Source: Argonema antarcticum A004/B2 | Lineage (GTDB): Bacteria; Cyanobacteriota; Cyanobacteriia; Cyanobacteriales; Aerosakkonemataceae | NCBI RefSeq assembly: GCF_023333585.1 | Contig: NZ_JAIQZN010000033.1 | Location: 1 to 64,000 of the forward strand | Direction: 5' to 3' | DNA length: 64,000 bases | In this document: positions 1-64,000 of the stretch, one piece after another | Position numbering within the stretch: position 1 is the stretch's first letter | How the letters are laid out: each line of letters starts with the position of its first letter | Translations under genes and position numbers: made by a program | The notes under the pieces: model-generated | Told to the model about the DNA's origin: nothing | Databases searched by the model: none | The model's input: only the letters and a program-made list of their open reading frames with translations

Positions 1-171
1 AACTGACAACTGACAACTGACAACTGACAACTGACAACTGACCACTGACAACTGACAACTGACAACTGACAACTGACCACTGACAACTGACCACTGACCA
101 CTGACAACTGACCACTGACAACTGACCACTGACCACTGACAACTGACCACTGACCACTGACCACTGACCAC
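1..171. repeat. heptanucleotide tandem repeat
   Basis: About 24 tandem copies of a 7-base unit, AACTGAC or CACTGAC, run from the window start and break down near position 171, just before scpA. The two variants alternate irregularly. Heptameric short tandem repeats of this kind are common between cyanobacterial genes. The array probably continues beyond the left edge. Confidence 0.95.
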
Positions 172-198
172 TTGCACTAGATAAGTTTCGGTGAAGGC

Positions 199-1173
199 AT
201 GACCGTTTCCCAAGCGACTGAAGCGATCGGGCCCAGGCCAGATCCGGGTGAAACCCCGATCGCATATCCAGCCCAAGGCGGAAATTACGCGAAACCCACA
301 GCGTCGCCCTTTAGCGCCATAGCCCTGCTAATTGACCTAGCCCAGCGCGGGGAAATTGACCCGTGGGATGTGCAGGTGATCGATGCGATCGATCGCTGCT
401 TGAGTGAAATAGCCGCTTTAAGTAGCGCCCAGCAAGGCTTTGGTGTCGCTGACCTGTCTCAATCGGGACAGGCGTTTGTGGATGCCGCCCTCCTGGTGTT
501 ACTCAAAGCCAATACCCTAGAGAAGCTACAATCCCCCGAAGACGACCTCGATTCAGAAGCAGATGAAGCATGGTCAGATGGCGATGACTGGACTGGGACG
601 GGATTGCCAAAAAATCTGGAACGCCAGTTAAGGCGACGCCCAGCCGCCCAGCCCCCTTCCAATCGGCGGGTGACGCTCCAAGAATTAATTGAGCAGTTAC
701 GGTTGGTAGCGGCTGCAATTGAGGAGAAACCACCCCGCGCCCGTTCTGGCGATCGTCGTTCTTATTCCCAGGCTCGCGCCCAAGCAATGCGGGCGACCCT
801 AGAACTGGCCAATGAAGAAACCTCTGTAGAAATTGCCGCCCAACTGGTGCAGTTTTTGACAATTTATTGCTCTGGGCTACCTGCGGGCGAAGATTGGCTG
901 GATCTGGAGCAGTTGCTAGTACTCTGGCCTCAAAGACGTAAGGATGAAGAAAATGAAGTTTTTGCAATTGCAAGTGCAGCCTCGGTCGAATCGGAGATTA
1001 AGGACGATAATTCAATAGATCCGGCATCCACAAGCCCTCATCCTTCACTTCAAGAGCAATTGCACGATCGAGTCGGCATTTTTTGGGCATTGCTATTGCT
1101 GTCGGCGCAATCCAAAGTGGAGTTAGTTCAAGAGGAGTTCTACCAAGACTTGAAAATGCGCCCTCTCTCGTAG
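199..1173 (+). CDS. scpA: segregation/condensation protein A (ScpA, kleisin subunit)
   Basis: ScpA is the kleisin that bridges the Smc ATPase heads with ScpB in bacterial chromosome condensation. The N-terminal block (SAIALLIDLAQRGEIDPWDV, about residues 38-57) is the conserved ScpA N-domain, and the C-terminal helix with SAQSKVELVQEEFYQDLKM (about 300-320) is the winged-helix region. At 324 residues it is longer than typical ScpA because of a low-complexity acidic middle, as in other cyanobacterial members. ATG at 199 follows a weak GGTGAAGG. It is not in an obvious operon. Confidence 0.85.
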   Translation: MTVSQATEAIGPRPDPGETPIAYPAQGGNYAKPTASPFSAIALLIDLAQRGEIDPWDVQVIDAIDRCLSEIAALSSAQQGFGVADLSQSGQAFVDAALLVLLKANTLEKLQSPEDDLDSEADEAWSDGDDWTGTGLPKNLERQLRRRPAAQPPSNRRVTLQELIEQLRLVAAAIEEKPPRARSGDRRSYSQARAQAMRATLELANEETSVEIAAQLVQFLTIYCSGLPAGEDWLDLEQLLVLWPQRRKDEENEVFAIASAASVESEIKDDNSIDPASTSPHPSLQEQLHDRVGIFWALLLLSAQSKVELVQEEFYQDLKMRPLS

Positions 1174-1346
1174 CAGACAAAATGGGCGATCGAGCGGATT
1201 TTTTGTAAATCCGAGTAAATTGAGAGAATGTTTTATAAACTGTCGTTGGCAGCAGGTTTCTAGAACTGTCAAGTTTCCAATCATGCCAGCGATTTGGTGC
1301 AAAAACAAACCACTGGCGGAACAGACGGTCTGATTCCGGCATCAAT

Positions 1347-1377
1347 CTATGTTTGGCGTATATTTCGCCAAACATAG
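1347..1377. repeat. perfect 12-bp inverted repeat between scpA and the sugar-nucleotide gene
   Basis: CTATGTTTGGCG and CGCCAAACATAG face each other around a 7-nt loop. There is no T-tract, so it is not a textbook terminator. It may end scpA transcripts or act in the leader of the next gene, whose ATG is 41 bases downstream. Confidence 0.6.
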
Positions 1378-1418
1378 GATATCAATTGTAATGGCATAAG
1401 GTTGAGAGAAAGATATTT

Positions 1419-2585
1419 ATGAAAGCCATGATTCTGGCGGCTGGTAAAGGTACTCGGATTCGTCCCATTACCTTCACCATTCCCAAACCTCTGATTCCTA
1501 TCCTGCAAAAGCCAGTGATGGAGTTTTTAGTTGAATTGCTACGCCAGCACGGTTTTGACCAAATCATGGTCAACGTCAGCCACTTGGCCGATGAGATCGA
1601 GAACTATTTCCGCGACGGTCAGCGGTTTGGCGTTCAAATTGGCTATTCTTTTGAAGGCCGAATTATCGAGGGCAAGCTGGTGGGGGAGGCAATAGGCTCT
1701 GCTGGTGGTATGAAACGCATCCAGGACTTTTCCCCTTTCTTTGACGATACCTTCGTGGTACTCTGCGGAGATGCCTTGATCGATCTGGACTTAACGGCAG
1801 TAGTAAAGTGGCACAAGGCAAAGGGTGCGATCGCTACCATTGTAATGAAGACCGTTTCCAAAGAAGAAGTTTCTGCCTACGGAGTTGTCGTTACCGACGA
1901 AACTGGTAGGATTAAAGCTTTTCAAGAAAAGCCAAAGGTAGAGGAAGCCCTCAGTACCGACATCAACACCGGCATTTACATTTTTGAGCCGGAAGTTTTC
2001 AACTACATCCCCTCTGGTGTTGAGTACGACATCGGTAGCCAACTTTTCCCCAAACTCGTGGAAATGAACGCTCCTTTCTATGGGGTAGCAATGGATTTCC
2101 AGTGGGTAGATATTGGGAAAGTACCGGACTATTGGCAGGCTATTCGCAGCGTGCTGCTAGGAGAAGTTAAAAATGTTGATATACCTGGACATGAAGTAGC
2201 TCCCGGCGTCTATGCAGGGCTAAATGTAGCCGTGAATTGGGACAAGGTTGACATTACTGGGCCAGTTTACATTGGTGCCATGACTCGCATCGAAGATGGA
2301 GCCAAGATTATCGGCCCGACGATGATCGGCCCTAATTGCTGGGTTTGCAATGGAGCCACTGTTGACAACAGCATCATTTTTGAATATTCTCGCTTGGGTC
2401 CGGGAGTGCGCCTAGTGGATAAGCTGGTATTTGGGCGCTACTGCGTGGATAAAACTGGTGCCGTGATCGATGTTCAGGCGGCAGCCCTCGATTGGCTGAT
2501 TACGGATGCCCGTCAGGACCTGCCTGCTCAGCCGCCTCAAGAACGGCAGGCGATCGCAGAACTCCTGGGCCATGATGGGGGTTGA
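1419..2585 (+). CDS. nucleotidyltransferase-family sugar-nucleotide pyrophosphorylase (mannose-1-P guanylyltransferase type)
   Basis: Catalyses NTP plus sugar-1-phosphate to NDP-sugar and PPi, feeding cell-surface polysaccharide synthesis. The GT-A nucleotide-binding signature AAGKGTRIRPITFTIPKPL lies at residues 7-25. The Mg-site Asp (CGDALIDLD) follows near 117, and DINTGIYIFEP belongs to the sugar pocket. From about 260 the sequence has left-handed beta-helix hexapeptides (GPVYIGAMTRIEDGAKIIGPTMIG in two halves). Length 388 matches cyanobacterial homologues annotated as mannose-1-phosphate guanylyltransferase. The sugar and nucleotide cannot be fixed from sequence; glucose-1-phosphate is the alternative. 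Confidence 0.8.
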   Translation: MKAMILAAGKGTRIRPITFTIPKPLIPILQKPVMEFLVELLRQHGFDQIMVNVSHLADEIENYFRDGQRFGVQIGYSFEGRIIEGKLVGEAIGSAGGMKRIQDFSPFFDDTFVVLCGDALIDLDLTAVVKWHKAKGAIATIVMKTVSKEEVSAYGVVVTDETGRIKAFQEKPKVEEALSTDINTGIYIFEPEVFNYIPSGVEYDIGSQLFPKLVEMNAPFYGVAMDFQWVDIGKVPDYWQAIRSVLLGEVKNVDIPGHEVAPGVYAGLNVAVNWDKVDITGPVYIGAMTRIEDGAKIIGPTMIGPNCWVCNGATVDNSIIFEYSRLGPGVRLVDKLVFGRYCVDKTGAVIDVQAAALDWLITDARQDLPAQPPQERQAIAELLGHDGG

Positions 2586-2646
2586 AAATTAGAAAATCTT
2601 AAGTTTTGAAGTAGCCATTACCTCTCTACAATTAGAGAAAATTCAA

Positions 2647-2699
2647 CAGTAATCTCAGAAACCCGGTTTCTTAAAGAAACCGGGTTTCTGAGATTACTG
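2647..2699. repeat. GAAACCCGGTTTC-family palindrome (near-perfect 26-bp arms)
   Basis: The two 26-nt arms are exact reverse complements separated by a single A, around the core GAAACCCGGTTTC. Related palindromes occur at 7857-7886 and 38080-38110. It sits between two plus-strand genes and could end transcription of the upstream one. Confidence 0.85.
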
Positions 2700-2755
2700 A
2701 ATCCTAGCTCTAGATAATGGTTAAAACCGCGTCTACCAACACAAAAGAAATAAAG

Positions 2756-3196
2756 ATGAAACTGAAAACTCTGACAGCCGCCGTCCTCCTTGCCAGTATC
2801 AGCTTAGTTTCTGCTACCACCGTCATGTCCCAGCCTAACCGAAATGCAAACAGCAGAGCGCCTGGTTTCTGGCAACCCAAAACACAAGTTAATGTCAACC
2901 GTCCGATCGCAGTGATACTTATGAATGAGTCGGGATTGCCCGTAACGTATAGTCTGACTCCAAATCCCGATCGAGTGTTAGCTCCAGGAAGCACTGCACA
3001 AGTGAATGTTCGGCTCAGCAACCAAGCACGGGATATTGCTAGCATTAATGCTTATGCTGCTAAGGAGTTGGTATATGACTATAATGTTAACTCTACTAAT
3101 AATGTAGTCATGGTGCGGATTCGGCAATCCGACTCAACATTTAGGGCAGATAAAGCGGTTTATATTGACGAAGAAGGGCGCGTTTACTCTTTTTAG
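2756..3196 (+). CDS. secreted hypothetical protein
   Basis: I do not recognise the family. Starting at ATG 2756 gives 146 residues with a clear signal peptide: MKLK, a hydrophobic stretch TAAVLLASISLVSATTVM, and a likely cleavage after it. The mature part is about 120 residues, with an Asn/Pro-rich start and beta-type character. An in-frame ATG at 2717 would add 13 polar residues before the signal and is less likely. The product is probably periplasmic or extracellular. It stands alone between palindromic repeats. Confidence 0.65.
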   Translation: MKLKTLTAAVLLASISLVSATTVMSQPNRNANSRAPGFWQPKTQVNVNRPIAVILMNESGLPVTYSLTPNPDRVLAPGSTAQVNVRLSNQARDIASINAYAAKELVYDYNVNSTNNVVMVRIRQSDSTFRADKAVYIDEEGRVYSF

Positions 3197-3226
3197 CGCA
3201 TCCGCTTTGAAGGCGCTTTTACCCCT

Positions 3227-3262
3227 AGATGTAGGGGCAATTCATGAATTGTCCCTACATCT
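3227..3262. repeat. near-perfect 36-bp palindrome (GTAGGGGCAATTCATGAATT core)
   Basis: AGATGTAGGGG...CCCTACATCT pairs with one mismatch around the centre TTCATGAA. This GTAGGGGC-type inverted repeat is dispersed in many cyanobacterial genomes; a relative lies at 35906-35986. It may serve as a terminator for the upstream secreted-protein gene. Confidence 0.75.
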
Positions 3263-3295
3263 GTAGTGGGTGCAAAATCAAATGCGTAAGTATTA

Positions 3296-3420
3296 TATAG
3301 CTAGGGACTAGGGGCTAGGGGCGAGCGTTGAGAGAAGAGGGAAAAGCTTGACGAAGTAAGGGATTATGAACCAGAGGTAAGAGTTGGAGTTGCCCTAACC
3401 GACTTTCGTCGGTTGCTATA
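3296..3420. mobile_element. MITE-like element, TATAGC/GCTATA ends (copy A)
   Basis: About 125 bp running from TATAGCTAGGGACTAGGGG to a right end with a short hairpin (CCGACTTTCGTCGG) and TTGCTATA. It shares this layout with 6791-6890, 13166-13272, 39106-39211 and 50782-50910. It has no coding capacity. Together with the flanking repeats it fills the 3197-3539 gap. Confidence 0.6.
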
Positions 3421-3471
3421 CTACAAATGAACGCAAATGTAGGCGCAGCCTGACCGCAGGGTACGCAGATG

Positions 3472-3535
3472 TAGATTTGGATTTATATATGATAAAACAA
3501 AAGTCCGCGTAGCCACGAATGAGAGTCGTTGGGCT
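3472..3535. repeat. left copy of direct repeat flanking the coiled-coil gene
   Basis: Contains TATGATAAAACAAAAGTCCG and ends CACGAATGAGAGTCGTTGGG. It matches 4022-4103 in the same orientation apart from an internal gap of about 18 nt, so the gene at 3540-3908 is bracketed by the two copies. Confidence 0.75.
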
Positions 3536-3539
3536 GATT

Positions 3540-3908
3540 CTAGGGATTCTCTTCTTCTCCAAACAGACGTTGTTGAATGCGTAAACTTTCTGTTTGCAAT
3601 CCCTTTACCTCAGCCTGCATTTCTTCAATTTTAACTCCTATACTCCTAATCTCGGCAATGGTGATTTCAAAATTACTTTGATGCACTTCAACTATTCGTA
3701 CTAACGAATTGACTGACGCTTCCAATTGGGCACTTTTTCTGGCGTTATCTTCAATATTAATTTGATGTTCTTGAGCAATTCTTACTAATGAACCGATCGC
3801 ACTTTCCAATCTGTCAATGTTTCTGGTATTTGCCTCAATCTGGCTGCTATTCGCTTCCAAAATTCTTTCTATGCGATCTAATCTATTATTATCTGATGAT
3901 GCAGTCAT
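3540..3908 (-). CDS. small coiled-coil protein of unknown function
   Basis: A 122-residue, almost entirely helical protein with heptad-like repeats: RLDRIERILEANSSQIEANT, then two related blocks ending SLVRIAQEHQ and SLVRIVEVHQ about 34 residues apart. That spacing suggests an internal duplication. The start at 3908 is chosen because AGGAG precedes it by about 7 bases, whereas an upstream in-frame ATG at 3995 lacks one. It is bracketed by direct repeats. Small coiled-coil proteins of this kind are frequent in filamentous cyanobacteria, but no role can be assigned. Confidence 0.65.
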   Translation of the reverse strand: MTASSDNNRLDRIERILEANSSQIEANTRNIDRLESAIGSLVRIAQEHQINIEDNARKSAQLEASVNSLVRIVEVHQSNFEITIAEIRSIGVKIEEMQAEVKGLQTESLRIQQRLFGEEENP

Positions 3909-3992
3909 AGGTTCTCCTATTGATTTGGATAATGGGACAGATGAAGACAGATGAAGATTTTGCGATCTTCGGTAGTTTGGAATCTTTTTTAC

Positions 3993-4021
3993 CACAGATG
4001 AACACAGATGAACACAGATGA
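3993..4021. repeat. short tandem repeat, CACAGATGAA unit
   Basis: About three tandem copies of a roughly 10-nt unit (CACAGATGAA) lie directly before the right-hand direct repeat. This motif is common in cyanobacterial spacers. Confidence 0.7.
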
Positions 4022-4103
4022 AGATTTAGATTTATCTATGATAAAACAAAAGTCCGCGCAGGCGGACTTCGTTTGTGTAGCCGCGAATGAGAGTCGTTAG
4101 GCT
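4022..4103. repeat. right copy of direct repeat, containing an AAGTCCGC palindrome
   Basis: Matches 3472-3535 and additionally includes the hairpin AAGTCCGCGCAGGCGGACTT. It ends a few bases past the stop of speA and may help terminate it. Confidence 0.75.
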
Positions 4104-4107
4104 TTTT

Positions 4108-6108
4108 TCAAGAAGAAAGATAGGTATACCTTCCCAAACTGTGTTCGTAATTTTGTAGCAAAAGTTGAGATTCTTGGATGGTAATTCGCTTCTCCAGAAG
4201 TGCTTGTTCGCAACGCTGACGAATGCTTTCTACAAGATCTTCGGCGTCGTACTGAACGTAGCTTAAAACTTCTGTCATCGTATCACCTTTGACAACGTGT
4301 TCGATTTGATATCCCTTGGGTGTTAGCTGGATATGAACAGCGTTTGTATCTCCAAATAAATTGTGGAGATTTCCCATGATCTCTTGATATGCACCACTGA
4401 GAAACATCCCCAGACAGTAAGGTTCTCCAGGTTTGAGGGTATGAAGTTCTAACACTGATTTAACATCCCTCAAATCGATAAAGCGATCGATCTTTCCATC
4501 GCTATCGCAAGTCAAGTCTGCCAATATTCCTCGTCGGGTGGGTTCCTCATCCAGTCGGTGAATCGGCATAATGGGAAATAATTGATCGATCGCCCAACAA
4601 TCCGGTGCAGATTGGAATACCGAAAGGTTGATATAATAGATGGAAGCCATGATTTTTTCGAGGTCTTCCAACTCGTCAGGAACGTAATCGTGCTGTCTCG
4701 TAATCGCGAGAATTTTTTCGCAGCAAGCCCAGTATATCCGCTCGACTCTGGCGCGTTCGGTGAGGCGCAAAATCCCCAAGTTAAATCGACTGATCGCTTC
4801 TTCTTTGAACTGAGTGGCGTCGTGATATGCTTCCTGATGATTTTCTGTGTTGATCGATTGGTAGGTTTCCCAAAGGTTCCAAACAATGGGTGGTTCTCCC
4901 TCGCGTGGCGGTTCGGGAGACCCAAAGGGGACATCGGAGGTGCTGAGGACATCAAAGATTAGCACGGATTGATGGGATGCGATCGCTCTACCACTCTCGC
5001 TAATTAAGGTGGGAACTGCTAAACTATGCTCGGCGCAAGCATCTTTCAACTCTGCCACGATGTCGTTGGCATAGTTCTGCATATTGTAATTTTTGGAAGC
5101 GTAGAAGTTGGTTTGGGAACCGTCGTAGTCTACCCCCAAACCGCCGCCGACATCCAAATATTTCATGTTAGCTCCCAGCTTGGCTAACTCGACGTAAATT
5201 TTGCTAGCTTCCTGGATGGCGTCTTTGATGACGTGAATGGCGGAAATTTGAGAGCCAATATGGAAATGCAGCAGTTGCAAGGAATCTAGCAGATTAGCTT
5301 CCCGCAACTTGTCAACCGCCTGGATAACTTCGGGAATGGTAAGGCCAAATTTAGCGCGATCGCCAGTAGAAGTTCCCCAGCGTCCCACGCCTTGAGTACT
5401 TAGTTTAGCGCGAATGCCCACAATCGGTTTAATGCCCAGGTGTTTGGCAGCGTGAATCACCAGATCCACTTCTTCTACCTGCTCTAGGACAATTATGGGG
5501 GTTTGTCCTAAGCGTTGGGCTAACATTGCCGTTTCGATGTATTCTTGGTCTTTGTAGCCGTTGCAGATTAGTAGTGCGCCTGCGGTATCTAACATCGCCA
5601 GAGCAATCATCAGTTCGGGTTTGGAACCGGCTTCTAAGCCAAATTGATGGGGTTTGCCAAATTTTACCAGATCCTCCAACAAGTGCTTTTGCTGGTTGCA
5701 TTTGACTGGATACACGCCCCGATAAACCCCTGGATAATTGTAGCGGGCGATCGCTTTGGCAAAGCAAGCATTCAACCGCTCAATCCGGTCTTCTAAAATA
5801 TCTGAGAAGCGGATTAGCAACGGTAATCCCAAGTTACGCTGCTTAAGCGCGTTTACCAGTTCATACAAATCCAGAGAACCACCCCGTTCGCCTTTGGGAG
5901 AAACTGTTACGCGACCCGCAGCGTTAATGGAAAAGTAGGGCTCGCCCCAACCTTGAATCCGGTAAAGTGCTTCGCTATCCTCAATTGTCCACTGTCTGGA
6001 AACCTCTCTGGTTACTGGCAGAAGTTCTCTTGGCTCTGCTTCTGCTAATGCTGATTTTGGCACTCTTTCTTCAAATATCGTTCCATCTGCGATCGGCTGT
6101 ACTGTCAT
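4108..6108 (-). CDS. speA: biosynthetic arginine decarboxylase
   Basis: Converts L-arginine to agmatine and CO2, the entry to polyamine synthesis. It is a PLP fold-III enzyme of the cytoplasm. GVYPVKCNQQ gives the PLP lysine at about residue 136, followed by the alanine-racemase-like barrel (LLHFHIGSQI; YLDVGGGLGVDY). The C-terminal block contains ESGRAIASHQ. At 666 residues it is typical of bacterial SpeA. ATG 6108 is preferred over 6129 because a purine-rich AAGGGGGGA lies about 8 bases upstream. It is divergent from ndk. Confidence 0.95.
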   Translation of the reverse strand: MTVQPIADGTIFEERVPKSALAEAEPRELLPVTREVSRQWTIEDSEALYRIQGWGEPYFSINAAGRVTVSPKGERGGSLDLYELVNALKQRNLGLPLLIRFSDILEDRIERLNACFAKAIARYNYPGVYRGVYPVKCNQQKHLLEDLVKFGKPHQFGLEAGSKPELMIALAMLDTAGALLICNGYKDQEYIETAMLAQRLGQTPIIVLEQVEEVDLVIHAAKHLGIKPIVGIRAKLSTQGVGRWGTSTGDRAKFGLTIPEVIQAVDKLREANLLDSLQLLHFHIGSQISAIHVIKDAIQEASKIYVELAKLGANMKYLDVGGGLGVDYDGSQTNFYASKNYNMQNYANDIVAELKDACAEHSLAVPTLISESGRAIASHQSVLIFDVLSTSDVPFGSPEPPREGEPPIVWNLWETYQSINTENHQEAYHDATQFKEEAISRFNLGILRLTERARVERIYWACCEKILAITRQHDYVPDELEDLEKIMASIYYINLSVFQSAPDCWAIDQLFPIMPIHRLDEEPTRRGILADLTCDSDGKIDRFIDLRDVKSVLELHTLKPGEPYCLGMFLSGAYQEIMGNLHNLFGDTNAVHIQLTPKGYQIEHVVKGDTMTEVLSYVQYDAEDLVESIRQRCEQALLEKRITIQESQLLLQNYEHSLGRYTYLSS

Positions 6109-6267
6109 GCTTTTCCCCCCTTGCAACAATTACCGATTAACAAATCTAGCGTATTCGCTCAAAAGTAGCTGACTGGTTTTCGCAATTCGATCGGCAGAAT
6201 TTAGCAAAAAACAGACTGCAATTGCTTTACGATACCCTGAGAAGGAATTTTGGGAGCAAGTGTTGTA

Positions 6268-6717
6268 GTGGAACGCACATTTTTAGCAATCAAGCCGGAC
6301 GGCGTGCAGCGAGGACTCGTAGGTGAGATCGTTCGTCGTCTAGAAGCCAAAGGTTTCACCCTGGTTGGTTTGAAGTTGATGAAGGTCAGCCGCGAACTCG
6401 CCGAACAGCACTATGACGTGCATCGGGAAAAGCCATTTTTCCCAGGATTAGTTAATTTTATCACCTCTGGCCCTGTCGTAGCTATGGTTTGGGAAGGCGA
6501 TGGGGTGGTCGCGTCAGCACGCAAACTTATCGGTGCTACCAACCCGCTAACAGCTGAACCGGGAACCATTCGCGGCGATTACGGCGTCAGTGTGGGTCGT
6601 AATTTAATCCACGGTTCGGATGCAGTTGAAACTGCTCGTCATGAAGTTAGTCTCTGGTTTGCGGATGAGGAATTGGTGAGTTGGCAACCCAGTCTGACTT
6701 CTTGGTTGTACGAGTAA
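6268..6717 (+). CDS. ndk: nucleoside diphosphate kinase
   Basis: Transfers gamma-phosphate between NTPs and NDPs through a phosphohistidine. [20 protein letters not shown] is the canonical N-terminus and NLIHGSDA carries the active-site His115. I choose GTG 6268, which gives the standard 149 residues. A TTG at 6250 with AGAAGGA upstream would add six residues and cannot be excluded. The gene is followed by a strong terminator and is monocistronic. Confidence 0.95.
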
Positions 6718-6736
6718 TTTAAGTTTATTTAATGGA

Positions 6737-6768
6737 GAATGCTGCCGTTACGGTGGCATTCTTTTTTT
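6737..6768 (+). terminator. rho-independent terminator of ndk
   Basis: An 11-bp stem (GAATGCTGCCG/CGGTGGCATTC, two G-U pairs) with a TTA loop is followed by seven T's. Confidence 0.9.
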
Positions 6769-6790
6769 AGGCGGTTTTATGGCGGTAAGA

Positions 6791-6890
6791 TATAGCAAAG
6801 TGCTGAGTGCTTCGGCTTTAGTAAAAATACAGTCCCAGCATTGCTTTGCGCGTTTAATACTGTCCTAATCGCCTTGGCGACTGCTATAAG
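6791..6890. mobile_element. MITE-like element, TATAGC/GCTATA ends (copy E, divergent interior)
   Basis: Begins TATAGC and ends CCTAATCGCCTTGGCGACTG then CTATA, the same right-end hairpin and terminus as the other copies. It lacks the CTAGGGG repeats of the left half. Confidence 0.5.
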
Positions 6891-6958
6891 AATAGTGCGA
6901 TCGCAGTTCCAACTTAAGTTTACTAGCTAAAATTTTATTAGCTCTGGCGAAATTTCTT

Positions 6959-7660
6959 ATGTTTAATTACGATCCCAAACTGCGCTGGCCTTCTGCCGAA
7001 GATCTGCCCGATTCTGATGATACTCCTGTGGATAACGAACTACAAGATTTAATTCCCAGTTTGCTCAAAGCAATCCTAGCTTTATTGTGGGCAAATCGCA
7101 TGGATTGGTTTTTTGGAGTTGATATGGGGATTTACTATAATTCCCAGTCACCTCCTATCGTTCCAGATGGATTTCTCAGTTTAGGTGTTGAGCGTTTTGT
7201 CGATGAAGAAGAACTGCGTGCCAGCTATGCGATATGGGAAGAAAAAAAGACACCTATTTTTGCGCTGGAAGTTATTTCTGGTACTTACCGGGGTGAATTT
7301 ACCACCAAGAAGGCGAAGTATGCCGAATTAGGGGTTTTGTACTATGCAGTTTATAATCCGCGTCGCCGTAGAAAACCACCTTTGGAAGTGTACCGTTTAG
7401 TTGATGGTAGTTACGAATATTTGCCAGAAAATCCGGTTTGGATGCCAGAAATAGGTTTAGGAATTGGACGGGAAGAGGGAACTTATCAGGGAATAAGGCG
7501 GGATTGGTTGTACTGGTATGACGAACAAGGACAAAGATTACTGACACCTGAAGAACTTGTTTGGAAAGAAAGAGAAGGCCGTTTGCAAGCGGAACGACGC
7601 GCACAAATGTTGGCTGAAAGATTGCGATCGCTCGGTTTAGATCCTGATTCTCTGATTTAA
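6959..7660 (+). CDS. Uma2-family (DUF820) PD-(D/E)XK nuclease-like protein
   Basis: The Uma2 family has a restriction-endonuclease fold and is hugely expanded in cyanobacteria; its substrates are mostly unknown. The expected catalytic set is visible: Asp in PPIVPDGFLS, Glu in FALEVIS, and Lys in TTKKAKYAELGVLYYAVYNP. The C-terminal 40 residues are a charged helix (LVWKEREGRLQAERRAQMLA) and GLDPDSL, as in other long Uma2 proteins. Length 233 is normal. ATG at 6959. No partner gene is evident. Confidence 0.85.
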   Translation: MFNYDPKLRWPSAEDLPDSDDTPVDNELQDLIPSLLKAILALLWANRMDWFFGVDMGIYYNSQSPPIVPDGFLSLGVERFVDEEELRASYAIWEEKKTPIFALEVISGTYRGEFTTKKAKYAELGVLYYAVYNPRRRRKPPLEVYRLVDGSYEYLPENPVWMPEIGLGIGREEGTYQGIRRDWLYWYDEQGQRLLTPEELVWKEREGRLQAERRAQMLAERLRSLGLDPDSLI

Positions 7661-7856
7661 AATAGATTGGGGCAGGGGTAAGGAGCGATCGCGAAATGCA
7701 AATAGACTCAAAAATCGATAAAAATGTTCTTAAGTGAACAAAAGCATAGCAACTCCGAAAGAGCCTTACAAATTTAAACCATCAATTCCTTCAACAGACT
7801 TTTGCATTTTGTCAGTGTACCCCAGCATGAGAGGCAGCGGGGCATTTGCTTGTGGA

Positions 7857-7886
7857 AAAACCCGGTTCTCGGAGAAACCGGGTTTT
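7857..7886. repeat. AACCGGGTTTT palindrome (GAAACCCGGTTTC family)
   Basis: AAAACCCGGTT and AACCGGGTTTT are separated by 8 nt. It lies between the Uma2 gene and the convergent terC gene, so it may act as a two-way terminator. Confidence 0.75.
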
Positions 7887-7919
7887 GGAAATGGTGAAAT
7901 CACCTTAAATTTAGCTCTC

Positions 7920-8651
7920 TTACCGAATTGACTCTTGCTTCTCGACCTCTTCGGTATCGGTTTCTGCTTTCAAGTCGGGGACGGTGCGCTTAGAAAATCC
8001 CCAGAGGAATATCAAAGCAATAACACTAATCATCAACCACTCAGGCGGCACTAAGTCCTCATTAAACGCTCTCGCCAGCAAGCGCAAACCTACCAACCCA
8101 ACTGTAAAATATCCTGCATCCCCCAGATGCTCAAATTCATCCAGCCAGCGGATGAACAATCCTGCCATAAAACGCAGCGCGATAATACCGATCGTGGCAC
8201 CAGTCAAAACCAACCAGGTTTGTTTGGAAACAGCGATCGCAGTTGTCACACTATCCAACGAAAATGCCAAATCGGTCAAGGCAATCATCGGTATAGCTTG
8301 CCACAGCGTGGCAAAGCGAGGCCCGTGGTGTTCCCCGTCCTCATCTTTATTTGAAGTAAAATATTGGAACACCAGCCACAGCAGGTAGGCAGCACCCAAC
8401 AGCTCGAATTGCCAAAACTGCGTCACCAAGGTTGCCGTCAAAATCAGACTCATTCGCAGCACGTAAGCCACCAGCAAGCCCAAATTCAGCGCTTGACGCT
8501 GAAGCTTGGCATCTTCCAAACCTTTGGAGATAGCGGCAAGGGCGATCGCGTTATCTGCCGACAGTACTGCCTCTAGGATCACTAAAATCAGCAATAGCAG
8601 CAGAGTCTCAATTCCCTGATTGAAGGGAGAATTTAGTACTTGGTCAAGCAT
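7920..8651 (-). CDS. TerC family integral membrane protein
   Basis: TerC proteins are multi-pass inner-membrane proteins linked to metal handling and, in phototrophs, thylakoid biogenesis. I see seven or so hydrophobic spans. The family signatures are the acidic-residue helices VILEAVLSADNAIALAAIS (about residues 24-42) and ALTDLAFSLDSVTTAIAVS (about 124-142), whose Asp/Glu residues are thought to bind divalent cations. Length 243 is in range. The C-terminal 30 residues are charged and probably cytoplasmic. Confidence 0.88.
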   Translation of the reverse strand: MLDQVLNSPFNQGIETLLLLLILVILEAVLSADNAIALAAISKGLEDAKLQRQALNLGLLVAYVLRMSLILTATLVTQFWQFELLGAAYLLWLVFQYFTSNKDEDGEHHGPRFATLWQAIPMIALTDLAFSLDSVTTAIAVSKQTWLVLTGATIGIIALRFMAGLFIRWLDEFEHLGDAGYFTVGLVGLRLLARAFNEDLVPPEWLMISVIALIFLWGFSKRTVPDLKAETDTEEVEKQESIR

Positions 8652-8906
8652 TAACTATTTTTTGAACCGGACAGTTATAAAACAATAGCAACGAAACAAT
8701 GGTTTTAATCTAGGCAAACTTAGGCCGTGTTAACCAATCTGAAGCTAGAAGATCAATTTTAGCGCAAAGAAAACCAGGGACACCAAGATCTGCCCCTCTG
8801 TTCCTCTGCACCACTGCTTATAGCGTAGCTTTTGTTGCAACTTGTTACAACCTATTCCATCAAGGGGCTTCTTTGGCTGAAATTGGTTAACGAACAAGCC
8901 TAAATT

Positions 8907-8913
8907 TAGGAGG
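8907..8913 (+). promoter_or_regulatory. ribosome binding site of psaM
   Basis: TAGGAGG lies 10 bases before the psaM ATG and supports expression of this very short gene. Confidence 0.8.
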
Positions 8914-8923
8914 CAAGCAAATT

Positions 8924-9019
8924 ATGTCTTTATCCGATACCCAAGTTTTCGTGGCCCTCTTTGTGGCACTGATTCCAGGCATCCTGGCTTTCCGTCTCGC
9001 AACGGAACTCTATAAGTAA
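8924..9019 (+). CDS. psaM: photosystem I reaction centre subunit XII (PsaM)
   Basis: The 31-residue translation starts [20 protein letters not shown] and ends FRLATELYK, the characteristic single-span PsaM sequence. PsaM is a thylakoid membrane subunit at the photosystem I trimer region. A strong Shine-Dalgarno motif precedes it. The 270 bases upstream hold no gene that I can see and probably contain the promoter. Confidence 0.93.
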
Positions 9020-9034
9020 ACAACTGGTGAGGTA

Positions 9035-9145
9035 ATGGGACGCAATAGCCGACCTTACCGAACGTGCCCAGGTGTGTCTTTTTGGCTCCCCTGGATGGGG
9101 CTGCTAGCCCGTCTGCTTAATCAAAAGCAAAATTTCCAGGCGTGA
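9035..9145 (+). CDS. possible 36-residue ORF downstream of psaM
   Basis: ATG 9035 follows GGTGAGG and lies 15 bases after the psaM stop. The product is basic with one hydrophobic patch (GVSFWLPWMGLLARLL). I recognise no family. It could be a cotranscribed microprotein or chance; position and ribosome binding site are the only support. Confidence 0.25.
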   Translation: MGRNSRPYRTCPGVSFWLPWMGLLARLLNQKQNFQA

Positions 9146-9172
9146 GCCACTCTAAGGGTGTAAACAGTCTGG

Positions 9173-9212
9173 TAGCAGCAGCGTTCAACTGCTAGTATGG
9201 ACGCTGCTGCTA
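9173..9212 (+). terminator. hairpin downstream of psaM
   Basis: A 12-bp perfect stem (TAGCAGCAGCGT/ACGCTGCTGCTA) closes a 16-nt loop. No long T-tract follows, so it is a weak terminator or an mRNA-stabilising structure for psaM. Confidence 0.45.
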
Positions 9213-9378
9213 GCTTATTGCGGTGCAGCTGAACGGGATAGCGCAATCGCCCACTCTTTGAGCTTCACAATCTCAGAGACAGCTTTTGCAAAGTAAAGAC
9301 GCGATTAATTGCCTCTGTACTACTTCCCGCAAGCAACTTAGCCCCGGTTGTACTTTAGGACGAAAGCTTTTCAGGATC

Positions 9379-9798
9379 ATGAACGCCATTCAACCGTCAA
9401 GACCACCTCTGCAACCTATAGAACCCCGTAAAGTTGCTCGCCCTCGTCGCCGACGCCAGCAACATCAGGCTACTACTGCTCTAGCTCTGGAAACAACCGC
9501 CAAGTTGGCGGTTAATGTAATACTCTCATCAGCAGCCATTGTGGCTCTAGTACAACTGTTGCCTTATCACAAATCCGTACAAGGCAAGTTGGAGGAAATC
9601 AGAGTACAAGTGAAGCAAACAGAAGAACGAGTAAATCGTTTGCAAACTAATTTTGGGAATTTGTTCGATCCAAAGCAAACAAAAACTAATATGCAGGATC
9701 TGAGCAATCGAGTCGATCCGACAAGGCGCAATATTGTATTGCTAGATCAGGATACCAATGATGCTGATGAAGCAGGCCAGACGGCTTCATCCCCTTAA
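9379..9798 (+). CDS. hypothetical membrane-anchored coiled-coil protein
   Basis: Starting at ATG 9379 gives 139 residues: an Arg/Pro-rich cytoplasmic head (KVARPRRRRQQHQ), one transmembrane span (AVNVILSSAAIVALVQLLPY, about 41-60), then a coiled coil (KLEEIRVQVKQTEERVNRLQ) and an acidic tail. The layout is seen in conserved cyanobacterial proteins without assigned function. An upstream GTG/ATG region from 9286 lacks homology-like character. A terminator follows. Confidence 0.7.
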   Translation: MNAIQPSRPPLQPIEPRKVARPRRRRQQHQATTALALETTAKLAVNVILSSAAIVALVQLLPYHKSVQGKLEEIRVQVKQTEERVNRLQTNFGNLFDPKQTKTNMQDLSNRVDPTRRNIVLLDQDTNDADEAGQTASSP

Positions 9799-9842
9799 GG
9801 CTTGACAGTAAATAGTACACCGATGTCAGGGGCAAAAAATTG

Positions 9843-9870
9843 GAAAAGGGAAGCGAATGCTTCCCTTTTC
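9843..9870. terminator. bidirectional terminator between convergent genes
   Basis: GAAAAGGGAAGC and GCTTCCCTTTTC pair around GAAT. The A-rich left and T-rich right flanks suit termination in both directions, between the coiled-coil gene and the TPR gene. Confidence 0.7.
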
Positions 9871-9940
9871 TGACCTTGATAAAGTTAGGTGGTTGATACT
9901 TTTCTAGGTTAATAATTATTAAGTTGGCATTTTTAATTCT

Positions 9941-10693
9941 TTAGTTCTCCGGGTCAGATTGCAAAGGACTGAGTAGTTCGTTTAACCAAGTTTCTACTTG
10001 CTGACGACGACGACCCGCTGGTAATTCCTCCAAAGCGCGTCGGTAATCGGCTAGAGCATAATTCCAGTCGCCCATGAGATGATAGGTTCGACCCCGTTCG
10101 GCCCAGATGTGAGCTTTCAGTTGGCCCAGTCGTAGCGCAAAGTCAAAATTATCGATCGCTCGCTCGTATAATTTTAGGTCTCGAAACGTAATGCCTTGGT
10201 TAATCCAAGCCCGGACATGAACTGGATTGAGGTCTATAGCCCGATCGTAGTCTGCGATCGCTTCGATTAATTGTCCTTGCTGGGCATAATAATTGGCCCG
10301 GTTGTTGTAAGCACCCGCCAAATGGGGATTGAGTTGAATGGCCCGATCGTAATCGGCGATCGCATCAAGCAGTTGACCGCTCTGAAAATAAACCAGCCCC
10401 CGATTGTTATAATCATTGGCATCGCTCGGATTGCGGTCAATCAAACAGTTCATAATCTCGATCGCCTGGGCGTAATCGCCTTGTTGCGCTTTATCGCGAG
10501 CGACCCGGCGTAAGCGAGTGCAGTCAGGCTCTATTTGCGTAGCTCCTTGGCTGTAAATCATTTTCAGCTCGATCCCTTGACGCTTTTGCGAATCGCGGGG
10601 GTTAGAACGAGACACCGCCGATGTTGGTGCCACATTCGATCGACACGGATGTTTAGAACAATCTTGATTCTTTAGGAAACAGCGAGCTTTCAT
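9941..10693 (-). CDS. tetratricopeptide repeat protein
   Basis: About five tandem 34-residue TPR units run from residue 60 to 235, with clear consensus pairs such as ANDYNNRGLVYFQSGQLLDA and IADYDRAIQLNPHLAGAYNN. TPRs are protein-protein interaction scaffolds. The first 45 residues are basic and Cys-containing and look poorly ordered, so an internal ATG at 10558 (MIYSQGATQIEP) is a possible alternative start. No specific partner can be named. It is convergent with the upstream gene. Confidence 0.8.
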   Translation of the reverse strand: MKARCFLKNQDCSKHPCRSNVAPTSAVSRSNPRDSQKRQGIELKMIYSQGATQIEPDCTRLRRVARDKAQQGDYAQAIEIMNCLIDRNPSDANDYNNRGLVYFQSGQLLDAIADYDRAIQLNPHLAGAYNNRANYYAQQGQLIEAIADYDRAIDLNPVHVRAWINQGITFRDLKLYERAIDNFDFALRLGQLKAHIWAERGRTYHLMGDWNYALADYRRALEELPAGRRRQQVETWLNELLSPLQSDPEN

Positions 10694-11055
10694 GCGACCT
10701 GGCGATCCTTAACGCTACTTTTGGCTCTACACCATCACTTTATGAATTTCTTGCCCAAAATCATCTGTCTGTTGTGTCACTTGCTCATGTGTCTTAAGTA
10801 AGAGAAACTGACATTGTAGCTAATCTGTTCAAGGAGGGATGAGACTGGTGGTCAATTTGAAATTTGTCTACCAAGTACAAGCTACAGTCAGGAAGTCAGG
10901 CATTCCCGAAACGGCACAAGACGCCATCAAACCCCCCAGCAATCTATATCGCCACTTTTTACCACAGATCCGGAAAATTCGACTGTACCTTTTGAGCGGT
11001 AAAATCCAACGGTATAGAACTGTCGATCGTTTAAACGGTTAAATAGAAAATTCCC
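10694..11055. other. gene-free stretch between divergent genes
   Basis: 362 bases separate the divergent TPR and 11056 genes and should hold two promoters. I see an AAGGAGG at about 10830 followed by a 67-codon frame (10839-11042), but the spacing to its ATG is nearly zero and the sequence is unlike a known protein, so I do not call it. Confidence 0.4.
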
Positions 11056-11520
11056 ATGAAAACTGGTTCCCTGCATCCTCATGCCCCTGATGTATCGGCA
11101 GATGACTACCTGGTACTCGGCTTGGCAACCTGCTTTATTAAAGAAGACGGAGAAGTTCATCAAGTTCCTATTGTGGAGCCTATCCCCTCAGCCGCCTTGG
11201 AAGCCCTGGTAAAAGGAATTCCTACTTCTTACCAAATGGCTTGTGCTACGACCTGGGGAACGGTACTGGCAGGCGATACACCCCAAAAGCCTGCCGAATT
11301 TCCACAGGAGGCTCAGTTCTGCGATGACTTTGCAGAACGGGCCCTAGCCGCAGTCCGTACTTACAAGCGTCGTCCTGTTGCTCAAACCCATATTCCTCAA
11401 GGTACTACTCGCCAGGACTTTAACTACTCTGTCGAACGCAAGCGCGTGCTGAATTCTCAGAACATTGTGAGAACAGAGGATAATGTGAAGCAACACGAAT
11501 ACACTCACAAAGTACTCTGA
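11056..11520 (+). CDS. conserved cyanobacterial protein of unknown function
   Basis: A 154-residue soluble protein with no signal or membrane segment. The even composition and the ordered middle (SADDYLVLGLATCFIKEDGE, PIPSAALEALVKGIPTSY) suggest a folded globular domain, and the tail is basic. I associate this type of sequence with hypothetical proteins restricted to cyanobacteria but cannot assign a role. ATG follows a short A-rich stretch. The GST gene starts 111 bases downstream and may be cotranscribed. Confidence 0.6.
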   Translation: MKTGSLHPHAPDVSADDYLVLGLATCFIKEDGEVHQVPIVEPIPSAALEALVKGIPTSYQMACATTWGTVLAGDTPQKPAEFPQEAQFCDDFAERALAAVRTYKRRPVAQTHIPQGTTRQDFNYSVERKRVLNSQNIVRTEDNVKQHEYTHKVL

Positions 11521-11631
11521 AAGGAACTGGGGAATTTTAGATTTCAGATTTTAGATTTAAATTCAATCTAAAATTCCCAATTACCAATGCTCCAATCCAT
11601 AATCTCCTTAGTAAATCAATTTTGTTGAAAG

Positions 11632-12195
11632 ATGTTGAAACTATATGGCGGTGCCCGCAGTCGGGCTTCAATTGTGCAATTGTATCTGGAAGAACTGGGC
11701 ATTCCCTACGAATTTGTCATGTTGGATATGCAAAAAGGGGAACACCGCCAGCCTGAATACCTGGCGATTAACCCAATCGGCAAAGTTCCCAGCATAGTGG
11801 ATGGGGATTTGAAGCTTTGGGAGTCAGGGGCAATTTTGCTTTATCTGGCTGAAAAATATGGCAATATCCCCGTTGGGCCAGAGTATAAGGCTGCGATCGC
11901 ACAATGGGTGTTGTTTGCCAATTCTACATTAGCGATCGGGGTTTTTGTGGAAGCCAACCGCGATCGCGAAATGCCCATCCTCATGGCTGCATTGAATCAA
12001 ATCTTTCAGCAGCAACCTTATCTCCTTGGCGAACAATTCAGTGTCGCAGATGTAGCAGTTGGGGCAACTTTAGCTTACATTCCGATGATGCTGAAGCTCG
12101 ATTTGAGTGCTTATCCAGCTGTCTTGGATTATATGAAGCGCCTATCCGAACGACCTGCTTTCCAAAAAGTGTTGGCACCACCAACCCCCGCTTGA
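11632..12195 (+). CDS. glutathione S-transferase family protein
   Basis: The N-terminal thioredoxin-like domain (residues 1-80) carries the glutathione-site motifs NPIGKVPSI and LWESGAILLYLAEKY, and the rest is the all-helical C-domain with EQFSVADVAVGATLAYIPMM. It conjugates or reduces substrates with glutathione in the cytoplasm. Substrate and class are not determinable. Length 187 is slightly short of the usual 200-220 but both domains are present. Confidence 0.88.
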   Translation: MLKLYGGARSRASIVQLYLEELGIPYEFVMLDMQKGEHRQPEYLAINPIGKVPSIVDGDLKLWESGAILLYLAEKYGNIPVGPEYKAAIAQWVLFANSTLAIGVFVEANRDREMPILMAALNQIFQQQPYLLGEQFSVADVAVGATLAYIPMMLKLDLSAYPAVLDYMKRLSERPAFQKVLAPPTPA

Positions 12196-12216
12196 AGATA
12201 GCGGCTTTGTTAAAAC

Positions 12217-12261
12217 TGGAGTTTAGACTATCGCACCGCAGGTGCGATAGTCTAAACTCCA
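12217..12261. terminator. strong inverted repeat between convergent gst and queD-like genes
   Basis: A perfect 21-bp stem (TGGAGTTTAGACTATCGCACC and its complement) closes a 3-nt GCA loop. It sits 22 bases past the GST stop and 5 bases before the convergent stop at 12266, so it probably blocks read-through both ways. Confidence 0.7.
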
Positions 12262-12265
12262 ATAA

Positions 12266-13138
12266 TTACAGTCGCATCAAAACAGGCTCACTGATTTTGC
12301 TAACAAATGAACCTGATTCTAATTCAGTAGCATAAACTTCACAAGAATTATTGGGACTTTCTACCAATTTTACCTTGTAAAGCTCGGCTCCCAATTCCCG
12401 AATCGGCTCTTGTAGTAAATCGCGAATCCGAATAGCAATATTTTCAGCCGTCGGAACGACTTCTGCAAAGTAAGGAATATCTTTATTCAAGAAAGTGTGA
12501 TCGAAAGGTTCGACAACATAATCGTCAATAACCTTTTGCAATGAGCCTAAATCAACGCTCATGCCGGTACGTGGGTCAACTTCGCCTTTGACTGTCACCT
12601 CTAAATGATAATTGTGACCGTGACCGTTGGGACGAGCGCACTTGCCATAAATCTCGCAGTTTTTCTCGTAGCTGAGGTCAGGACGAGCCAGTCGGTGAGC
12701 GGCGCTAAAATGAGTAGCAATGCTGAGGTAAGCTTCCATTCCGTTTCCTAAATAATCTGCCCAAAGTTCAGGATGTTCAAACAGTTGAATACGCACCAAA
12801 GGTAAGTGAGGAGCCAGCTTTTGCCAGATTACCCGTGCTATATTTTCGGTAGTAGGAAGAGTCTCTTGAAATTCTGGCCAGACTTCGTTGAGATAGGAAA
12901 AGTCCAGTTGGCTGGTGACTTCTCGCTTGATTACGTGCTTAACATCCGATAGATTGAGTACCATGCCGTACTCATCTAGTTCGCCTGCCATGTAGACAAA
13001 TAGGACGTAATTATGTCCGTGTCCGGGTGCGCGGGTGCAGGCACCAAACCGCTGAATGTTTTCCGCTTCAGTTAGTTCGGGTAACCAGTACCTGTGGCTA
13101 GCCGAAAACTGAGCGCGACGATTGACAATACATTTCAT
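12266..13138 (-). CDS. tandem-domain 6-carboxy/6-pyruvoyl-tetrahydropterin synthase (QueD/PTPS family)
   Basis: Family members convert dihydroneopterin triphosphate to 6-carboxy- or 6-pyruvoyl-tetrahydropterin, for queuosine or pterin synthesis. Two complete domains are fused, about 1-130 and 135-290. Each has the zinc histidines (FSASHRYWLP with APGHGHNY; FSAAHRLARP with NGHGHNY) and a candidate catalytic Cys (GACTRAPGHGH; GKCARPNGHGH). Normal QueD is 120-140 residues, so this is an internal duplication. Both halves look competent. Confidence 0.88.
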   Translation of the reverse strand: MKCIVNRRAQFSASHRYWLPELTEAENIQRFGACTRAPGHGHNYVLFVYMAGELDEYGMVLNLSDVKHVIKREVTSQLDFSYLNEVWPEFQETLPTTENIARVIWQKLAPHLPLVRIQLFEHPELWADYLGNGMEAYLSIATHFSAAHRLARPDLSYEKNCEIYGKCARPNGHGHNYHLEVTVKGEVDPRTGMSVDLGSLQKVIDDYVVEPFDHTFLNKDIPYFAEVVPTAENIAIRIRDLLQEPIRELGAELYKVKLVESPNNSCEVYATELESGSFVSKISEPVLMRL

Positions 13139-13165
13139 GAATACACTTGCACAGGAGCGAGGAGA

Positions 13166-13272
13166 TATAGCTAGGGGCTAGGGGCTTTCTTGCTAGGGAC
13201 TAGGGTCAGAAGGGTTTAGAATCAAGGATTTCAGGAATTCAGAATTTCCTAACCGCCTTGGCGGTTACAATA
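13166..13272. mobile_element. MITE-like element, TATAGC ends (copy B)
   Basis: Starts TATAGCTAGGGGCTAGGGGC, contains AGAAGGGTTTAGAATCAA and ends with the CCGCCTTGGCGG hairpin and a degenerate TTACAATA. It is nearly identical in layout to 39106-39211. It occupies most of the 13139-13377 gap. Confidence 0.6.
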
Positions 13273-13377
13273 ATTGTAAACTTTCGTAAAACTATTCTAA
13301 TTCCAGAATAAAACAATTTCCGCTCAAATTCCACTCAGGAGCAAGTGACCGGGTAAAGTAATCTTCTTTCTTGATTC

Positions 13378-14076
13378 CTAAGCAACATTTTTTAAGGCCG
13401 CTTGAGCTTCGCGGCGCAGTCCGGCGGCAATCCTAAACATTTCATGACCCGTGTGCAGATAGCGATCGTCATAATTGAAAGTGAAGAACTCTAATTCGTC
13501 AATCCCATCGCCTAGTTGATTTAGGCAATAATAAAGGGTTGCTGCAACGCCCGCTACTTGGGCGGGATTGGGCATGGAACGAAAATAAAGCTGCGCTTGC
13601 TCTAAAAAGTCTCGGCAGTCTTTTAGGTAATCCTGAAAAGCCTCCAGGAGTTCATCATCAAAGGGATCGGCGGAGAGGTTATCTATCTGAGCCTTTAGGG
13701 GATTGAGAATGCGACAAAGCAAGCGATTGACTGGCTGATAAACTTGGTTGAGCCATTGCTGAATTTGCTCGTCGGTATCCCTTGCATTTTGTCGCTGTTT
13801 TTGGTATTCTCTTTGCGCTGCTTTAGTCCGCTGTTGCCAATTGCCAGAGGAGGTTGGTGAGGGATTGCGTAATTGCCGATCGTAAGACTGTCGCTGATGA
13901 GGATCGCCCAGTATTTCATAGGCGGCGTTAAGTTCGACGATTTGCTCGTGATTGGCTTTCTCGTGCTGGCTATCTGGATGATAGAGTTTGGCTAATTGGC
14001 GATACGATCGCTTAATTTCAGCTTGAGTCGCCTGCGGACTGACTTGCAGGGTTTCGTAGTGATTGGGATCTGCCAT
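13378..14076 (-). CDS. J-domain (DnaJ-like) protein
   Basis: Residues 4-65 form a J domain, with the DnaK-stimulating HPD triplet at 33-35 (LAKLYHPDSQ). There is no G/F-rich linker or zinc finger, so this is a type III (class C) J protein that targets DnaK to a specific job. The remaining 165 residues are helical, Gln-rich at first (about 75-105), and unrecognised. ATG at 14076. Downstream of cysK on the same strand with a 94-base gap. Confidence 0.88.
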   Translation of the reverse strand: MADPNHYETLQVSPQATQAEIKRSYRQLAKLYHPDSQHEKANHEQIVELNAAYEILGDPHQRQSYDRQLRNPSPTSSGNWQQRTKAAQREYQKQRQNARDTDEQIQQWLNQVYQPVNRLLCRILNPLKAQIDNLSADPFDDELLEAFQDYLKDCRDFLEQAQLYFRSMPNPAQVAGVAATLYYCLNQLGDGIDELEFFTFNYDDRYLHTGHEMFRIAAGLRREAQAALKNVA

Positions 14077-14170
14077 AATACTAATTCAGTAGTTGGCCAA
14101 ACCGATCTTGATAGGTGGAAAGCAGAGAAGTTTGAGATACCGTGCCTATCAAAATCAGATTGGTGAACTA

Positions 14171-15136
14171 TTAGGCTAACCCAAGAGTCGATATTTTGAG
14201 TTCTGGATCTTGGAACAAAGGCGTACTCAAATAGCGTTCTCCAAAACTGGGTTGAATCATCACTATTAAGCGTCCCTCATTTTCCTTTCGCTGGCCAACC
14301 TCGATCGCCGCACACAGCGCCGCACCAGTGGAAATGCCGGATAACAGCCCTTCTTCGCGAGCTAGACGACGCCCGTAAGCGATCGCTTGTTCATCGGTAA
14401 CTGCGATCGTCTCATCAATTAATTCCACCTTAAGCACTTCGGGAATAAATCCAGCCCCAATACCCTGAATCTTGTGTGGGCCTGGTTTTCCGCCGGAAAG
14501 AACCGGGCTATTAGTAGGTTCGACTGCGATCGCTTGAAACGAAGGTTTCCGGTTTTTAATTACCTCCGCCACACCCGTAATCGTACCACCAGTGCCGACC
14601 CCAGCCACCAGGATATCCACCTCCCCATCCGTATCATCCCAAATTTCTTCCGCTGTCCTCTCCCGGTGAATTTGCGGGTTAGCCGGATTGCGAAATTGTT
14701 GCAGCATATAGGAATTGGCGGTCATTTCCACAATCTCTTGCGCCTGCCTAATCGCCCCACTCATACCCTCAATCCCTGGAGTCAGTTGCAGTTCCGCTCC
14801 ATAAGCTCGCAACATCGCTCGTCGCTCGCTGCTCATAGTTTCGGGCATAGTTAAAATTAACCGATAACCCTTAGCCGCAGCAACCATCGCCAGAGCAATC
14901 CCGGTATTTCCAGAAGTAGGTTCCACCAACACTGTTTTGCCCGGTGTAATCCGCCCTTCCTCCTCCGCCTTATCAATCATGCTCACGCCAATGCGGTCTT
15001 TAACAGAAGCCGCTGGATTCATCCCCTCCAACTTCACCACAATTCGCGCCACACAGCCTTCTGCTTGTGGAATCCGATTTAACTGTACCAGAGGCGTGCG
15101 ACCGACTAACTCGGTAATATCATGAGCAATCCGCAT
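14171..15136 (-). CDS. cysK: cysteine synthase A (O-acetylserine sulfhydrylase)
   Basis: Forms L-cysteine from O-acetylserine and sulfide. It is a PLP fold-II cytoplasmic enzyme. The PLP lysine is at about 46 in [11 protein letters not shown], the substrate loop is [15 protein letters not shown], and the phosphate-binding loop is [14 protein letters not shown]. At 321 residues it is standard. I take ATG 15136 because AAAGGA precedes it by about 5 bases; 15154 is an in-frame alternative. It follows an Rrf2-type regulator by 74 bases on the same strand. Confidence 0.93.
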
Positions 15137-15210
15137 ATCTTTGTCCTTTGTCAATAGTCAATAGTCCTTGAGTTCATGGTTCATAGCAATGACCAATAAC
15201 CAATGACCAA

Positions 15211-15648
15211 TTAGATGTAATACATAATATCTAGTTGACGCCTAGCATCTCGCTTTTCGCGCAGATCTTGTAGTGTATATTTTTGCAAAACTGAATTAGC
15301 CGCTTGCAGCCCTTCCAGCCAGATTTCTCGCACCACAGCACTTTCTAGGGTTTTCGGCGGAGCATCGCTTTCAGACGACTGAGCATCTAGTCCCTCAAGA
15401 CAGCACACCACATCCAAAAGCGTGATTTTCCAGGGTTCGCGACCCAAGACGTAGCCTCCCTTAGCTCCACGTTGGCTACGCACCAAACCGCAACGTCTCA
15501 TAGTAGCCAGCAGTTGTTCTAAATATCGATCGGGAATATTTTGCTGAGCCGCAATCTGCCGAATTTGTAGCGGTTCGCCGCTTTTATAGTGAATTGTCAG
15601 CTCTAAAAGAGCTAAAAGCGCGTATTCACTTTTACACGAGAGTTCCAC
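15211..15648 (-). CDS. Rrf2-family transcriptional regulator (CymR-like)
   Basis: A 145-residue winged-helix regulator with the family start SCKSEYALLALLELTIHY and recognition region IPDRYLEQLLATMRRCGLVR, RGAKGGYVLGR. The three-Cys Fe-S cluster motif of IscR/NsrR is absent (only a CC pair in DVVCCLEG). That fits CymR, which in Bacillus works with CysK to repress sulfur-uptake genes. The immediate position upstream of cysK supports a sulfur role; this is inference. Confidence 0.85.
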   Translation of the reverse strand: MELSCKSEYALLALLELTIHYKSGEPLQIRQIAAQQNIPDRYLEQLLATMRRCGLVRSQRGAKGGYVLGREPWKITLLDVVCCLEGLDAQSSESDAPPKTLESAVVREIWLEGLQAANSVLQKYTLQDLREKRDARRQLDIMYYI

Positions 15649-15763
15649 AGTTTATATCGTTTCCGGTTGATTATGTTTAGTTTCGGTTTAAGTAGAATTG
15701 TCGGTTGGGTTGGGGTGTGGTCATAAGTAATTGGTTGAAACGAAAAGCTTTTCTTCTGGGCAT

Positions 15764-15816
15764 TGTCCTCCTTGTCCTCCTTGTCCCCCTTGTCCTCCTT
15801 GTCCTCCTTGTCTCCT
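15764..15816. repeat. 9-bp tandem repeat TGTCCTCCT
   Basis: Five copies of TGTCCTCCT (one with a C for T) plus a partial copy lie between rrf2 and the porin terminator. It is non-coding. An inverted pair ACCAACGGGT/ACCCGTTGGG follows at about 15832-15852. Confidence 0.85.
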
Positions 15817-15946
15817 ACATCACCAACGGGTTTTGACCACACCCGTTGGGTTGAGCAGCGCACGAAACCCAACTTTCGCCAAGCTCATTACTTTCTTAAG
15901 TATACTCCGGTTATTCACTGGAGTTTATCGGTTTACCACCATTGAT

Positions 15947-15973
15947 AAAAAAAGCCCCGGTGACGGGGCTTTT
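15947..15973 (-). terminator. terminator of the porin gene
   Basis: GCCCCG and CGGGGC pair around a GTGA loop with A/T extensions; on the minus strand it is followed by seven T's, 28 bases beyond the porin stop. Confidence 0.88.
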
Positions 15974-16001
15974 GTTCTGTTCGGAGTCAGTTGTGCATCA
16001 C

Positions 16002-18098
16002 CTAGAAGGTAAAGGTAGTTCTGAGCGTACCGATAAAGATGTCATCATTGCTCTTGTTCTGATCGGGAGCCATCAGCCAGATCACACCAGGAGTTACCGA
16101 GATGTTGTCTGTGAGTTGGAACTTGTAGAAACCTTCCAAGTGCCAAGGAATATCTCTGCGGAATGTGGGGTCTGGCCCTGCAACTTCTATACCTGTCAAG
16201 TAGGGTTCCGCACCCGCAAAAAGACCCAACACATTACCCTCTCTGCCCAAGTTGGGTAAGGCAATGCCCAATCCGTAAGTCCACATTTGTGCGCTTCCGC
16301 GACGGACAAGAGTTGCGTCTGTCATAGAAGCCCAGCCGCTGATCGAAAAATTCTTGCTGAGTCGAAACGCAGCCTGCGCCCCATAAGAGTTAGCCGAAAT
16401 CGGCGTGCTGGTTCCATTTTGTGATGTATTAATACCACCCAGAAGTGTGGATGGCAAATTAGCCAGACTGGTGCCAACGAGGCGACCGCCAGCACCGCCA
16501 CCACCGTCGAATATGTCGCTGCCGGTGTTGTGGTAACTGTGAACGTATGTTAAAGCAAAGCCAAGGCGATTGCTGACGCTAAAATTTAGTTGCGCCAAAG
16601 CGGAATAGTTACCATCAAACAGACCGTTTGTATCGGTCGGATTATTGGCACCAGTAGCAGAATTACCGGGGCGATTAACACCTGAACCCCCCGCCAAGTA
16701 ACCCACAGTTATGGAACTTGGTTTGAAGAAGCTACCGCCGCGTCCTACACTGAAGCTGATGCCACCACCTGCACCGCCACCAATCCGATAGATGGGGTTC
16801 TGTTGTGCAAAGGCAGAAATAGCGCCATTGCCGCCGTCACCGTCGTAGAAGTAAGGGTTGGAAACATCGGCGTAGTCAGCGTGAAGTCCTCCATACGCAG
16901 CAAGATAAGCACGCGAGGTGCCAAATAAGGGGAATTCATAGGCCAACCAGTCTAAGACAATATTGTTGCTGGTAGCCCCACCAACGAAATATTGCAAAGT
17001 ACCTTCTGCTGTACTCCGAAATGTCCCGTTACCGTCAGCGTCAGTAAACTCACGGCCTGGGAAATTAGTAAAAGCGACGGCGTTACCGGCTGCAATACGG
17101 GTGTGCAGGAGATCTTTACCCGTGAAGCTGGTTTGGAATTCTAAACGTACCCTGTCTTGAAAGACTGTATTGTTGTTGTCGTCAACACCACTACGAATGT
17201 TGCTACCGCCAAAGACATCAGCCAGAGCAAAGATAGCTTCTCCCCTCAGCTTTGTCGTAGTGGAGAATTGCTGCGCTTCCAGTCGGGTCGTCCGAGCTTC
17301 CAGAGCATCTACTCGGCCTCGCAAAGTAGCCAATTCCGCCGCAAACTCTTCTTGTAACCGTTGCAGCGCGGCCAAATCTTCTTTGCCAATACCTTGCGGC
17401 AACGACGCAATCAGTTCTTGAATCCGATTTAAGCAGGAATTTAACCCCGCTGCAAATTCGTAGCGAGTCAGGGCCCGGTTGCCGCGATAAGTGCGATCGG
17501 GATAACCTTCAATACAACCGTAGCGCTCAACCAGGGATTGCAGTGCTTGGAAAGCCCAGTCTGTAGGCTGTACGTCCCGCAATTGAGATACGGAAGTAAC
17601 TTGACCCTCCGAGGCTCTGTTGGCCGAGCCTTCGTTGCCGTATTGGAGAATTTGGTCTAAATTACCCGAACTATCGGAAGGTGCTGCCTGAGCTACCGTA
17701 TTTGAAGACAAACTCCGAGATGCGGGGGCAGCAGTTGGTGCCTTATCAGCTAGGGTTTTCTCTTGCAAAGTGCGGGCTTGAGTTGGGGCTTCTGCTTTGG
17801 AAGCAGCTGCCTTCTGCTGCGAAATAGGAGCTTCAGCAAAAGGCGTCTCCAACTTAGAGCCAGCCGTAGCCTCTTCTTCTACTGCTGACAGCGCTGGAGC
17901 TATATGTTGTAAGGCATCCAACTTTAGATTGGCTGCGGCAATTGGCTGCGCTTCAGGACTTTGAGTTGCTACAGCTTGGGGCTGACTTACTTCTGCGGTT
18001 GTTTGGCTTTCTGTGGCCATTGCTGAAGAGCCAAATACTAGGGTCGCCCCCAGGATTGCCGGACTAAACAGCAGAGACTTCAACAACATTTTGGACAT
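16002..18098 (-). CDS. SLH-domain OprB-type outer-membrane porin (iron uptake porin family)
   Basis: A 698-residue secreted protein. The signal peptide (MSKMLLKSLLFSPAILGATL, cleaved near AMA) leads to a low-complexity Ala/Gln/Glu region. The SLH domain follows at about 170-230 (LRDVQPTDWAFQALQSLVER then GYPDRTYRGNRALTRYEFAA), then a short coiled coil (AALQRLQEEFAAELATLRGR), then the carbohydrate-selective-porin beta-barrel ending in a C-terminal Phe. SLH tethers the barrel to peptidoglycan. In cyanobacteria these are the major outer-membrane channels and are implicated in inorganic-ion and iron permeation. GAGGAG precedes ATG 18098 by about 10 bases. Confidence 0.9.
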   Translation of the reverse strand: MSKMLLKSLLFSPAILGATLVFGSSAMATESQTTAEVSQPQAVATQSPEAQPIAAANLKLDALQHIAPALSAVEEEATAGSKLETPFAEAPISQQKAAASKAEAPTQARTLQEKTLADKAPTAAPASRSLSSNTVAQAAPSDSSGNLDQILQYGNEGSANRASEGQVTSVSQLRDVQPTDWAFQALQSLVERYGCIEGYPDRTYRGNRALTRYEFAAGLNSCLNRIQELIASLPQGIGKEDLAALQRLQEEFAAELATLRGRVDALEARTTRLEAQQFSTTTKLRGEAIFALADVFGGSNIRSGVDDNNNTVFQDRVRLEFQTSFTGKDLLHTRIAAGNAVAFTNFPGREFTDADGNGTFRSTAEGTLQYFVGGATSNNIVLDWLAYEFPLFGTSRAYLAAYGGLHADYADVSNPYFYDGDGGNGAISAFAQQNPIYRIGGGAGGGISFSVGRGGSFFKPSSITVGYLAGGSGVNRPGNSATGANNPTDTNGLFDGNYSALAQLNFSVSNRLGFALTYVHSYHNTGSDIFDGGGGAGGRLVGTSLANLPSTLLGGINTSQNGTSTPISANSYGAQAAFRLSKNFSISGWASMTDATLVRRGSAQMWTYGLGIALPNLGREGNVLGLFAGAEPYLTGIEVAGPDPTFRRDIPWHLEGFYKFQLTDNISVTPGVIWLMAPDQNKSNDDIFIGTLRTTFTF

Positions 18099-18453
18099 TT
18101 TTACTCTTTCTCCTCACACCACATCATAGAGAATCTACGGATTCATCTAAAATTCCCGATCGATACCTTGGTCAAATTAACTTATTTGACTGGCGAAAGC
18201 GCTGCGGGGTTCACTTTCCTAGAGTATAGGCCATCTATTTGGATACGGTAGTTGATGCTTTTGCTTCCTACTTACCTAATTTTGTCACTTGGTTTTGTAA
18301 CTACAGGTGTTTCAGAGAAGTTTCTAGCTTCTAGGGTTCAATCCTTTAAAGTTTTACTTCAACAAGGATTTGTGTTGAAAACCCCCTACTTTAACTCTTT
18401 GACGATCTAGGTGCTGATTTGCGATCTTGCTATTTTACTCCATTGATGGGGAT
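18099..18453. other. upstream region of the porin gene, no gene seen
   Basis: 355 bases containing the presumed porin promoter. I found no convincing Fur-box palindrome and no small ORF with a ribosome binding site. Confidence 0.4.
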
Positions 18454-18617
18454 ATGACAAGATACACAAGGGTCAAAAGCATTAAAGTTAGGCTTACCGA
18501 GGACGAGGCAAGAGAGAATTAATCTTGATGCGAAATCTAAAGAGTTTTCTGTGTCTCTTGGTTATTCGGGATTACATCAAGGGACTACCTAAAACGGATT
18601 CGCTACGCTCAAGTTAA
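18454..18617 (+). pseudogene. frameshifted ribbon-helix-helix (MobC/antitoxin-like) gene remnant
   Basis: Three frames together read as one small DNA-binding protein. MTRYTRVKSIKVRLTEDEA is frame 1 from ATG 18454, then RINLDAKSKEFSVS in the next frame, then VIRDYIKGLPKTDSLRSS ending at TAA 18617 in the third. The beta-strand (KSIKVRLTEDE) followed by two helices ending in SVS.. IRDYI is the ribbon-helix-helix pattern of MobC or CopG-type proteins. Two frameshifts make it a pseudogene unless recoded. No partner gene remains. Confidence 0.55.
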
Positions 18618-18756
18618 GTGAGTTGGTTGCAATTCATCTCACCAGCAAGCTGTCGCTGTGGTGGGAGTCCTCTTGCAACATTTTAGATAGATTAACAAAT
18701 TACAGCAGCGCAGCTTTCACTCATCAGCCAGTTTCCGATCTGGCTCTTGGTACAAA

Positions 18757-18817
18757 AAACTATCCGCTCTCAGCAATAGTGACTTGGTAAAATTTTGGTC
18801 ACTATCGCTGAGAGCGG
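18757..18817 (-). terminator. rho-independent terminator of a short minus-strand unit
   Basis: A stem of about 20 bp (CCGCTCTCAGCGATAGTGAC with its near-complement) and a 14-nt loop are followed on the minus strand by ATAG and six T's. It lies downstream of the peptide frame at 18918-18989. Confidence 0.7.
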
Positions 18818-18917
18818 TCTAGCGGGTCTTCAGATGGAAACTAGACTGCCGGGAGGAATTCTAACCTGCCCAGCAGGAACAGCTATTTTAGTTCCACTAG
18901 GAAACTAAACTTAACTG

Positions 18918-18989
18918 CTAGAGAACAGCCCCGGCGCACAGCCAGTTAAATCCAATCTGATGACCCATGATTTTACTACTATCTTGCAT
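18918..18989 (-). CDS. possible 23-residue peptide gene in its own transcription unit
   Basis: ATG 18989 is preceded by TAAGGAGGTGAT, a full-length match to the 16S anti-Shine-Dalgarno, with ideal spacing. The peptide starts MQDSSKIMGHQIGFNW and ends LCAGAVL before TAG. A possible promoter (TTAACT, 16 nt, GATACT) lies near 19040-19065 and a strong terminator at 18757-18817. The unit therefore has the parts of a mini-mRNA of about 250-300 nt. An in-frame ATG two codons earlier is also possible. I recognise no family; a leader peptide or dual-function small RNA are alternatives. Confidence 0.4.
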   Translation of the reverse strand: MQDSSKIMGHQIGFNWLCAGAVL

Positions 18990-19114
18990 AGGCATCACCT
19001 CCTTATTCCCTGAACGGTCTTTGTCTCAAAGAGGAAATTGAAGTATCGGTGTTATTCACCTGTAGTTAATGTATCACACGAAAACAAGAAAATGGGGATC
19101 TTCCCCAAAAATTA

Positions 19115-19150
19115 CCAAAAAACCCCTGCTTACCGATATGCAGGGGTTTT
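19115..19150 (-). terminator. terminator of psbD
   Basis: AAAACCCCTGC pairs with GCAGGGGTTTT around a 10-nt loop, with a T-run on the minus strand, 41 bases past the psbD stop. Confidence 0.85.
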
Positions 19151-19190
19151 CGGCTCAGCCACTAAAGCTGAGCCGGGATCGGGCTAGATA

Positions 19191-20249
19191 CTACAGAGCG
19201 TTACCGCGAGGTAGTACTTCTTCAGGGAATACAAATTTTTCGTGGGGTTGATCCTGTGGTGACATCCAAGCACGGATGCCCTCATTCAGCAAAATGTTCT
19301 TGGTGTAAAAGGTTTCAAATTCGGGGTCTTCAGCCGCTCTTAACTCTTGGGATACGAAGTCGTAAGCCCGCAGGTTGAGTGCTAAACCGACAATGCCAAT
19401 GGAACTCATCCACAAGCCGGTGACTGGTACAAACAGCATGAAGAAGTGCAACCAGCGCTTGTTGGAGAAGGCAATTCCGAAGATTTGCGACCAGAAGCGG
19501 TTGGCGGTCACCATACTGTAGGTTTCTTCTGCTTGGGTGGGGTTGAAGGCACGAAAGGTGTTGGCTCCTTCGCCGTCTTCAAAGAGGGTGTTCTCAACTG
19601 TAGCACCGTGGATGGCGCAAAGTAAGGCTCCGCCCAGTACGCCCGCTACGCCCATCATGTGGAAGGGGTTGAGGGTCCAGTTGTGGAATCCTTGCAGGAA
19701 GAGGATGAAGCGGAAGATTCCCGCTACTCCGAAGCTGGGGCCGAAGAACCAGCTGGATTGACCCAAGGGGTACATCAGGAAGACGGAAACGAAGACGGAG
19801 ATGGGTGCGGAAAATGCGATCGCGTTGTAGGGACGAATGCCTACTAGGCGAGCGATTTCAAATTGGCGCAGCATGAAGCCGATCAGGGCGAAGGCTCCGT
19901 GCAGGGCGACAAATGCCCACAAGCCGCCGATTTGGCACCAACGGGTGAAGTTCCACGCGGCTTCAGGCCCCCACAAGAACAGGAGGGAGTGTCCCATGCT
20001 GTCTGCTGGTGAGGATACGGCGGCGGTGAGGAAGTTGCAGCCTTCTAGGTAGGATGAGGCTAGTCCGTGGGTGTACCAGGAGGTGACGAAGGTGGTGCCG
20101 GTCAGCCATCCGCCTAGCGCTAGGTAGGCGCAGGGGAATAGGAGGATGCCGGACCAGCCGACGAATACGAAGCGATCGCGCTTTAGCCAGTCGTCGAGGA
20201 CGTCAAACCATCCTCTTGAGGCTCCAGCACGTCCGACAGCAATAGTCAT
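19191..20249 (-). CDS. psbD: photosystem II D2 protein
   Basis: D2 binds P680 chlorophyll, pheophytin, the non-haem iron and QA in the thylakoid membrane. [20 protein letters not shown] opens the standard 352-residue protein and five transmembrane helices are evident. [20 protein letters not shown] and the histidines in [22 protein letters not shown] and [16 protein letters not shown] are typical. ATG 20249 is chosen by homology over 20300. In cyanobacteria psbD is usually followed by an overlapping psbC; here it ends in a terminator, so this looks like a second, monocistronic psbD copy. Confidence 0.96.
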
Positions 20250-20379
20250 GACGCAAATCTCCGAATAGGTATGAGTACGGTCGATCGGTTTTGCACTCAC
20301 CTAACTGTTTTTCAGTTAAGGTTACGCACAAAACCACTTTAAACGTAATTCTAGTTTACGTTTCTTTACTATGTCTCTC

Positions 20380-20385
20380 ATTATA
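20380..20385 (-). promoter_or_regulatory. candidate -10 box of psbD
   Basis: TATAAT on the minus strand, about 130 bases before the ATG. A weak TGAAAA lies 17 bases further upstream. The implied leader of roughly 120 nt fits the regulated leaders known for psbD. Confidence 0.45.
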
Positions 20386-20456
20386 GGTGCAAGTTTCCAA
20401 ATTTTTCACACCCTAGATTGATTTAATTCAGGACAAGGAAGTCAAAAGACAAAAGG

Positions 20457-20526
20457 GACTGGGGACTGGGGACTGGGGGAAGAGGGAGAATTTTCTTTCT
20501 TTTGACTTTTGACTTTTGACTTTTGA
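20457..20526. repeat. short tandem repeats GGGGACT and TTTTGAC
   Basis: Three copies of a GGGACTG heptamer are followed by three or four copies of CTTTTGA. The complementary AGTCAAA repeat occurs at 21567-21597, so the two-gene unit 20598-21560 is flanked by inverted short repeats. Confidence 0.7.
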
Positions 20527-20597
20527 GGCCCCTAGTTTCGCTAACTTTGCAATACTAGAAAGTGGTTGTGGAATTAAGCAGAATATCTCAAACGCCC

Positions 20598-20867
20598 ATG
20601 TTCACTATTGACTTGACTTTAAAGAACACTCCCTTCCCACTTTCAGTGCAACGGAAGTCAGACGAGGACGCCCAAGCGCTCTACAATCAAGTTCTGGAAG
20701 CGATGCGCTCTGGCAATTCTCAAATTTTGGAACTCACTTGCGACAAACAGCTAGAAAAAAAGATCGGCGTCCTGAGTACTGAAATCACCGCAGTGCAAAT
20801 ATCTCAGAAATCCGGTGCCGCATCTGCTGGCAGACCCCCTGGTTTCTTCGCGATGACAGAAGCATAA
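20598..20867 (+). CDS. UPF0367 family protein
   Basis: MFTIDLTLKNTPFPLSVQRK and SGAASAGRPPGFFAM are the conserved ends of the cyanobacterial UPF0367 family, about 90 residues long and of unknown function. ATG 20598 gives 89 residues and matches the family start; an earlier frame opening at 20562 adds unrelated residues. The stop directly abuts the frame of the ABC ATPase, so the two are probably one operon. Confidence 0.88.
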   Translation: MFTIDLTLKNTPFPLSVQRKSDEDAQALYNQVLEAMRSGNSQILELTCDKQLEKKIGVLSTEITAVQISQKSGAASAGRPPGFFAMTEA

Positions 20868-20888
20868 ATGCTCACAGACGGCGATCGC

Positions 20889-21560
20889 ATGACCCAATCA
20901 GCCATTACAGTGGAAAATGTTGGCTTTAGCTGGCCTGGGGGCGAAACAGTTTTAAAATCCTGTTCTCTCGATGTCCCCCAGGGCGAATTCTGGATGCTTT
21001 TGGGGACAAATGGGAGCGGAAAATCGACATTGTTGAGATTGCTGGCTGGACTTTTGCGTCCCCAGTCTGGTGAAATTAAGATTGCTGGGCCTGTGGGATT
21101 CGTCTTCCAAAATCCGGATCATCAATTGGTAATGCCAACAGTTGGTGCAGATGTAGCCTTTGGACTGGTGGAGGAAAATCTCCCCTTGCGCCAAGTTCGT
21201 CAACGGGTAGAAGAAGCGCTGGCGACTGTGAATTTGTGGTCATTGCAAAGACGGCCAATTTATGCTTTGAGTGGGGGTCAAAAGCAGCGGGTCGCGATCG
21301 CAGGTGCGATCGCCCGTCGCTGTGAAGTATTGTTGTTGGATGAACCTACCGCCCTTCTCGATCCAGACAGTCAGTTAGACCTAGTAGCTCAAGTGCGCCG
21401 TTTAGTCAATACTCAGGGCATAACTGCTTTGTGGGTCACTCACCGCTTAGATGAGTTAAATTACTGCGATGGAGCATTCTTGCTAGAACGGGGCTTGGTT
21501 GTGGACAAAGGCGATCCAAACCGCTTAAAACAACGCCTTATGCAAGAGGAGATTGCCTAG
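20889..21560 (+). CDS. ABC transporter ATP-binding protein (ECF/CbiO-like)
   Basis: A 223-residue ATPase: Walker [19 protein letters not shown] (about 36-53), Q-loop FVFQNPDHQLVMPTVGADVA, signature ALSGGQKQRVAIAGA, Walker B VLLLDEPTALLDP, and the switch histidine in VTHRLDEL. The QNPDxQ wording is typical of energy-coupling-factor ATPases (EcfA/CbiO) that drive cobalt, nickel or vitamin uptake. No substrate-binding or EcfT subunit is adjacent, so the substrate is unknown. ATG 20889 is preferred; 20868 is an alternative. Confidence 0.88.
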   Translation: MTQSAITVENVGFSWPGGETVLKSCSLDVPQGEFWMLLGTNGSGKSTLLRLLAGLLRPQSGEIKIAGPVGFVFQNPDHQLVMPTVGADVAFGLVEENLPLRQVRQRVEEALATVNLWSLQRRPIYALSGGQKQRVAIAGAIARRCEVLLLDEPTALLDPDSQLDLVAQVRRLVNTQGITALWVTHRLDELNYCDGAFLLERGLVVDKGDPNRLKQRLMQEEIA

Positions 21561-21566
21561 CAGAGA

Positions 21567-21700
21567 AAGTCAAAAGTCAAAAGTCAAAAGTCAAAAGAAG
21601 GATTTTTCCCCTCTTCCCTCTTCCCTCTTCCCTTTTCCCTCTTCCCTCTTCCCTCTTCCCCTAGTCCCTAGCCCCTAGCCCCTCTCTTCCCCTAGCTCTA
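21567..21700. repeat. cluster of short tandem repeats
   Basis: AGTCAAA units, then TTCCCTC units (about nine), then TAGTCCCTAGCCCCTAGCCC. The last part resembles the reverse complement of the left half of the TATAGC MITE-like family. It is non-coding. Confidence 0.75.
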
Positions 21701-21758
21701 TATTGAGAGATAAAGTATCATCAAAAATGTTAAGTTTAGAAAAATTTGGCGTTGAAAA

Positions 21759-22307
21759 ATGATACCCCCCTCGCCGTCGGCTACTTTGCTCGTAGACGGC
21801 TACAACATAATTGGCGCTTGGCCTCTTCTGCTTTACACGCGCGATCGCAACGGACTAGAGGCCGCCCGCTGGCAACTGATTGAAGCGCTAGTCAGCTATA
21901 GTGCTTTTCAAGGCTTCGATACTCAGATAGTATTTGACGCTCAGTATAGAAATACACCAAGCAATCGTGAAGTTATTACTGAGCATTTATCGATTTGCTT
22001 CACTGATTTTGAGCAGACAGCAGACACTTTCATAGAAAAAATCTGTGCTGACTTAAACCAAGAATTGCGTAAATTTAAACGTAGAGTGATTGTGGCCACA
22101 TCCGATCGCGTTCAGCAACTGATGGTCACGGGGTACGGTGCCGAATGGATGTCAGCACAGAAACTCTACCACGAAGTTGAATCAACGGCTCAGGGCATCC
22201 GCCGCAAAAACAAAGCCAACAAACAATCATCCAGTCGTTTTCTAGCCAATTCTCTTGACCCGAAATCCCGGCAACGTTTGGCCCAATTGCGAATGGGATT
22301 GAAGTAG
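21759..22307 (+). CDS. NYN-domain ribonuclease (YacP/Rae1-like)
   Basis: The NYN (PIN-like) fold is recognised by LLVDGYNIIGAWPLL near residue 10, QIVFDAQYRN, and the later acidic site VIVATSDRVQQLMVTGYGAE. Bacillus YacP/Rae1 cuts mRNA on the ribosome. Length 182 is typical. The last 35 residues are Lys/Arg-rich, consistent with RNA or ribosome binding. It stands alone upstream of the split tRNA gene. Confidence 0.85.
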   Translation: MIPPSPSATLLVDGYNIIGAWPLLLYTRDRNGLEAARWQLIEALVSYSAFQGFDTQIVFDAQYRNTPSNREVITEHLSICFTDFEQTADTFIEKICADLNQELRKFKRRVIVATSDRVQQLMVTGYGAEWMSAQKLYHEVESTAQGIRRKNKANKQSSSRFLANSLDPKSRQRLAQLRMGLK

Positions 22308-22495
22308 CAAACAACGGCTTTATATACGCTAAAAGCCTTGCTAGTTATGGGTTAAGACGAGTTATATAAATAAAAATTAAAAAAGTTTGCCAGAGGGCTT
22401 GCCAACTCGGTTGCATTACCGTTATTATATTTAAGGGTTGCTCAAGTAGCAGCCAATGCAATCCTCGGTAGCTCAGTGGTAGAGCGATCGGCTGT

Positions 22496-23393
22496 AAGGC
22501 ACAAACACAGGTAAACCTTAAAGTTTACTTGCATTACCTAGCAGCGCTATTCGGCGACGAGTAGTGTAAAATCGGGTGAATTCAAGGAAACCGCAGCACT
22601 TCGGGTGGCGGTAATCTTGAGCCAAGTCTGGAGAAAAAGAGAGATTTCCTCTCATTAGCCAGAAAGGTGCAGAGACTAAGCTGAATGCTTAAAAAGGTTC
22701 TACCAAATGGTAGGAACGATACGGGAAATAAGGTCAGCGCTCGTGGGGATGATATACGGCAAAGCAACTCTTAGGAAAAACCCAGGAGGAGCGGTCGTAT
22801 TAAAAATGACTCACAGCGAACGCGAAAAAGAATATCTGGAATACAAAACCCAGATTATTCAATCTATGTTTGGGTACGAGTTCAAAGTTAGAAGCTTTGA
22901 TAACAACGGCTACCCAGGTGTTGAGTTGGTAACTAGAAACCATGCACGCCTGCGATCGTTGTATCCCGTTATATACAAAAACGGAAAGAAGCAATTCACC
23001 GAAAAAGGGCTGAAAATTCTAACCCCGCTAGGAATATCCTTGTGGTATCTTGATGATGGTTCGCTATCATACAAGCGACGCGAAGGAAAAATCCACGGTC
23101 GCGAACTCACTCTAAACACATATTGCTCTGAGGCAGAAGCTCGATTAGTCAAAATTTACTTTGAGGAACAATGGGATATTCACTGGACTGTTGTTCCGAA
23201 TAAAAGTTGGTGGAGACTAAGAATGGGAGCCACAGAAGGTCGAAAGCTAATAAGTTTAATCGATCCCTTTGTCACAGACTGTATGAGATATAAAATTGAC
23301 CTGAAATTAAAAGATACAGCATCAGCGACAGCGCCCGACATCCCAAGTGGATGATGAGATAGTCCACCCCCTTCAGAAATGTTGGGATAAGTG
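22496..23393 (+). other. group I self-splicing intron (898 nt) in tRNA-Asn
   Basis: Conserved core elements appear in order. P-like ATTCAAGGAAACC (about 22579-22591) and Q-like TAATCTTGAGCC pair as P4, with the P5 hairpin CCGC/GCGG between them. R-like GGTGCAGAGACTAAG is at 22666-22680, and S-like GAGATAGTCC near 23356-23365 pairs GACTA/TAGTC as P7. The 5' exon ends in U and the intron ends in G, as group I splicing requires. GCAGC at 22541-22545 is a candidate internal guide for the exon end GGCTGT. A P8-like hairpin (GGTTCTACC/GGTAGGAAC) lies at 22696-22716. Confidence 0.9.
22707..23354 (+). CDS. LAGLIDADG homing endonuclease encoded in the tRNA-Asn intron
   Basis: A 215-residue single-chain protein with two LAGLIDADG helices: SALVGMIYGKATL (about 10-22) and PLGISLWYLDDGSL (about 105-118), whose acidic residue would bind Mg. 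Linker and C-terminal parts (ELTLNTYCSEAEARLVKIYF; KIDLKLK) match the LAGLIDADG_2 pattern. Such enzymes cut the intron-less allele at the insertion site and drive intron homing; some also aid splicing. The ATG lies in the loop of the P8-like hairpin and the stop falls 1-2 bases before the 3' strand of P7, so coding and ribozyme sequence overlap. The first helix lacks the usual acidic end (GMIYGKA), which may lower activity. Confidence 0.88.
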   Translation: MVGTIREIRSALVGMIYGKATLRKNPGGAVVLKMTHSEREKEYLEYKTQIIQSMFGYEFKVRSFDNNGYPGVELVTRNHARLRSLYPVIYKNGKKQFTEKGLKILTPLGISLWYLDDGSLSYKRREGKIHGRELTLNTYCSEAEARLVKIYFEEQWDIHWTVVPNKSWWRLRMGATEGRKLISLIDPFVTDCMRYKIDLKLKDTASATAPDIPSG

Positions 23394-23456
23394 TAACCGA
23401 TTGGTCGTAGGTTCGAATCCCACCCGGGGAGTTTAGAAAAGGATAAAGTGGGAAGC

Positions 23457-24671
23457 ATGAAAAATGAAATTTCACGCTTCCCACTTCAGCGATCGGGGTT
23501 TGAGAAGTTCTGGGGGCTTGACCCAGATGTAACATTTCTTAACCACGGCTCATTTGGTGCTTGTCCAATTCCGGTTTTGGAAGCACAGCAGCGCCTGCGT
23601 GAACAAATGGAACGGGAACCGTTGCGCTTTTTTGGGCGCGAGTTTGAAGAATTGCTGGATGCCGCTAGAAGTCAGTTGGCTGAGTTCATCGGTGCAGATG
23701 CTTCGGACTTGGTATTTGTCCCCAATGCGACAACGGGTGTGAATGCGGTGTTGAGATCGCTAAAATTTACCAGCGACGATGAGTTACTGACAACAGACCA
23801 CGAATACAATGCCTGCCGCAACGTGCTTGATTTTGTTGCCAACCAAACGGGGGCGCGGGTAGTGGTGGCAAAAGTTCCTTTCCCTCTAGATTCGCCAGAA
23901 AAGGCTCTAGCAGCGGTAATGGAAAAAGTTTCGCTCAAGACGCGGCTGGCACTATTAGATCACATCACCAGTCAGACAGGTTTGATTTTTCCCATCCAGC
24001 AGCTAGTACACCAGCTAGGCGAACTTGGTATCGATACTCTCATTGATGGGGCCCACGCACCTGGAATGTTGCCCCTCAATTTACGGGAGATCGGGCCAAC
24101 TTATTACACTGGTAACTGCCACAAGTGGTTGTGTGCGCCAAAAGGGGCGGCATTTTTGTATGTACGGCGCGATCGCCAATCCCAGATTCGTCCGACGACA
24201 ATCAGCCACGGTGCTAATTCTCCACGCAGCGACAGGTCTCGCTTCCAGCTAGAGTTTGACTGGATGGGAACTGACGATCCTACGGCTTACCTATGCGTAA
24301 GAGCGGCGATTAAGTTTATGGGTTCCCTGCTTGAGGGTGGCTGGTCTGAGTTAATGGCACAAAATCGGGCAATGGCACTGGCGGCTAGGCAGATCCTTTG
24401 CGAAGCCCTTGGCGAAACGCCACCTTGTCCCGATGAGACGATCGGTGCAATGGCAGTTGTACCTTTACCCGATGCAGCCCCCAATTCAGGTAAAACGCCT
24501 TTAATACCGCTTTTACAAGATGCTCTATTTAAGGAATTTGGAATTGAAGTGCCGGTGATTCCGTGGCCTGCCGCACCAAAGCAGCTAATTCGTATTTCGG
24601 CTCAAATTTATAATACACAAGCACAGTATGAGTATTTAGCTTTTGCTCTAGCACAACTACTAGGGACTTGA
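23457..24671 (+). CDS. class V aminotransferase-fold PLP enzyme (isopenicillin-N-epimerase/cysteine desulfurase-like)
   Basis: A 404-residue PLP fold-I protein. The N-terminal VTFLNHGSFGACPIPVLEAQ, the cofactor contact FVPNATTGVNAVLRSL, LIDGAHAPGMLPLNL, and the PLP lysine in YYTGNCHKWLCAPKGAAFLY are class V hallmarks. Fungal and bacterial relatives are annotated as isopenicillin N epimerase-like or hercynylcysteine lyase-like; the real substrate is unknown. GTG 23448 or ATG 23457 can be the start. It begins only 16-25 bases after the tRNA 3' end. Confidence 0.82.
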   Translation: MKNEISRFPLQRSGFEKFWGLDPDVTFLNHGSFGACPIPVLEAQQRLREQMEREPLRFFGREFEELLDAARSQLAEFIGADASDLVFVPNATTGVNAVLRSLKFTSDDELLTTDHEYNACRNVLDFVANQTGARVVVAKVPFPLDSPEKALAAVMEKVSLKTRLALLDHITSQTGLIFPIQQLVHQLGELGIDTLIDGAHAPGMLPLNLREIGPTYYTGNCHKWLCAPKGAAFLYVRRDRQSQIRPTTISHGANSPRSDRSRFQLEFDWMGTDDPTAYLCVRAAIKFMGSLLEGGWSELMAQNRAMALAARQILCEALGETPPCPDETIGAMAVVPLPDAAPNSGKTPLIPLLQDALFKEFGIEVPVIPWPAAPKQLIRISAQIYNTQAQYEYLAFALAQLLGT

Positions 24672-24710
24672 ATCCTCGCGACTTGAAGAATGTTTATTGA
24701 AATTCTTCCT

Positions 24711-24779
24711 TTCTCCCCAACAAATCTACCAAAAGTCTTAATGTTTTCTCCCAACAAATCTACCAAAAGTCTTAATGTT
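24711..24779. repeat. two tandem copies of a ~34-bp unit
   Basis: TTCTCCCAACAAATCTACC followed by AAAAGTCTTAATGTT occurs twice back to back, with one extra C in the first copy. It lies just after the aminotransferase stop and is non-coding. Confidence 0.85.
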
Positions 24780-24924
24780 ACTGACATTCTGGGATAGGCA
24801 GAGAGTTACATAATTGAATGTAACTCTATAGCGGCCAGAATAGGTTGCGACCAACTTTCTTCTTCCCAAGTTTTTCACTTTTTACCTTTAGATTCAAATC
24901 ATCTGATGAACAACTAGGAGCGCA

Positions 24925-25170
24925 ATGATGATGCCATTCCAAGTTTGTATACTTCCTTACACTCTCTCGGAAATATTTGCACAAGCCAGCCGTTCTCGCA
25001 GAATTAGTCGTGGCGAATATGAGAGATTATTGCTTGCGCTAATGCAAAACTCACTCAGCGAGGATGAGAGAAGTTCCATCAAGCGGCTCCTGTACGCGGT
25101 GCGTAGAAGAAGGATAAAGGTTGAGGGTAGCCCACATTTCTTGTTATCAATCTCTGACCTAGCATCCTAG
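24925..25170 (+). CDS. conserved small basic protein
   Basis: About 80 residues; three consecutive ATGs (24925, 24928, 24931) follow GGAG. The centre is a helical bundle-like sequence (SRRISRGEYERLLLALMQNS then LSEDERSSIKRLLYAVRRRR). Similar small proteins beginning with a helix and a run of Arg are frequent as hypotheticals in filamentous cyanobacteria. No function is assigned. Its last 14 codons overlap the first unit of a tandem repeat, so the C-terminus may be recently altered. Confidence 0.6.
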   Translation: MMMPFQVCILPYTLSEIFAQASRSRRISRGEYERLLLALMQNSLSEDERSSIKRLLYAVRRRRIKVEGSPHFLLSISDLAS

Positions 25171-25233
25171 TTTAACGATCGTAGCCCACATTTGTTGCGA
25201 TCGATCTCTGACCTAGCATCCTAGTTTAGCGAT
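25127..25233. repeat. two tandem copies of a ~53-bp unit overlapping the end of the small ORF
   Basis: GTAGCCCACATTT...ATCTCTGACCTAGCATCC TAGTTTA occurs at 25127-25180 and again at 25181-25233 with a few substitutions. The first copy supplies the stop codon of the 24925 gene. Confidence 0.8.
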
Positions 25234-25465
25234 CGGCACAACAGTAGGTAAATGAGTGGGCTTAACTAAACTTAAAAATATTTTATTGTTCTTGACTGTT
25301 GATTTTTTTTGTTCACAATCAACAGTTAAATTTATCTTTACTACTTTATTAAGCAATTTTGAGATCCTCTCCCTGGCGATCGCTCCTTTGCTCTGCAAAT
25401 GCGGAAATGTTGATAAACCTGGGTTAGTGTAGCAGATGGCTCTCAAGTTGTTGTAAAAATGTTGT

Positions 25466-26464
25466 ATGACCAACCGCTCACTGCCTCAGAGTCCCTTTGT
25501 GGCGGGGCCGATGATTACCGACCCCCAGTTCTTTGTCGGTCGCTCTTCAGAACTGAACGCCCTTACCGCGCGGATGACAGGTTCTCAACCTGTCAGCATC
25601 AACGTTGTGGGTAAAAAAGGCATCGGAAAATCTTCCCTGCTATATCACTTTTTCCAGACTTACGAACAGCGGGTGGAGAATCCCAAACGTTACGTAGCGA
25701 TTTATCTTGACCTCCTGAATTCCGAGTGCCGGGATGAGATTGGTTTTTATCACGCCGTAGCTCGACAATTGCTAAATCTGCCAAAAGTGCGATCGCAACG
25801 AACCTTAACCAGACCATTTCAAGTTACATCCTTTGAGCGCCAGACCTTTTCCTCAGTGATGGGAGAGTGGAAACGGCAGGGAGTGCTACCCGTACTTTGC
25901 CTGGATGAATTTAGCGCATTGTTCAAGCATCCCAAAGAATTCAGTGATGGATTTTTTGACAACTTGCTTTTTTTGATGAACACCAACGCCTTGATGCTGG
26001 TGGTAGCTTCACAAAGAGAACTAAATTTTTACGGGCATCGATATAAATTGACCTCTTCTTTCTTCAATATGGGTGATGTTCTCAGGTTAGGCAACTTGAC
26101 TGAAGAAGAAGCAAAAGAACTGGTAAGTTTGCCTGCCAGAACGGGTGTTTTAGCTGCCTTGCGTACCGATGAGCAATGGCTAGCTAGAAAGTGGGGTGGA
26201 TGTCATCCTTTCTTATTGCAGTTAGCAGCTAGTTTGTTGTTGCAAGCACGTCAGCAAGAACAGGTTGTCAGTTGGGCAAAAGCTAGATTTGAACAAGAAG
26301 CGCGTGGCATTCCCAAACCGCTTTGGAAAATTACTCCACCCGCCGGTTATTTCGCCAGAAGCGCTAGCGGTATGGCAATTCTCATTCTGGCGGTTTTGGT
26401 TGTCATCAGTGTGCTGAAACAAACTCAAGTATTAGAGTCATTGTGGAAAGCGCTGGGGAAATAG
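25466..26464 (+). CDS. AAA/STAND-like ATPase with C-terminal membrane anchor
   Basis: A 332-residue protein. It has FFVGRSSELNALTARM (about 23-38, typical of the N-terminus of STAND/archaeal-type ATPases), Walker A NVVGKKGIGKSSLLYHFF (about 47-64), Walker B VLPVLCLDEFSALF, sensor-type MLVVASQRELNFYG, and a helical LRLGNLTEEEAKELVSLP followed by GGCHPFLLQLAA. One transmembrane helix lies near the C-terminus (GMAILILAVLVVISVLKQ). In cyanobacteria similar modules occur with effector or sensor domains, but none is fused here. It overlaps the convergent gene by 40 bases. Confidence 0.78.
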   Translation: MTNRSLPQSPFVAGPMITDPQFFVGRSSELNALTARMTGSQPVSINVVGKKGIGKSSLLYHFFQTYEQRVENPKRYVAIYLDLLNSECRDEIGFYHAVARQLLNLPKVRSQRTLTRPFQVTSFERQTFSSVMGEWKRQGVLPVLCLDEFSALFKHPKEFSDGFFDNLLFLMNTNALMLVVASQRELNFYGHRYKLTSSFFNMGDVLRLGNLTEEEAKELVSLPARTGVLAALRTDEQWLARKWGGCHPFLLQLAASLLLQARQQEQVVSWAKARFEQEARGIPKPLWKITPPAGYFARSASGMAILILAVLVVISVLKQTQVLESLWKALGK

Positions 26465-28386
26465 CAATGGCCAAAAACCTGCTCTTGAGCCAACAGCTGG
26501 GTTGCAATTTCGCTATCTACAGGTTTAGAAAATAAGTATCCTTGCCCAAAGTCGCATCCCAACTCTCGCAGTTTCTGTAGTTGAAAAGGCGTTTCTATCC
26601 CTTCTGCCACCAGATCCATACCTCGACTGCGAGCGAGCGTCACAATCGTTTGGACGATTTGTATATCATCTTTATCCACTCCGATGCGACTCACAAAAGA
26701 GCGGTCAATTTTTAACGTATCAATAGGAAACTCGTGCAGGCGACTTAAAGAAGAATAGCCAGTGCCAAAATCATCGATACACAACTTAATACCTAAAGCT
26801 TTTAGCTGTTTGAGAATCTTTTCTTCCCAGCCTAATGTTTCTAAAAGGCAACTTTCCGTAATTTCTAGCTTCAAACAGCATATTGGTATATCAGTCTTCT
26901 CCAAAATTTGTTTTATCCGATTTATTAGCTCCATTTGCTTGAGCTGTACGGCGGAAAAATTCACGTTAATCGCCACAGGAAGTTTGCGAGGAAACTGTTG
27001 CTGCCAAAGGGAGATTTGGTAACAAGCTTCCTGCAAAATCCACCAGCCTAAGTCGTCGATCAATTTAGTTTCTTCAGCTACAGGGATGAATAGATCGGGA
27101 AAAATTAACCCCTTAGACGGATGACGCCAGCGCACCAGTGCTTCAAAGCCGTTCAGTTGCCCCGTAGAAAGTGAGACAATTGGCTGATAATAAAGGCAAA
27201 ATTCCTGAGTATCGATCGCGCCGCGTGACGAGGGTAGGGACTTAATCGCCCGTCGTAAGTCGTTTTCCAGCTGCAAGCGTGCCATCGCAAGTGTTTGCAT
27301 GGCTGGATCGAACACTTCGTAACGACCTTTTCCTTGAGCTTTAGCATGATACATTGCTATATCTGCATCCCTTAGCACATCTTCCGGTCGATCGTACCCA
27401 CTTGTACTGAGGATAATGCCAATGCTGACTTCAGTGAACACTTCATATTCATTTAATTTGAACGGCAGTCTTACTTCCTTTTGGATGCGATCGGCTACTT
27501 TAATTGCTTCATCAATATCTTTAATATCTTCGAGCAAGATGACAAATTCATCTCCTCCAAAACGAGCGACTGTATCTGTGTGACGTAAACAAGCTTGCAG
27601 TTTACGGCTGACGCTTTTAAGCAATTCATCTCCAAGCAAGTGTCCGAGACTATCGTTAACCACTTTGAAGCGATCGAGGTCAATAAATAGCACCGCATAT
27701 AAATAATCTGGGTGTTCCCTAGCAATATGGATAACCTGCTGCAACCGATTCATAAACCAAGCTCGGTTAGGCAAATCTGTAAGTGAATCTTGAAAAGCAA
27801 TACGCCCTAATTTTTCTTCCCTCTCCAACAGCTGAACTTGAGTTTTTTGAAGGTCTTGCAGGGCGTGTGTAAGTTCGGCGGTTCGATCTTTCACCCGTTC
27901 CTCTAAATCCTGCGCCAGCTTCTTCAACCCTGCTTCCGCCCCCATTCGTGCGGCGATTTCCTGCTTGAGAACGAGATTTTGTGCTTCCAATGCCTTAGTC
28001 AAATCTCGCATTTTAAGATGCAGCCTCACTCTAGCTAACACTTCGTCTTGCTGAAACGGCTTAGTGATATAATCCACCGCCCCCAGCGACAGACCTCTTA
28101 CCTTGTTTTCCGAATCGGTAAGAGCCGTCATAAAAATTACAGGTATATCTTTTGTTACCGCCGATGCTTTCAAGCGTTGGCAAGTTTCAAACCCATCTAT
28201 TCCCGGCATCATTATATCCAACAATATAAGATCGGGGGAAACCTCCTGTAGTTTGTCAATAGCACTTTCACCATCGTTAGCCACTAACACTTTAAAACCA
28301 TAACTTTTCAAAAAACTAAATAGCATTTTGAGGTTAGTAGGGTGGTCGTCAACAATTAAAATCAACTCTTGTTTTGCTCCATCCAT
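26425..28386 (-). CDS. response regulator with GGDEF and EAL domains (c-di-GMP turnover)
   Basis: Domains in order: REC (about 8-125; phosphoacceptor Asp in LILLDIMMPGIDGF, Lys in DYITKPFQ), a coiled-coil linker (130-205), GGDEF (205-375) with an intact RFGGDEFVILLEDI active site, and EAL (390-640) with FEALVRWRHP, EITESCLLE and the metal-site IDDFGTGYSSLSRLHEFPID. Both catalytic domains look intact, so the protein could both make and degrade cyclic di-GMP under control of a partner kinase. No cognate kinase is adjacent. Tail-to-tail overlap of 40 bases with the ATPase gene. Confidence 0.93.
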   Translation of the reverse strand: MDGAKQELILIVDDHPTNLKMLFSFLKSYGFKVLVANDGESAIDKLQEVSPDLILLDIMMPGIDGFETCQRLKASAVTKDIPVIFMTALTDSENKVRGLSLGAVDYITKPFQQDEVLARVRLHLKMRDLTKALEAQNLVLKQEIAARMGAEAGLKKLAQDLEERVKDRTAELTHALQDLQKTQVQLLEREEKLGRIAFQDSLTDLPNRAWFMNRLQQVIHIAREHPDYLYAVLFIDLDRFKVVNDSLGHLLGDELLKSVSRKLQACLRHTDTVARFGGDEFVILLEDIKDIDEAIKVADRIQKEVRLPFKLNEYEVFTEVSIGIILSTSGYDRPEDVLRDADIAMYHAKAQGKGRYEVFDPAMQTLAMARLQLENDLRRAIKSLPSSRGAIDTQEFCLYYQPIVSLSTGQLNGFEALVRWRHPSKGLIFPDLFIPVAEETKLIDDLGWWILQEACYQISLWQQQFPRKLPVAINVNFSAVQLKQMELINRIKQILEKTDIPICCLKLEITESCLLETLGWEEKILKQLKALGIKLCIDDFGTGYSSLSRLHEFPIDTLKIDRSFVSRIGVDKDDIQIVQTIVTLARSRGMDLVAEGIETPFQLQKLRELGCDFGQGYLFSKPVDSEIATQLLAQEQVFGHCYFPSAFHNDSNT

Positions 28387-28399
28387 TTGTATTTATCAG

Positions 28400-28560
28400 C
28401 TAAGGTATCACAACTTGTAAATTTTTCAACAATTCATGTGATGTATAGGGTTTGGGCAAAAATATTTTGCTCCCAGCACCCATAAGCTCAGAAATATGAA
28501 AATTAGACCTAACACCGCTGACGGCAATAAGTTTGACCTGGGGAGAATCAGTTCTCCATG
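28400..28560 (-). pseudogene. receiver-domain remnant
   Basis: The minus-strand frame ending at TAG 28400 reads VKLIAVSGVRSNFHISELMG then AGSKIFLPKPYTSHELLKN. This is the last 50 residues of a CheY-type receiver, including the conserved Ser/Thr and Lys positions. Upstream the frame stays open but loses receiver character, and the phospho-Asp part is missing. It lies directly upstream of the REC-GGDEF-EAL gene on the same strand, so it probably derives from a neighbouring two-component gene. Confidence 0.6.
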
Positions 28561-28644
28561 CCCTGAGACTAATTTGTTGGCAATTTCTGATGTAGCATTT
28601 GTGTCCATTGTCTGCGTTGCCGGTAAGTACACTTTAAACTGGTG

Positions 28645-28973
28645 TTAAACCTACAGCTGCAAAGATTTGCAGGACGAATGGTACCACTAAGACGAGGCTT
28701 AGCGGCATTTTTAGGCGGCTTTTGGGAATTCTATGCTCGCTTGTTAGTACTGTCATGGGGGAGTCGTTTGTTTGGATGGTCTCGATAACAACGGTCGCTC
28801 ACCCTTGGTCATACAAAACCGTAGCTAGGAAAATGTTCTACTCTATTATATTGCCTGTTAGTTGTGCCTACCGAAGCAATTCCTACCTTTACACCTATTT
28901 TTATATCCAATATACTTCGATAAAGTTGACGTTGCGATCTTTATTAAGTGCATCCAGAATCGCAAAGTTGCTT
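28645..28973. other. gene-free stretch
   Basis: About 330 bases between the receiver remnant and the SDR gene. I see no ORF with a ribosome binding site, no repeat family member and no strong hairpin. Confidence 0.4.
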
Positions 28974-29756
28974 CTACCCCTGTAGTAGCGACTGCGCCCC
29001 ATCAATCCAAATTTCTGTACCGCTAATGTGACTCGAAGCATCCGAGGCTAGAAATAGCACTAATTGTGCCACCTGCTGTGAAGTTCCCGGTTCGCCGTCA
29101 GTTAAGGGGATCTCTCCTTCTGGAAACTCAACGGGTTCCTTAACCTTATCGAGATTGCGCCGTTCGGTGTTTTCGTCAATCTTGGTTTCGATCGCTCCCG
29201 GACAAATGACATTGACGCGGATGCGGTGTTCGGCAAGTTCCAATGCCACCATTTTTGTAAAGGCAACCTGAGCAGCTTTAGAACATGAATAAGCCGTTGC
29301 ACCAGTATTGCTAAAAATGCGCGTACCGTTAACTGATGAAGTAATAATAACAGAGCCGCCCTGCTTTTTTAGATAAGGCACGGCATATTTAACTGTTAAA
29401 AATGTTCCTTTAAGATTAACGTTTATAGTTTTGTCCCACTCTTCTGGCGTCAATTCTTCTATGGGTGCCCAGACGCCATTGATACCTGCATTCGCAAACA
29501 CAATATCCAGCCGTCCCCACTTATCCGCAATTTGCTGGATTGCTTGTTGCATCATGATCGGCTGGGAAATATCGGCAATTAGAGTCATCGCTTCACCACC
29601 ATTGCTTTTAATTTCGGCAACTGTGCGATCGACTTCTCCTTCATTACGTCCTAACGCTGCAATTTTAGCACCTTCTTTTCCTAGCAACTGTGCTGCCGCC
29701 TTGCCAATTCCCGAACCCGATCCTGTAATCAGCGCCACTTTTCCTGCAAGCTGCAT
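28974..29756 (-). CDS. short-chain dehydrogenase/reductase (SDR)
   Basis: A 260-residue classical SDR: cofactor motif ITGSGSGIGKAAAQLLGKEG (about 10-29), NAG motif FANAGINGVWAP, catalytic Ser in IITSSVNG, and the Tyr-Lys pair in AYSCSKAAQVAFTKM. The C-terminal half has RVNVICPGAIETKI and the common ending SSHISGTEIWIDGAQSLLQG. An NAD(P)H-dependent oxidoreductase of the cytoplasm; the substrate is unknown. The residue after the first strand (AALGRNEGEVD) suggests NADPH preference. Confidence 0.9.
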   Translation of the reverse strand: MQLAGKVALITGSGSGIGKAAAQLLGKEGAKIAALGRNEGEVDRTVAEIKSNGGEAMTLIADISQPIMMQQAIQQIADKWGRLDIVFANAGINGVWAPIEELTPEEWDKTINVNLKGTFLTVKYAVPYLKKQGGSVIITSSVNGTRIFSNTGATAYSCSKAAQVAFTKMVALELAEHRIRVNVICPGAIETKIDENTERRNLDKVKEPVEFPEGEIPLTDGEPGTSQQVAQLVLFLASDASSHISGTEIWIDGAQSLLQG

Positions 29757-30087
29757 ATTATCCTTCCCTGGCCAAAGTTCTAAAAGTTTTCAGCAGTCAT
29801 GTTGCCCAAATCTACCAAAGACTGGCTTTTAGTTCAATAAAATCATAACAAAATTATTTATGGCTCACCCTGAAGGTAGAAGTTTTGAAGCCTATTGCCG
29901 AAAAAATGTATGCAGATTCCAGAAGTAGATATGTATTAGCCCATAGGATAGATGCGTTTCTCTACCTTAATGGAGTAAACCAGAAAATAAGCCAAAACCA
30001 AAAACATTCAACCATTGCCGAAAGATGCCCGAACGTACTTCTACTTCTTCAAACCAAGATCCTAATCACCCTAAAAGAAGAGTACCC

Positions 30088-31122
30088 ATGAATTTAAAGA
30101 CAATGTGGGGACTGCTGAAAGAAACTTTTGATGAATGGAATGAGGATAAAGCCTCACGGTTGGCGGCAGCGTTGGCGTATTATACGGTGTTTTCCTTAGC
30201 ACCGCTGCTGATTATCATAATTGCGATCGCAGGCAGCGTATTTGGAGAAGAAGCCGCCAGAGGGCAGATTGTAGGCCAAATTCAAGGTTTGGTCGGCAGA
30301 AGTGGCGCAGAAGTCATTGAAACGGCGATCGAAAATGCCAATAAACCAGCCACTGGGACTATAGCCTCTATTATTAGCGTCATCGCCTTGGTGTTTGGCG
30401 CGTCTGGCGTATTTGGTCAGCTGCGAGATGCCCTCAATACTATTTGGGAAGTGGCACCAAAACCAGGTATTAACGTCAAAAGCTTTATTCGCCAAAACTT
30501 TTTGTCCTTCTCAATGGTGCTGGGAATCGGCTTTTTATTGCTGGTGTCCCTAGTAGTCAGCGCCGTATTAGCAGGACTTAGTACTTATTTAAGTAATTTG
30601 CTACCCGGTATTGACTTTCTTTGGCAAATCGCCAATTTTGTCATCTCGTTCGGCGTCATTACATTACTGTTCGCGATGATTTACAAATTCTTGCCAGATG
30701 TGAAAATTACCTGGAGTGATGTTTGGATTGGTGCTGCTATCACCTCGCTGCTGTTCACTATCGGCAAGACTTTACTGGGTTTGTATTTAGGAAACGGCAG
30801 TTTTGGATCGACTTACGGTGCAGCTGGGTCACTTGTAGTTATCTTGGCTTGGGTTTACTATGCCGCCCAAATTCTCTTTTTCGGTGCGGAGTTTACTCAA
30901 GTTTATGCAAGAAAATATGGTTCTCAAATCGTCCCCAATAAAAATGCTGTACCCGTCACCGAGTCAGCCCGCGCCCAACAAGGAATGCCTCGCACTAAAG
31001 ATATCGAAGCAGCAGCAGAATCAGACAACAGCAAGCGAGGAAACAGACGGATGTCTAGGCGTTCTGGATTGCCGGGGTTTATGCAACGACTAACTGGGAA
31101 AAGGAAAAATCGATCTCGGTAA
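30088..31122 (+). CDS. YihY/BrkB-type inner-membrane protein
   Basis: A 344-residue polytopic protein with about six hydrophobic spans. It carries the family motifs DKASRLAAALAYYTVFSLAP (near residue 20) and GSTYGAAGSLVVILAWVYYA AQILFFGAEFTQVYA. The family was once misannotated as RNase BN; the function is unresolved. ATG 30088 follows AAAAGAAGAG; an in-frame ATG at 30025 would add a polar head. The last 50 residues are basic and disordered. Confidence 0.88.
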   Translation: MNLKTMWGLLKETFDEWNEDKASRLAAALAYYTVFSLAPLLIIIIAIAGSVFGEEAARGQIVGQIQGLVGRSGAEVIETAIENANKPATGTIASIISVIALVFGASGVFGQLRDALNTIWEVAPKPGINVKSFIRQNFLSFSMVLGIGFLLLVSLVVSAVLAGLSTYLSNLLPGIDFLWQIANFVISFGVITLLFAMIYKFLPDVKITWSDVWIGAAITSLLFTIGKTLLGLYLGNGSFGSTYGAAGSLVVILAWVYYAAQILFFGAEFTQVYARKYGSQIVPNKNAVPVTESARAQQGMPRTKDIEAAAESDNSKRGNRRMSRRSGLPGFMQRLTGKRKNRSR

Positions 31123-31191
31123 CAATCTTGTTTTCAGCAACAAGTGATATCATTTCTGAAAATTATTAGGGTTTTGATTGAGAACTATAGT

Positions 31192-32184
31192 TTAGAGGAC
31201 TTCACGCCTCACTTCTTCAACTTGACCCACTTCAAAAATCAGCGTGATGTGTTGACCCATCTCTTTTTCTACAAATTCTTCTAAAAGCCGCACTTGTTTT
31301 GGTGTCAAAGGTTCGCTACTGCGAACATTCAGGCGGACTTCGGGTGGATTGGTTAACCAGTTGGCATCGCTTTTCATCAGTACCACCCGCTGAAAGGTAA
31401 TCGTTCGGTTTAGTAACGCCCTTTTAAGACTTGCTTCCAGTCGAGCTTGTCGAATCAATTCTACAAAGCTCACGCCCAAGGGAATCACAAGTATGGCTGT
31501 AAAAACTAAAGTCCAAGTAAGAGCTTTACGGGCGCGATGCAATGGAGTGTAGCCTGCTATTAAAAAGGTCAGCATACAAGAAAGAGTAATTCCCAACAAA
31601 TTGGTTAAATACAGAAGTGTTGCACCCAAACTGAGCGACCAATTTCCTTGAGATAAAGCCAAACCAATTACACAAATTGGGGGCATGAGAGCGACAGCGA
31701 TCGCAGTTCCAGCTAGAGTTGCAGAAACTTTGGGCTGAATTTTGGCAAAACCGCTGATTCCCCCGGCAGCAACCGCAATTCCCAAGTCTAGCAAGGTTGG
31801 TTTGGAACGAGCTATAACTTCACTGCCAAATTCCGGCAATCTTACTAAGGAACCTAGCAATACAGCTAACACAATTGCGAGAAAAGTACCTACTGCGATC
31901 GCACTTAATCCTTTGCGAACTAAGACAACATGGCCTTCTAAGGCTCCAAATGCCAATCCGCGAATAGGCAACATTAAAGGAGCAACGATCATAGCTCCAA
32001 TAATCACAGCTACGCTATTAGATAAAAGCCCTAAAGTGGCAATTACGCATGAACCTAAAATCAAGACAAGATAATTAATATCTAAATTTGATTCTTCTAA
32101 TAGCTCTAATTGTATTCGCTCTAAACTTTGCGGCTCGATGTTTCTGGTTTTTAATTTTTTAAAGCTAATATTAATATTTTTCAT
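31192..32184 (-). CDS. DUF389 membrane protein
   Basis: The DUF389 signature is visible in the spans LVLILGSCVIATLGLLSNSV, AVIIGAMIVAPLMLPIRGLA and AALMPPICVIGLALSQGNW-like text. About five or six transmembrane helices are followed by a soluble C-terminal domain. The family has no firm function. ATG 32184 is preferred because AGGAGA lies about 8 bases upstream; the frame extends to 32292 without a ribosome binding site. Length from this start is 330. Confidence 0.88.
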   Translation of the reverse strand: MKNINISFKKLKTRNIEPQSLERIQLELLEESNLDINYLVLILGSCVIATLGLLSNSVAVIIGAMIVAPLMLPIRGLAFGALEGHVVLVRKGLSAIAVGTFLAIVLAVLLGSLVRLPEFGSEVIARSKPTLLDLGIAVAAGGISGFAKIQPKVSATLAGTAIAVALMPPICVIGLALSQGNWSLSLGATLLYLTNLLGITLSCMLTFLIAGYTPLHRARKALTWTLVFTAILVIPLGVSFVELIRQARLEASLKRALLNRTITFQRVVLMKSDANWLTNPPEVRLNVRSSEPLTPKQVRLLEEFVEKEMGQHITLIFEVGQVEEVRREVL

Positions 32185-32386
32185 CAAAATTCTCTCCTGA
32201 TAGCATGAAATGAAAGGTAAATTTATACTATTTTCCTTTTGACCCGATATTATATACCAGTTTCGTCCTCTTTGTAGTGCGATATATAGCATTACCCAGG
32301 AAAATGCGTATTACTAACCTTGGATAGAGTTTAAGCTTTTGAGATTTTACTACAATCAACAAAGTTTTATACCGCAGGGAGATGCC

Positions 32387-32746
32387 ATGAATCTTCAAGA
32401 ATCAACATTAGCAGCGTGGGCGAAGATTCAGGGGATGATTGACGGCCTGATTGTAATGCTGCCAAATATAATGTTGGCCGCGATCGTCTTCGGGCTGTTT
32501 TTTTTCGGGGCAGGGCAAATTAAATTGCTGGTCAAACGCCTGACCCGAAGGCATCGACAGGCTCGCAATCTGGGGTTGGTACTGGGGCGTTTGTCCCAGG
32601 GAGTGGTGATTTTAGTCGGTTTATTTATTGCAGAAAACGATCGGGCAGAAATAGCAGGTGCTAAGTCTATAGCCGCCCTGCATGAGGAAATTGCAGCATT
32701 GCGAGCTGATATTCAAGCTCTTTCCGGTCATAAACAAGAATCTTGA
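32387..32746 (+). CDS. MscS-like N-terminal membrane fragment fused to a short helix
   Basis: Residues 1-80 resemble the N-terminal membrane part of small-conductance mechanosensitive channels: MLPNIMLAAIVFGLFFFGAG, then KLLVKRLTRRHRQARNLGLV, then LGRLSQGVVILVGLFIA. The pore helix TM3 and the beta/alpha vestibule that define MscS are missing. Instead a 37-residue acidic helix (IAALHEEIAALRADIQALSG) ends the protein at 119 residues. ATG 32387 has GGGAG upstream. It could be a decayed mscS gene or a small membrane protein that reuses the module. Confidence 0.6.
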   Translation: MNLQESTLAAWAKIQGMIDGLIVMLPNIMLAAIVFGLFFFGAGQIKLLVKRLTRRHRQARNLGLVLGRLSQGVVILVGLFIAENDRAEIAGAKSIAALHEEIAALRADIQALSGHKQES

Positions 32747-32781
32747 AGACTGTTTCAGATTTTCTATTTGTAGGTAATTGA

Positions 32782-33786
32782 TTATTTTTGCACAGACCAA
32801 ATAGGAAGTTTGTTAACTTGTTCCAGCGTTAAATCTACATAGGTAATGTCCTTTTCCCTGGCAACCGCTTGACCGAAATAACCTTCAACGCCATCATGAG
32901 CGTGAGGGCCGCTGACCTGTGTTGTGTAACGACCTTCCCGAACGGCTTGATTAAAGGGAGAACCAACAGTCCAAGGCCAACGGGACGGGAACACAATGCG
33001 GCCTATATCTTCAGTCCAATCTCGACTGCCTCGCAAGTGGTAGATTCGATCGGATAAGTTGAAGCCTTTATCGCCAGCGAAGACGCCGCCAATGGAGACA
33101 ACTGTAATTTTTGCATTTAACCACTGGTGAAGATAGGGAACTGCCCCCAGCGCAACTTGTGCGCCTCCGCTAGTACCGATGAGAATAATTTTAGAAGGTT
33201 GGGACTGGGGGATGGGATGTACTGCCTCCATGCGATCGATAATAGCGGTGGCAATCCCCTGGTTATAAATAGGGCCGTAGCGATCGTCTGCGGAAATAGC
33301 AAATCGCCAAAGATTGCGGATTTTGATTACTACGTCTGCTATACCTAGCCATCCATCTGCCTGATTGGCAAACCGCCACAGGGGTGCTAGCGGTCTTCTT
33401 CCTCCCAAACTCTCGTTCGCCGCTGAGTAGGGAAAAACATCCCGAACCGCTACACAATTGGAATGCGTTTCTACTAAACGGTTTAAAAATTCTTCTTCCC
33501 CAGGAGTTAATTCATCGGCTGAAAAATCACCCACTCCTGGCAGAAAAACTATATAACAATTAATCTTTGAAGACTTAGTAACAGAACTGGAAATATTGTC
33601 GGATGGCAAGTTCTTGACCTGGTTACTCTTAGAACTTAGACTTTCATATCCTTCATTCACCCACCACACTATAGTTCCCACTGGCGCGAGAGTTCCCCAG
33701 CCAAGAAGTAATAATCCTGCTACAGTCAACAGCTTTAAACTTCCACCTCGAATCCCGATAAGTATCCGCCAGATCATCTGAAGCAT
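32782..33786 (-). CDS. membrane-anchored alpha/beta-hydrolase-like protein
   Basis: A 334-residue protein with an N-terminal membrane helix (LKLLTVAGLLLLGWGTLAPV). A serine-hydrolase-like nucleophile elbow ILIGTSGGAQVALGAV (about 195-210) is preceded by IVFLPGVGDFSADEL. His near the end (GPHAHDGVEGYFG) could complete a triad. Cyanobacterial homologues are annotated as hypothetical or CAAX-unrelated hydrolases. Substrate unknown; most of the protein is probably outside the inner membrane. Confidence 0.65.
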   Translation of the reverse strand: MLQMIWRILIGIRGGSLKLLTVAGLLLLGWGTLAPVGTIVWWVNEGYESLSSKSNQVKNLPSDNISSSVTKSSKINCYIVFLPGVGDFSADELTPGEEEFLNRLVETHSNCVAVRDVFPYSAANESLGGRRPLAPLWRFANQADGWLGIADVVIKIRNLWRFAISADDRYGPIYNQGIATAIIDRMEAVHPIPQSQPSKIILIGTSGGAQVALGAVPYLHQWLNAKITVVSIGGVFAGDKGFNLSDRIYHLRGSRDWTEDIGRIVFPSRWPWTVGSPFNQAVREGRYTTQVSGPHAHDGVEGYFGQAVAREKDITYVDLTLEQVNKLPIWSVQK

Positions 33787-33906
33787 TGAATAATGTTTAA
33801 GCCTCTAAAGAACTTCGCAGTTAGCAGATTAAACTTTGGTTGTGATATTTTACTGAATCAGGATAATATCTAGGTTGTCATCTACCTTAAGGATTAGAGA
33901 TTCTCT

Positions 33907-34476
33907 GTGAGTGATAAAAAGTCAAAATGTGGTTTGGGCAAGACAATCTGGAAAGCATTAGCGTTGAAGGGAGATTTTTACGAAAATGCTCGCAATACTC
34001 CTAAAACTCAACGGCGATCGCTCACGATCGTAATTTTAGCGGCAGTGTCCCATGCTCTGGGTAGTGCAGTTATCTTATTGATTAACAGGGCTACTCTGCC
34101 TATCCTAGTTCTGGCACTTTTGATAGATGGCCTCAGCGTGGTGGGAGGTTACTATTTTTGGACTCTAACCATCTCCAAGATCGGACAGTGGCTAAAACCA
34201 AATCACGTAACTTATAAAGATTTGCTGATTCCTATTGGGTATGCCTATTCTCCCCAATCGCTGAATTTCTTAACGGTGATTCCTTTGTTAGGACGACCGA
34301 TCGAACTGGTGTTATCCGTATGGAGTTTGCTAGCTGTAATTGTTGCCGTTCGTCAAGGTTTAGATATTACCACTCGATCGGCGTGGTTGATTTGTTTGGT
34401 AGGTTGGCCTTTAATTCAAGTCGCAATTGGTTTTGTGCAAGTTTTTGAACAGTATTTAGTTAAGTTGGCCGCTTAA
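33907..34476 (+). CDS. Yip1-domain integral membrane protein
   Basis: A 189-residue protein with a short cytoplasmic N-terminus (LALKGDFYENARNTPKTQRR) and about five transmembrane segments. The LIPIGYAYSPQSLNFLTVIP and SVWSLLAVIVAVRQGLDITT stretches match Yip1/DUF-type membrane proteins. The start is GTG 33907. Function in bacteria is unknown. Its last 17 bases overlap the convergent hydrolase gene. Confidence 0.75.
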   Translation: MSDKKSKCGLGKTIWKALALKGDFYENARNTPKTQRRSLTIVILAAVSHALGSAVILLINRATLPILVLALLIDGLSVVGGYYFWTLTISKIGQWLKPNHVTYKDLLIPIGYAYSPQSLNFLTVIPLLGRPIELVLSVWSLLAVIVAVRQGLDITTRSAWLICLVGWPLIQVAIGFVQVFEQYLVKLAA

Positions 34477-35530
34477 GATCGCACCAGTCTAACACTCGAT
34501 TCCAAGCCCACCAACAATCGGGGTCTCCCGCTTGCTGCTGGCACGTTTTGCTGCTGATGTAGCCCACATGACCGCCGTAACGAGTCAAAATCAAATCAAT
34601 GTAAGGGTTATCAGCAGAGGCGGCTTGCAAGTCAGGTATAATCGTCGGGTCAAACATGGGGTCGTCTGCGGCGTATAAAATCAGCGTCGGTTTCTTCAGA
34701 TGAGGCAATATCTGCAAAGCGCTGCTAGCCTCGTAATAAGCTTCCACGGATGGAAAGCCCAATCTATCGATTACCAATTCGCGATCGAAACCCCAAATAC
34801 CGTTGGCCCGATCGATCGCAGCCAGATCTATTGTCCCTGGATGAGCATCGTAGATACGCCAGGCCAGTTTTTTGAGTTCCCGTGCGATCGCTCTCTCCAA
34901 ATACTTGCCCCAGCGATGCTTTACTAAATAAGAAAGGGAACGATTGGAATCCAAACTCGGACAAATTACTGCCGCCCCACCAATGTCCGTTGAGTTCAAA
35001 CCTATATCCCCATCTTGCACCGTCAGATCCTGTGCTGCTTTCACCGCCCATAGCGCCAGCTGTCCCCCCAGAGAAAACCCCGCAAACCAGAACGGTGCCG
35101 GACACCCCATTGTTTTAGCCGATTTGGCAATGCGGACAAAATCTTCTCCCTCGTACAAACCATCAGAAGTCAGTGTCGGAGATAACTCTGCTGTCCTGCC
35201 GTGGGCACGCCAATCAAATAGCACCACTGCATAACCGCGAGCAAATGCCTTCCGCCCCAGCAGTCTTAGAAACCATTGATTATCCAAAGACCCTGTAATA
35301 CCGTAAGTACCAACAATCGTACCGCAAGGTTTCTCAGGAATCGCCACAAGGCCAAAAATGGGCACGTCTTGAGCGCCTGCAAAGATTGTCTCTTGGTAAG
35401 ACGGCTCTGGCTCAATAATAGTGCTTTCCCACTCACGACCGCCCAACAGAGCAGTGTAAAGGGTCATCGCCAGACCGTTTCTGGTCTGCCAAGGTGGACT
35501 ATAGGCAGAATTTGGCATATCAGGGCGCAT
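34460..35530 (-). CDS. YheT-family alpha/beta hydrolase
   Basis: A 356-residue cytoplasmic hydrolase. The oxyanion region (GTIVGTYGITGSLDNQWFLR), RGYAVVLFDWRAHGRTAE, the nucleophile elbow FWFAGFSLGGQLALWAVKAA, Asp in LILYAADDPMFDP, and His in TRYGGHVGYISS complete the Ser-Asp-His set. The order and the GHVG motif match YheT/ABHD1-type esterases. The physiological substrate is unknown. Divergent from the rpaA leader region. Confidence 0.85.
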   Translation of the reverse strand: MRPDMPNSAYSPPWQTRNGLAMTLYTALLGGREWESTIIEPEPSYQETIFAGAQDVPIFGLVAIPEKPCGTIVGTYGITGSLDNQWFLRLLGRKAFARGYAVVLFDWRAHGRTAELSPTLTSDGLYEGEDFVRIAKSAKTMGCPAPFWFAGFSLGGQLALWAVKAAQDLTVQDGDIGLNSTDIGGAAVICPSLDSNRSLSYLVKHRWGKYLERAIARELKKLAWRIYDAHPGTIDLAAIDRANGIWGFDRELVIDRLGFPSVEAYYEASSALQILPHLKKPTLILYAADDPMFDPTIIPDLQAASADNPYIDLILTRYGGHVGYISSKTCQQQAGDPDCWWAWNRVLDWCDLKRPT

Positions 35531-36334
35531 CTACACAGTTTTAAACAATTTTAACCAGTCCCTAACCAGATCTCTGGGGCGTTGGGGAGATAGGAACCCA
35601 AAAACCTGCGATCGCAAGCCTCTATCCTCGGATAGCCGTAAATCTTCCCTAAAGATCCACTTTCTTTAGAAAGAATTTAGAATCCTTGCTTATAATCTGT
35701 ACAGGAATCTTTGGATGCCGTAACAGGTTCTATAAGAACCTTAAAAAAACCCGTTAGTCAAAGCTATATAGTCAACAACCCACCACGTGAAAAGGAGTAC
35801 CGATTAAGCGTGGGGGCTTGAAAAACAGCCCTAGTTGACCAGACTTAGGTAGCAATACCTACGTTAGTGGCAAGAGTTCGAGTTCCTACCTACGGATGCG
35901 ACGCCAGTCCGTAGGGGCGGGTTTAATCGGGAAGGTGACAAATGTTGTCTGCCTATCGATAAGTCCAAACCCGCCCCTACGAACCAAGTGGTTAAAAAGG
36001 TTTAAAGGGTTAAGCCAGTGCTGCTGGGATAGTACCGACCACTAACATTGTCAAGGCGAACATCTACCCCTGCCCCAGAAATGGGAGGGGGAGTAATCCC
36101 CAATTAAACGCCCCACCGAGGCGGGTCACAGTATCGGTAGCCTCTATCCTGTGATGCCAGCAGGTATGCCAGAAAGTTCCCACTTCCGTTAGCGAAGCGG
36201 CTCCTAAAAGGAGCGGCGAAACGAGTTTTTCACGTCATTTTAACAATCTTTATGCAAACTAGACCACGGCCTCCCTTTCCTCTCACCGCCAAGCTCAGGA
36301 CAGCTATGGCGGGAGTCTCCAGGGAGGAAGAAAG
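35531..36334. other. 800-nt gene-free, structured region upstream of rpaA
   Basis: No ORF is convincing. From 35760 on it is GC-richer than its flanks and dense in pairing potential. CCACG/CGTGG occurs at 35782-35814, and CGTAGGGGCGGGTTT with its complement at about 35909-35986 (a dispersed cyanobacterial inverted repeat). AGGGGGAG/CTCCCCC-type and GGAGCGG/CCGCTCC stems lie further down. A TATAAT at 35691-35696 could start either an rpaA mRNA with a leader of about 630 nt or a separate non-coding RNA. Confidence 0.45.
35691..35696 (+). promoter_or_regulatory. candidate -10 box
   Basis: TATAAT with an AT-rich upstream segment (TTTCTTTAGAAAGAATTTAG). It is the best promoter-like site between the divergent genes. 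Confidence 0.35.
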
Positions 36335-37069
36335 ATGATGCCTCGGATACTCGTCATCGACGATGACCCCGCTATCTCAGAATTAGTCGCCGTCAATCTG
36401 GAAATGGCTGGCTACGATGTCAGCCAAGCAGAAGATGGCATTAAGGGTCAGGCCCTGGCTCTACAAATACAGCCAGACCTGATCATGCTAGACTTGATGC
36501 TCCCCAAGGTGGATGGATTTACCGTTTGTCAGCGCCTGCGTCGGGATGAGCGTACCGCAGATATCCCAGTATTAATGTTGACGGCTTTAGGTCAAACCGA
36601 AGATAAGGTACAAGGCTTAAATGCTGGTGCCGATGATTATATGACCAAGCCGTTTGAAATCGAAGAGATGCTCGCCAGGGTGCGGGCTTTACTGCGACGC
36701 ACCGATCGCATCCCCCAAGCTGCCAAACACGCTGAAATCCTTAACTACGGCCCTCTTACCCTCGTTCCAGAACGGTTTGAAGCTATTTGGTTGACTCAGA
36801 CTATCAAACTAACTCATCTGGAATTTGAGCTACTCCACTGCTTACTCCAGCGCCACGGTCAGACAGTCTCTCCTAGTGAAATTCTCAAAGAGGTCTGGGG
36901 CTATGACCCAGATGATGATATTGAAACTATTCGCGTACACATCCGACATTTGAGAACCAAGATGGAACCTGACCCCCGCCACCCGCGCTATATCAAGACT
37001 GTATACGGTGCTGGCTATTGCCTGGAGTTACCCAGTCGCGAGCAAATAACGGCAGATACAGCTTCTTGA
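36335..37069 (+). CDS. rpaA: OmpR-family response regulator RpaA
   Basis: RpaA is the DNA-binding master regulator of circadian output, phosphorylated by SasA, and also influences phycobilisome association. REC domain 1-120: [20 protein letters not shown], phospho-Asp53 in [14 protein letters not shown], Lys in [10 protein letters not shown] winged-helix DNA-binding domain ends in [15 protein letters not shown]. The whole sequence matches RpaA rather than RpaB, notably [20 protein letters not shown] and [13 protein letters not shown]. Two adjacent ATGs (36335, 36338) follow AGGGAGGAAG. Long upstream leader region. Confidence 0.93.
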
Positions 37070-37074
37070 CACTT

Positions 37075-37806
37075 TTATTTACGACGACGACCAGCAAAGT
37101 AAATCCCCAACAGTGAAAGACCAGCGAAACTCGCTGGTTCAGGTACGGTAACGGATTTCGGATCGGAAATAATCTTACCGTACAAAGAGGCGATCGCAAC
37201 ACTTCCTTCTGGTGAGTTGAACTCCTTAACAATGGCTTTACCGCCATTGGTAGAGAAGCCCATCAGTTGAAGTGTGTAATCATTTTCTTGGTAATTAAAC
37301 TTCTGACTGGATAGTCCGGCGGTGGAAAAACGCAACCTGTCACCATCCAGAACGGGATTGCCACTCGTATTCGGTGTATTCAGGATATTGAATAAAAAGT
37401 TAAAACTCTCGCCGGTTGCAAATGGAAGGGTGAGAGATAAACCTATTTGCAGCGGAAAATCACCATCAAAATTGGAGTAAGTGTATGTACTGCCGTTGCG
37501 GTAAGAGAGAGTGCCAAGATTAAAGAGGCTGTTGACGCCAGCGCTAAACGTTGTCCCGTCGAACTGGACGTAGTTGGTAAATTTATTCGGATCTGTTTCA
37601 CCCCAAGTTAGGCGGTTATTCGTATTGCCGTTATGGCTGGTGATTGAAATAACTGATGTGGGACTGGGAGTAAGAGGGGTTCCCCATTGAGCAGAAGTAC
37701 TGCCTGCGAAAGTTGCAGCTTGAGCTTGATTTTGGAAACTCAGTAATAGTGCGATCGCCAGAAAAAATTTAGATATCTTAACTGTACCTTCTAAATTAAA
37801 TTTCAT
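37075..37806 (-). CDS. PEP-CTERM exported protein, choice-of-anchor-K-like
   Basis: A 243-residue exported protein with a signal peptide (FFLAIALLLSFQNQAQA) and a beta-rich domain containing FAGSTSAQWGTPLTP, NNRLTWGE and FNLGTLSYRNGST. It ends in a sorting tail VTVPEPASFAGLSLLGIYFA plus GRRRK. The tail (PEP motif, hydrophobic span, basic end) is recognised by an exosortase, which replaces it with a membrane or surface anchor. ATG 37806 is chosen over 37866 because it starts the signal. About half identical to 38250-38996, so a tandem duplication. Confidence 0.85.
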   Translation of the reverse strand: MKFNLEGTVKISKFFLAIALLLSFQNQAQAATFAGSTSAQWGTPLTPSPTSVISITSHNGNTNNRLTWGETDPNKFTNYVQFDGTTFSAGVNSLFNLGTLSYRNGSTYTYSNFDGDFPLQIGLSLTLPFATGESFNFLFNILNTPNTSGNPVLDGDRLRFSTAGLSSQKFNYQENDYTLQLMGFSTNGGKAIVKEFNSPEGSVAIASLYGKIISDPKSVTVPEPASFAGLSLLGIYFAGRRRK

Positions 37807-37866
37807 AATCTTCTTACTTAATAGGACTAACTTCTCAAAGCTAGTAGATTCACGTAGGCTTGCCAA

Positions 37867-38079
37867 GCTTCCATCTACGTATTTACCGAATCTTTATTTA
37901 ATCTTCATCGATTCTTTATAAATATTCCTTTTGACAACAGCCTGAGCTATTCCTCTTCATTAATTCTTTATTGAAGCTTCATGACATCTTTATAAAAAAC
38001 TTTCCACAAAAGCCGAAATTCTTCCCTGCATAGGAATAAAAAGTTAGCAATACAGCCCTTGTCAGGTGGGTAGGTACGC
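37867..38079. other. spacer between the PEP-CTERM paralogues
   Basis: AT-rich, with several TTCTTTA-type stretches; presumably the promoter of the downstream paralogue. The right part carries two palindromes listed separately. Confidence 0.35.
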
Positions 38080-38110
38080 GAAACCGGGTTTCTTGGAGAA
38101 ACCCGGTTTC
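38080..38110. repeat. GAAACCGGGTTTC palindrome
   Basis: GAAACCGGGTTTC, TTGGA, GAAACCCGGTTTC: 13-bp arms, third member of the palindrome family in this window. Confidence 0.85.
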
Positions 38111-38168
38111 TGAGGTGTACTTCATGCAACTGAAAACCGCTATAACTCGAAAGGTATACGCTTTTTGA

Positions 38169-38221
38169 ATATGACATCCTCCCGACCCAACCTTAAGGTA
38201 TAGGTCGGGAAGATGTCATAT
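38169..38221 (-). terminator. hairpin downstream of the second PEP-CTERM gene
   Basis: A 19-bp stem (ATATGACATC then TCCCGACC and complement, one mismatch) with a 15-nt loop lies 29 bases past the stop at 38250. The T-tract is weak (only AAAAAG/CTTTTT beyond). Confidence 0.6.
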
Positions 38222-38249
38222 CGCTATGCAAGATTTTCTGCTTCATCGA

Positions 38250-38996
38250 TTAGATGTTTCGGCTACGACGACGGGTCGCGAAGTAAATTCCCAATAGCGA
38301 TAAACCAGCCACAGCAGCAGGTTCGGGAATCGTCTTCTCCGGCGGCGCTTGAACAACACCCGTAAGTTTACCGTACAAAGATGCGTTGGCAATACTCGCT
38401 TCTGGGGAATTGAACTCGCTCATTATAGTTTGACCGCCATCGGAAGAGAAGCCAGTTAGCTCAAGGGTGTAATCGACTCCATCGTAATTAAACTGCTGGC
38501 TGGATATGCCAGCAGTAGAAAAACGCAGTTTGTCCCCATCCACAACTGCGTCGCCGCTGTTGTTGGGTGTGTTGAAGATGTTAAATGAAAAGTCAAAAGC
38601 CTTGGTGCTGCTGAAAGGATTTGTCAAAGACAAAGCAATATTGAGGGGAAAATCGCCGTTGAAACCGTCCCACGTAGAGCCATTGCGGTAAGTTAGATTA
38701 CCAAGATTGAAAATGCTACCTACACCAGCATTAAAGCTTACACCGTCATACTGGACGTAGTTATTGAATGGGGTACAGGTCAGACAGTTATCAGTCCGCC
38801 CCCATGAAAGTCGATTATTTATACCTCCATTCTGATTAGAGATAACCGTACTCCCAGACGGATTAGCAGGCATTCCCCATTGACCGGAGGATGTGCCCTC
38901 AAAGGTAATCGCTTGCGCTTGTCCGGCTATACTGACTAACAAGGTAGCAGTGAGAGCCGCAGCGGATAATTTAGCTGTGTGAGGATGCGATCGCAT
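38250..38996 (-). CDS. PEP-CTERM exported protein, paralogue of 37075-37806
   Basis: A 248-residue exported protein: signal peptide (AAALTATLLVSIAGQAQA), domain with FEGTSSGQWGMPANP, NNRLSWGR, FNLGNLTYRNGSTWDGFNGD and LRFSTAGISSQQFNYDGVDY, and the tail KTIPEPAAVAGLSLLGIYFA then TRRRS. The same order of motifs in the neighbour shows a common origin. An extra CLTC (two Cys) insertion distinguishes this copy. Likely sorted by an exosortase located elsewhere. ATG 38996 begins the signal. Confidence 0.85.
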   Translation of the reverse strand: MRSHPHTAKLSAAALTATLLVSIAGQAQAITFEGTSSGQWGMPANPSGSTVISNQNGGINNRLSWGRTDNCLTCTPFNNYVQYDGVSFNAGVGSIFNLGNLTYRNGSTWDGFNGDFPLNIALSLTNPFSSTKAFDFSFNIFNTPNNSGDAVVDGDKLRFSTAGISSQQFNYDGVDYTLELTGFSSDGGQTIMSEFNSPEASIANASLYGKLTGVVQAPPEKTIPEPAAVAGLSLLGIYFATRRRSRNI

Positions 38997-39105
38997 AAAT
39001 TTATTCTTCGGTAGTTCGCAAATCCACACTACACAATTTACAACTAATTGTTCAATGGTAATTTCCGCTTTTAACCTATAAAGCAGTAGTATTAAGAAAT
39101 ATAGG

Positions 39106-39211
39106 TATAGCTAGGGGCTAGGGGCTAGGGGCTAGGGACTAGGGGAAGAAGGGTTTAGAATCAACGGCTTCAGCAATTCATAATGTCCTAACCGCCTTGG
39201 CGATTGCTATA
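39106..39211. mobile_element. MITE-like element, TATAGC/GCTATA ends (copy C)
   Basis: Starts TATAGCTAGGGGCTAGGGGC, contains AGAAGGGTTTAGAATCAA and ends ACCGCCTTGGCGATTGCTAT A. It is the closest match to copy B. It takes up a third of the 38997-39345 gap. Confidence 0.65.
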
Positions 39212-39241
39212 ATAACCGTATTTATATTAATAATCAAAAGT

Positions 39242-39269
39242 AAAATAGGGTGCTGGAAAAAGCACCCTA
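39242..39269 (-). terminator. terminator of chlP
   Basis: TAGGGTGC and GCACCCTA pair around an 8-nt loop; TTTTA follows on the minus strand. Confidence 0.75.
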
Positions 39270-39345
39270 CAAGTAAAAAGCTTGGCTATTTTAAATTAAA
39301 GCGAACCGATCGCACTGGGATGACCAATTCCCCCTCTACGTATTT

Positions 39346-40566
39346 CTACGGTGCTAGCGCATTACCCCGCAGCAGACTGCCAATGGTCTTAGCGGTAATC
39401 TTCATCTGAATTAAGGGATTTGCCGGGACAACGGTTTTATACAGATAGCTGTCAAAGGTAAGCTTCTGCACATCTTTGTCAGCGCACATCTCCACAAAAG
39501 CTTCGCGGGTGGCATCAGTACGATAAAATACGGTTTGCAGGATGTCCAGCACCTTGTAGGTGAGGCCGTATTTCTTATCCCAACGCTTCAGATACAGCTT
39601 GAGGTCGGCTTCCGTGGGAATTCTGGTGCCGCCAGAGGAAGTTTCTACGATCGCTTCGGCGCACATCCGGGCAGACTTAGCCGCAAAGTAAATTCCTTCC
39701 CCAGAAGACTTGGTAACAGTACCCGCCGCATCTCCCACTAGGGCAACTCTACCGACAACGCGGCGAGGGCGCGGATGTTCTGGAATTGGATGAGCTTCTA
39801 CTTTAATAATCTCACCACCGGCCAGTTTTTTGGCGGCACGTTTGCGGATACCAGCTTGCAGATTTTTGATGTCGGCTTTGTTTACCTTCATCGTGCCGGT
39901 GCCAACGGCAACGTGGTCGTATTTCGGGAAAACCCAGGCGTAGAAGTCGGTGGAAACATCGTTGCCAACGTACATTTCCGCTAGGTCTTCGTAGTAAGCC
40001 ATTTTGTCATCGGGAAGGCGAATGCGTTCTTGGAATGCGATCGCATAATTGTAATCCCCAGCATCAATAGCTTTGGCAATCCGGGAATTTGCACCATCTG
40101 CCCCAATCACCACATCAGCTTTCAGCGTTTTCATTATCCCTTCCGCGTGGCCATCCGAGTGATCGGCATAGTGGATGGTATAGGGGTCAGTGTTGTTTGT
40201 GGGAATATCCAGTTTATAAACTGTGCCGTTAATCAGCTTGGCACCTAACTTGGCAGCGCGATCGCGCATGAAGCCATCCAGCACCTCGCGGCGGCACATA
40301 CCAATATATTCGTCTTCTTTGTTTATATTGATATCGACCTCAACGTTGGAAGGTGAGATCATTTTCATTTTTCTCACCTGCCGGTCAATGATGTGTGGAG
40401 GCAGGTCAAACTCGCTCACCATACACAGCGGAATCGCACCGCCGCATGGCTTGGCATTGTCTAGCTTGCGCTCAAATAGGTAAGTTTCAATTCCAGCTTT
40501 GGCGAGCGTTTCAGCGGCTGAGGAACCCGCTGGGCCTGAACCAACAACAGCAACCCGTATCGTCAA
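39346..40566 (-). CDS. chlP: geranylgeranyl reductase
   Basis: ChlP reduces three double bonds of the geranylgeranyl group to phytyl for chlorophyll and tocopherol, using NADPH. FAD-binding Rossmann motif VAVVGSGPAGSSAAETLAKAG (residues 5-25, in two parts), the second FAD motif RVALVGDAAGTVTKSSGEGI, and ADVVIGADGANSRIAKA define the group. Length 406 is typical of cyanobacterial ChlP. ATG 40566 with GAAAACC upstream. It is divergent from the CRISPR leader. Confidence 0.95.
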   Translation of the reverse strand: MTIRVAVVGSGPAGSSAAETLAKAGIETYLFERKLDNAKPCGGAIPLCMVSEFDLPPHIIDRQVRKMKMISPSNVEVDININKEDEYIGMCRREVLDGFMRDRAAKLGAKLINGTVYKLDIPTNNTDPYTIHYADHSDGHAEGIMKTLKADVVIGADGANSRIAKAIDAGDYNYAIAFQERIRLPDDKMAYYEDLAEMYVGNDVSTDFYAWVFPKYDHVAVGTGTMKVNKADIKNLQAGIRKRAAKKLAGGEIIKVEAHPIPEHPRPRRVVGRVALVGDAAGTVTKSSGEGIYFAAKSARMCAEAIVETSSGGTRIPTEADLKLYLKRWDKKYGLTYKVLDILQTVFYRTDATREAFVEMCADKDVQKLTFDSYLYKTVVPANPLIQMKITAKTIGSLLRGNALAP

Positions 40567-40639
40567 AGGTTTTCTCCCAATCTCATCAAGCTACAAGCTG
40601 AGATAGTATCACGGACTTTTGCTTTGACCTACGTTACTC

Positions 40640-40887
40640 TCATAGATGTGAATGAAATGCAACACACCTTAATATCTCGATACTTAATTAGTGCTAATTT
40701 AGTTTTGCTTGCGAGGCTGGGACAAAACGGCTGGATTGACGCACTTTCGTTTTGAGCCTCGCAGCCTTGCTGGGTAAGGTTTTGACAGATTTATTTGGGC
40801 GAATTTGATCTGGTTTTGTGGTATGATTGGGTGAGCTTCGCAAAAGCCCCCTGGATGTCAAGCCAGGTAAAGGTTTCAAAAGCGGCT
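40640..40887 (+). promoter_or_regulatory. CRISPR leader
   Basis: The 250 bases preceding the first repeat have no gene. They contain an extended -10 box (TGG then TATGAT at 40819-40827), which would start transcription about 55 bases before the first repeat. TTTCAAAAGCGGC directly precedes the repeat. Confidence 0.6.
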
Positions 40888-42798
40888 CTCCCTACTCGCT
40901 AGGGAAATTAGTTGAATGGAAACACTTCGGGCCACATATCATTCAGCATTGTCCAGACACTTTGGCCTCCCTACTCGCTAGGGAAATTAGTTGAATGGAA
41001 ACCATATTATTGGTTACGGGCATACCACCCGATTTGTCCCTCCCTACTCGCTAGGGAAATTAGTTGAATGGAAACCAACTAAATCTAAATGAATCGCTCC
41101 ACGGTAGGGGTTACCTCCCTACTCGCTAGGGAAATTAGTTGAATGGAAACAGGGACTCTAAAAGAGACTGATTTATACCATGAACTCCCTACTCGCTAGG
41201 GAAATTAGTTGAATGGAAACGGTGGGGTATATGTTGTGATGTTCGTCATGTTTTACTCTCCCTACTCGCTAGGGAAATTAGTTGAATGGAAACCCTTCTG
41301 CCCAAGCGATGAAGGATTCTAGGTTATTGATCTCCCTACTCGCTAGGGAAATTAGTTGAATGGAAACCGTTTGTCGTGAGACTTTCATTAACACACCTAC
41401 CCTCCCTACTCGCTAGGGAAATTAGTTGAATGGAAACCCGTGCCGCGCGTACTGACCAGCGCGTCGGGCGATTTCGCCTTTATTGCCACCTCCCTACTCG
41501 CTAGGGAAATTAGTTGAATGGAAACGATAAAATTCACCCCAGCGGCTGCCGCACATTGGACTCCCTACTCGCTAGGGAAATTAGTTGAATGGAAACAGAG
41601 TAAAGGTTTTTAATGTAACATCAGCAGGATCGCTTTGTCTCCCTACTCGCTAGGGAAATTAGTTGAATGGAAACTTCATCGACTCGGAGCGCATCAAGCG
41701 GTTTCATCTGCTCCTCCCTACTCGCTAGGGAAATTAGTTGAATGGAAACTTGAGATTTGGCACATCGCCGTTATCATGGGCTTCATGTCTCCCTACTCGC
41801 TAGGGAAATTAGTTGAATGGAAACTTGCCGAATAAGGTATCACTGCCTGATTCTCCATAGATCAAATCTTCTCCCTACTCGCTAGGGAAATTAGTTGAAT
41901 GGAAACTCGGTGGGGCCGCCTTTCATCCACCTGCCGCGACCCTGGCTCACACTCCCTACTCGCTAGGGAAATTAGTTGAATGGAAACAGACCAGCATCGG
42001 GTATGTAAAGTGCGCCGCGCAGGCTCCCTACTCGCTAGGGAAATTAGTTGAATGGAAACTTGATTTTGTCCGCGACTTCTTTCAAGTTCTTGGCTCCCTA
42101 CTCGCTAGGGAAATTAGTTGAATGGAAACTCGCTTAGAGATTGAATGTCATCCATTCTTGATTTGTGATGATCCACTCCCTACTCGCTAGGGAAATTAGT
42201 TGAATGGAAACTCAGAGGTGGGTTTTACTGTATCTACATTTAGGTTTCTCCCTACTCGCTAGGGAAATTAGTTGAATGGAAACCCTCACGTTGAAAGGTC
42301 TTAGTTACAAAGGTGATTATCCTCCCTACTCGCTAGGGAAATTAGTTGAATGGAAACGCTTTTCTCGCTTCTTTTACATCTTCTGTGGATGTATTCTCCC
42401 TACTCGCTAGGGAAATTAGTTGAATGGAAACCGCCAACTTCAGGTGATCGATCGCCAACCATGTAGGGACTCCCTACTCGCTAGGGAAATTAGTTGAATG
42501 GAAACCTTTTGTATTTTTCTTCCTGTATCTCTGCTGAAGACTCCCTACTCGCTAGGGAAATTAGTTGAATGGAAACTATGTGCTTATCGAGAAATAAAAT
42601 CGAGTATTCCAATCCCTCTCCCTACTCGCTAGGGAAATTAGTTGAATGGAAACTAGCTCGGTTGTTATCACAGTATCGTCTCCACCTTCTCCCTACTCGC
42701 TAGGGAAATTAGTTGAATGGAAACTCGGTAGCAAAAATTCCCAGCGGTTGGTCGTCGTCTGTCTCCCTACTCGCTAGGGAAATTAGTTGAATGGAAAC
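40888..42798 (+). CRISPR. CRISPR array, 26 repeats of 36 nt, 25 spacers
   Basis: The repeat starts CTCCCTACTCGCTAGGG, ends GTTGAATGGAAAC and is identical in all copies that I read. TCCCTA/TAGGGA forms the internal hairpin. The base before each repeat varies, which fixes the 36-nt unit. Spacers are 34-46 nt with one of 52 (41438-41489). The 3' end ATGGAAAC looks like the 8-nt 5' handle seen in type I-D and type III systems, and the leader is on the left, so transcription is probably rightward. No cas gene is in the window. A spacer-repeat translation (repeated SPYSLGKLVEWKL) is not a gene. Confidence 0.98.
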
Positions 42799-43642
42799 AA
42801 GGAAACATGGAAACACTCATCTTCGCAATTTTGGCCATAGCTATTTTTTTTATATTATTCCTTCTTTCACCCTGAAGACCTGCACGATTGTTCGCAAAGC
42901 AGATGGCTGGTACTGCTGCATCTCAATGCAAGATGACAATGTACCAGAACCGTTGCCACTCAATGAGATTAAGACAGCTGTTGGCGTTGACGTTGGACTC
43001 AAGGAGTTTCTTGTCACATCAAAGGGCGAGACAGTTCCCATCAAACAGCACTACCGAAAAACCCAATCTCACTTAGCCCGACAGCAACGCTTCTTGGAAC
43101 GCAAGCAAAAAGGGTCTAAGAGGTTTGCCGCACAACAAAACAGGATAGCTAGAATTCATCAAAAGATAGGGCGTCAACGGAAAGATTTTCACTACAACAC
43201 AGCACATAAGCTGGTTAAAAACTATGACTTAATCGCTGTTGAAGACTTAAATATTAGGGGACTTGCGCGGACAAGATTGAGCAAAAGCGTCCTGGATGCA
43301 GCTTGGGGGCAGTTCATCACCATCTTGGAATCAGTGGCAGTTAAATGCGGAGTCCGAGTAGTGAAAGTTAGTCCTCATAGTACAACTCAGGATTGCTCAG
43401 GTTGTGGGACGAAAGTACCAAAAACTTTGTCTATCCGTCTGCATGAGTGTCATAAATGCGGACTCGTTATGGACAGGGACGAAAACGCCGCTTTGAACAT
43501 ACTAGACAGAGCATTAAGCGAGGTGGGACTCATCTTGCCTGCTGGTGGAGGCTTAGTCGCTGGACAGCCTGTGAAGCCAGAAGCTTGGGGTTTTAATGGA
43601 GAAGCTCTCTCTTTTTTTGACCTTGAGAAACTCCCGTTATAG
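42791..43642 (+). pseudogene. 5'-truncated tnpB (IS200/IS605 family RuvC-like nuclease)
   Basis: From about 42866 the frame is TnpB: FTLKTCTIVRKADGWYCCIS, RuvC Asp in AVGVDVGLKEF, Glu in LIAVEDLNIRGLAR, the zinc ribbon CSGCG with CHKCG, and the final Asp in MDRDENAALNILDRA. Intact TnpB is about 400 residues; here the first 120-140 (the guide/target-recognition part) are gone and the frame opens in the last CRISPR repeat. All three RuvC acidic residues survive. TnpB is an omega-RNA-guided nuclease, so this copy is probably inactive. No tnpA is present. Confidence 0.85.
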
Positions 43643-43660
43643 TGCGCTAGCACTTAACGG
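43634..43660 (+). other. right-end stem-loop of the IS200/IS605 element
   Basis: CCGTTA, T bulge, AGTGC, loop GCTA, GCACT, TAACGG: an imperfect palindrome spanning the tnpB stop codon. Subterminal imperfect hairpins mark the ends of this IS family and are the 3' part of omega RNA. No matching left-end hairpin is visible. Confidence 0.65.
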
Positions 43661-43880
43661 AAGAGAACGTCACAACCAAGAGAATTGTCTGGAATATGGC
43701 CTTGACTGTTGCGAATGCACAGGTGAAAACTTAAACTGTGCCAGCATTTTCCCCTCCGATATCCCTAGCTGTCACTTGCCGGATTGCTATCATTGCACCC
43801 CTGCGATTGATTGTAGCGGCGTCGATTGTGGGTCTGGCTTAGACTGTGGCGGTGCCGATTGCGGCAGTTGCGGTTCTTAA
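43661..43880 (+). pseudogene. headless cysteine-rich protein frame
   Basis: The frame reads ENCLEYGLDCCECTGENLNC then ASIFPSDIPSCHLPDCYHC and ends SGVDCGSGLDCGGADCGSCG S, with 13 cysteines in about 67 residues. There is no ATG, GTG or TTG start in this part; the frame is open only because it continues back into the tnpB 3' end (ATG 43596). It is therefore probably the C-terminal piece of a gene cut by the insertion. The repeated DCG pattern suggests metal binding or disulfides. I recognise no family. Confidence 0.5.
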
Positions 43881-44116
43881 TGGAGCCACTACAATTAACC
43901 GAACGACATTATACCAGATCGAGCAACCAAGCTCCAGATCTGAAGATTTGTATAGTTAATATTTAGATTTATTTAGTAGTCACGATTTTTTTAAGATTAA
44001 GGGCATCCTATCAACAGAAGTTAATTCTCCTCCACAGCCCGATCTTCTTCAAGGCAGCAGATGCAGGCTAGATTTTGATGCCTAACTTCTATACACACGA
44101 TCGCAGAAACCCTACT

Positions 44117-47100
44117 ATGATTACTTTGACTGGCTATGAGATTTTCACCCAAATCTATGAAAGCGCCAATTCACTCGTCTACCGAGGACTCCGAAAGCAG
44201 GATAATCAACCCGTTATCCTCAAATTTTTAAAGCAAGAATATCCCACCCCAGCATCCCTGATTAGATATAAACAGGAATATGAAATCACCCACAATCTAA
44301 ATCTGGATGGCGCGATCAGAGTCTACAGCTTAGAAAAATATCAAAGCAGTCTGGTAATGATATTGGAGGACTTTGGCGGTGAATCTTTAAAAATCTTAAT
44401 AAATTCCATTCAATTCAGTTTAGAGGACTTATTAAAAATTGCTATCTCCCTTACTAATATTATTGGGGAAATTCATCAACAAAATATCATACACAAAGAT
44501 ATAAACCCCTCTAATATCATTTTCCACCCGAATACAGGAAAGATAAAAATCATCGACTTTGGCATTGCTACTGTCTTAACCCGCGAAAATCCGACCATCA
44601 AAAATTTAAATGTTTTAGAAGGCACCCTAGCCTATATGTCGCCCGAACAGACAGGCAGGATGAACCGATCGATGGATTACCGAACAGATTTTTATTCTCT
44701 CGGCGTCACATTTTACGAACTGCTAACAAGCCAACTGCCTTTTGACGCCCAAGAGGCAATAGAGCTAGTGCATTGTCATATAGCTAAACAACCAGTACCG
44801 CTCCACGAAATCAATCCACAAATTCCTAAACCAGTTTCAGAAATAGTTACAAAACTGTTGGCAAAAACGGCAGAAGACAGATATCAAAGTGCTTGGGGAA
44901 TTAAAGCAGATTTAGAGGAGTGCTTGGCTCAATTACAATCCAACGGTCAGATTTTGGAATTTCCCCTTGGTCGCCAAGATATCTCCGATAAATTTCAAAT
45001 TCCCCAAAAGCTATATGGTAGAGAGAGAGAAGTAAAAAGTTTACTAAAAGCCTTTGATAGAGTCAGTCAAGGCACAACTGAAATAATGTTAGTGTCGGGC
45101 TATTCCGGCATCGGTAAATCAGCCCTAGTTCAGGAAATTTATAAGCCAATTACGAGAGCCAGAGGCTATTTCATTTCCGGTAAATTTGACCAGTTTCAGC
45201 GGAATATTCCTTACTCTGCGATCGTCAGTGCCTTCCAATCATTAGTCCGCCAACTCTTAACTGAAAGTGAAGTCCAACTTAAAATATGGAAAGAAAAGCT
45301 CCTAGCTGCTTTTGGCCCTAACGGACAAATTATTATTGATGTAATTCCTGAAGTAGAACTGGTTATAGGTAAGCAACCAGCAGTCCAAGAATTAGGGCCA
45401 TCGGAATCTCAAAACCGTTTCAATTTAGTTTTTCTAAATTTCATCCAGTTGTTTTGCTCTAAGGATCATCCGCTAGTAATATTTTGGGACGATCTACAGT
45501 GGGCCGATCCTGCCTCCCTCAAATTAATTGACTTAATAATTAGAGATGATGAAATCCAATATTTGTTACTAATAGGAGCTTATCGGGATAACGAAGTTAG
45601 CCCCACTCATCCAACCGTTATTACGATTGAAGAGTTAAAAAAAGAAGGGGCGATCGTCAGTCAAATTACCTTAACGCCATTGTCCATAAAGCATATTACC
45701 CAACTGATGGTAGAGAGTTTGCACAACAATGAAATTTCAGTAAATCCCCTGGCAGAATTAGTATTGCGAAAAACTGGGGGGAACCCGTTTTTCGTTAACC
45801 AATTCCTGAAAACCCTGGATCGGGAAAACCTGCTAGTGCGTAACCAAAACTCTACAAAGTGGCAGTGGAACATTGCAGAAATTGAAGCAATGGGTATTAC
45901 AGATAATGTAGTGGATTTGATGATAGGCAAGTTGAAGAAACTGCCTAAAGCTACGCAGCAGGTTTTGCGATTAGCGGCTTGTGTTGGTAATAATTTTGAT
46001 TTAACCACGCTTTCTATTATCAATGAAAAACCAGCCCACCAAATATTTCAAGCCATTCTGCCAGCAATCCAGGAAAGCTTAATCGTCCCGCTTTCAGATT
46101 TAGAAATTACAGAAGTAGATTCCATTAAATCAACTCTACTAATTCTCCACTATAAATTTTTACATGACCGAGTACAACAGGCTGCTTCTGCTCTAATTGA
46201 AGATGACAAAAAACGTGCATTACATCTTAAAATTGGGCGGTTACTATTACAAAATATAGGTGCAAACTCGCTGGGAACGAGAATCTTTGAAGTAGTCGAT
46301 CATCTGAATTTGGGTCGAGAATTGTTGGTAGATGAACAAGAAAAAATCGAATTAGCTTCCTTAAATTTATCAGCAGGTAAAAAAGCAAAAGATGCAACTG
46401 CTTATGCAGCTGCACTACAATATTTGAAATCAGGCATAGATTGTCTAACAGGAGATTTTTGGATAAAACACTATAATTTGGCTTTGGCACTGCATAAAGA
46501 ACAGGCAGAGGTAGAGTATTTAAACGGTAACTTCGAGCAGGCAGAAACCTTGACTAACTTGGTGCTATCACAAGCAAAAACTCCTTTGGAAAAAGCAGAG
46601 ATTTATAAACTTTTGATTGTGCAGTACACTCTGTTAGCTAAATACGCAGAAGCAACTAAAGCAGGGCGAAAAGCCTTACAAATCTTGGGAATTGATTTAC
46701 CTGAAATAGATTTGCCAGCGGCATTCATGGCGGAAATAGCTTCAGTTCATAATAAAGTAGGCGATCGCGAAATATCCTCGCTTATAAATGAACCAAAAAT
46801 GACGAGTGCCGAGCAAATAATTGCGAGTAAATTGCTAATCGAAATGATTGCAGTTACCTACTTTACAAATCAAGAATTGTTTGCTGTAGTCGTCGCCAAA
46901 ATTGTAAATTTTTCTCTCACATACGGTCATTCGATCGACTCGTCGCACGGCTACTCAAATTACGCGGTCATCCTTTGTATGCAAGGTAAATATCAATTGG
47001 CATACGAGTTTGGGCTGTTGGCTTTGAAACTTTGCGAAAAATTTAATAACCTGTCTTTCAAATGTAGAGATAGTATGTTACTTGGCAATTATATGAGTCC

Positions 47101-49516
47101 CTGGAATAAACATTTTAAACTTTCACAACCCATATTTACTGAAGGAATTAAAGCCGGATTGTCATCCGGAGAGTTACAATTCCCAGGATATATTTTTGCT
47201 TATCAGAATATAAACTTGTTCTGCCGTGGGGAAAACCTTACTAATATTTTGGCAGAAGAGTCTAAGTTTTTGCAGTTCACCCACAAGACCAAAAATCAGT
47301 GGTGTACAGATGTGATTCTGGCATTCCAACTACCAATTTTAAACTTGACTGGACAGACAAGAGAAAAGTTGAATTTTGACCACGACACAATCAAGGAATC
47401 AGATTATTTGTCAAGCTGTCAGTCTCATGGAAGTTTTCAAGCAATCTGCTATTATCAAATTATCCAATCTCTGATTTTATACTTATATGGGGAGTTTACT
47501 GATGCCCTAAAATTGGCTGATTCAGCCTCGAAGCAACTTACTTTGATTGTGGGGAACATTCCAGTAGCAGAACATAATTTTTACTATTCCCTCAGTCTAA
47601 CGGCTCTCTACCTGACAGCTTCCAAATCGGAACAAAAAAAATACACGAAAACCTTGGTAGCTAATCAAAAGCAGATGAAAATATGGGCGGATAACTGCCC
47701 GGAAAATTTCTTGCATAAGTATCTTTTGGTAGAAGCGGAAATTGCCAGAATTGGTGCCAAAAGCGAGTCGGCGATCGAATTGTACGATCGCGCTATTGAA
47801 TCAGCCAGAGAAAATGAATTTATTCATAATGAAGCTTTAGGAAACGAACTGGCAGCCAAGTTCTGGTTAGCTAAAGGCAAAAAGGAATTTGCCCAATTAT
47901 ACATGACCAAAGCTCATTACAGTTATCAACTTTGGGGAGCTAGGCGCAAGGTAGAAGATTTGGAGGAAAAATATCCTCAGTTGCTTGTCAAAACTCAAAC
48001 AATATCTGGTGTTAAAGATTCACTTACTCATAAAAATAAGCTACAGAGTACAATCTCTAGCTTAACTAGCAGTAATTCTGGTGAGGCGTTGGACTTAGCT
48101 ACGGTGATGAAAGCATCCCAAGCAATTTCTGGCGAAATCGTCCTGGAAGCATTGCTGAATAAATTAATGAAAATGGTGATAGAAAATGCCGGGGCACAAA
48201 GAAGCTTTCTTATCCTCAACAGAGAAGGTAAACTGCTAATAGAAGCCGATGAAGTAGCTGTGCGTCAGTCAGTACCAGTCGAAGATTCTGAGCAGTTGCC
48301 GTTATCGATGATTAACTATGTAGCGAGAACCCACGAAAATGTTGTATTAAACGATGCTGCTAATGAGCCAACCTTTGCTACTGACTCTTACATCCAACTG
48401 CATCAGCCGAAATCTGTGTTGTGTGCCCCGATCATAAATCAAGGCAAACTGATTGGCATTCTTTACCTAGAAAATAATTTAACGACGAGTGCCTTTACGA
48501 GCGATCGCATAGAAGTACTAAGCATTCTGTGTTCCCAAGCCGCCATTTCCATTGAAAATGCGCTTTTATATAACAATCTGGAAGAAGCGAACGAGCAATT
48601 AGAAGAATACTCGCATACCCTAGAATTGAAAGTAGAAGAGCGAACCCAAGAATTAAAGGATAAAAATGATCAACTAGAACAAACTCTGCAACAACTAAAA
48701 GCCGCTCAAAAGCAGATTATTGCCCAAGAGAAACTCGCGAGTCTGGGTTCGTTAACCGCTGGGATTGCCCATGAAATTAGCAATCCATTAAACTTTGTCA
48801 ACAACTTTGCTGCCGTTTCTGTTGATTTAACCCAAGAACTGCTTGAAGAAGTTGAAAATCAATCAGAACATTTAGAGTCAGAAGCAGTTGATTATATCAA
48901 AGATGTGATTAACGACCTCAAAGAAAATGTTGCCGAAATTAATCGCCAAGGTCAAAGAGCCGAGAGTATTGTTAGAAATATGCTGATGCACGCTCGCTCT
49001 GAAAGCGGACAACGGCAACGAGCAGATATCAATACAATAGTTGCTGAAGCAGTGCAGTTAGTTTATCATGGCAAGCGTGCTAAAGACGATAGCTTTAATA
49101 TCGATCTAGAAGCTAATTACGACAATTCAATAGGTCAAGTGGAAGTTGTTCCGCAAGACATTAGCCGTGCATTTATCAACATCATCAATAATGCCTGTTA
49201 TGCTGTCGCTGACAAGAAGAAGGAAACTGGCGAGGGATTTATCCCCACCCTTGCCGTGAAAACTCTGAACCGTAGCGATGGCGTAGAAATCCATATTCGA
49301 GATAACGGCAAAGGCATATCCCAGCAAATCCAAGACAAAATTTTTCAACCATTTTTTACTACCAAACCAACTGGAGAAGGAACTGGCTTAGGTTTGTCAC
49401 TAACTCATGACATTATTGTTGGGCAGCACCAAGGACAAATCCAAGTAGAATCTGAACCGGGCCTCTTTGCAGAATTTATCATATTTTTACCAAAAACTAT
49501 GCCAATAATTGAATAA
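44117..49516 (+). CDS. multidomain Ser/Thr kinase - ATPase - GAF - histidine kinase
   Basis: About 1800 residues. Order: Ser/Thr kinase (1-280; catalytic IIHKDINPSNIIF, IKIIDFGIAT, activation SPEQTGRMNRSMDYRTDFYS). AAA-type ATPase (about 305-640; Walker A SGYSGIGKSALVQEIYKP, Walker B PLVIFWDDLQWADP). A long helical TPR-like region (700-1290), GAF (about 1330-1490), a coiled coil, then HisKA with the phospho-His in LTAGIAHEISNPLNFV and HATPase (NIINNACYAV, DNGKGI, GTGLGLSLTHDIIV). Such trifunctional kinases are typical of filamentous cyanobacteria; the signal is unknown. ATG 44117 begins the kinase domain. It is 31 bases from the next REC-kinase gene. Confidence 0.92.
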   Translation: MITLTGYEIFTQIYESANSLVYRGLRKQDNQPVILKFLKQEYPTPASLIRYKQEYEITHNLNLDGAIRVYSLEKYQSSLVMILEDFGGESLKILINSIQFSLEDLLKIAISLTNIIGEIHQQNIIHKDINPSNIIFHPNTGKIKIIDFGIATVLTRENPTIKNLNVLEGTLAYMSPEQTGRMNRSMDYRTDFYSLGVTFYELLTSQLPFDAQEAIELVHCHIAKQPVPLHEINPQIPKPVSEIVTKLLAKTAEDRYQSAWGIKADLEECLAQLQSNGQILEFPLGRQDISDKFQIPQKLYGREREVKSLLKAFDRVSQGTTEIMLVSGYSGIGKSALVQEIYKPITRARGYFISGKFDQFQRNIPYSAIVSAFQSLVRQLLTESEVQLKIWKEKLLAAFGPNGQIIIDVIPEVELVIGKQPAVQELGPSESQNRFNLVFLNFIQLFCSKDHPLVIFWDDLQWADPASLKLIDLIIRDDEIQYLLLIGAYRDNEVSPTHPTVITIEELKKEGAIVSQITLTPLSIKHITQLMVESLHNNEISVNPLAELVLRKTGGNPFFVNQFLKTLDRENLLVRNQNSTKWQWNIAEIEAMGITDNVVDLMIGKLKKLPKATQQVLRLAACVGNNFDLTTLSIINEKPAHQIFQAILPAIQESLIVPLSDLEITEVDSIKSTLLILHYKFLHDRVQQAASALIEDDKKRALHLKIGRLLLQNIGANSLGTRIFEVVDHLNLGRELLVDEQEKIELASLNLSAGKKAKDATAYAAALQYLKSGIDCLTGDFWIKHYNLALALHKEQAEVEYLNGNFEQAETLTNLVLSQAKTPLEKAEIYKLLIVQYTLLAKYAEATKAGRKALQILGIDLPEIDLPAAFMAEIASVHNKVGDREISSLINEPKMTSAEQIIASKLLIEMIAVTYFTNQELFAVVVAKIVNFSLTYGHSIDSSHGYSNYAVILCMQGKYQLAYEFGLLALKLCEKFNNLSFKCRDSMLLGNYMSPWNKHFKLSQPIFTEGIKAGLSSGELQFPGYIFAYQNINLFCRGENLTNILAEESKFLQFTHKTKNQWCTDVILAFQLPILNLTGQTREKLNFDHDTIKESDYLSSCQSHGSFQAICYYQIIQSLILYLYGEFTDALKLADSASKQLTLIVGNIPVAEHNFYYSLSLTALYLTASKSEQKKYTKTLVANQKQMKIWADNCPENFLHKYLLVEAEIARIGAKSESAIELYDRAIESARENEFIHNEALGNELAAKFWLAKGKKEFAQLYMTKAHYSYQLWGARRKVEDLEEKYPQLLVKTQTISGVKDSLTHKNKLQSTISSLTSSNSGEALDLATVMKASQAISGEIVLEALLNKLMKMVIENAGAQRSFLILNREGKLLIEADEVAVRQSVPVEDSEQLPLSMINYVARTHENVVLNDAANEPTFATDSYIQLHQPKSVLCAPIINQGKLIGILYLENNLTTSAFTSDRIEVLSILCSQAAISIENALLYNNLEEANEQLEEYSHTLELKVEERTQELKDKNDQLEQTLQQLKAAQKQIIAQEKLASLGSLTAGIAHEISNPLNFVNNFAAVSVDLTQELLEEVENQSEHLESEAVDYIKDVINDLKENVAEINRQGQRAESIVRNMLMHARSESGQRQRADINTIVAEAVQLVYHGKRAKDDSFNIDLEANYDNSIGQVEVVPQDISRAFINIINNACYAVADKKKETGEGFIPTLAVKTLNRSDGVEIHIRDNGKGISQQIQDKIFQPFFTTKPTGEGTGLGLSLTHDIIVGQHQGQIQVESEPGLFAEFIIFLPKTMPIIE

Positions 49517-49547
49517 AGGGAATGTATAGATAGGGAAGGAGTAAAGT

Positions 49548-50786
49548 ATGCCAGCCAAAATTCTTGTGGTGGATGATGAGCTACCGCTAGAACGCCTGAT
49601 ATGTCAGCAATTTCGCAAAAAAATTCGCGCCAAGGAGCTGGAATTCATTTTTGCTCACAATGGTCTAGAAGCTTTAGATAAACTGCAAGTAGACCCGCAC
49701 GTAGATATGGTGCTGACCGACATCAATATGCCGGAGATGGATGGGTTAACTTTGCTGGAGAGACTGAAGGAATTTGAGCCGAAACTCAAAACAGTAGTGG
49801 TGACAGCCTACAGCGATATGGCAAAAATTAGAAAGGCGATGAATCTAGATGCTTTTGATTTTCTGACGAAGCCGATAGATTTTCAAGATTTAGAAATTAC
49901 TATCAACCGCACTTTGGAGTCAGTGCAACAAATTAAAGAAACTCAGCGCCAGTTACAACAGGTGCAGACCCAACTAATTCAAAAGGAAAAAATGTCCTCG
50001 TTGGGGCAGTTGGTGGCGGGGGTAGCTCATGAAATTAACAATCCAGTAAGTTTCATTGCCGGGAATTTATGCCATGCTCAAGATTATATTGAAGACATCA
50101 TAAAGTTGTTGCATTTATATCAGGAGAATTATCCCGATCCGGTGCCAGCTATTCAAGAAGAAATCGAGGCGATCGAATTAGACTATCTGACGGAAGATTT
50201 GCCTAAGCTGATCGGATCGATGAAAGTGGGAATTGAACGCATTTACCAAATTAGCGTTGCTCTAAGAACTTTTTCTCGCTCGGATACTACTTCTAAAATC
50301 CTATTCGATATTCACGAGGGGATAGAAAGTACGCTGTTGATTTTGCGGCATCGACTGAAAGCGAGTGGCGATCGCCCAGCTATAGTGGTGATTAAAGAAT
50401 ACCGCGATTTGCCCCAGGTGGAGTGCTACCCTGGCCCACTTAACCAAGTGTTTATGAATATTTTCGCTAATGCGCTCGATGCTTTGGAAGAGGCAATAAT
50501 CAAGGGAACAATCGAGGAAGTGCCTACCATTAAAATTAGCACGGAAATGCGGTCAGATGCGGTGAGAGTTTTGATTGCCGACAATGGTATTGGCATGACA
50601 GAAGAGATTAAGTCGCAGCTATTCGCGCCGATGTTTACTACGAAACCCACAGGTAAAGGTACTGGGTTGGGATTGTCTATCAGTCGTCAGATTATGGAGG
50701 AAAAACATGGGGGTCAATTGACGTACATTTCGGCACCAGGGCTGGGTACAGAGTTTATTATTGAAATACCAATACAGCAATTATAG
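49548..50786 (+). CDS. response regulator-histidine kinase hybrid (REC-HisKA-HATPase)
   Basis: A 412-residue protein. REC 1-125 has the phospho-Asp in DMVLTDINMPEMDG and Lys in FLTKPIDF. A coiled coil with QLQQVQTQLIQKEKMSSLGQ leads to HisKA with His in LVAGVAHEINNPVSFI. The HATPase has NIFANALDALEEA, DNGIGMTEE and GTGLGLSISRQIMEEKHGG. A receiver placed before the kinase suits a phosphorelay from the giant kinase just upstream (31-base gap, same strand). SD AGGGAAGGAG precedes the ATG. Confidence 0.92.
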   Translation: MPAKILVVDDELPLERLICQQFRKKIRAKELEFIFAHNGLEALDKLQVDPHVDMVLTDINMPEMDGLTLLERLKEFEPKLKTVVVTAYSDMAKIRKAMNLDAFDFLTKPIDFQDLEITINRTLESVQQIKETQRQLQQVQTQLIQKEKMSSLGQLVAGVAHEINNPVSFIAGNLCHAQDYIEDIIKLLHLYQENYPDPVPAIQEEIEAIELDYLTEDLPKLIGSMKVGIERIYQISVALRTFSRSDTTSKILFDIHEGIESTLLILRHRLKASGDRPAIVVIKEYRDLPQVECYPGPLNQVFMNIFANALDALEEAIIKGTIEEVPTIKISTEMRSDAVRVLIADNGIGMTEEIKSQLFAPMFTTKPTGKGTGLGLSISRQIMEEKHGGQLTYISAPGLGTEFIIEIPIQQL

Positions 50787-50910
50787 CTAGGGACTAGGGG
50801 CTAGGGGCTAGGGACTAGGGAAGAGGGAAGAGGGAAGAGGTTACTCCGTAAGGGATTATGGACTTCATGTAACAGTTGGAGTTGGCTTAATCGCCCTGGC
50901 GGTTGCTATA
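50782..50910. mobile_element. MITE-like element, TATAGC/GCTATA ends (copy D)
   Basis: Starts in the stop region of the kinase gene with TATAGCTAGGGACTAGGGG, continues with GAAGAGG units and GTAAGGGATTATG as in copy A, and ends TCGCCCTGGCGGTTGCTATA. It fills the first part of the 50787-51233 gap; the rest (50911-51233) shows no gene and should hold the cysA promoter. Confidence 0.65.
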
Positions 50911-51233
50911 CAAAAGGCGTAGCGATCGCGCAGTCTGCCAGCGCTAGTTTTGATGCAACTCGCTCAGAGTATTTATACTCAAAATATAGTTTCTGTTACC
51001 TGCTGATTTTTATGCCCATTTAAGCAAGTCCAGAAACTTAACTATTTCAGCGGTTGGATAAGGCTCATGTGTGATAAAACTACTATAATACCATCGCTTA
51101 ACCGGGAATTCTCTTCATAGAGATAGAATCGATCGCTTAAAAAAAAGGCGAAAGGTAATCCAGAATGCCGGTTGCCCAAATATTGTTTGGATAAGATATC
51201 AGTTGAATTGGCTCGTCGTTGAGGTTCTTTTCA

Positions 51234-52250
51234 GTGGGCATAGTTGTTGAGAATGTATCTAAGCAGTTCGGCACTTTCAAAGCCGTTGACGAAGTTAGCT
51301 TGGAAGTAAAAAGTGGCTCTCTGGTCGCTCTACTGGGGCCATCCGGATCGGGTAAGTCAACTCTGCTGCGGTTAATTGCAGGTCTAGAAAAGCCAGATAG
51401 CGGCAGAATCTGGATTACAGGCAAGGATGCCACCTATACTAACGTCCAAGAGCGCGAAATTGGGTTTGTGTTTCAGCACTATGCTTTGTTCAAGCACATG
51501 ACAGTGCGCCAGAATATTGGCTTTGGTCTAGAGATCCGCAAGGTGTCGAAGCCTCAAATAAAGAAGCGGGTGCAAGAACTGTTGGATCTGATTCAATTAG
51601 GTAGTTTAGGCGATCGCTATCCATCCCAGCTATCCGGCGGTCAACGCCAACGGGTCGCCCTCGCCAGGGCCCTAGCAGTTCAACCCCAAGTATTACTACT
51701 CGATGAACCGTTCGGTGCCTTAGACGCCAAAGTGCGTAAAGACCTCCGCGCCTGGTTGCGACGCCTCCATGACGAAGTTCACGTTACCACAGTTTTTGTC
51801 ACCCACGACCAAGAAGAAGCAATGGAAGTCGCCGATGAAATCGTCGTCACCAATAAAGGTAAAATCGAGCAGGTAGGCACGCCAGCGCAGATTTATGACC
51901 ACCCAGCCACACCCTTTGTGATGAGTTTCATTGGCCCAGTAAATGTACTATCCAGTACATCGCCGATTTTCCAAGAAAGTGGGATTGAGTCTACCCACCC
52001 AGAAATCTTTCTGCGCCCCCACGACATCATAATCCAACGAGATGCAAACGCAAATACAGTACCTGCTAGAATCAGCCGCTTGATTAACCTGGGTTGGGAA
52101 GTCCAGGCTGAATTAATATTTGATGACGGTCAGGTGGTCACCGCACACCTCTCCAGAGAGCGGTTTAAGGAGTTGGAACTGGAACCGCAACAGCGCGTTC
52201 ACGTACAACCAAAGGATGCTAAATCGTTTCCGCTGTACTATTCAATTTAG
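51234..52250 (+). CDS. cysA: sulfate/thiosulfate ABC transporter ATP-binding protein
   Basis: Energises sulfate uptake by CysT/CysW with SbpA. Walker [19 protein letters not shown] (about 34-51), signature [16 protein letters not shown], Walker [13 protein letters not shown], switch His in [18 protein letters not shown]. The C-terminal TOBE-like part has [17 protein letters not shown] and [10 protein letters not shown], the CysA type. GTG 51234 is chosen ([17 protein letters not shown] 9 bases upstream); a TTG at 51219 is less likely. 338 residues. The permease genes are not adjacent. Confidence 0.88.
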
Positions 52251-52388
52251 CGATCGCATACGCCTTTTGTCCGGAGTCGAAAGTATGTAATGCGTACTCC
52301 GTTGTTAGTCGTGCGTTGCAAATATAAATTAGCCTCTTGCAAAAGTCCCCGTGCGACCTCAGACTAAAGTCTGGGACTAGACAAACAA

Positions 52389-52435
52389 AACCTGCCTACG
52401 CAGGTTTAAGAAAAAGTCCGCGTAGGCGGACTTTT
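52389..52435. repeat. two adjacent palindromes, AACCTGC- and AAAGTCCGC-type
   Basis: AACCTGC, CTAC, GCAGGTT, then AAAAGTCCGC, GTAG, GCGGACTTTT. The second is the same family as the hairpin in 4056-4075. It sits between cysA and the binding-protein gene and may terminate cysA. Confidence 0.8.
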
Positions 52436-52501
52436 GTTGTATACTCTCCATTTGCGATCGCCAAGTTTTCTTGCTAGACGACTGACTGTTTCTCTGAAAA
52501 A

Positions 52502-54163
52502 ATGACAATAATGAACTGGTTTCCCTTATCTGTTAAACAATTTCGTTCCTTTGCAAAATTCTTTGGTCTGTTCTGTCTTTGTTTTGTTCTGGTCATCAGC
52601 TGCGGTAAGCGTCCAACTGGATCGCCAAATGCTTCTACCAATACCGGCGGTAGCAGCGATCGCCTCACGGTAGGTACAACCCTCAAACCACGGACGCTTG
52701 ACCCTGCTGACGCCTACGAACTAGCCGCTAGCAATGTCCTCTACAGCTTGGGCGATCGCCTCTATACCTACAAACTAGGCACAGACCAACTGGAACCGCA
52801 ACTCGCCACAGCACTACCCAAAATAAGTCCTGATGGTTTAACTTACACCATCCCGTTGCGTCAGGGAGTTGTTTTCCACGATGACACTCCCTTCAACGCC
52901 GCCGCAATGACGTTCTCTCTGGAACGTTTCATCAAAAACGGTGGCAAACCTTCATCCCTGCTTTCAGATCTTGTTGAATCTGTCAAGGCTTCTGGAGAGT
53001 ACGAACTAACAATTAAGCTCAAAAATGCCTTTGCTCCTTTTCCATCACTTTTGGCTTACGCCAGTTTGTGTGCCGTCTCACCCAAAGCTTATGAAATTGG
53101 GATTGGTAAATTCACACCTACCAAGTTTGTGGGAACCGGCCCTTACAAATTGGTTCAGTTTAGTCCTAACTCTATCCGCCTTGACGTTTTTGATAAGTAT
53201 TGGGGTAAAAAACCACCAAATCAGGGAATTGACTTTGAGATTCTCACCAGTTCAGCTAATTTGTATAATTCTGTAACTACAGGTGCGGTAGACATTGCTT
53301 ATCAAAGTTTCGATCCGGATCAGATTGTCGGTTTGCAAAATAGGGCGAGTTCAGGCGGCTGGCAAGTGATTGAAGCTCAGAGTAATGTGATGAATTATAT
53401 GGTTTTGAATACGAAGCAGAAACCTCTGGATCAACCAGAAGTGAGACAGGCGATCGCTTCTATGCTCAACCGTAAGCTAATCAACGAGCGCGTGCTTAGA
53501 AATCAGGGAGAACCAGCCTATAGCATGATTCCCAAAACCTTTGACGTATCCAAGCCAGTATTTGAAGAAGGTTATGGCGATGGCAATATTACCAAAGCGA
53601 AAGAACTCCTTACTAAGGCGGGATTTTCTAAAGAAAATCCTTTGAAATTAGAAGTTTGGTATTCTTCAGGTTCGGCAATTCGGCAGCAGATTGCCAGTTT
53701 GCTCGGCGAATATGCTAAGCAGCAACTAGAAGGGATATTGCAAATTCAACCCCAAGCTGTAGAATCGGCTACTTTCTTTGCGAACATTCGCAAAGGAATT
53801 TATCAAAGTGCTTTGCTGGATTGGTATCCCGATTTTACAGACGCCGACAACTACATTCAACCTTTGTTGAGTTGTACCAAAGGTTCAGAAGCAACTGGTT
53901 GCGAACAAGGCGCGAGTCAAAGTCAGGGGTCGTTTTATTATAGCGATCGCATGAATAAATTGATTCAGCAAGAACGCGCCGAACAAAACCCCCAAAAGCG
54001 CAAACAAATTTTTGTTGAAATTCAAGACTTACTAGCTAAAGACGTTCCCTTAATTCCTCTGTGGCAAAGCAAAGATTATGCTTTTGCCAAAAAAGGATTG
54101 CAAGGCGTCCAGCTAGATCCAATTCTACAGCTTCCATTGTGGCAAATCGGTAAAAATAAATAG
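52502..54163 (+). CDS. family 5 (peptide/nickel-type) ABC transporter substrate-binding lipoprotein
   Basis: A 553-residue protein. The lipoprotein signal (FGLFCLCFVLVISCGKR) puts the lipidated Cys at about 34. The mature part has the SBP_bac_5 features: LTVGTTLKPRTLDPADAYEL, YTIPLRQGVVFHDDTPFNAA, PEVRQAIASMLNRKLINERV and VPLIPLWQSKDYAF. It binds peptides, nickel or similar ligands and delivers them to a permease not present here. ATG 52502 or 52511 are both possible. The upstream palindromes separate it from cysA. Confidence 0.9.
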   Translation: MTIMNWFPLSVKQFRSFAKFFGLFCLCFVLVISCGKRPTGSPNASTNTGGSSDRLTVGTTLKPRTLDPADAYELAASNVLYSLGDRLYTYKLGTDQLEPQLATALPKISPDGLTYTIPLRQGVVFHDDTPFNAAAMTFSLERFIKNGGKPSSLLSDLVESVKASGEYELTIKLKNAFAPFPSLLAYASLCAVSPKAYEIGIGKFTPTKFVGTGPYKLVQFSPNSIRLDVFDKYWGKKPPNQGIDFEILTSSANLYNSVTTGAVDIAYQSFDPDQIVGLQNRASSGGWQVIEAQSNVMNYMVLNTKQKPLDQPEVRQAIASMLNRKLINERVLRNQGEPAYSMIPKTFDVSKPVFEEGYGDGNITKAKELLTKAGFSKENPLKLEVWYSSGSAIRQQIASLLGEYAKQQLEGILQIQPQAVESATFFANIRKGIYQSALLDWYPDFTDADNYIQPLLSCTKGSEATGCEQGASQSQGSFYYSDRMNKLIQQERAEQNPQKRKQIFVEIQDLLAKDVPLIPLWQSKDYAFAKKGLQGVQLDPILQLPLWQIGKNK

Positions 54164-54265
54164 TTTTGAGTTCGGGATAGATTGTGATGGGGTGCGTTCG
54201 CGTAGCGTGCGCGTTAGCGCAATCGATCTTTCTTTTGTGCGATCGCATTTTGCCTATCTTCAGTC

Positions 54266-54475
54266 CTAGCTCGTCTTCAGTTGTGCTAACTTTTGTCTAA
54301 TTAAGATATCAACTTCCTCAACCTCAGCATTTGATTTCGGGATGTCAAAAGTCTGTGGAGACGCTTCAGAGGTAAAACGGTCAACAAAGGCATGAAACGC
54401 TGCCTTATCGTTGGGGTTAGCAATGACGTAAGTTCTTAGCTCAATTTTAGTCATGCTATTAAAGTCAGGCTTCAT
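54266..54475 (-). CDS. DUF6887-like small protein
   Basis: MKPDFNSMTKIELRTYVIAN is the typical start of a small cyanobacterial family that I know as DUF6887, about 70 residues and of unknown function. ATG 54475 overlaps the stop of the upstream DUF6888 gene (ATGA), so the two are translationally coupled. An in-frame ATG at 54490 is upstream of that overlap and less likely. Such couples resemble toxin-antitoxin modules; that is inference. Confidence 0.7.
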   Translation of the reverse strand: MKPDFNSMTKIELRTYVIANPNDKAAFHAFVDRFTSEASPQTFDIPKSNAEVEEVDILIRQKLAQLKTS

Positions 54476-54648
54476 CACAAAAACCTCCAAAGACCATTGG
54501 GATAGATTTCTATCTCTATGTTATCTCCTGCCAAAATAAACAGATTACCTGTTCGCTCGTCCAGGCGGACAACGAAAATAGGGGTAAATGTATTGGTCAA
54601 GGATTGACATAGTATGACACATCTGATGCCTTGTTCAGCAGTTGGCAA
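54475..54648 (-). CDS. DUF6888-like small protein with TTG start
   Basis: The 57-residue frame reads (M)PTAEQGIRCVILCQSL at its start and ERTGNLFILAGDNIEIEIYP NGLWRFL at its end, matching the DUF6888 pattern (PTAEQ, VRLDERTG, NLFILAG, WRF). The usual ATG is TTG here. It overlaps its DUF6887 partner by one base in ATGA. The pair sits at the left edge of the toxin-antitoxin island. Confidence 0.7.
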   Translation of the reverse strand: MPTAEQGIRCVILCQSLTNTFTPIFVVRLDERTGNLFILAGDNIEIEIYPNGLWRFL

Positions 54649-54697
54649 AGTCTATATACCTAATAATCATATAGCTTACAGCGCCTTGATAAGTCAT
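54635..54697 (-). pseudogene. 20-codon toxin-position remnant
   Basis: ATG 54697 overlaps the antitoxin stop in ATGA, as a coupled toxin gene would, and reads MTYQGAVSYMIIRYIDFANC before TGA. A full ParE-type toxin would be about 90 residues. It looks like the decayed head of a lost toxin. Confidence 0.35.
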
Positions 54698-54960
54698 AGA
54701 CGAGGGGGGATGTTGAACTGCTGCTGTAGCGCTGTCATGGCTTGGTCGGCGGGGATGCCTTCACCGAGATCGAAGCTTTCGAGTCCTTTGCGGATGCCGA
54801 TGATCGCTTCGAGGTAGTCGATTCGCTCCTTCTGTTGTTCGTAGATATTGAGTTGGCGGTGTGGAGAGGATTTGAGCGATCGCACCAAGCTGAGAAGATC
54901 GGTGAGCAGTTCGTCAGGGGTGCTATCTATTTCTTGGAGGAGTAGTTCTTTGATGGTCAT
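54694..54960 (-). CDS. probable antitoxin (orphan)
   Basis: An 88-residue protein. MTIKELLLQEIDSTPDELLT has the DUF2281-like start common to cyanobacterial antitoxins, and the C-terminal half (AIIGIRKGLESFDLGEGIPA DQAMTALQQ) resembles ParD-type ends. ATG follows GAGGCTG-like text weakly. Its stop overlaps an ATG, but only a 20-codon remnant follows, so the toxin is missing. It may act as an anti-addiction antitoxin. Confidence 0.6.
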   Translation of the reverse strand: MTIKELLLQEIDSTPDELLTDLLSLVRSLKSSPHRQLNIYEQQKERIDYLEAIIGIRKGLESFDLGEGIPADQAMTALQQQFNIPPRL

Positions 54961-55040
54961 CGCCGCATCTCAGGAGGATTGATACTTTGAGTATAACGAG
55001 TCTCGATCGGGCCGATCGAAGAGGTTGCGTTGGCATGACT

Positions 55041-55088
55041 CGATCGCTATCTGTTAAATCATCGCATTGGTAAGCTAGAATCGATCGA
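55041..55088 (+). repeat. island repeat R1 (partial)
   Basis: CGATCGCTATCTGTTAAATC ATCGCATTGG: a diverged copy of the repeat that separates the cassettes, directly before the 55106 antitoxin. Confidence 0.55.
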
Positions 55089-55105
55089 AGTTTCTGAAGT
55101 CTGAC

Positions 55106-55330
55106 ATGGAAACAATGCTAAATATTGAATATCTTACGAACAAAGACGGAGATGCGATCGCAGTGGTGATTCCTATTGAGCTATGGCGAAAACTGCTACC
55201 TAATGAAGAAGCTTCTGTTGATGAACTTGCTGAAGCAGTAGAAGACTATTGCATGAACAAAGCGATGAATGAAGCTACTGATACTCCCTTGCTAACTCGC
55301 TCCGAAGCCTTAGCCGCTCTGGAGGAATAA
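55106..55330 (+). CDS. type II antitoxin of a RelE/ParE pair
   Basis: A 74-residue protein. The beta-strand start NIEYLTNKDGDAIAVVIPIE LW and the acidic helical C-terminus match antitoxins paired with RelE in cyanobacteria. It would bind the toxin and its own operator. ATG 55106 (or 55115). The toxin starts 5 bases downstream. Confidence 0.75.
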   Translation: METMLNIEYLTNKDGDAIAVVIPIELWRKLLPNEEASVDELAEAVEDYCMNKAMNEATDTPLLTRSEALAALEE

Positions 55331-55335
55331 TTATC

Positions 55336-55605
55336 TTGAAAGTTCAATATCGTCAGGCTTTTCTAAAAGACTTGAAACAACTGAAGAGTTCAACATCATA
55401 CGAACGCATCTACGAATTGGCGTTTACCACTCTAGAATCTATTAACACATTGGAGGATATTTCTGACATTAAAGCTATGGTAGGTTATGCTGGTCGCTAT
55501 CGCATTCGCATCGGCAATTACCGCATTGGAATAGAGGTTAATGAAGATGTTATAGAAGTGATGCGTGTTTTACATCGTCGGGAATTTTATCGTTATTTTC
55601 CGTAA
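55336..55605 (+). CDS. RelE/ParE-family toxin
   Basis: An 89-residue ribosome-dependent RNase-like toxin. MKVQYRQAFLKDLKQLK and GYAGRYRIRIGNYRIGIEVN followed by RVLHRREFYRYFP are the RelE core and basic C-terminal residues. The start is TTG 55336, five bases after the antitoxin stop, typical for coupled translation. Confidence 0.88.
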   Translation: MKVQYRQAFLKDLKQLKSSTSYERIYELAFTTLESINTLEDISDIKAMVGYAGRYRIRIGNYRIGIEVNEDVIEVMRVLHRREFYRYFP

Positions 55606-55636
55606 GCATAACGCGATCGCGCAGCGTGCCGGAGGC

Positions 55637-55680
55637 ATATCGCTATCCGTCCAATCATCACATTGTTATGCTGGAAAACG
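55637..55680 (+). repeat. island repeat R2 (partial)
   Basis: ATATCGCTATCCGTCCAATC ATCACATTG TTATG, immediately before the end of the next cassette. Confidence 0.65.
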
Positions 55681-55681
55681 A

Positions 55682-55870
55682 TTATTTTTGTTCCGTCGGC
55701 TGCACCGCATTGTTAGACTGCTTCCCCGGAGTTAGCGTTACCAACTGTCTACCACTTTCTGCTTGCTTTCTTCGCCAATCTTCACATATCGCGTTCATGT
55801 CATAGTTGAAAGACTTTGCGTGTTCGTCGCGAATTCGATGAAGTTCTTCTAAAATTTCATCCTGCCACAT
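55682..55870 (-). CDS. small protein coupled to VapC-like toxin
   Basis: A 62-residue protein starting MWQDEILEELHRIRDEHAKS. It begins 3 bases after the upstream PIN gene. I know this combination as a recurrent pair in cyanobacteria, in which the small acidic-helical protein may be the antitoxin or an accessory. Function inferred from context only. Confidence 0.65.
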   Translation of the reverse strand: MWQDEILEELHRIRDEHAKSFNYDMNAICEDWRRKQAESGRQLVTLTPGKQSNNAVQPTEQK

Positions 55871-55873
55871 AGT

Positions 55874-56347
55874 TTATTCTCCCATCAATTCTAATGGTGT
55901 ACAGATTATTGGTAGAGTGTATCCAGAATTAGAGCTAATTTCCAGCAGTTTCCTTTGGATTTGAGCATTTGCAATATGCTTGCAATTCCAGGTTAACAAG
56001 TAATTGAGACTGTTGACTGTAGCTAGCGCAATATGAATTGCATCATCAGAGGCTTTAGAGGGAAGATTACTCCGCTTCATAAACTGTGCTGCTAAGTCCT
56101 CTACGGCTTCAGTTACTTCAAGTAAAGACAAACCACGCACTGCCTCAAGCCTCTGAGCAGCTATTTCTGGATCGCCTTGTGCTGCCTCAGTTAGAACAAC
56201 TTGTGAGATGTAAAGGGTAAATGCACTTCGACGTAATTCCCACCAATCCCTTGTCACTTCAATATTTCCGGCAATAATCAGATTTTTTGTTGATCGTGCC
56301 GTTAAATAGCCAAGAACGCTGGTTTCGATGTATACGGTTTCGCTCAT
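55874..56347 (-). CDS. PIN-domain toxin (VapC-like)
   Basis: A 157-residue PIN nuclease: the first acidic residue in VYIETSVLGYLTAR (Glu in place of the common Asp), then Glu in QVVLTEAAQGD, and SKASDDAIHIALATVNSLNYL for the Asp pair. It ends TPLELMGE. VapC-type toxins cleave tRNA or rRNA. Gene order (toxin first) is the reverse of most VapBC modules. Confidence 0.82.
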   Translation of the reverse strand: MSETVYIETSVLGYLTARSTKNLIIAGNIEVTRDWWELRRSAFTLYISQVVLTEAAQGDPEIAAQRLEAVRGLSLLEVTEAVEDLAAQFMKRSNLPSKASDDAIHIALATVNSLNYLLTWNCKHIANAQIQRKLLEISSNSGYTLPIICTPLELMGE

Positions 56348-56402
56348 GTTGAGGAACTATAGGTTATTCTATTTTAACCTATAGTTGGGTTTTAAACTAC
56401 TA

Positions 56403-56640
56403 TCCCAAAGTACCCATAGCAGCGATCGCTATTTTTTGGTAGTGCGATCGCTATCCATCCGATCGTCGCATAGTCAAGCGATCGCTCTTTATGCTTGGTA
56501 GTGCGATCGCTATTTTTTGGTAGTGCGTTCGCGTAGCGTGCCGTAGGCAATCGCTATCCGTACAATCATCCCATTGTCATGGTGAAATGGATCGGATTGT
56601 GAGTGAAAAAAGATGTTGGTTTTTTTTGTTTCAAATTAAT
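56403..56640 (+). repeat. island repeat R3 with HIP1-rich composite
   Basis: Contains GCGATCGCTCTTTATGCTTG GTAGTGCG (56477-56505) and then the main unit TATCCGTACAATCATCCCATTG through GATTGTGAGTG AAAAAAGATG to 56640. It separates the 55682-56347 and 56734-57205 cassettes. Confidence 0.75.
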
Positions 56641-56733
56641 GTATAAGTAAGCGCGATAATGCTACGCATCGCTTACGCGATCACAATGAATGTGAGTCAC
56701 CCAGATACATCAGCCGAATTTTGAAACAGTTAA

Positions 56734-57214
<481 letters not shown>

Positions 57215-57281
57215 CTACTCTTAAGTAGCGTTGGGAGGTGAGCAATTGCCCACTTTACTACTTTACTATTTTTTGGATGGT

Positions 57282-57417
57282 GCGATCGCTATTCGGGTCG
57301 TAAGCGATCGCTATCCATCCAATCATCCCATTGTCATGGTGTAAATCGATAAGATTGTGAGTGGAAAAAGAAGTTGGGTTTACTTGTGTTAACCCGAAGT
57401 AAAAGGAAGGGCGATCG
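57282..57417 (+). repeat. island repeat R4 (full length)
   Basis: Begins GCGATCGCTATTCGGGTCGT AAGCGATCGCTATCC and ends GAAGTAAAAGGAAGGGCGATCG. From TATCCATCC to the end it matches R8 with a single difference that I can see in about 108 bases. Confidence 0.85.
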
Positions 57418-57516
57418 TGTGATAGTCAGAAACCCAGTTTCTTGTCGGGGCGATCGCATTTTTTTCAATTAGTGATAAAGTCATTAAGTTGATTACCCCA
57501 AAACGATAAAATTAGA

Positions 57517-57837
57517 TTGTCAGTCCACTCACGCTATGCAGATGGTACAATTGTACTTAAAAGCCAGCTACCGCCTAGACTTGGGGAAGCAAAACCCGAT
57601 CTGAATGCTATAGGGCCGCATTCTCAGTTAAGATGGGATACTTATAACCAGAGGATTTATCAGATGCGAGAATTTGATGGGTCTGGACAACCAGTGAGAG
57701 ATTTAGATTTTACCAGTCCTACCTATCCTAACGGTAATCCTCGCCCGGATCATCTACCGCCACCTCATCAACATAGCTGGATACCAAATCTTACTGGTGG
57801 AACTCCTACTAGAAATAAAAGACCAGAACCATTATGA
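57517..57837 (+). CDS. polymorphic-toxin C-terminal domain, detached
   Basis: A 106-residue frame with TTG start. GPHSQLRWDTYNQRIYQMRE FDGSGQPVRDLDFT and HPHQ-type PPPHQHSWIPN look like the catalytic tip of a polymorphic (contact-dependent or RHS-type) toxin, where such domains sit at the C-terminus of very large secreted proteins. No delivery part precedes it. It overlaps the next gene by 4 bases (ATGA). I am fairly sure of the toxin-tip nature, less of the subtype. Confidence 0.6.
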   Translation: MSVHSRYADGTIVLKSQLPPRLGEAKPDLNAIGPHSQLRWDTYNQRIYQMREFDGSGQPVRDLDFTSPTYPNGNPRPDHLPPPHQHSWIPNLTGGTPTRNKRPEPL

Positions 57838-58265
57838 AATCTCAAACTTCTACTTTGAGCCAAAATGTTAGCCAAAAGTGGGCTGTTACACTCTGCTGTG
57901 AAGAACAGGAAAAGCTAGAATCCAGAGTTGCTAAAATTGTTGAGTATTTGGCTGAAAATTGGGATTTATCTAATGAATGGGTGATTTCTGATATTGATGC
58001 TACTGGAAGGTGTGGCGATCGGTTCACTAAGAAAGGTAATAAGCAAGAAGTATTTAGTTTATCTACTTGGGATTTACTGGGTGTATTGAATGAAGAGGGC
58101 CAAGTTATTGAACTAGATGCAACCTTGATTAAAAGTGGGGATGAAGTGTTTAAAATTATTATTCGAGATGGAATTTCTGTTGATGTGCTTGGCAGTGGGG
58201 AAGTGTTACCATTGACAGTTATTGGTAAATATGTGGCTGTTGACAATTCGTGGTTTTTGTGGTAA
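57834..58265 (+). CDS. probable immunity protein
   Basis: A 143-residue acidic protein (SNEWVISDIDATGRCGDRFT, WDLLGVLNEEGQVIELDATL) with no recognised family. It is coupled to the toxin tip by ATGA overlap, as immunity genes usually are. No signal or membrane segment. Confidence 0.6.
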   Translation: MKSQTSTLSQNVSQKWAVTLCCEEQEKLESRVAKIVEYLAENWDLSNEWVISDIDATGRCGDRFTKKGNKQEVFSLSTWDLLGVLNEEGQVIELDATLIKSGDEVFKIIIRDGISVDVLGSGEVLPLTVIGKYVAVDNSWFLW

Positions 58266-58274
58266 TTGAAAAGT

Positions 58275-58454
58275 GGCGATCGCTCTTTATGCTTGGTAGT
58301 GCGATCGCGATCGAGTCAGAAACTGGGTCTCTTAATCACATCTCTTTTCGCTGACAAAAATTATTGCAGAAACTCCTTTTTTTGTGGGGGGCGATGCTAT
58401 CCATCCGATCATCCCATTGTCATGGTGTAAATCGATAAGATTGTGAGTGGAAAC
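58275..58454 (+). repeat. island repeat R5 (3' truncated)
   Basis: GCGATCGCTCTTTATGCTTG at 58275, then the main unit from about 58391 (TATCCATCCGATCATCCCATTG). It breaks off at GAGTGGAAA, exactly where the duplicated protease/partner segment starts. Confidence 0.75.
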
Positions 58455-58518
58455 GGTGTGGAAACCGAAAAGCGATAGTGACAGTAGCGTGTCTGTCGTT
58501 TACGATGCCTGATATCAC
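58420..58518 (-). pseudogene. truncated clan AA protease gene (copy of 60928-61293)
   Basis: GTG 58518 overlaps the upstream stop as in the intact copy and reads MISGIVNDRHATVTIAFRFP H, then leaves the protease sequence inside repeat R5 and stops at 58420. The duplication junction lies at about 58452. Confidence 0.8.
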
Positions 58519-58884
58519 TTGTAAACGCGCTCCATAACACCGCCGAACGAAGCCGCAACATTGTACCCAATTCGTATTCCAAAGAGTCGAGCGTTGGGAT
58601 TTTTTTCACTCAAATGTTTGGCTGCTTCCAAACCTGTTTTGTCAACTTCATAGTTGCCTGTTTCAATATCAATAATAACCATCTTACCGATGTTATCTTC
58701 CGTTTCTACTTGTTGCTGGATTCTGGTTTTGTATAGTTGCTTTGCAATTCGTGCAACTTCTTCATGGCTTAGAAGGATGGTTTGCATAATTTAACTCCCG
58801 ATCGCTACTCTGACTTCTAGGAACTCCTTTATGATATCTTACCGCTAAACAGGGTGGATATTGCTTACCTTATGAGTTTGGTAA
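58452..58884. repeat. 433-bp duplicated segment, copy 1
   Basis: Aligned with 61227-61659 without indels (constant offset 2775); I count five substitutions. It spans the 5' end of the protease gene, the whole 90-residue partner gene and its promoter region. Confidence 0.9.
58515..58787 (-). CDS. 90-residue protein, duplicate of 61290-61562
   Basis: MQTILLSHEEVARIAKQLYK starts a protein with two substitutions relative to its twin (Ile for Leu, Arg for Ser). IGKMVIIDIETGNYEVDKTG and ARLFGIRIGYNVAASFGGVM suggest a small alpha/beta fold. The partner protease is truncated in this copy. Unknown function; the intact copy is coupled to a clan AA protease. Confidence 0.75.
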   Translation of the reverse strand: MQTILLSHEEVARIAKQLYKTRIQQQVETEDNIGKMVIIDIETGNYEVDKTGLEAAKHLSEKNPNARLFGIRIGYNVAASFGGVMERVYK

Positions 58885-58902
58885 AGGGTATATTAAAAGT
58901 CA

Positions 58903-59012
58903 AGCGATCGCTCTTTATGCTTGGTAGTGCGATCGCTATTCGGGTCGTAAGCGATCGCTATCTATCCAATCATCACATTGCAATGATAGAAATGGATAAG
59001 ATTGCGAAGTCT
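58903..59012 (+). repeat. island repeat R6
   Basis: GCGATCGCTCTTTATGCTTG, GTGCGATCGCTATTCGGGTC GTAAG and TATCTATCCAATCATCACATTG in the same order as R4. The 3' part is diverged. Confidence 0.75.
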
Positions 59013-59030
59013 GTCAGGATATTGGTAGAG

Positions 59031-59477
59031 CTATACCACTAATTCCTGTGGACGTACAACTGTAATGCTTGATTTAACCGCAAAATCACTTGGATTGAAG
59101 GTCAGAAGATGTGTAATTTTATTTGCCAGCATAACCGCAATGAGACGGACATCGTGAGTACGTTTACCCATAACTTTATTAGTTGTGACCAAATCTAACC
59201 AATTGGGAAAAATTTGTGGGGATTCTTCTAGCAATGGGAAGCGATTAAGAAGCTCGTCTATTATGTTTCGCGTTTTTTCTGTAGTCCATCCTAAGCCATT
59301 TACTTCAACTGGTCTTGTTGCAACTACCCAAAGTTCTATTAATACTTGTGCTGTCAGAAAACATTCATCCGCTTGGTTTAGTAAACAAGATATTGCAACT
59401 GTTGCCAGATGATGTTGCAGATCGTCAGGGTTACAAAAACGCAAGACTATATTGGTATCTAGCAGATATTTTGTCAT
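59031..59477 (-). CDS. VapC-family PIN toxin
   Basis: A 148-residue PIN nuclease: Asp in YLLDTNIVLRF, Glu in AQVLIELWVVATRP, and Asp in GKRTHDVRLIAVMLAN, then LLTFNPSDF. It overlaps its antitoxin gene by 4 bases (ATGA). Antitoxin-first order is standard for VapBC. Confidence 0.9.
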   Translation of the reverse strand: MTKYLLDTNIVLRFCNPDDLQHHLATVAISCLLNQADECFLTAQVLIELWVVATRPVEVNGLGWTTEKTRNIIDELLNRFPLLEESPQIFPNWLDLVTTNKVMGKRTHDVRLIAVMLANKITHLLTFNPSDFAVKSSITVVRPQELVV

Positions 59478-59722
59478 TCTTCGTAAATGCGATCGCGGCT
59501 AAATGCTTCATCAGATAAGCTCACATTTGTTGTTGGAAGTTGAGAAATCCAATCCCGAAACTCCCTCGCCCGTTCTGCTGGTGTTGCTGTTTGCCAAAAT
59601 GGAACAAAAGATGATTTAACCTGAGTAGATTCAGACTCAATTAAGTTGATGAAATCGGCAATTTTTTTAAGTTGGTCTTCGTTGAGTCTATCTAATTCCT
59701 GTTTAAGCTTTTCTCTTAGCAT
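59474..59722 (-). CDS. antitoxin of the VapC pair
   Basis: An 82-residue protein. MLREKLKQELDRLNEDQLKK IADF is a DUF2281-like helical start, followed by the WQTATPAERAREFRDWI segment typical of cyanobacterial VapC partners. Coupled to the toxin by ATGA. Confidence 0.8.
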   Translation of the reverse strand: MLREKLKQELDRLNEDQLKKIADFINLIESESTQVKSSFVPFWQTATPAERAREFRDWISQLPTTNVSLSDEAFSRDRIYEE

Positions 59723-59829
59723 AACTGATGGTTTGGTAAAAGCATATTTATTATATCGTAAATCGCCGATTTCATGCTATGGGTGAAGCGTAGCTATTGT
59801 CTAAGCTAATCGCTATGAGTTTTGGGTGG

Positions 59830-59953
59830 GGTGCGATCGCAATTCGTGTCGTAGGCGATCGCTATCCGTCCAATCATCGCATTGTCATGGTGAAAATGGA
59901 TAAGATTGTGAGTGTAAAAAAAAGATGTTGGGTTTCTTTGTTTCAAGTTAATT
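59830..59953 (+). repeat. island repeat R7
   Basis: GTGCGATCGCAATTCGTGTC GTAGG then GCGATCGCTATCCGTCCAAT CATCGCATTGTCATGG and GATTGTGAGTGTAAAAAAAA G. It precedes the plus-strand 60035-60720 pair. Confidence 0.8.
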
Positions 59954-60034
59954 TAGGCTAGGTTCAAGATATTGACAAACTAGCTGATTAGTATAAAATT
60001 AACTCATCATATTTAATGCTTAGCACAGACAGAG

Positions 60035-60370
60035 ATGATTTATCTGATTCAAGAGCGTGCTACTGAAGAACAAATTGAAAAAATGCTAGAAACCCTTGGT
60101 ATTTATATTAAACTGGCAGTAGATATCGATCGGTTAATTCTGGCAGGAGGTGGAGAATATCATGCTGATTGCGAAGCTGTGTTGCTGAAAAATGGAAGCA
60201 AGCAAGTAGATATTTGGGGAGCAGACTGGTATCCTCTTACACAAGAGGTAGGTTATGAATCTCTAATCAATATCCGTCCGCGTCAAAACAATCGATCGAT
60301 GGAAATTCAAGATCCGGTTATTCGAGAACGGGTTGCTGAAATCGTTCAACAGTTATTAGGAGGATTATGA
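60035..60370 (+). CDS. DUF5674 family protein
   Basis: A 111-residue protein. YIKLAVDIDRLILAGGGEYH ADCEAVLL and SLINIRPRQNNRSMEIQDP are diagnostic of DUF5674. The family recurs in cyanobacteria next to other small genes, and the conserved Asp/His/Asn residues look enzymatic, but there is no known activity. Overlaps the next gene by ATGA. Confidence 0.88.
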   Translation: MIYLIQERATEEQIEKMLETLGIYIKLAVDIDRLILAGGGEYHADCEAVLLKNGSKQVDIWGADWYPLTQEVGYESLINIRPRQNNRSMEIQDPVIRERVAEIVQQLLGGL

Positions 60371-60720
60371 GAGATTGGAATGCTTTAAAGTCACGCTATT
60401 TACGAGACGATCTGCCCATTCGTTTAGGGAATTTGGCATCGAATTTGGCACGAATTAACTCTCGATGTCAAAATCTAGCCAATCGCGATTTGGTTGAAAG
60501 TCTGCTGCAAGAAAGTAAGGTTTTTATTGAATGGACGGCAAAAGATGCAGAGGTAGAAATAGCCGCCGAATTAGTTGAATTACAAGTTGAGTTAGCTTGC
60601 TGGCAGTATTCTTGGACAAGTATTTGGGAGGATACAGAACAACGAATAAAAGTGGCCGAAGCAGCAAGGATTTGGTCAGAAAAAGTGCTGAATATGTCGG
60701 GTTTGTTGGCTGTCAATTAG
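60367..60720 (+). CDS. partner of DUF5674, unknown function
   Basis: A 117-residue, mostly helical acidic protein (RDLVESLLQESKVFIEWTAK DAEVEIAAELVELQ). It is translationally coupled to DUF5674 and looks like an antitoxin-sized or adaptor protein. I recognise no family. Confidence 0.65.
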   Translation: MRDWNALKSRYLRDDLPIRLGNLASNLARINSRCQNLANRDLVESLLQESKVFIEWTAKDAEVEIAAELVELQVELACWQYSWTSIWEDTEQRIKVAEAARIWSEKVLNMSGLLAVN

Positions 60721-60773
60721 ATGGGGAAGAGTGGGACGCGCTTTGTTTTGGCGATCGCGCTGACTTTCCCAAC

Positions 60774-60916
60774 GCGATCGCTCTTTATGCTTGGTAGTGC
60801 GATGATCGCTATCCATCCAATCATCGCATTGTCATGGTGTAAATCGATAAGATTGTGAGTGGAAAAAGAAGTTGGGTTTACTTGTGTTAACCCGAAGTAA
60901 AAGGAAGGGCGATCGC
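60774..60916 (+). repeat. island repeat R8 (full length)
   Basis: GCGATCGCTCTTTATGCTTG, GATGATCGCTATCCATCCAA TCATCGCATTG, to AAAAGGAAGGGCGATCGCAC. Nearly identical to R4. Confidence 0.85.
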
Positions 60917-60927
60917 ACTAATGGCTA

Positions 60928-61293
60928 TTACAACTCTTCAATTGTCACCAACCCGCCCTCCGTGAACTGCACTACAAGTTCATGTTCCTCTAGCAAGGCA
61001 GTTCCAAGTAAAGGTCTTCGCCCTGTAGCAAGTACGCTAACTTCTCGTTCTTCCCCATTCCAAAGGATAGTCGCTTCGTGAACTGGTAATGTCACTTCAC
61101 TGTTATCAGCCAAGTTTACAGGCATGGCGTATTTGAAGGGCAAACCTAATAAGGCAACTGCTTCTGTAGGTAAGCAAAGGTAATCTGTAAATCCCGTGTC
61201 CACGACAAACTCAATACGAATATCTGAACGGTGTGGAAACCGAAAAGCGATAGTGACAGTGGCGTGTCTGTCGTTTACGATGCCTGATATCAC
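60928..61293 (-). CDS. clan AA (retropepsin-like) aspartic protease
   Basis: A 121-residue protein with the catalytic motif FVVDTGFTDYLCLPTEAV (D-T-G, about 31-48) and the second hydrophobic-hydrophobic-Gly motif in RRPLLGTALLEEHELVV. It is one lobe and works as a dimer. The start is GTG 61293 overlapping the partner's stop (GTGA). Its substrate is probably a protein made nearby; unknown. Confidence 0.85.
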   Translation of the reverse strand: MISGIVNDRHATVTIAFRFPHRSDIRIEFVVDTGFTDYLCLPTEAVALLGLPFKYAMPVNLADNSEVTLPVHEATILWNGEEREVSVLATGRRPLLGTALLEEHELVVQFTEGGLVTIEEL

Positions 61294-61659
61294 TTGTAAA
61301 CGCGCTCCATAACACCGCCGAACGAAGCCGCAACATTGTACCCAATTCGTATTCCAAAGAGTCGAGCGTTGGGATTTTTTTCACTCAAATGTTTGGCTGC
61401 TTCCAAACCTGTTTTGTCAACTTCATAGTTGCCTGTTTCAATATCAATAATAACCATCTTACCGATGTTATCTTCCGTCTCTACTTGTTGCTGGATGCTG
61501 GTTTTGTATAGTTGCTTTGCAAGTCGTGCAACTTCTTCATGGCTTAGAAGGATGGTTTGCATAATTTAACTCCCGATCGCTACTCTGACTTCTAGGAACT
61601 CCTTTATGATATCTTAACGCTAAACAGGGTGGATATTGCTTACCTTATGAGTTTGGTAA
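61227..61659. repeat. 433-bp duplicated segment, copy 2
   Basis: Counterpart of 58452-58884. The protease gene is complete here, so this is likely the parental copy. Confidence 0.9.
61290..61562 (-). CDS. 90-residue protein coupled to clan AA protease
   Basis: MQTILLSHEEVARLAKQLYK starts the intact-cassette version of the 58515-58787 protein. It overlaps the protease GTG by 3 bases (GTGA). The pair behaves like a two-gene cassette; the role is unknown. A ribosome binding site GGGAG lies about 8 bases before the ATG. Confidence 0.78.
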   Translation of the reverse strand: MQTILLSHEEVARLAKQLYKTSIQQQVETEDNIGKMVIIDIETGNYEVDKTGLEAAKHLSEKNPNARLFGIRIGYNVAASFGGVMERVYK

Positions 61660-61745
61660 CAACTGTCTTAAAAGTCAAGCGATCGCACTTTCTTTTGGTG
61701 GGGCGATCGCGCTATTCCCTACTGCCAAACTTACCGCTTATCAAA

Positions 61746-64000
61746 CTATTCTTTGGATGCAGGGTTTGATAATTCTTTGCGTAGCGGAGGATTTGGGTAA
61801 GTTCCAGTGAGGACTTGCTTAAATTCTCTGAGTACCTGTTCGGGATTTTGCCTTGGTTCGAGGGTTAATATCAGCAATCCTCCCCTACAGCGAGTGGCGC
61901 TACTTTCTAGAAACCTCTCTGGACGCGCAACGCATAAGATAGTTCGACGATTCATCCGTCCATAAGTAATGCGGTTGGAATCCAAATCCCCAGATGCACG
62001 ATACTCTTGCAACCTAGCAGAAACTTGCTGACAGCGCAAGCGAGGATCGTAACCCCAGGGTGTGAAGCGATTAGATTCCCAACGAATGAGGGGTCGATCG
62101 CCATTTTGGGTGCGATCGACTGTTACCCGACCGCTAGTTGGATCGCAGTAGAATGTCTGGGTAATAGGAGGCTTAATAACAACAGTTTCCGGTGGTTTAG
62201 GCTCGATAGGATTGGGATTTTGTCCCGAAGGTGGATTAGTCCCTTGCGGAGGTATAATAATATGAGTTTTTGAACAGTCTGTTTGATTAATTTGACAGAG
62301 TTCCTGAGCAATTTCTCTTGCATTTAAACTGTCTCCACGGTCACTGTAAATTTTATAAGCTTTGTTCAATTCCTGGATAGCTCCTGGTAAATCATTATAT
62401 GCCCGCAGTCTTATGCCTAGCTCTGTGTAAACTTCAGCCCTCAGATCGGGGCGCTCTCCCTTCTCAAATCGCTCTTCAGTTAGCTTAACAGCCATATTTA
62501 TGGTGTCAAGTGCTTTCTTACGATAAAAATTTGCATTTTCAGGTGCATTTTGTTTCTCGTTAAACCATCTATAGTAATAATCGTACACATCGCTTAGCTG
62601 CCGCATTACTAAAGGATCTTTAGCCATCTTATCCTCGATTCCCTGCCAGAATTTTAGCGCTAAGTCTCGATTGCCATTTCTGTTGAGATATTTGCCAATT
62701 TCTATATAGATATAGCTATCTTCTGGAGCCGCTTTTATAGCTCTCTCCCATATTTTCAATGCTTTGTCTTCATTATGCTTATATTGATAGTAATACATTC
62801 CTACTGAAACCAGACCCGTAGCATCAACTTCGTTTGTAGCATCACCTTTGTTTGTAACTGAAGCACACTCTTTTTTATTGTCGTCGTATTGTTTTGCCAG
62901 CTTACACGCCTCTTTTTCAGCCATAACTAAGTACTGATTTTCTTCCTTTTTTGTATTAATGTTAATCAGAGCGCGAATGAGATAAATGTGTGGCCTATTG
63001 TCTGCTGGATATATAATATTTTCTTCTTTCCCTTCTACTTTCATTTTTATTTCTTCTTTTGTCAAAATCTTTTTTATTTCCTTATCAGCCTCTCCAACTA
63101 ATCCTTCTTCAAAGTATACAGCAGCCTGTTTGAGAAGAATATTTGTTCTAAAAAGATCAGGGTTTCCAAATTTCTTCTTACTCTCTTCTACTATTTCTTC
63201 CTTTTCTTCCTTTTCTTCGTCGTACCGTTGCTTCGCATTCACTCTGTTGGTATTATCCAGTGCCAACTTATAATTATCATGGGCATTTTTATAGTCTTTC
63301 AAAAAATAGTAAGCATCAGCCATAGCAGCATAAGCTTCTAAGTAATCTTTATCGGCCATTACAACTTCTTTGAAAGAATCTATAGCATCATTTAAAGACT
63401 TTTCTCCATTTCCAGTGGTTTCAGCATTTCCAGTTGTTTTACCTTTGCTGACCATTTTACGACCATTTCTTAGCAGTCGTAGACCCTGAATGTATTTACT
63501 TTCAGCCGCATTTTGTGTGTTCGATTGCGGAGGAGTATCTTCAATTTGTTTTTTTAAACTATCTATTAACTCTTGAGATATTTGCGAAAAGAACCAATTT
63601 CTTTTTTGAGAATTGCTTTCTCGTATTTGATTTATAAAGGTTTGAATTGGAATTGCTGAACTCTTATACCTTTGAGTATAACTAGCAGTGAAAATTCCAC
63701 TAATTTCCGGTATCACTACTATATTTGCCCGACCACCATTACCATGAATTCCTATAACCAGGTCTGGATTATTTTCATCAACGGCTGGCCCCCCGCTCAT
63801 GCCACTTGCTGTGGTAGCATCATATGTCATTGCATATCCTTTTGAAATTCTTCCTGATTCGTCAAGGTTCCGAAGTTCGAGGATTGTTCCTGTGCCATAA
63901 TTAGGTTTTAGAGGATTCTCATCAAGCTTCTCAGGATCGGGCTCAAGCGCGGGCCATCCGTAAACACCTGTAGGGTTTAATTCTTGGGCAGCAAAGGCAG
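61746..64000 (-). CDS. trypsin-like protease / TPR / COP23-domain protein, 5' end beyond window
   Basis: The minus-strand frame is open to the right edge; upstream of ATG 63830 it continues ESGRISKGYAMTYDATTASG MSGGPAV, so the serine-protease active site (GMSGGP) is in this protein and the start is outside. Then come about six TPR-like blocks (residues 140-520 of the visible part), a Pro-rich linker (GTNPPSGQNPNPIEPKPPE) and a C-terminal COP23 domain: FYCDPTSGRVTVDRTQNGDR, FTPWGYDPRLRCQQVSARLQ, NRRTILCVARPE and RCRGGLLILTLEP. COP23 is a cyanobacterial membrane protein with circadian expression. Likely periplasmic or surface. Confidence 0.85.
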   Translation of the reverse strand, partial: AFAAQELNPTGVYGWPALEPDPEKLDENPLKPNYGTGTILELRNLDESGRISKGYAMTYDATTASGMSGGPAVDENNPDLVIGIHGNGGRANIVVIPEISGIFTASYTQRYKSSAIPIQTFINQIRESNSQKRNWFFSQISQELIDSLKKQIEDTPPQSNTQNAAESKYIQGLRLLRNGRKMVSKGKTTGNAETTGNGEKSLNDAIDSFKEVVMADKDYLEAYAAMADAYYFLKDYKNAHDNYKLALDNTNRVNAKQRYDEEKEEKEEIVEESKKKFGNPDLFRTNILLKQAAVYFEEGLVGEADKEIKKILTKEEIKMKVEGKEENIIYPADNRPHIYLIRALININTKKEENQYLVMAEKEACKLAKQYDDNKKECASVTNKGDATNEVDATGLVSVGMYYYQYKHNEDKALKIWERAIKAAPEDSYIYIEIGKYLNRNGNRDLALKFWQGIEDKMAKDPLVMRQLSDVYDYYYRWFNEKQNAPENANFYRKKALDTINMAVKLTEERFEKGERPDLRAEVYTELGIRLRAYNDLPGAIQELNKAYKIYSDRGDSLNAREIAQELCQINQTDCSKTHIIIPPQGTNPPSGQNPNPIEPKPPETVVIKPPITQTFYCDPTSGRVTVDRTQNGDRPLIRWESNRFTPWGYDPRLRCQQVSARLQEYRASGDLDSNRITYGRMNRRTILCVARPERFLESSATRCRGGLLILTLEPRQNPEQVLREFKQVLTGTYPNPPLRKELSNPASKE

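Follow-up and report, generated by a model that had tools for sequence, protein, structure and literature searches.

The group I introns that interrupt the tRNA-Leu(UAA) and tRNA-fMet genes of cyanobacteria belong to subgroup IC3. According to the available parts of two earlier studies, these introns lie in the anticodon loop and have a patchy distribution (PMC5733544, PMC8450103). tRNA-Leu, tRNA-fMet and tRNA-Ile2 are the host genes named in the available text of four papers on such introns (PMC3984707, PMC1995217, PMC5733544, PMC8450103). One of these mentions four tRNA genes with introns, of which tRNA-fMet is the one named in the text available (PMC1995217), and another describes, in its available part, inserts of 22–49 nt in Arg, Gly and Lys tRNAs (PMC5733544), which in our judgement are too short to be group I introns. 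A protein of the LAGLIDADG family that is encoded in a 23S intron of Thermotoga neapolitana assists group I splicing, as stated in the part of PMC3984707 available to us.

Here we describe a group I intron in a tRNA-Asn(GUU) gene, which was found in a cyanobacterial DNA stretch of 64 kb (the window, meaning the whole of the DNA analysed). Like the tRNA-Leu(UAA) and tRNA-fMet introns, it is located in the anticodon loop and is patchily distributed, but it occupies another tRNA and another position, between anticodon positions 35 and 36 (35|36), and has an additional helix of the P7.1 type between P7 and P3'. An earlier sequence-only reading of the window had suggested that this would be a new or at least a rare insertion site, and in agreement with this suggestion no tRNA-Asn group I intron is named in the open-licence PMC literature searched, as far as the available text of those papers goes and with subscription papers lying outside its scope. 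The locus would add to the sites at which bacterial group I introns are inserted, here in a tRNA on which translation depends.

A tRNA-Asn gene split within its anticodon

With introns allowed, ARAGORN calls one tRNA in the 64-kb window, a tRNA-Asn(GUU) at 22462–23431 on the forward (+) strand, the strand of all features below. It is split between positions 35 and 36 by 898 nt (22496–23393), exactly the segment whose removal had been proposed to yield an intact tRNA-Asn. Since the same procedure gave a single false positive for an intron-containing tRNA when run on 20 windows of first-order Markov sequence, this call alone is insufficient as proof. The 5' exon (22462–22495, ending CGGCTGT at position 35) and the 3' exon (23394–23431, starting TAACC at position 36) join to give a 72-nt tRNA that ARAGORN folds as tRNA-Asn(GUU) and that matches the uninterrupted genes of two other genomes (G015 and G023) base for base (72/72 nt). 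A U ends the 5' exon and a G ends the intron, both as first read from the sequence, and the same two bases occur in 32 relatives found by a pattern search. Shifting the cut by a single base gives a broken anticodon loop when read by eye. The anticodon-stem pair that spans the intron covaries among 21 introns that lack an open reading frame (ORF), being G-C in 18 and A-U in 3. The interruption of the tRNA-Asn(GUU) anticodon is thereby confirmed.

The genome that contains the window (G000; 7.74 Mb in 249 contigs) has a further, uninterrupted tRNA-Asn(GUU) gene, the only one found in a search with the spliced tRNA. It has an encoded CCA, is 81% identical to the tRNA of the split gene over positions 8–64, and lies at 15871–15945 in an array of 28 ARAGORN tRNA genes that spans about 3.4 kb of contig C230 (L031:13449–16817). 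The claim that this is the single ordinary tRNA-Asn gene in the genome rests mainly on the spliced-tRNA search: a tRNA family search, in which 150 of 466 candidates were scored, listed at least 70 tRNAs, and tRNA-Tyr and tRNA-Ile were not named among the loci read, so the tRNA list is incomplete. In the sequence-only reading, the finding of an intact tRNA-Asn(GUU) at another locus, combined with the lack of an Infernal match, was taken to speak against the intron; the uninterrupted gene does exist, but Infernal does match the intron (see below), which is therefore not refuted.

In principle, the array copy with its encoded CCA could serve the cell and the split gene could be dead. We regard this as highly improbable, given that the exons of the split gene are identical in the two congeners of the window's species (G032 and G091; 34/34 bases of the 5' exon and 38/38 of the 3' exon), that the anticodon stem has undergone the compensatory change across the intron noted above, and that the tRNA halves are well kept in the 32 carriers found by pattern. 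In addition, PMC10272220 reports, in its available part, that Anabaena represses a comparable tRNA operon under standard culture conditions.

An inverted repeat of 19 pairs is present just 3' of the tRNA (23444–23488). It overlaps the GTG at which the aminotransferase ORF starts in the ORF list; the true start of this ORF may be further downstream. Searches returned 2 promoter-like sites, where 2.0 were expected, and no tandem repeats.

The group I core

Based on its sequence and predicted helices, the interrupting element is a group I intron, as the sequence-only reading had it, with a conserved P3–P8 core in which the G-binding helix P7 can be located. The Rfam model Intron_gpI (RF00028) matches the window at 22578–22681 with a score of 40.9 bits (E 9.5e-9) and thus falls short of the gathering score of 50. 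The reason is that the core is interrupted by the ORF, which lies within the roughly 650 bases between the 5' strand of P7 and P3'. The ORF-less introns at the same site in relatives give matches to the whole 253-position model with scores of 63–95 bits, such that the Infernal search recommended earlier is above the cut-off in all 12 of the relatives tested and below it in the window itself. A model built from tRNA-Asn introns (R1) matches the window core as two pieces, at 22571–22764 and 23321–23369. A separate Rfam match, to 'RMST_8' inside the ORF, was dismissed as chance (E 0.58).

In the proposed structure, an internal guide with the sequence ACAG (22507–22510) would pair with CUGU of the exon to form P1. 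This is followed by the P2 hairpin (22545–22566), the 5' strand of P3 (UCGGGUG, 22572–22578), P4–P5 with the P- and Q-like elements (22582–22620, as indicated by the Rfam match and the alignment described below), P6–P6a (22621–22668, from the alignment) and the 5' strand of P7 (GACUA, 22674–22678), which corresponds to the R-like element. Where the ORF-less relatives have a single P7.1 hairpin, the window has two small predicted hairpins (22678–22717; individually 22678–22690 and 22697–22717), and the fold of 22676–22735 (−12.7 kcal/mol) places the ATG of the ORF (22707) in the loop of the second. Beyond the ORF, the helix model has the 3' strand of P3 (CGCCCGA, 23332–23338), the P8 hairpin (23339–23353), the 3' strand of P7 (UAGUC, 23360–23364), which is the S-like element and pairs with GACUA, and the P9 hairpin (23367–23387).

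These helices were assessed on an alignment (A4) of 21 of the 32 introns yielded by the pattern search, all of them ORF-less and with near-duplicates omitted. Two additional introns, L137 and L138, failed the pattern; the former was confirmed otherwise and the latter is a reading by eye. Across A4, 96.2% of cells are paired in the proposed helices, P7 included, compared with just 30–43% when the structure is slid by 1–3 columns. Two-sided changes affect 12 pairs and 46 cells versus 5.4 and 11.3 in shuffles, whereas further pair types, at 26 versus 29.0, are below the shuffles. P3, P7 and P8 are invariant on A4 and hence uninformative for covariation. P2 is paired in 89.4% of cells, and P1, which is poorly aligned, is the weakest helix with 76.8%. 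The guide is GCAG in both congeners, where the splice-site pair of the proposed P1 would be U-G, compared with U-A in the window. As read by eye, it would also be U-A in four short introns from the same family as the window and U-G in some others.

R1 gives 161–222 bits for ORF-less tRNA-Asn introns versus 54.2 bits for a tRNA-fMet intron (L169), 48.7 bits for an intron read by eye as tRNA-Leu (L168) and 59–67 bits for five ORF-less tRNA-Arg(CCU) introns. The next-best class comprises introns in genes resembling that of class II ribonucleotide reductase (L156–L161, L203), with 82–110 bits in six genomes and 97 bits in another (G531). When examined by eye, these share with the tRNA-Asn introns a P7.1 hairpin that has a similar CAATAA loop and the P3' sequence AGCGCCC, but they differ in that their host gene, named by eye from the flanking protein, is protein-coding. 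No homologous ORF was detected in the three longer stretches of such introns that were searched (L186–L188).

Distribution of the intron

An even draw of 388 genomes was taken from the order and carriers were called by R1, ARAGORN and reading by eye. With R1 matches down to about 45 bits and strict filters, an intron at the exact 35|36 site is found in at least 39 of the 388 genomes, which represent six families (at least 10 carriers in f1, 20 in f2, 3 in f5, 1 in f9, 2 in f12 and 3 in f21). In the window's family all ten genomes carry it. The two other members of the genus have the same 898-nt intron with an ORF, at 94–95% protein identity, and the seven remaining genomes have ORF-less introns of 273–278 nt at the same site (in G152 and G165 the available sequence begins 8 bases 5' of the intron). 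The ORF is present only in the window's genus (3 of 3) among the at least 39 carriers, in which the other introns measure 267–339 nt, and at 94% identity or more it is confined to the genus in a set of 291 genomes (3/291). The ORF version is also found in a metagenome-assembled genome of an uncultured cyanobacterium (CASBRD010000283.1), the one relative named in a scan of genome contigs that may omit records near the window's genome. The proposal of a recent homing event, as made in the sequence-only reading, does not agree with a site that is occupied throughout the family and in five others, nor with an ORF version that is shared by the whole genus.

tRNA-Asn genes that are split in this manner escape tRNA finders. 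ARAGORN without the intron option reports zero tRNA in the 64-kb window, and with introns allowed it misnamed nine of 36 relatives (L120–L155) as tRNA-Thr or tRNA-SeC and missed two, in which the available sequence begins inside the tRNA. When 291 genomes of the class, many of which belong to the same order, were searched with R1 at E ≤ 1e-13, two matches came from other orders, these being the ribonucleotide reductase-gene intron of G531 and a match in G561 for which ARAGORN gave no tRNA placement.

Intronless genes were found as well. At E ≤ 1e-15, the spliced tRNA has an uninterrupted match in 117 of 148 genomes drawn. These 117 include none of the 19 carriers in the draw, 13 of which are listed as matchless and six of which belong to the unlisted remainder, and 12 genomes have neither the intron nor an uninterrupted match at that threshold. 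YacP and/or a class V aminotransferase adjoins the split gene in 31 of the 32 carrier loci compared (of 38 carriers other than the window), the exception being L138. A YacP neighbour within about 1.5 kb is present at two of 12 intronless loci (L194 and L201), which are true empty sites, and one genome (G092) is intronless in a genus in which most sampled members bear the intron.

This pattern agrees with an old insertion that has been lost in places, and the shared neighbours favour vertical descent, although just two of the 12 intronless loci have the same neighbour. In a tree of the intron core, the window's family does not group together: its ORF-less introns occupy three separate positions and the window is nearest to an intron from f2 (L127). 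Transfer between families may therefore have occurred, although with 158 columns and weak support the tree cannot choose between horizontal and vertical spread. ORF-bearing tRNA-Arg introns and L053 were not part of this tree, and the tRNA-Arg placement of L165, for which there is no ARAGORN call, is to be disregarded.

The intron-encoded protein

The ORF (22707–23354) encodes a protein of 215 amino acids that resembles I-SceI. Towards its 3' end the ORF extends over P3' and P8, and its stop codon (23352–23354) is at the end of P8, hence the last codons double as ribozyme. The protein matches LAGLIDADG_2 (PF03161; E 7.6e-25), and a search of NCBIfam with it returned nothing. An AlphaFold2 model (pLDDT 90.5) was obtained from an alignment (A3) of 30 of the 43 proteins used for the ORF tree described below. 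The solved folds closest to the predicted structure are those of I-SceI (1r7m; Z 22.5, rmsd 2.3, 189 residues aligned) and I-WcaI (6x1j; Z 22.1), with which it appears to have the two-motif single-chain fold in common, consistent with the two-motif LAGLIDADG protein recognized in the sequence-only reading. The same two are also the best matches in a profile search (E 6.7e-13 to 3.2e-12), but the identity is 17–18%. The maturases bI3 (2ab5) and I-AniI (1p8k) share the predicted fold and are more distant from it than I-SceI (Z 12.3 and 12.1, respectively).

The catalytic residues of I-SceI are Asp44 and Asp145; a search of open-licence PMC for literature support for these two positions found none. 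In the alignment with I-SceI, the window's protein has Lys19 (first catalytic position) opposite the Asp of the GD motif and Asp117 (second catalytic position) opposite the second Asp of DDG. Both LAGLIDADG motifs are recognisable, with the catalytic acid kept in the second only, the first reading GKA. The codon for residue 19 is AAA in the window and in G091 and GAG in G032, giving K, K and E, and Lys at this position is limited to the first two species. Asp117 is kept in all three, G032 being acidic at both positions (E, D). It is doubtful from these residues that the window's protein cleaves both DNA strands, and the earlier designation as an endonuclease is weakened to the same extent.

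Among the three congeners, the dN/dS values of the ORF, computed with the last 10 codons excluded, are 0.149, 0.168 and 0.162 (p 1.3e-6 to 1.4e-5 versus equal rates), with 10–11 nonsynonymous and 16–19 synonymous changes at a dS of 0.13–0.16, and there are no stops or indels in the ORF across the three species. The ORF is under purifying selection, some of which, being measured between tips, may be older than the E/K change. This record makes it quite unlikely that the ORF is a decaying endonuclease gene that has no present function and sits in an intron that splices unaided, as might be supposed from the loss of the acid in two of three species and from the 36 of at least 39 introns at the site that are ORF-less, which imply that the protein is not generally needed. 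Relatives do include LAGLIDADG ORFs that are split over two frames (L182, L183 and L189), which are probably decayed copies and which would likewise be in keeping with decay.

Low dN/dS would also be expected of a protein that is still a homing enzyme and that cuts or nicks intronless tRNA-Asn genes and so spreads the intron, with Lys19 either leaving a single active site, and thereby a nickase, or being a recent loss within a mobile family. Given the Asp117 of all three congeners and the E19/D117 pair of G032, the genus may still have an enzyme that cuts or nicks DNA, and intronless orthologous sites exist at L194 and L201, next to YacP, and in G092, within a carrier genus. Weighed against the replacement of a catalytic acid by a residue of opposite charge in two of the three species, the restriction of the ORF to a single genus at the identity given above, and the presence of the intron in all three genomes of that genus, which leaves few known targets there, we consider continued homing unlikely. 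In tblastn searches of plasmids and phages, the matches to the protein were of only 25–30% (1 and 9 records), some of them to phage endonucleases.

Proteins of tRNA-Arg(CCU) introns

Introns in tRNA-Arg(CCU) genes of the same order encode proteins of the same family, from ORFs that, as judged by eye, are also positioned between the P7 5' strand and P3'. They differ from the tRNA-Asn intron in their site (36|37), in occurring with or without the ORF, and in the separate clade to which their ORFs belong. In all, 46 of the 60 genomes with ORF matches were examined, the 14 genomes with weak matches being omitted, and the tree was built without the three two-frame ORFs and without L185, which duplicates L075. 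The tree contains 43 proteins, of which 37 are encoded in tRNA-Arg(CCU) introns, three in tRNA-Asn introns and two inside nrdB-like genes (L071 and L077, flanks read by eye), and one is unplaced (L184). The tRNA-Asn ORFs form a clade of their own (100/100) outside the tRNA-Arg clade (97/95) and are weakly placed beside the nrdB-intron ORFs (91/33). The pattern seen in the tRNA-Arg proteins therefore bears on the tRNA-Asn protein by analogy and not by descent. The separate clades, together with the uninterrupted tRNA-Arg(CCU) gene of the window's genome (L017), led us to reject a recent jump of the ORF from a tRNA-Arg intron.

The tRNA-Arg proteins have lost the catalytic acid at one position or more in 36 of 37 cases and at both in 25. 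An acid is present at position 19 in 10 proteins, at position 117 in three and at both in one (L060). Of the 197 columns, none varies more than position 19, at which 13 different residues occur, whereas positions 14, 16, 17 and 18 are invariant. Position 117 has nine, Arg or Lys in 25 of the proteins, between the invariant Asp116 and Gly118. All 14 pairs of tRNA-Arg proteins tested have a low dN/dS (0.022–0.317, p 5.4e-4 or less), including pairs that are acid-free (L070/L082, 0.177; L174/L177, 0.172; L172/L178, 0.166). Where selection maintains a protein whose catalytic acid is free to drift, the protein most likely serves another function. The 37 proteins of this clade (L060–L086 without L071 and L077, and L170–L181) are candidate splicing proteins.

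Proposed role and significance

To our knowledge, the known host genes of LAGLIDADG maturases are not tRNA genes. Assisting splicing is nonetheless the job known for the LAGLIDADG fold within introns, as exemplified by bI3, I-AniI and the Thermotoga protein (PMC3984707, in its available part), and by analogy with these it may be the job here. We think it probable that the tRNA-Asn(GUU) gene contains an old resident group I intron, that its LAGLIDADG protein now serves mainly as a maturase, and that homing by the window's allele has been weakened or lost. The proposed maturase role follows from the purifying selection on the ORF despite loss of the first acid in two of three species. Judged on its residues, the protein looks more like a former DNA-cutting enzyme that has become a splicing helper than the enzyme of an active mobile element.

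We propose that an external G would attack after U35 in the first transesterification, and that the freed exon would then attack after the last G of the intron, which would restore a normal tRNA. The resident intron would be mostly ORF-less at this site and would in the window's genus additionally hold the I-SceI-like LAGLIDADG gene in the stretch from P7 to P3', the product of which would now help its own intron to fold and splice. A U-A instead of a U-G pair, as proposed for P1 of the window, would be a possible reason for such folding help. More tentatively, and with a likelihood that we would put somewhat short of even, cyanobacterial tRNA introns may have converted I-SceI-like homing enzymes to dedicated splicing proteins at least twice independently, with the tRNA-Asn protein at an early stage of this process.

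If the proposed role is correct, these proteins would be the first maturases that we know of from bacterial tRNA introns, and tRNA-Asn(GUU) would be a new resident site of group I introns. The two sites offer a natural series, which extends from ORF-less introns to proteins with E/D and K/D at the tRNA-Asn site and from D/D to no acid at the tRNA-Arg site, and which permits a direct test of the transition from homing endonuclease to maturase.

Other features of the genome

Another group I intron of the same genome is located at L053:355–588 (contig C209; 73.9 bits) and, as read by eye, interrupts tRNA-Leu(UAA). Four more tRNA-like calls are present at 2798–6732 of L031, the sequence from contig C230. 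Contig C40 has a run of three unusual tRNA-like genes (12791–13037; L022/L032), among them one called as tRNA-Pyl(CUA) and one without a clear anticodon. Within the window, a HEARO RNA (HNH endonuclease-associated RNA) is matched at 35771–36066 with 92.9 bits, over the Rfam cut-off, and an ORF at 42791–43642 has, by eye, the look of a TnpB-type transposon protein.
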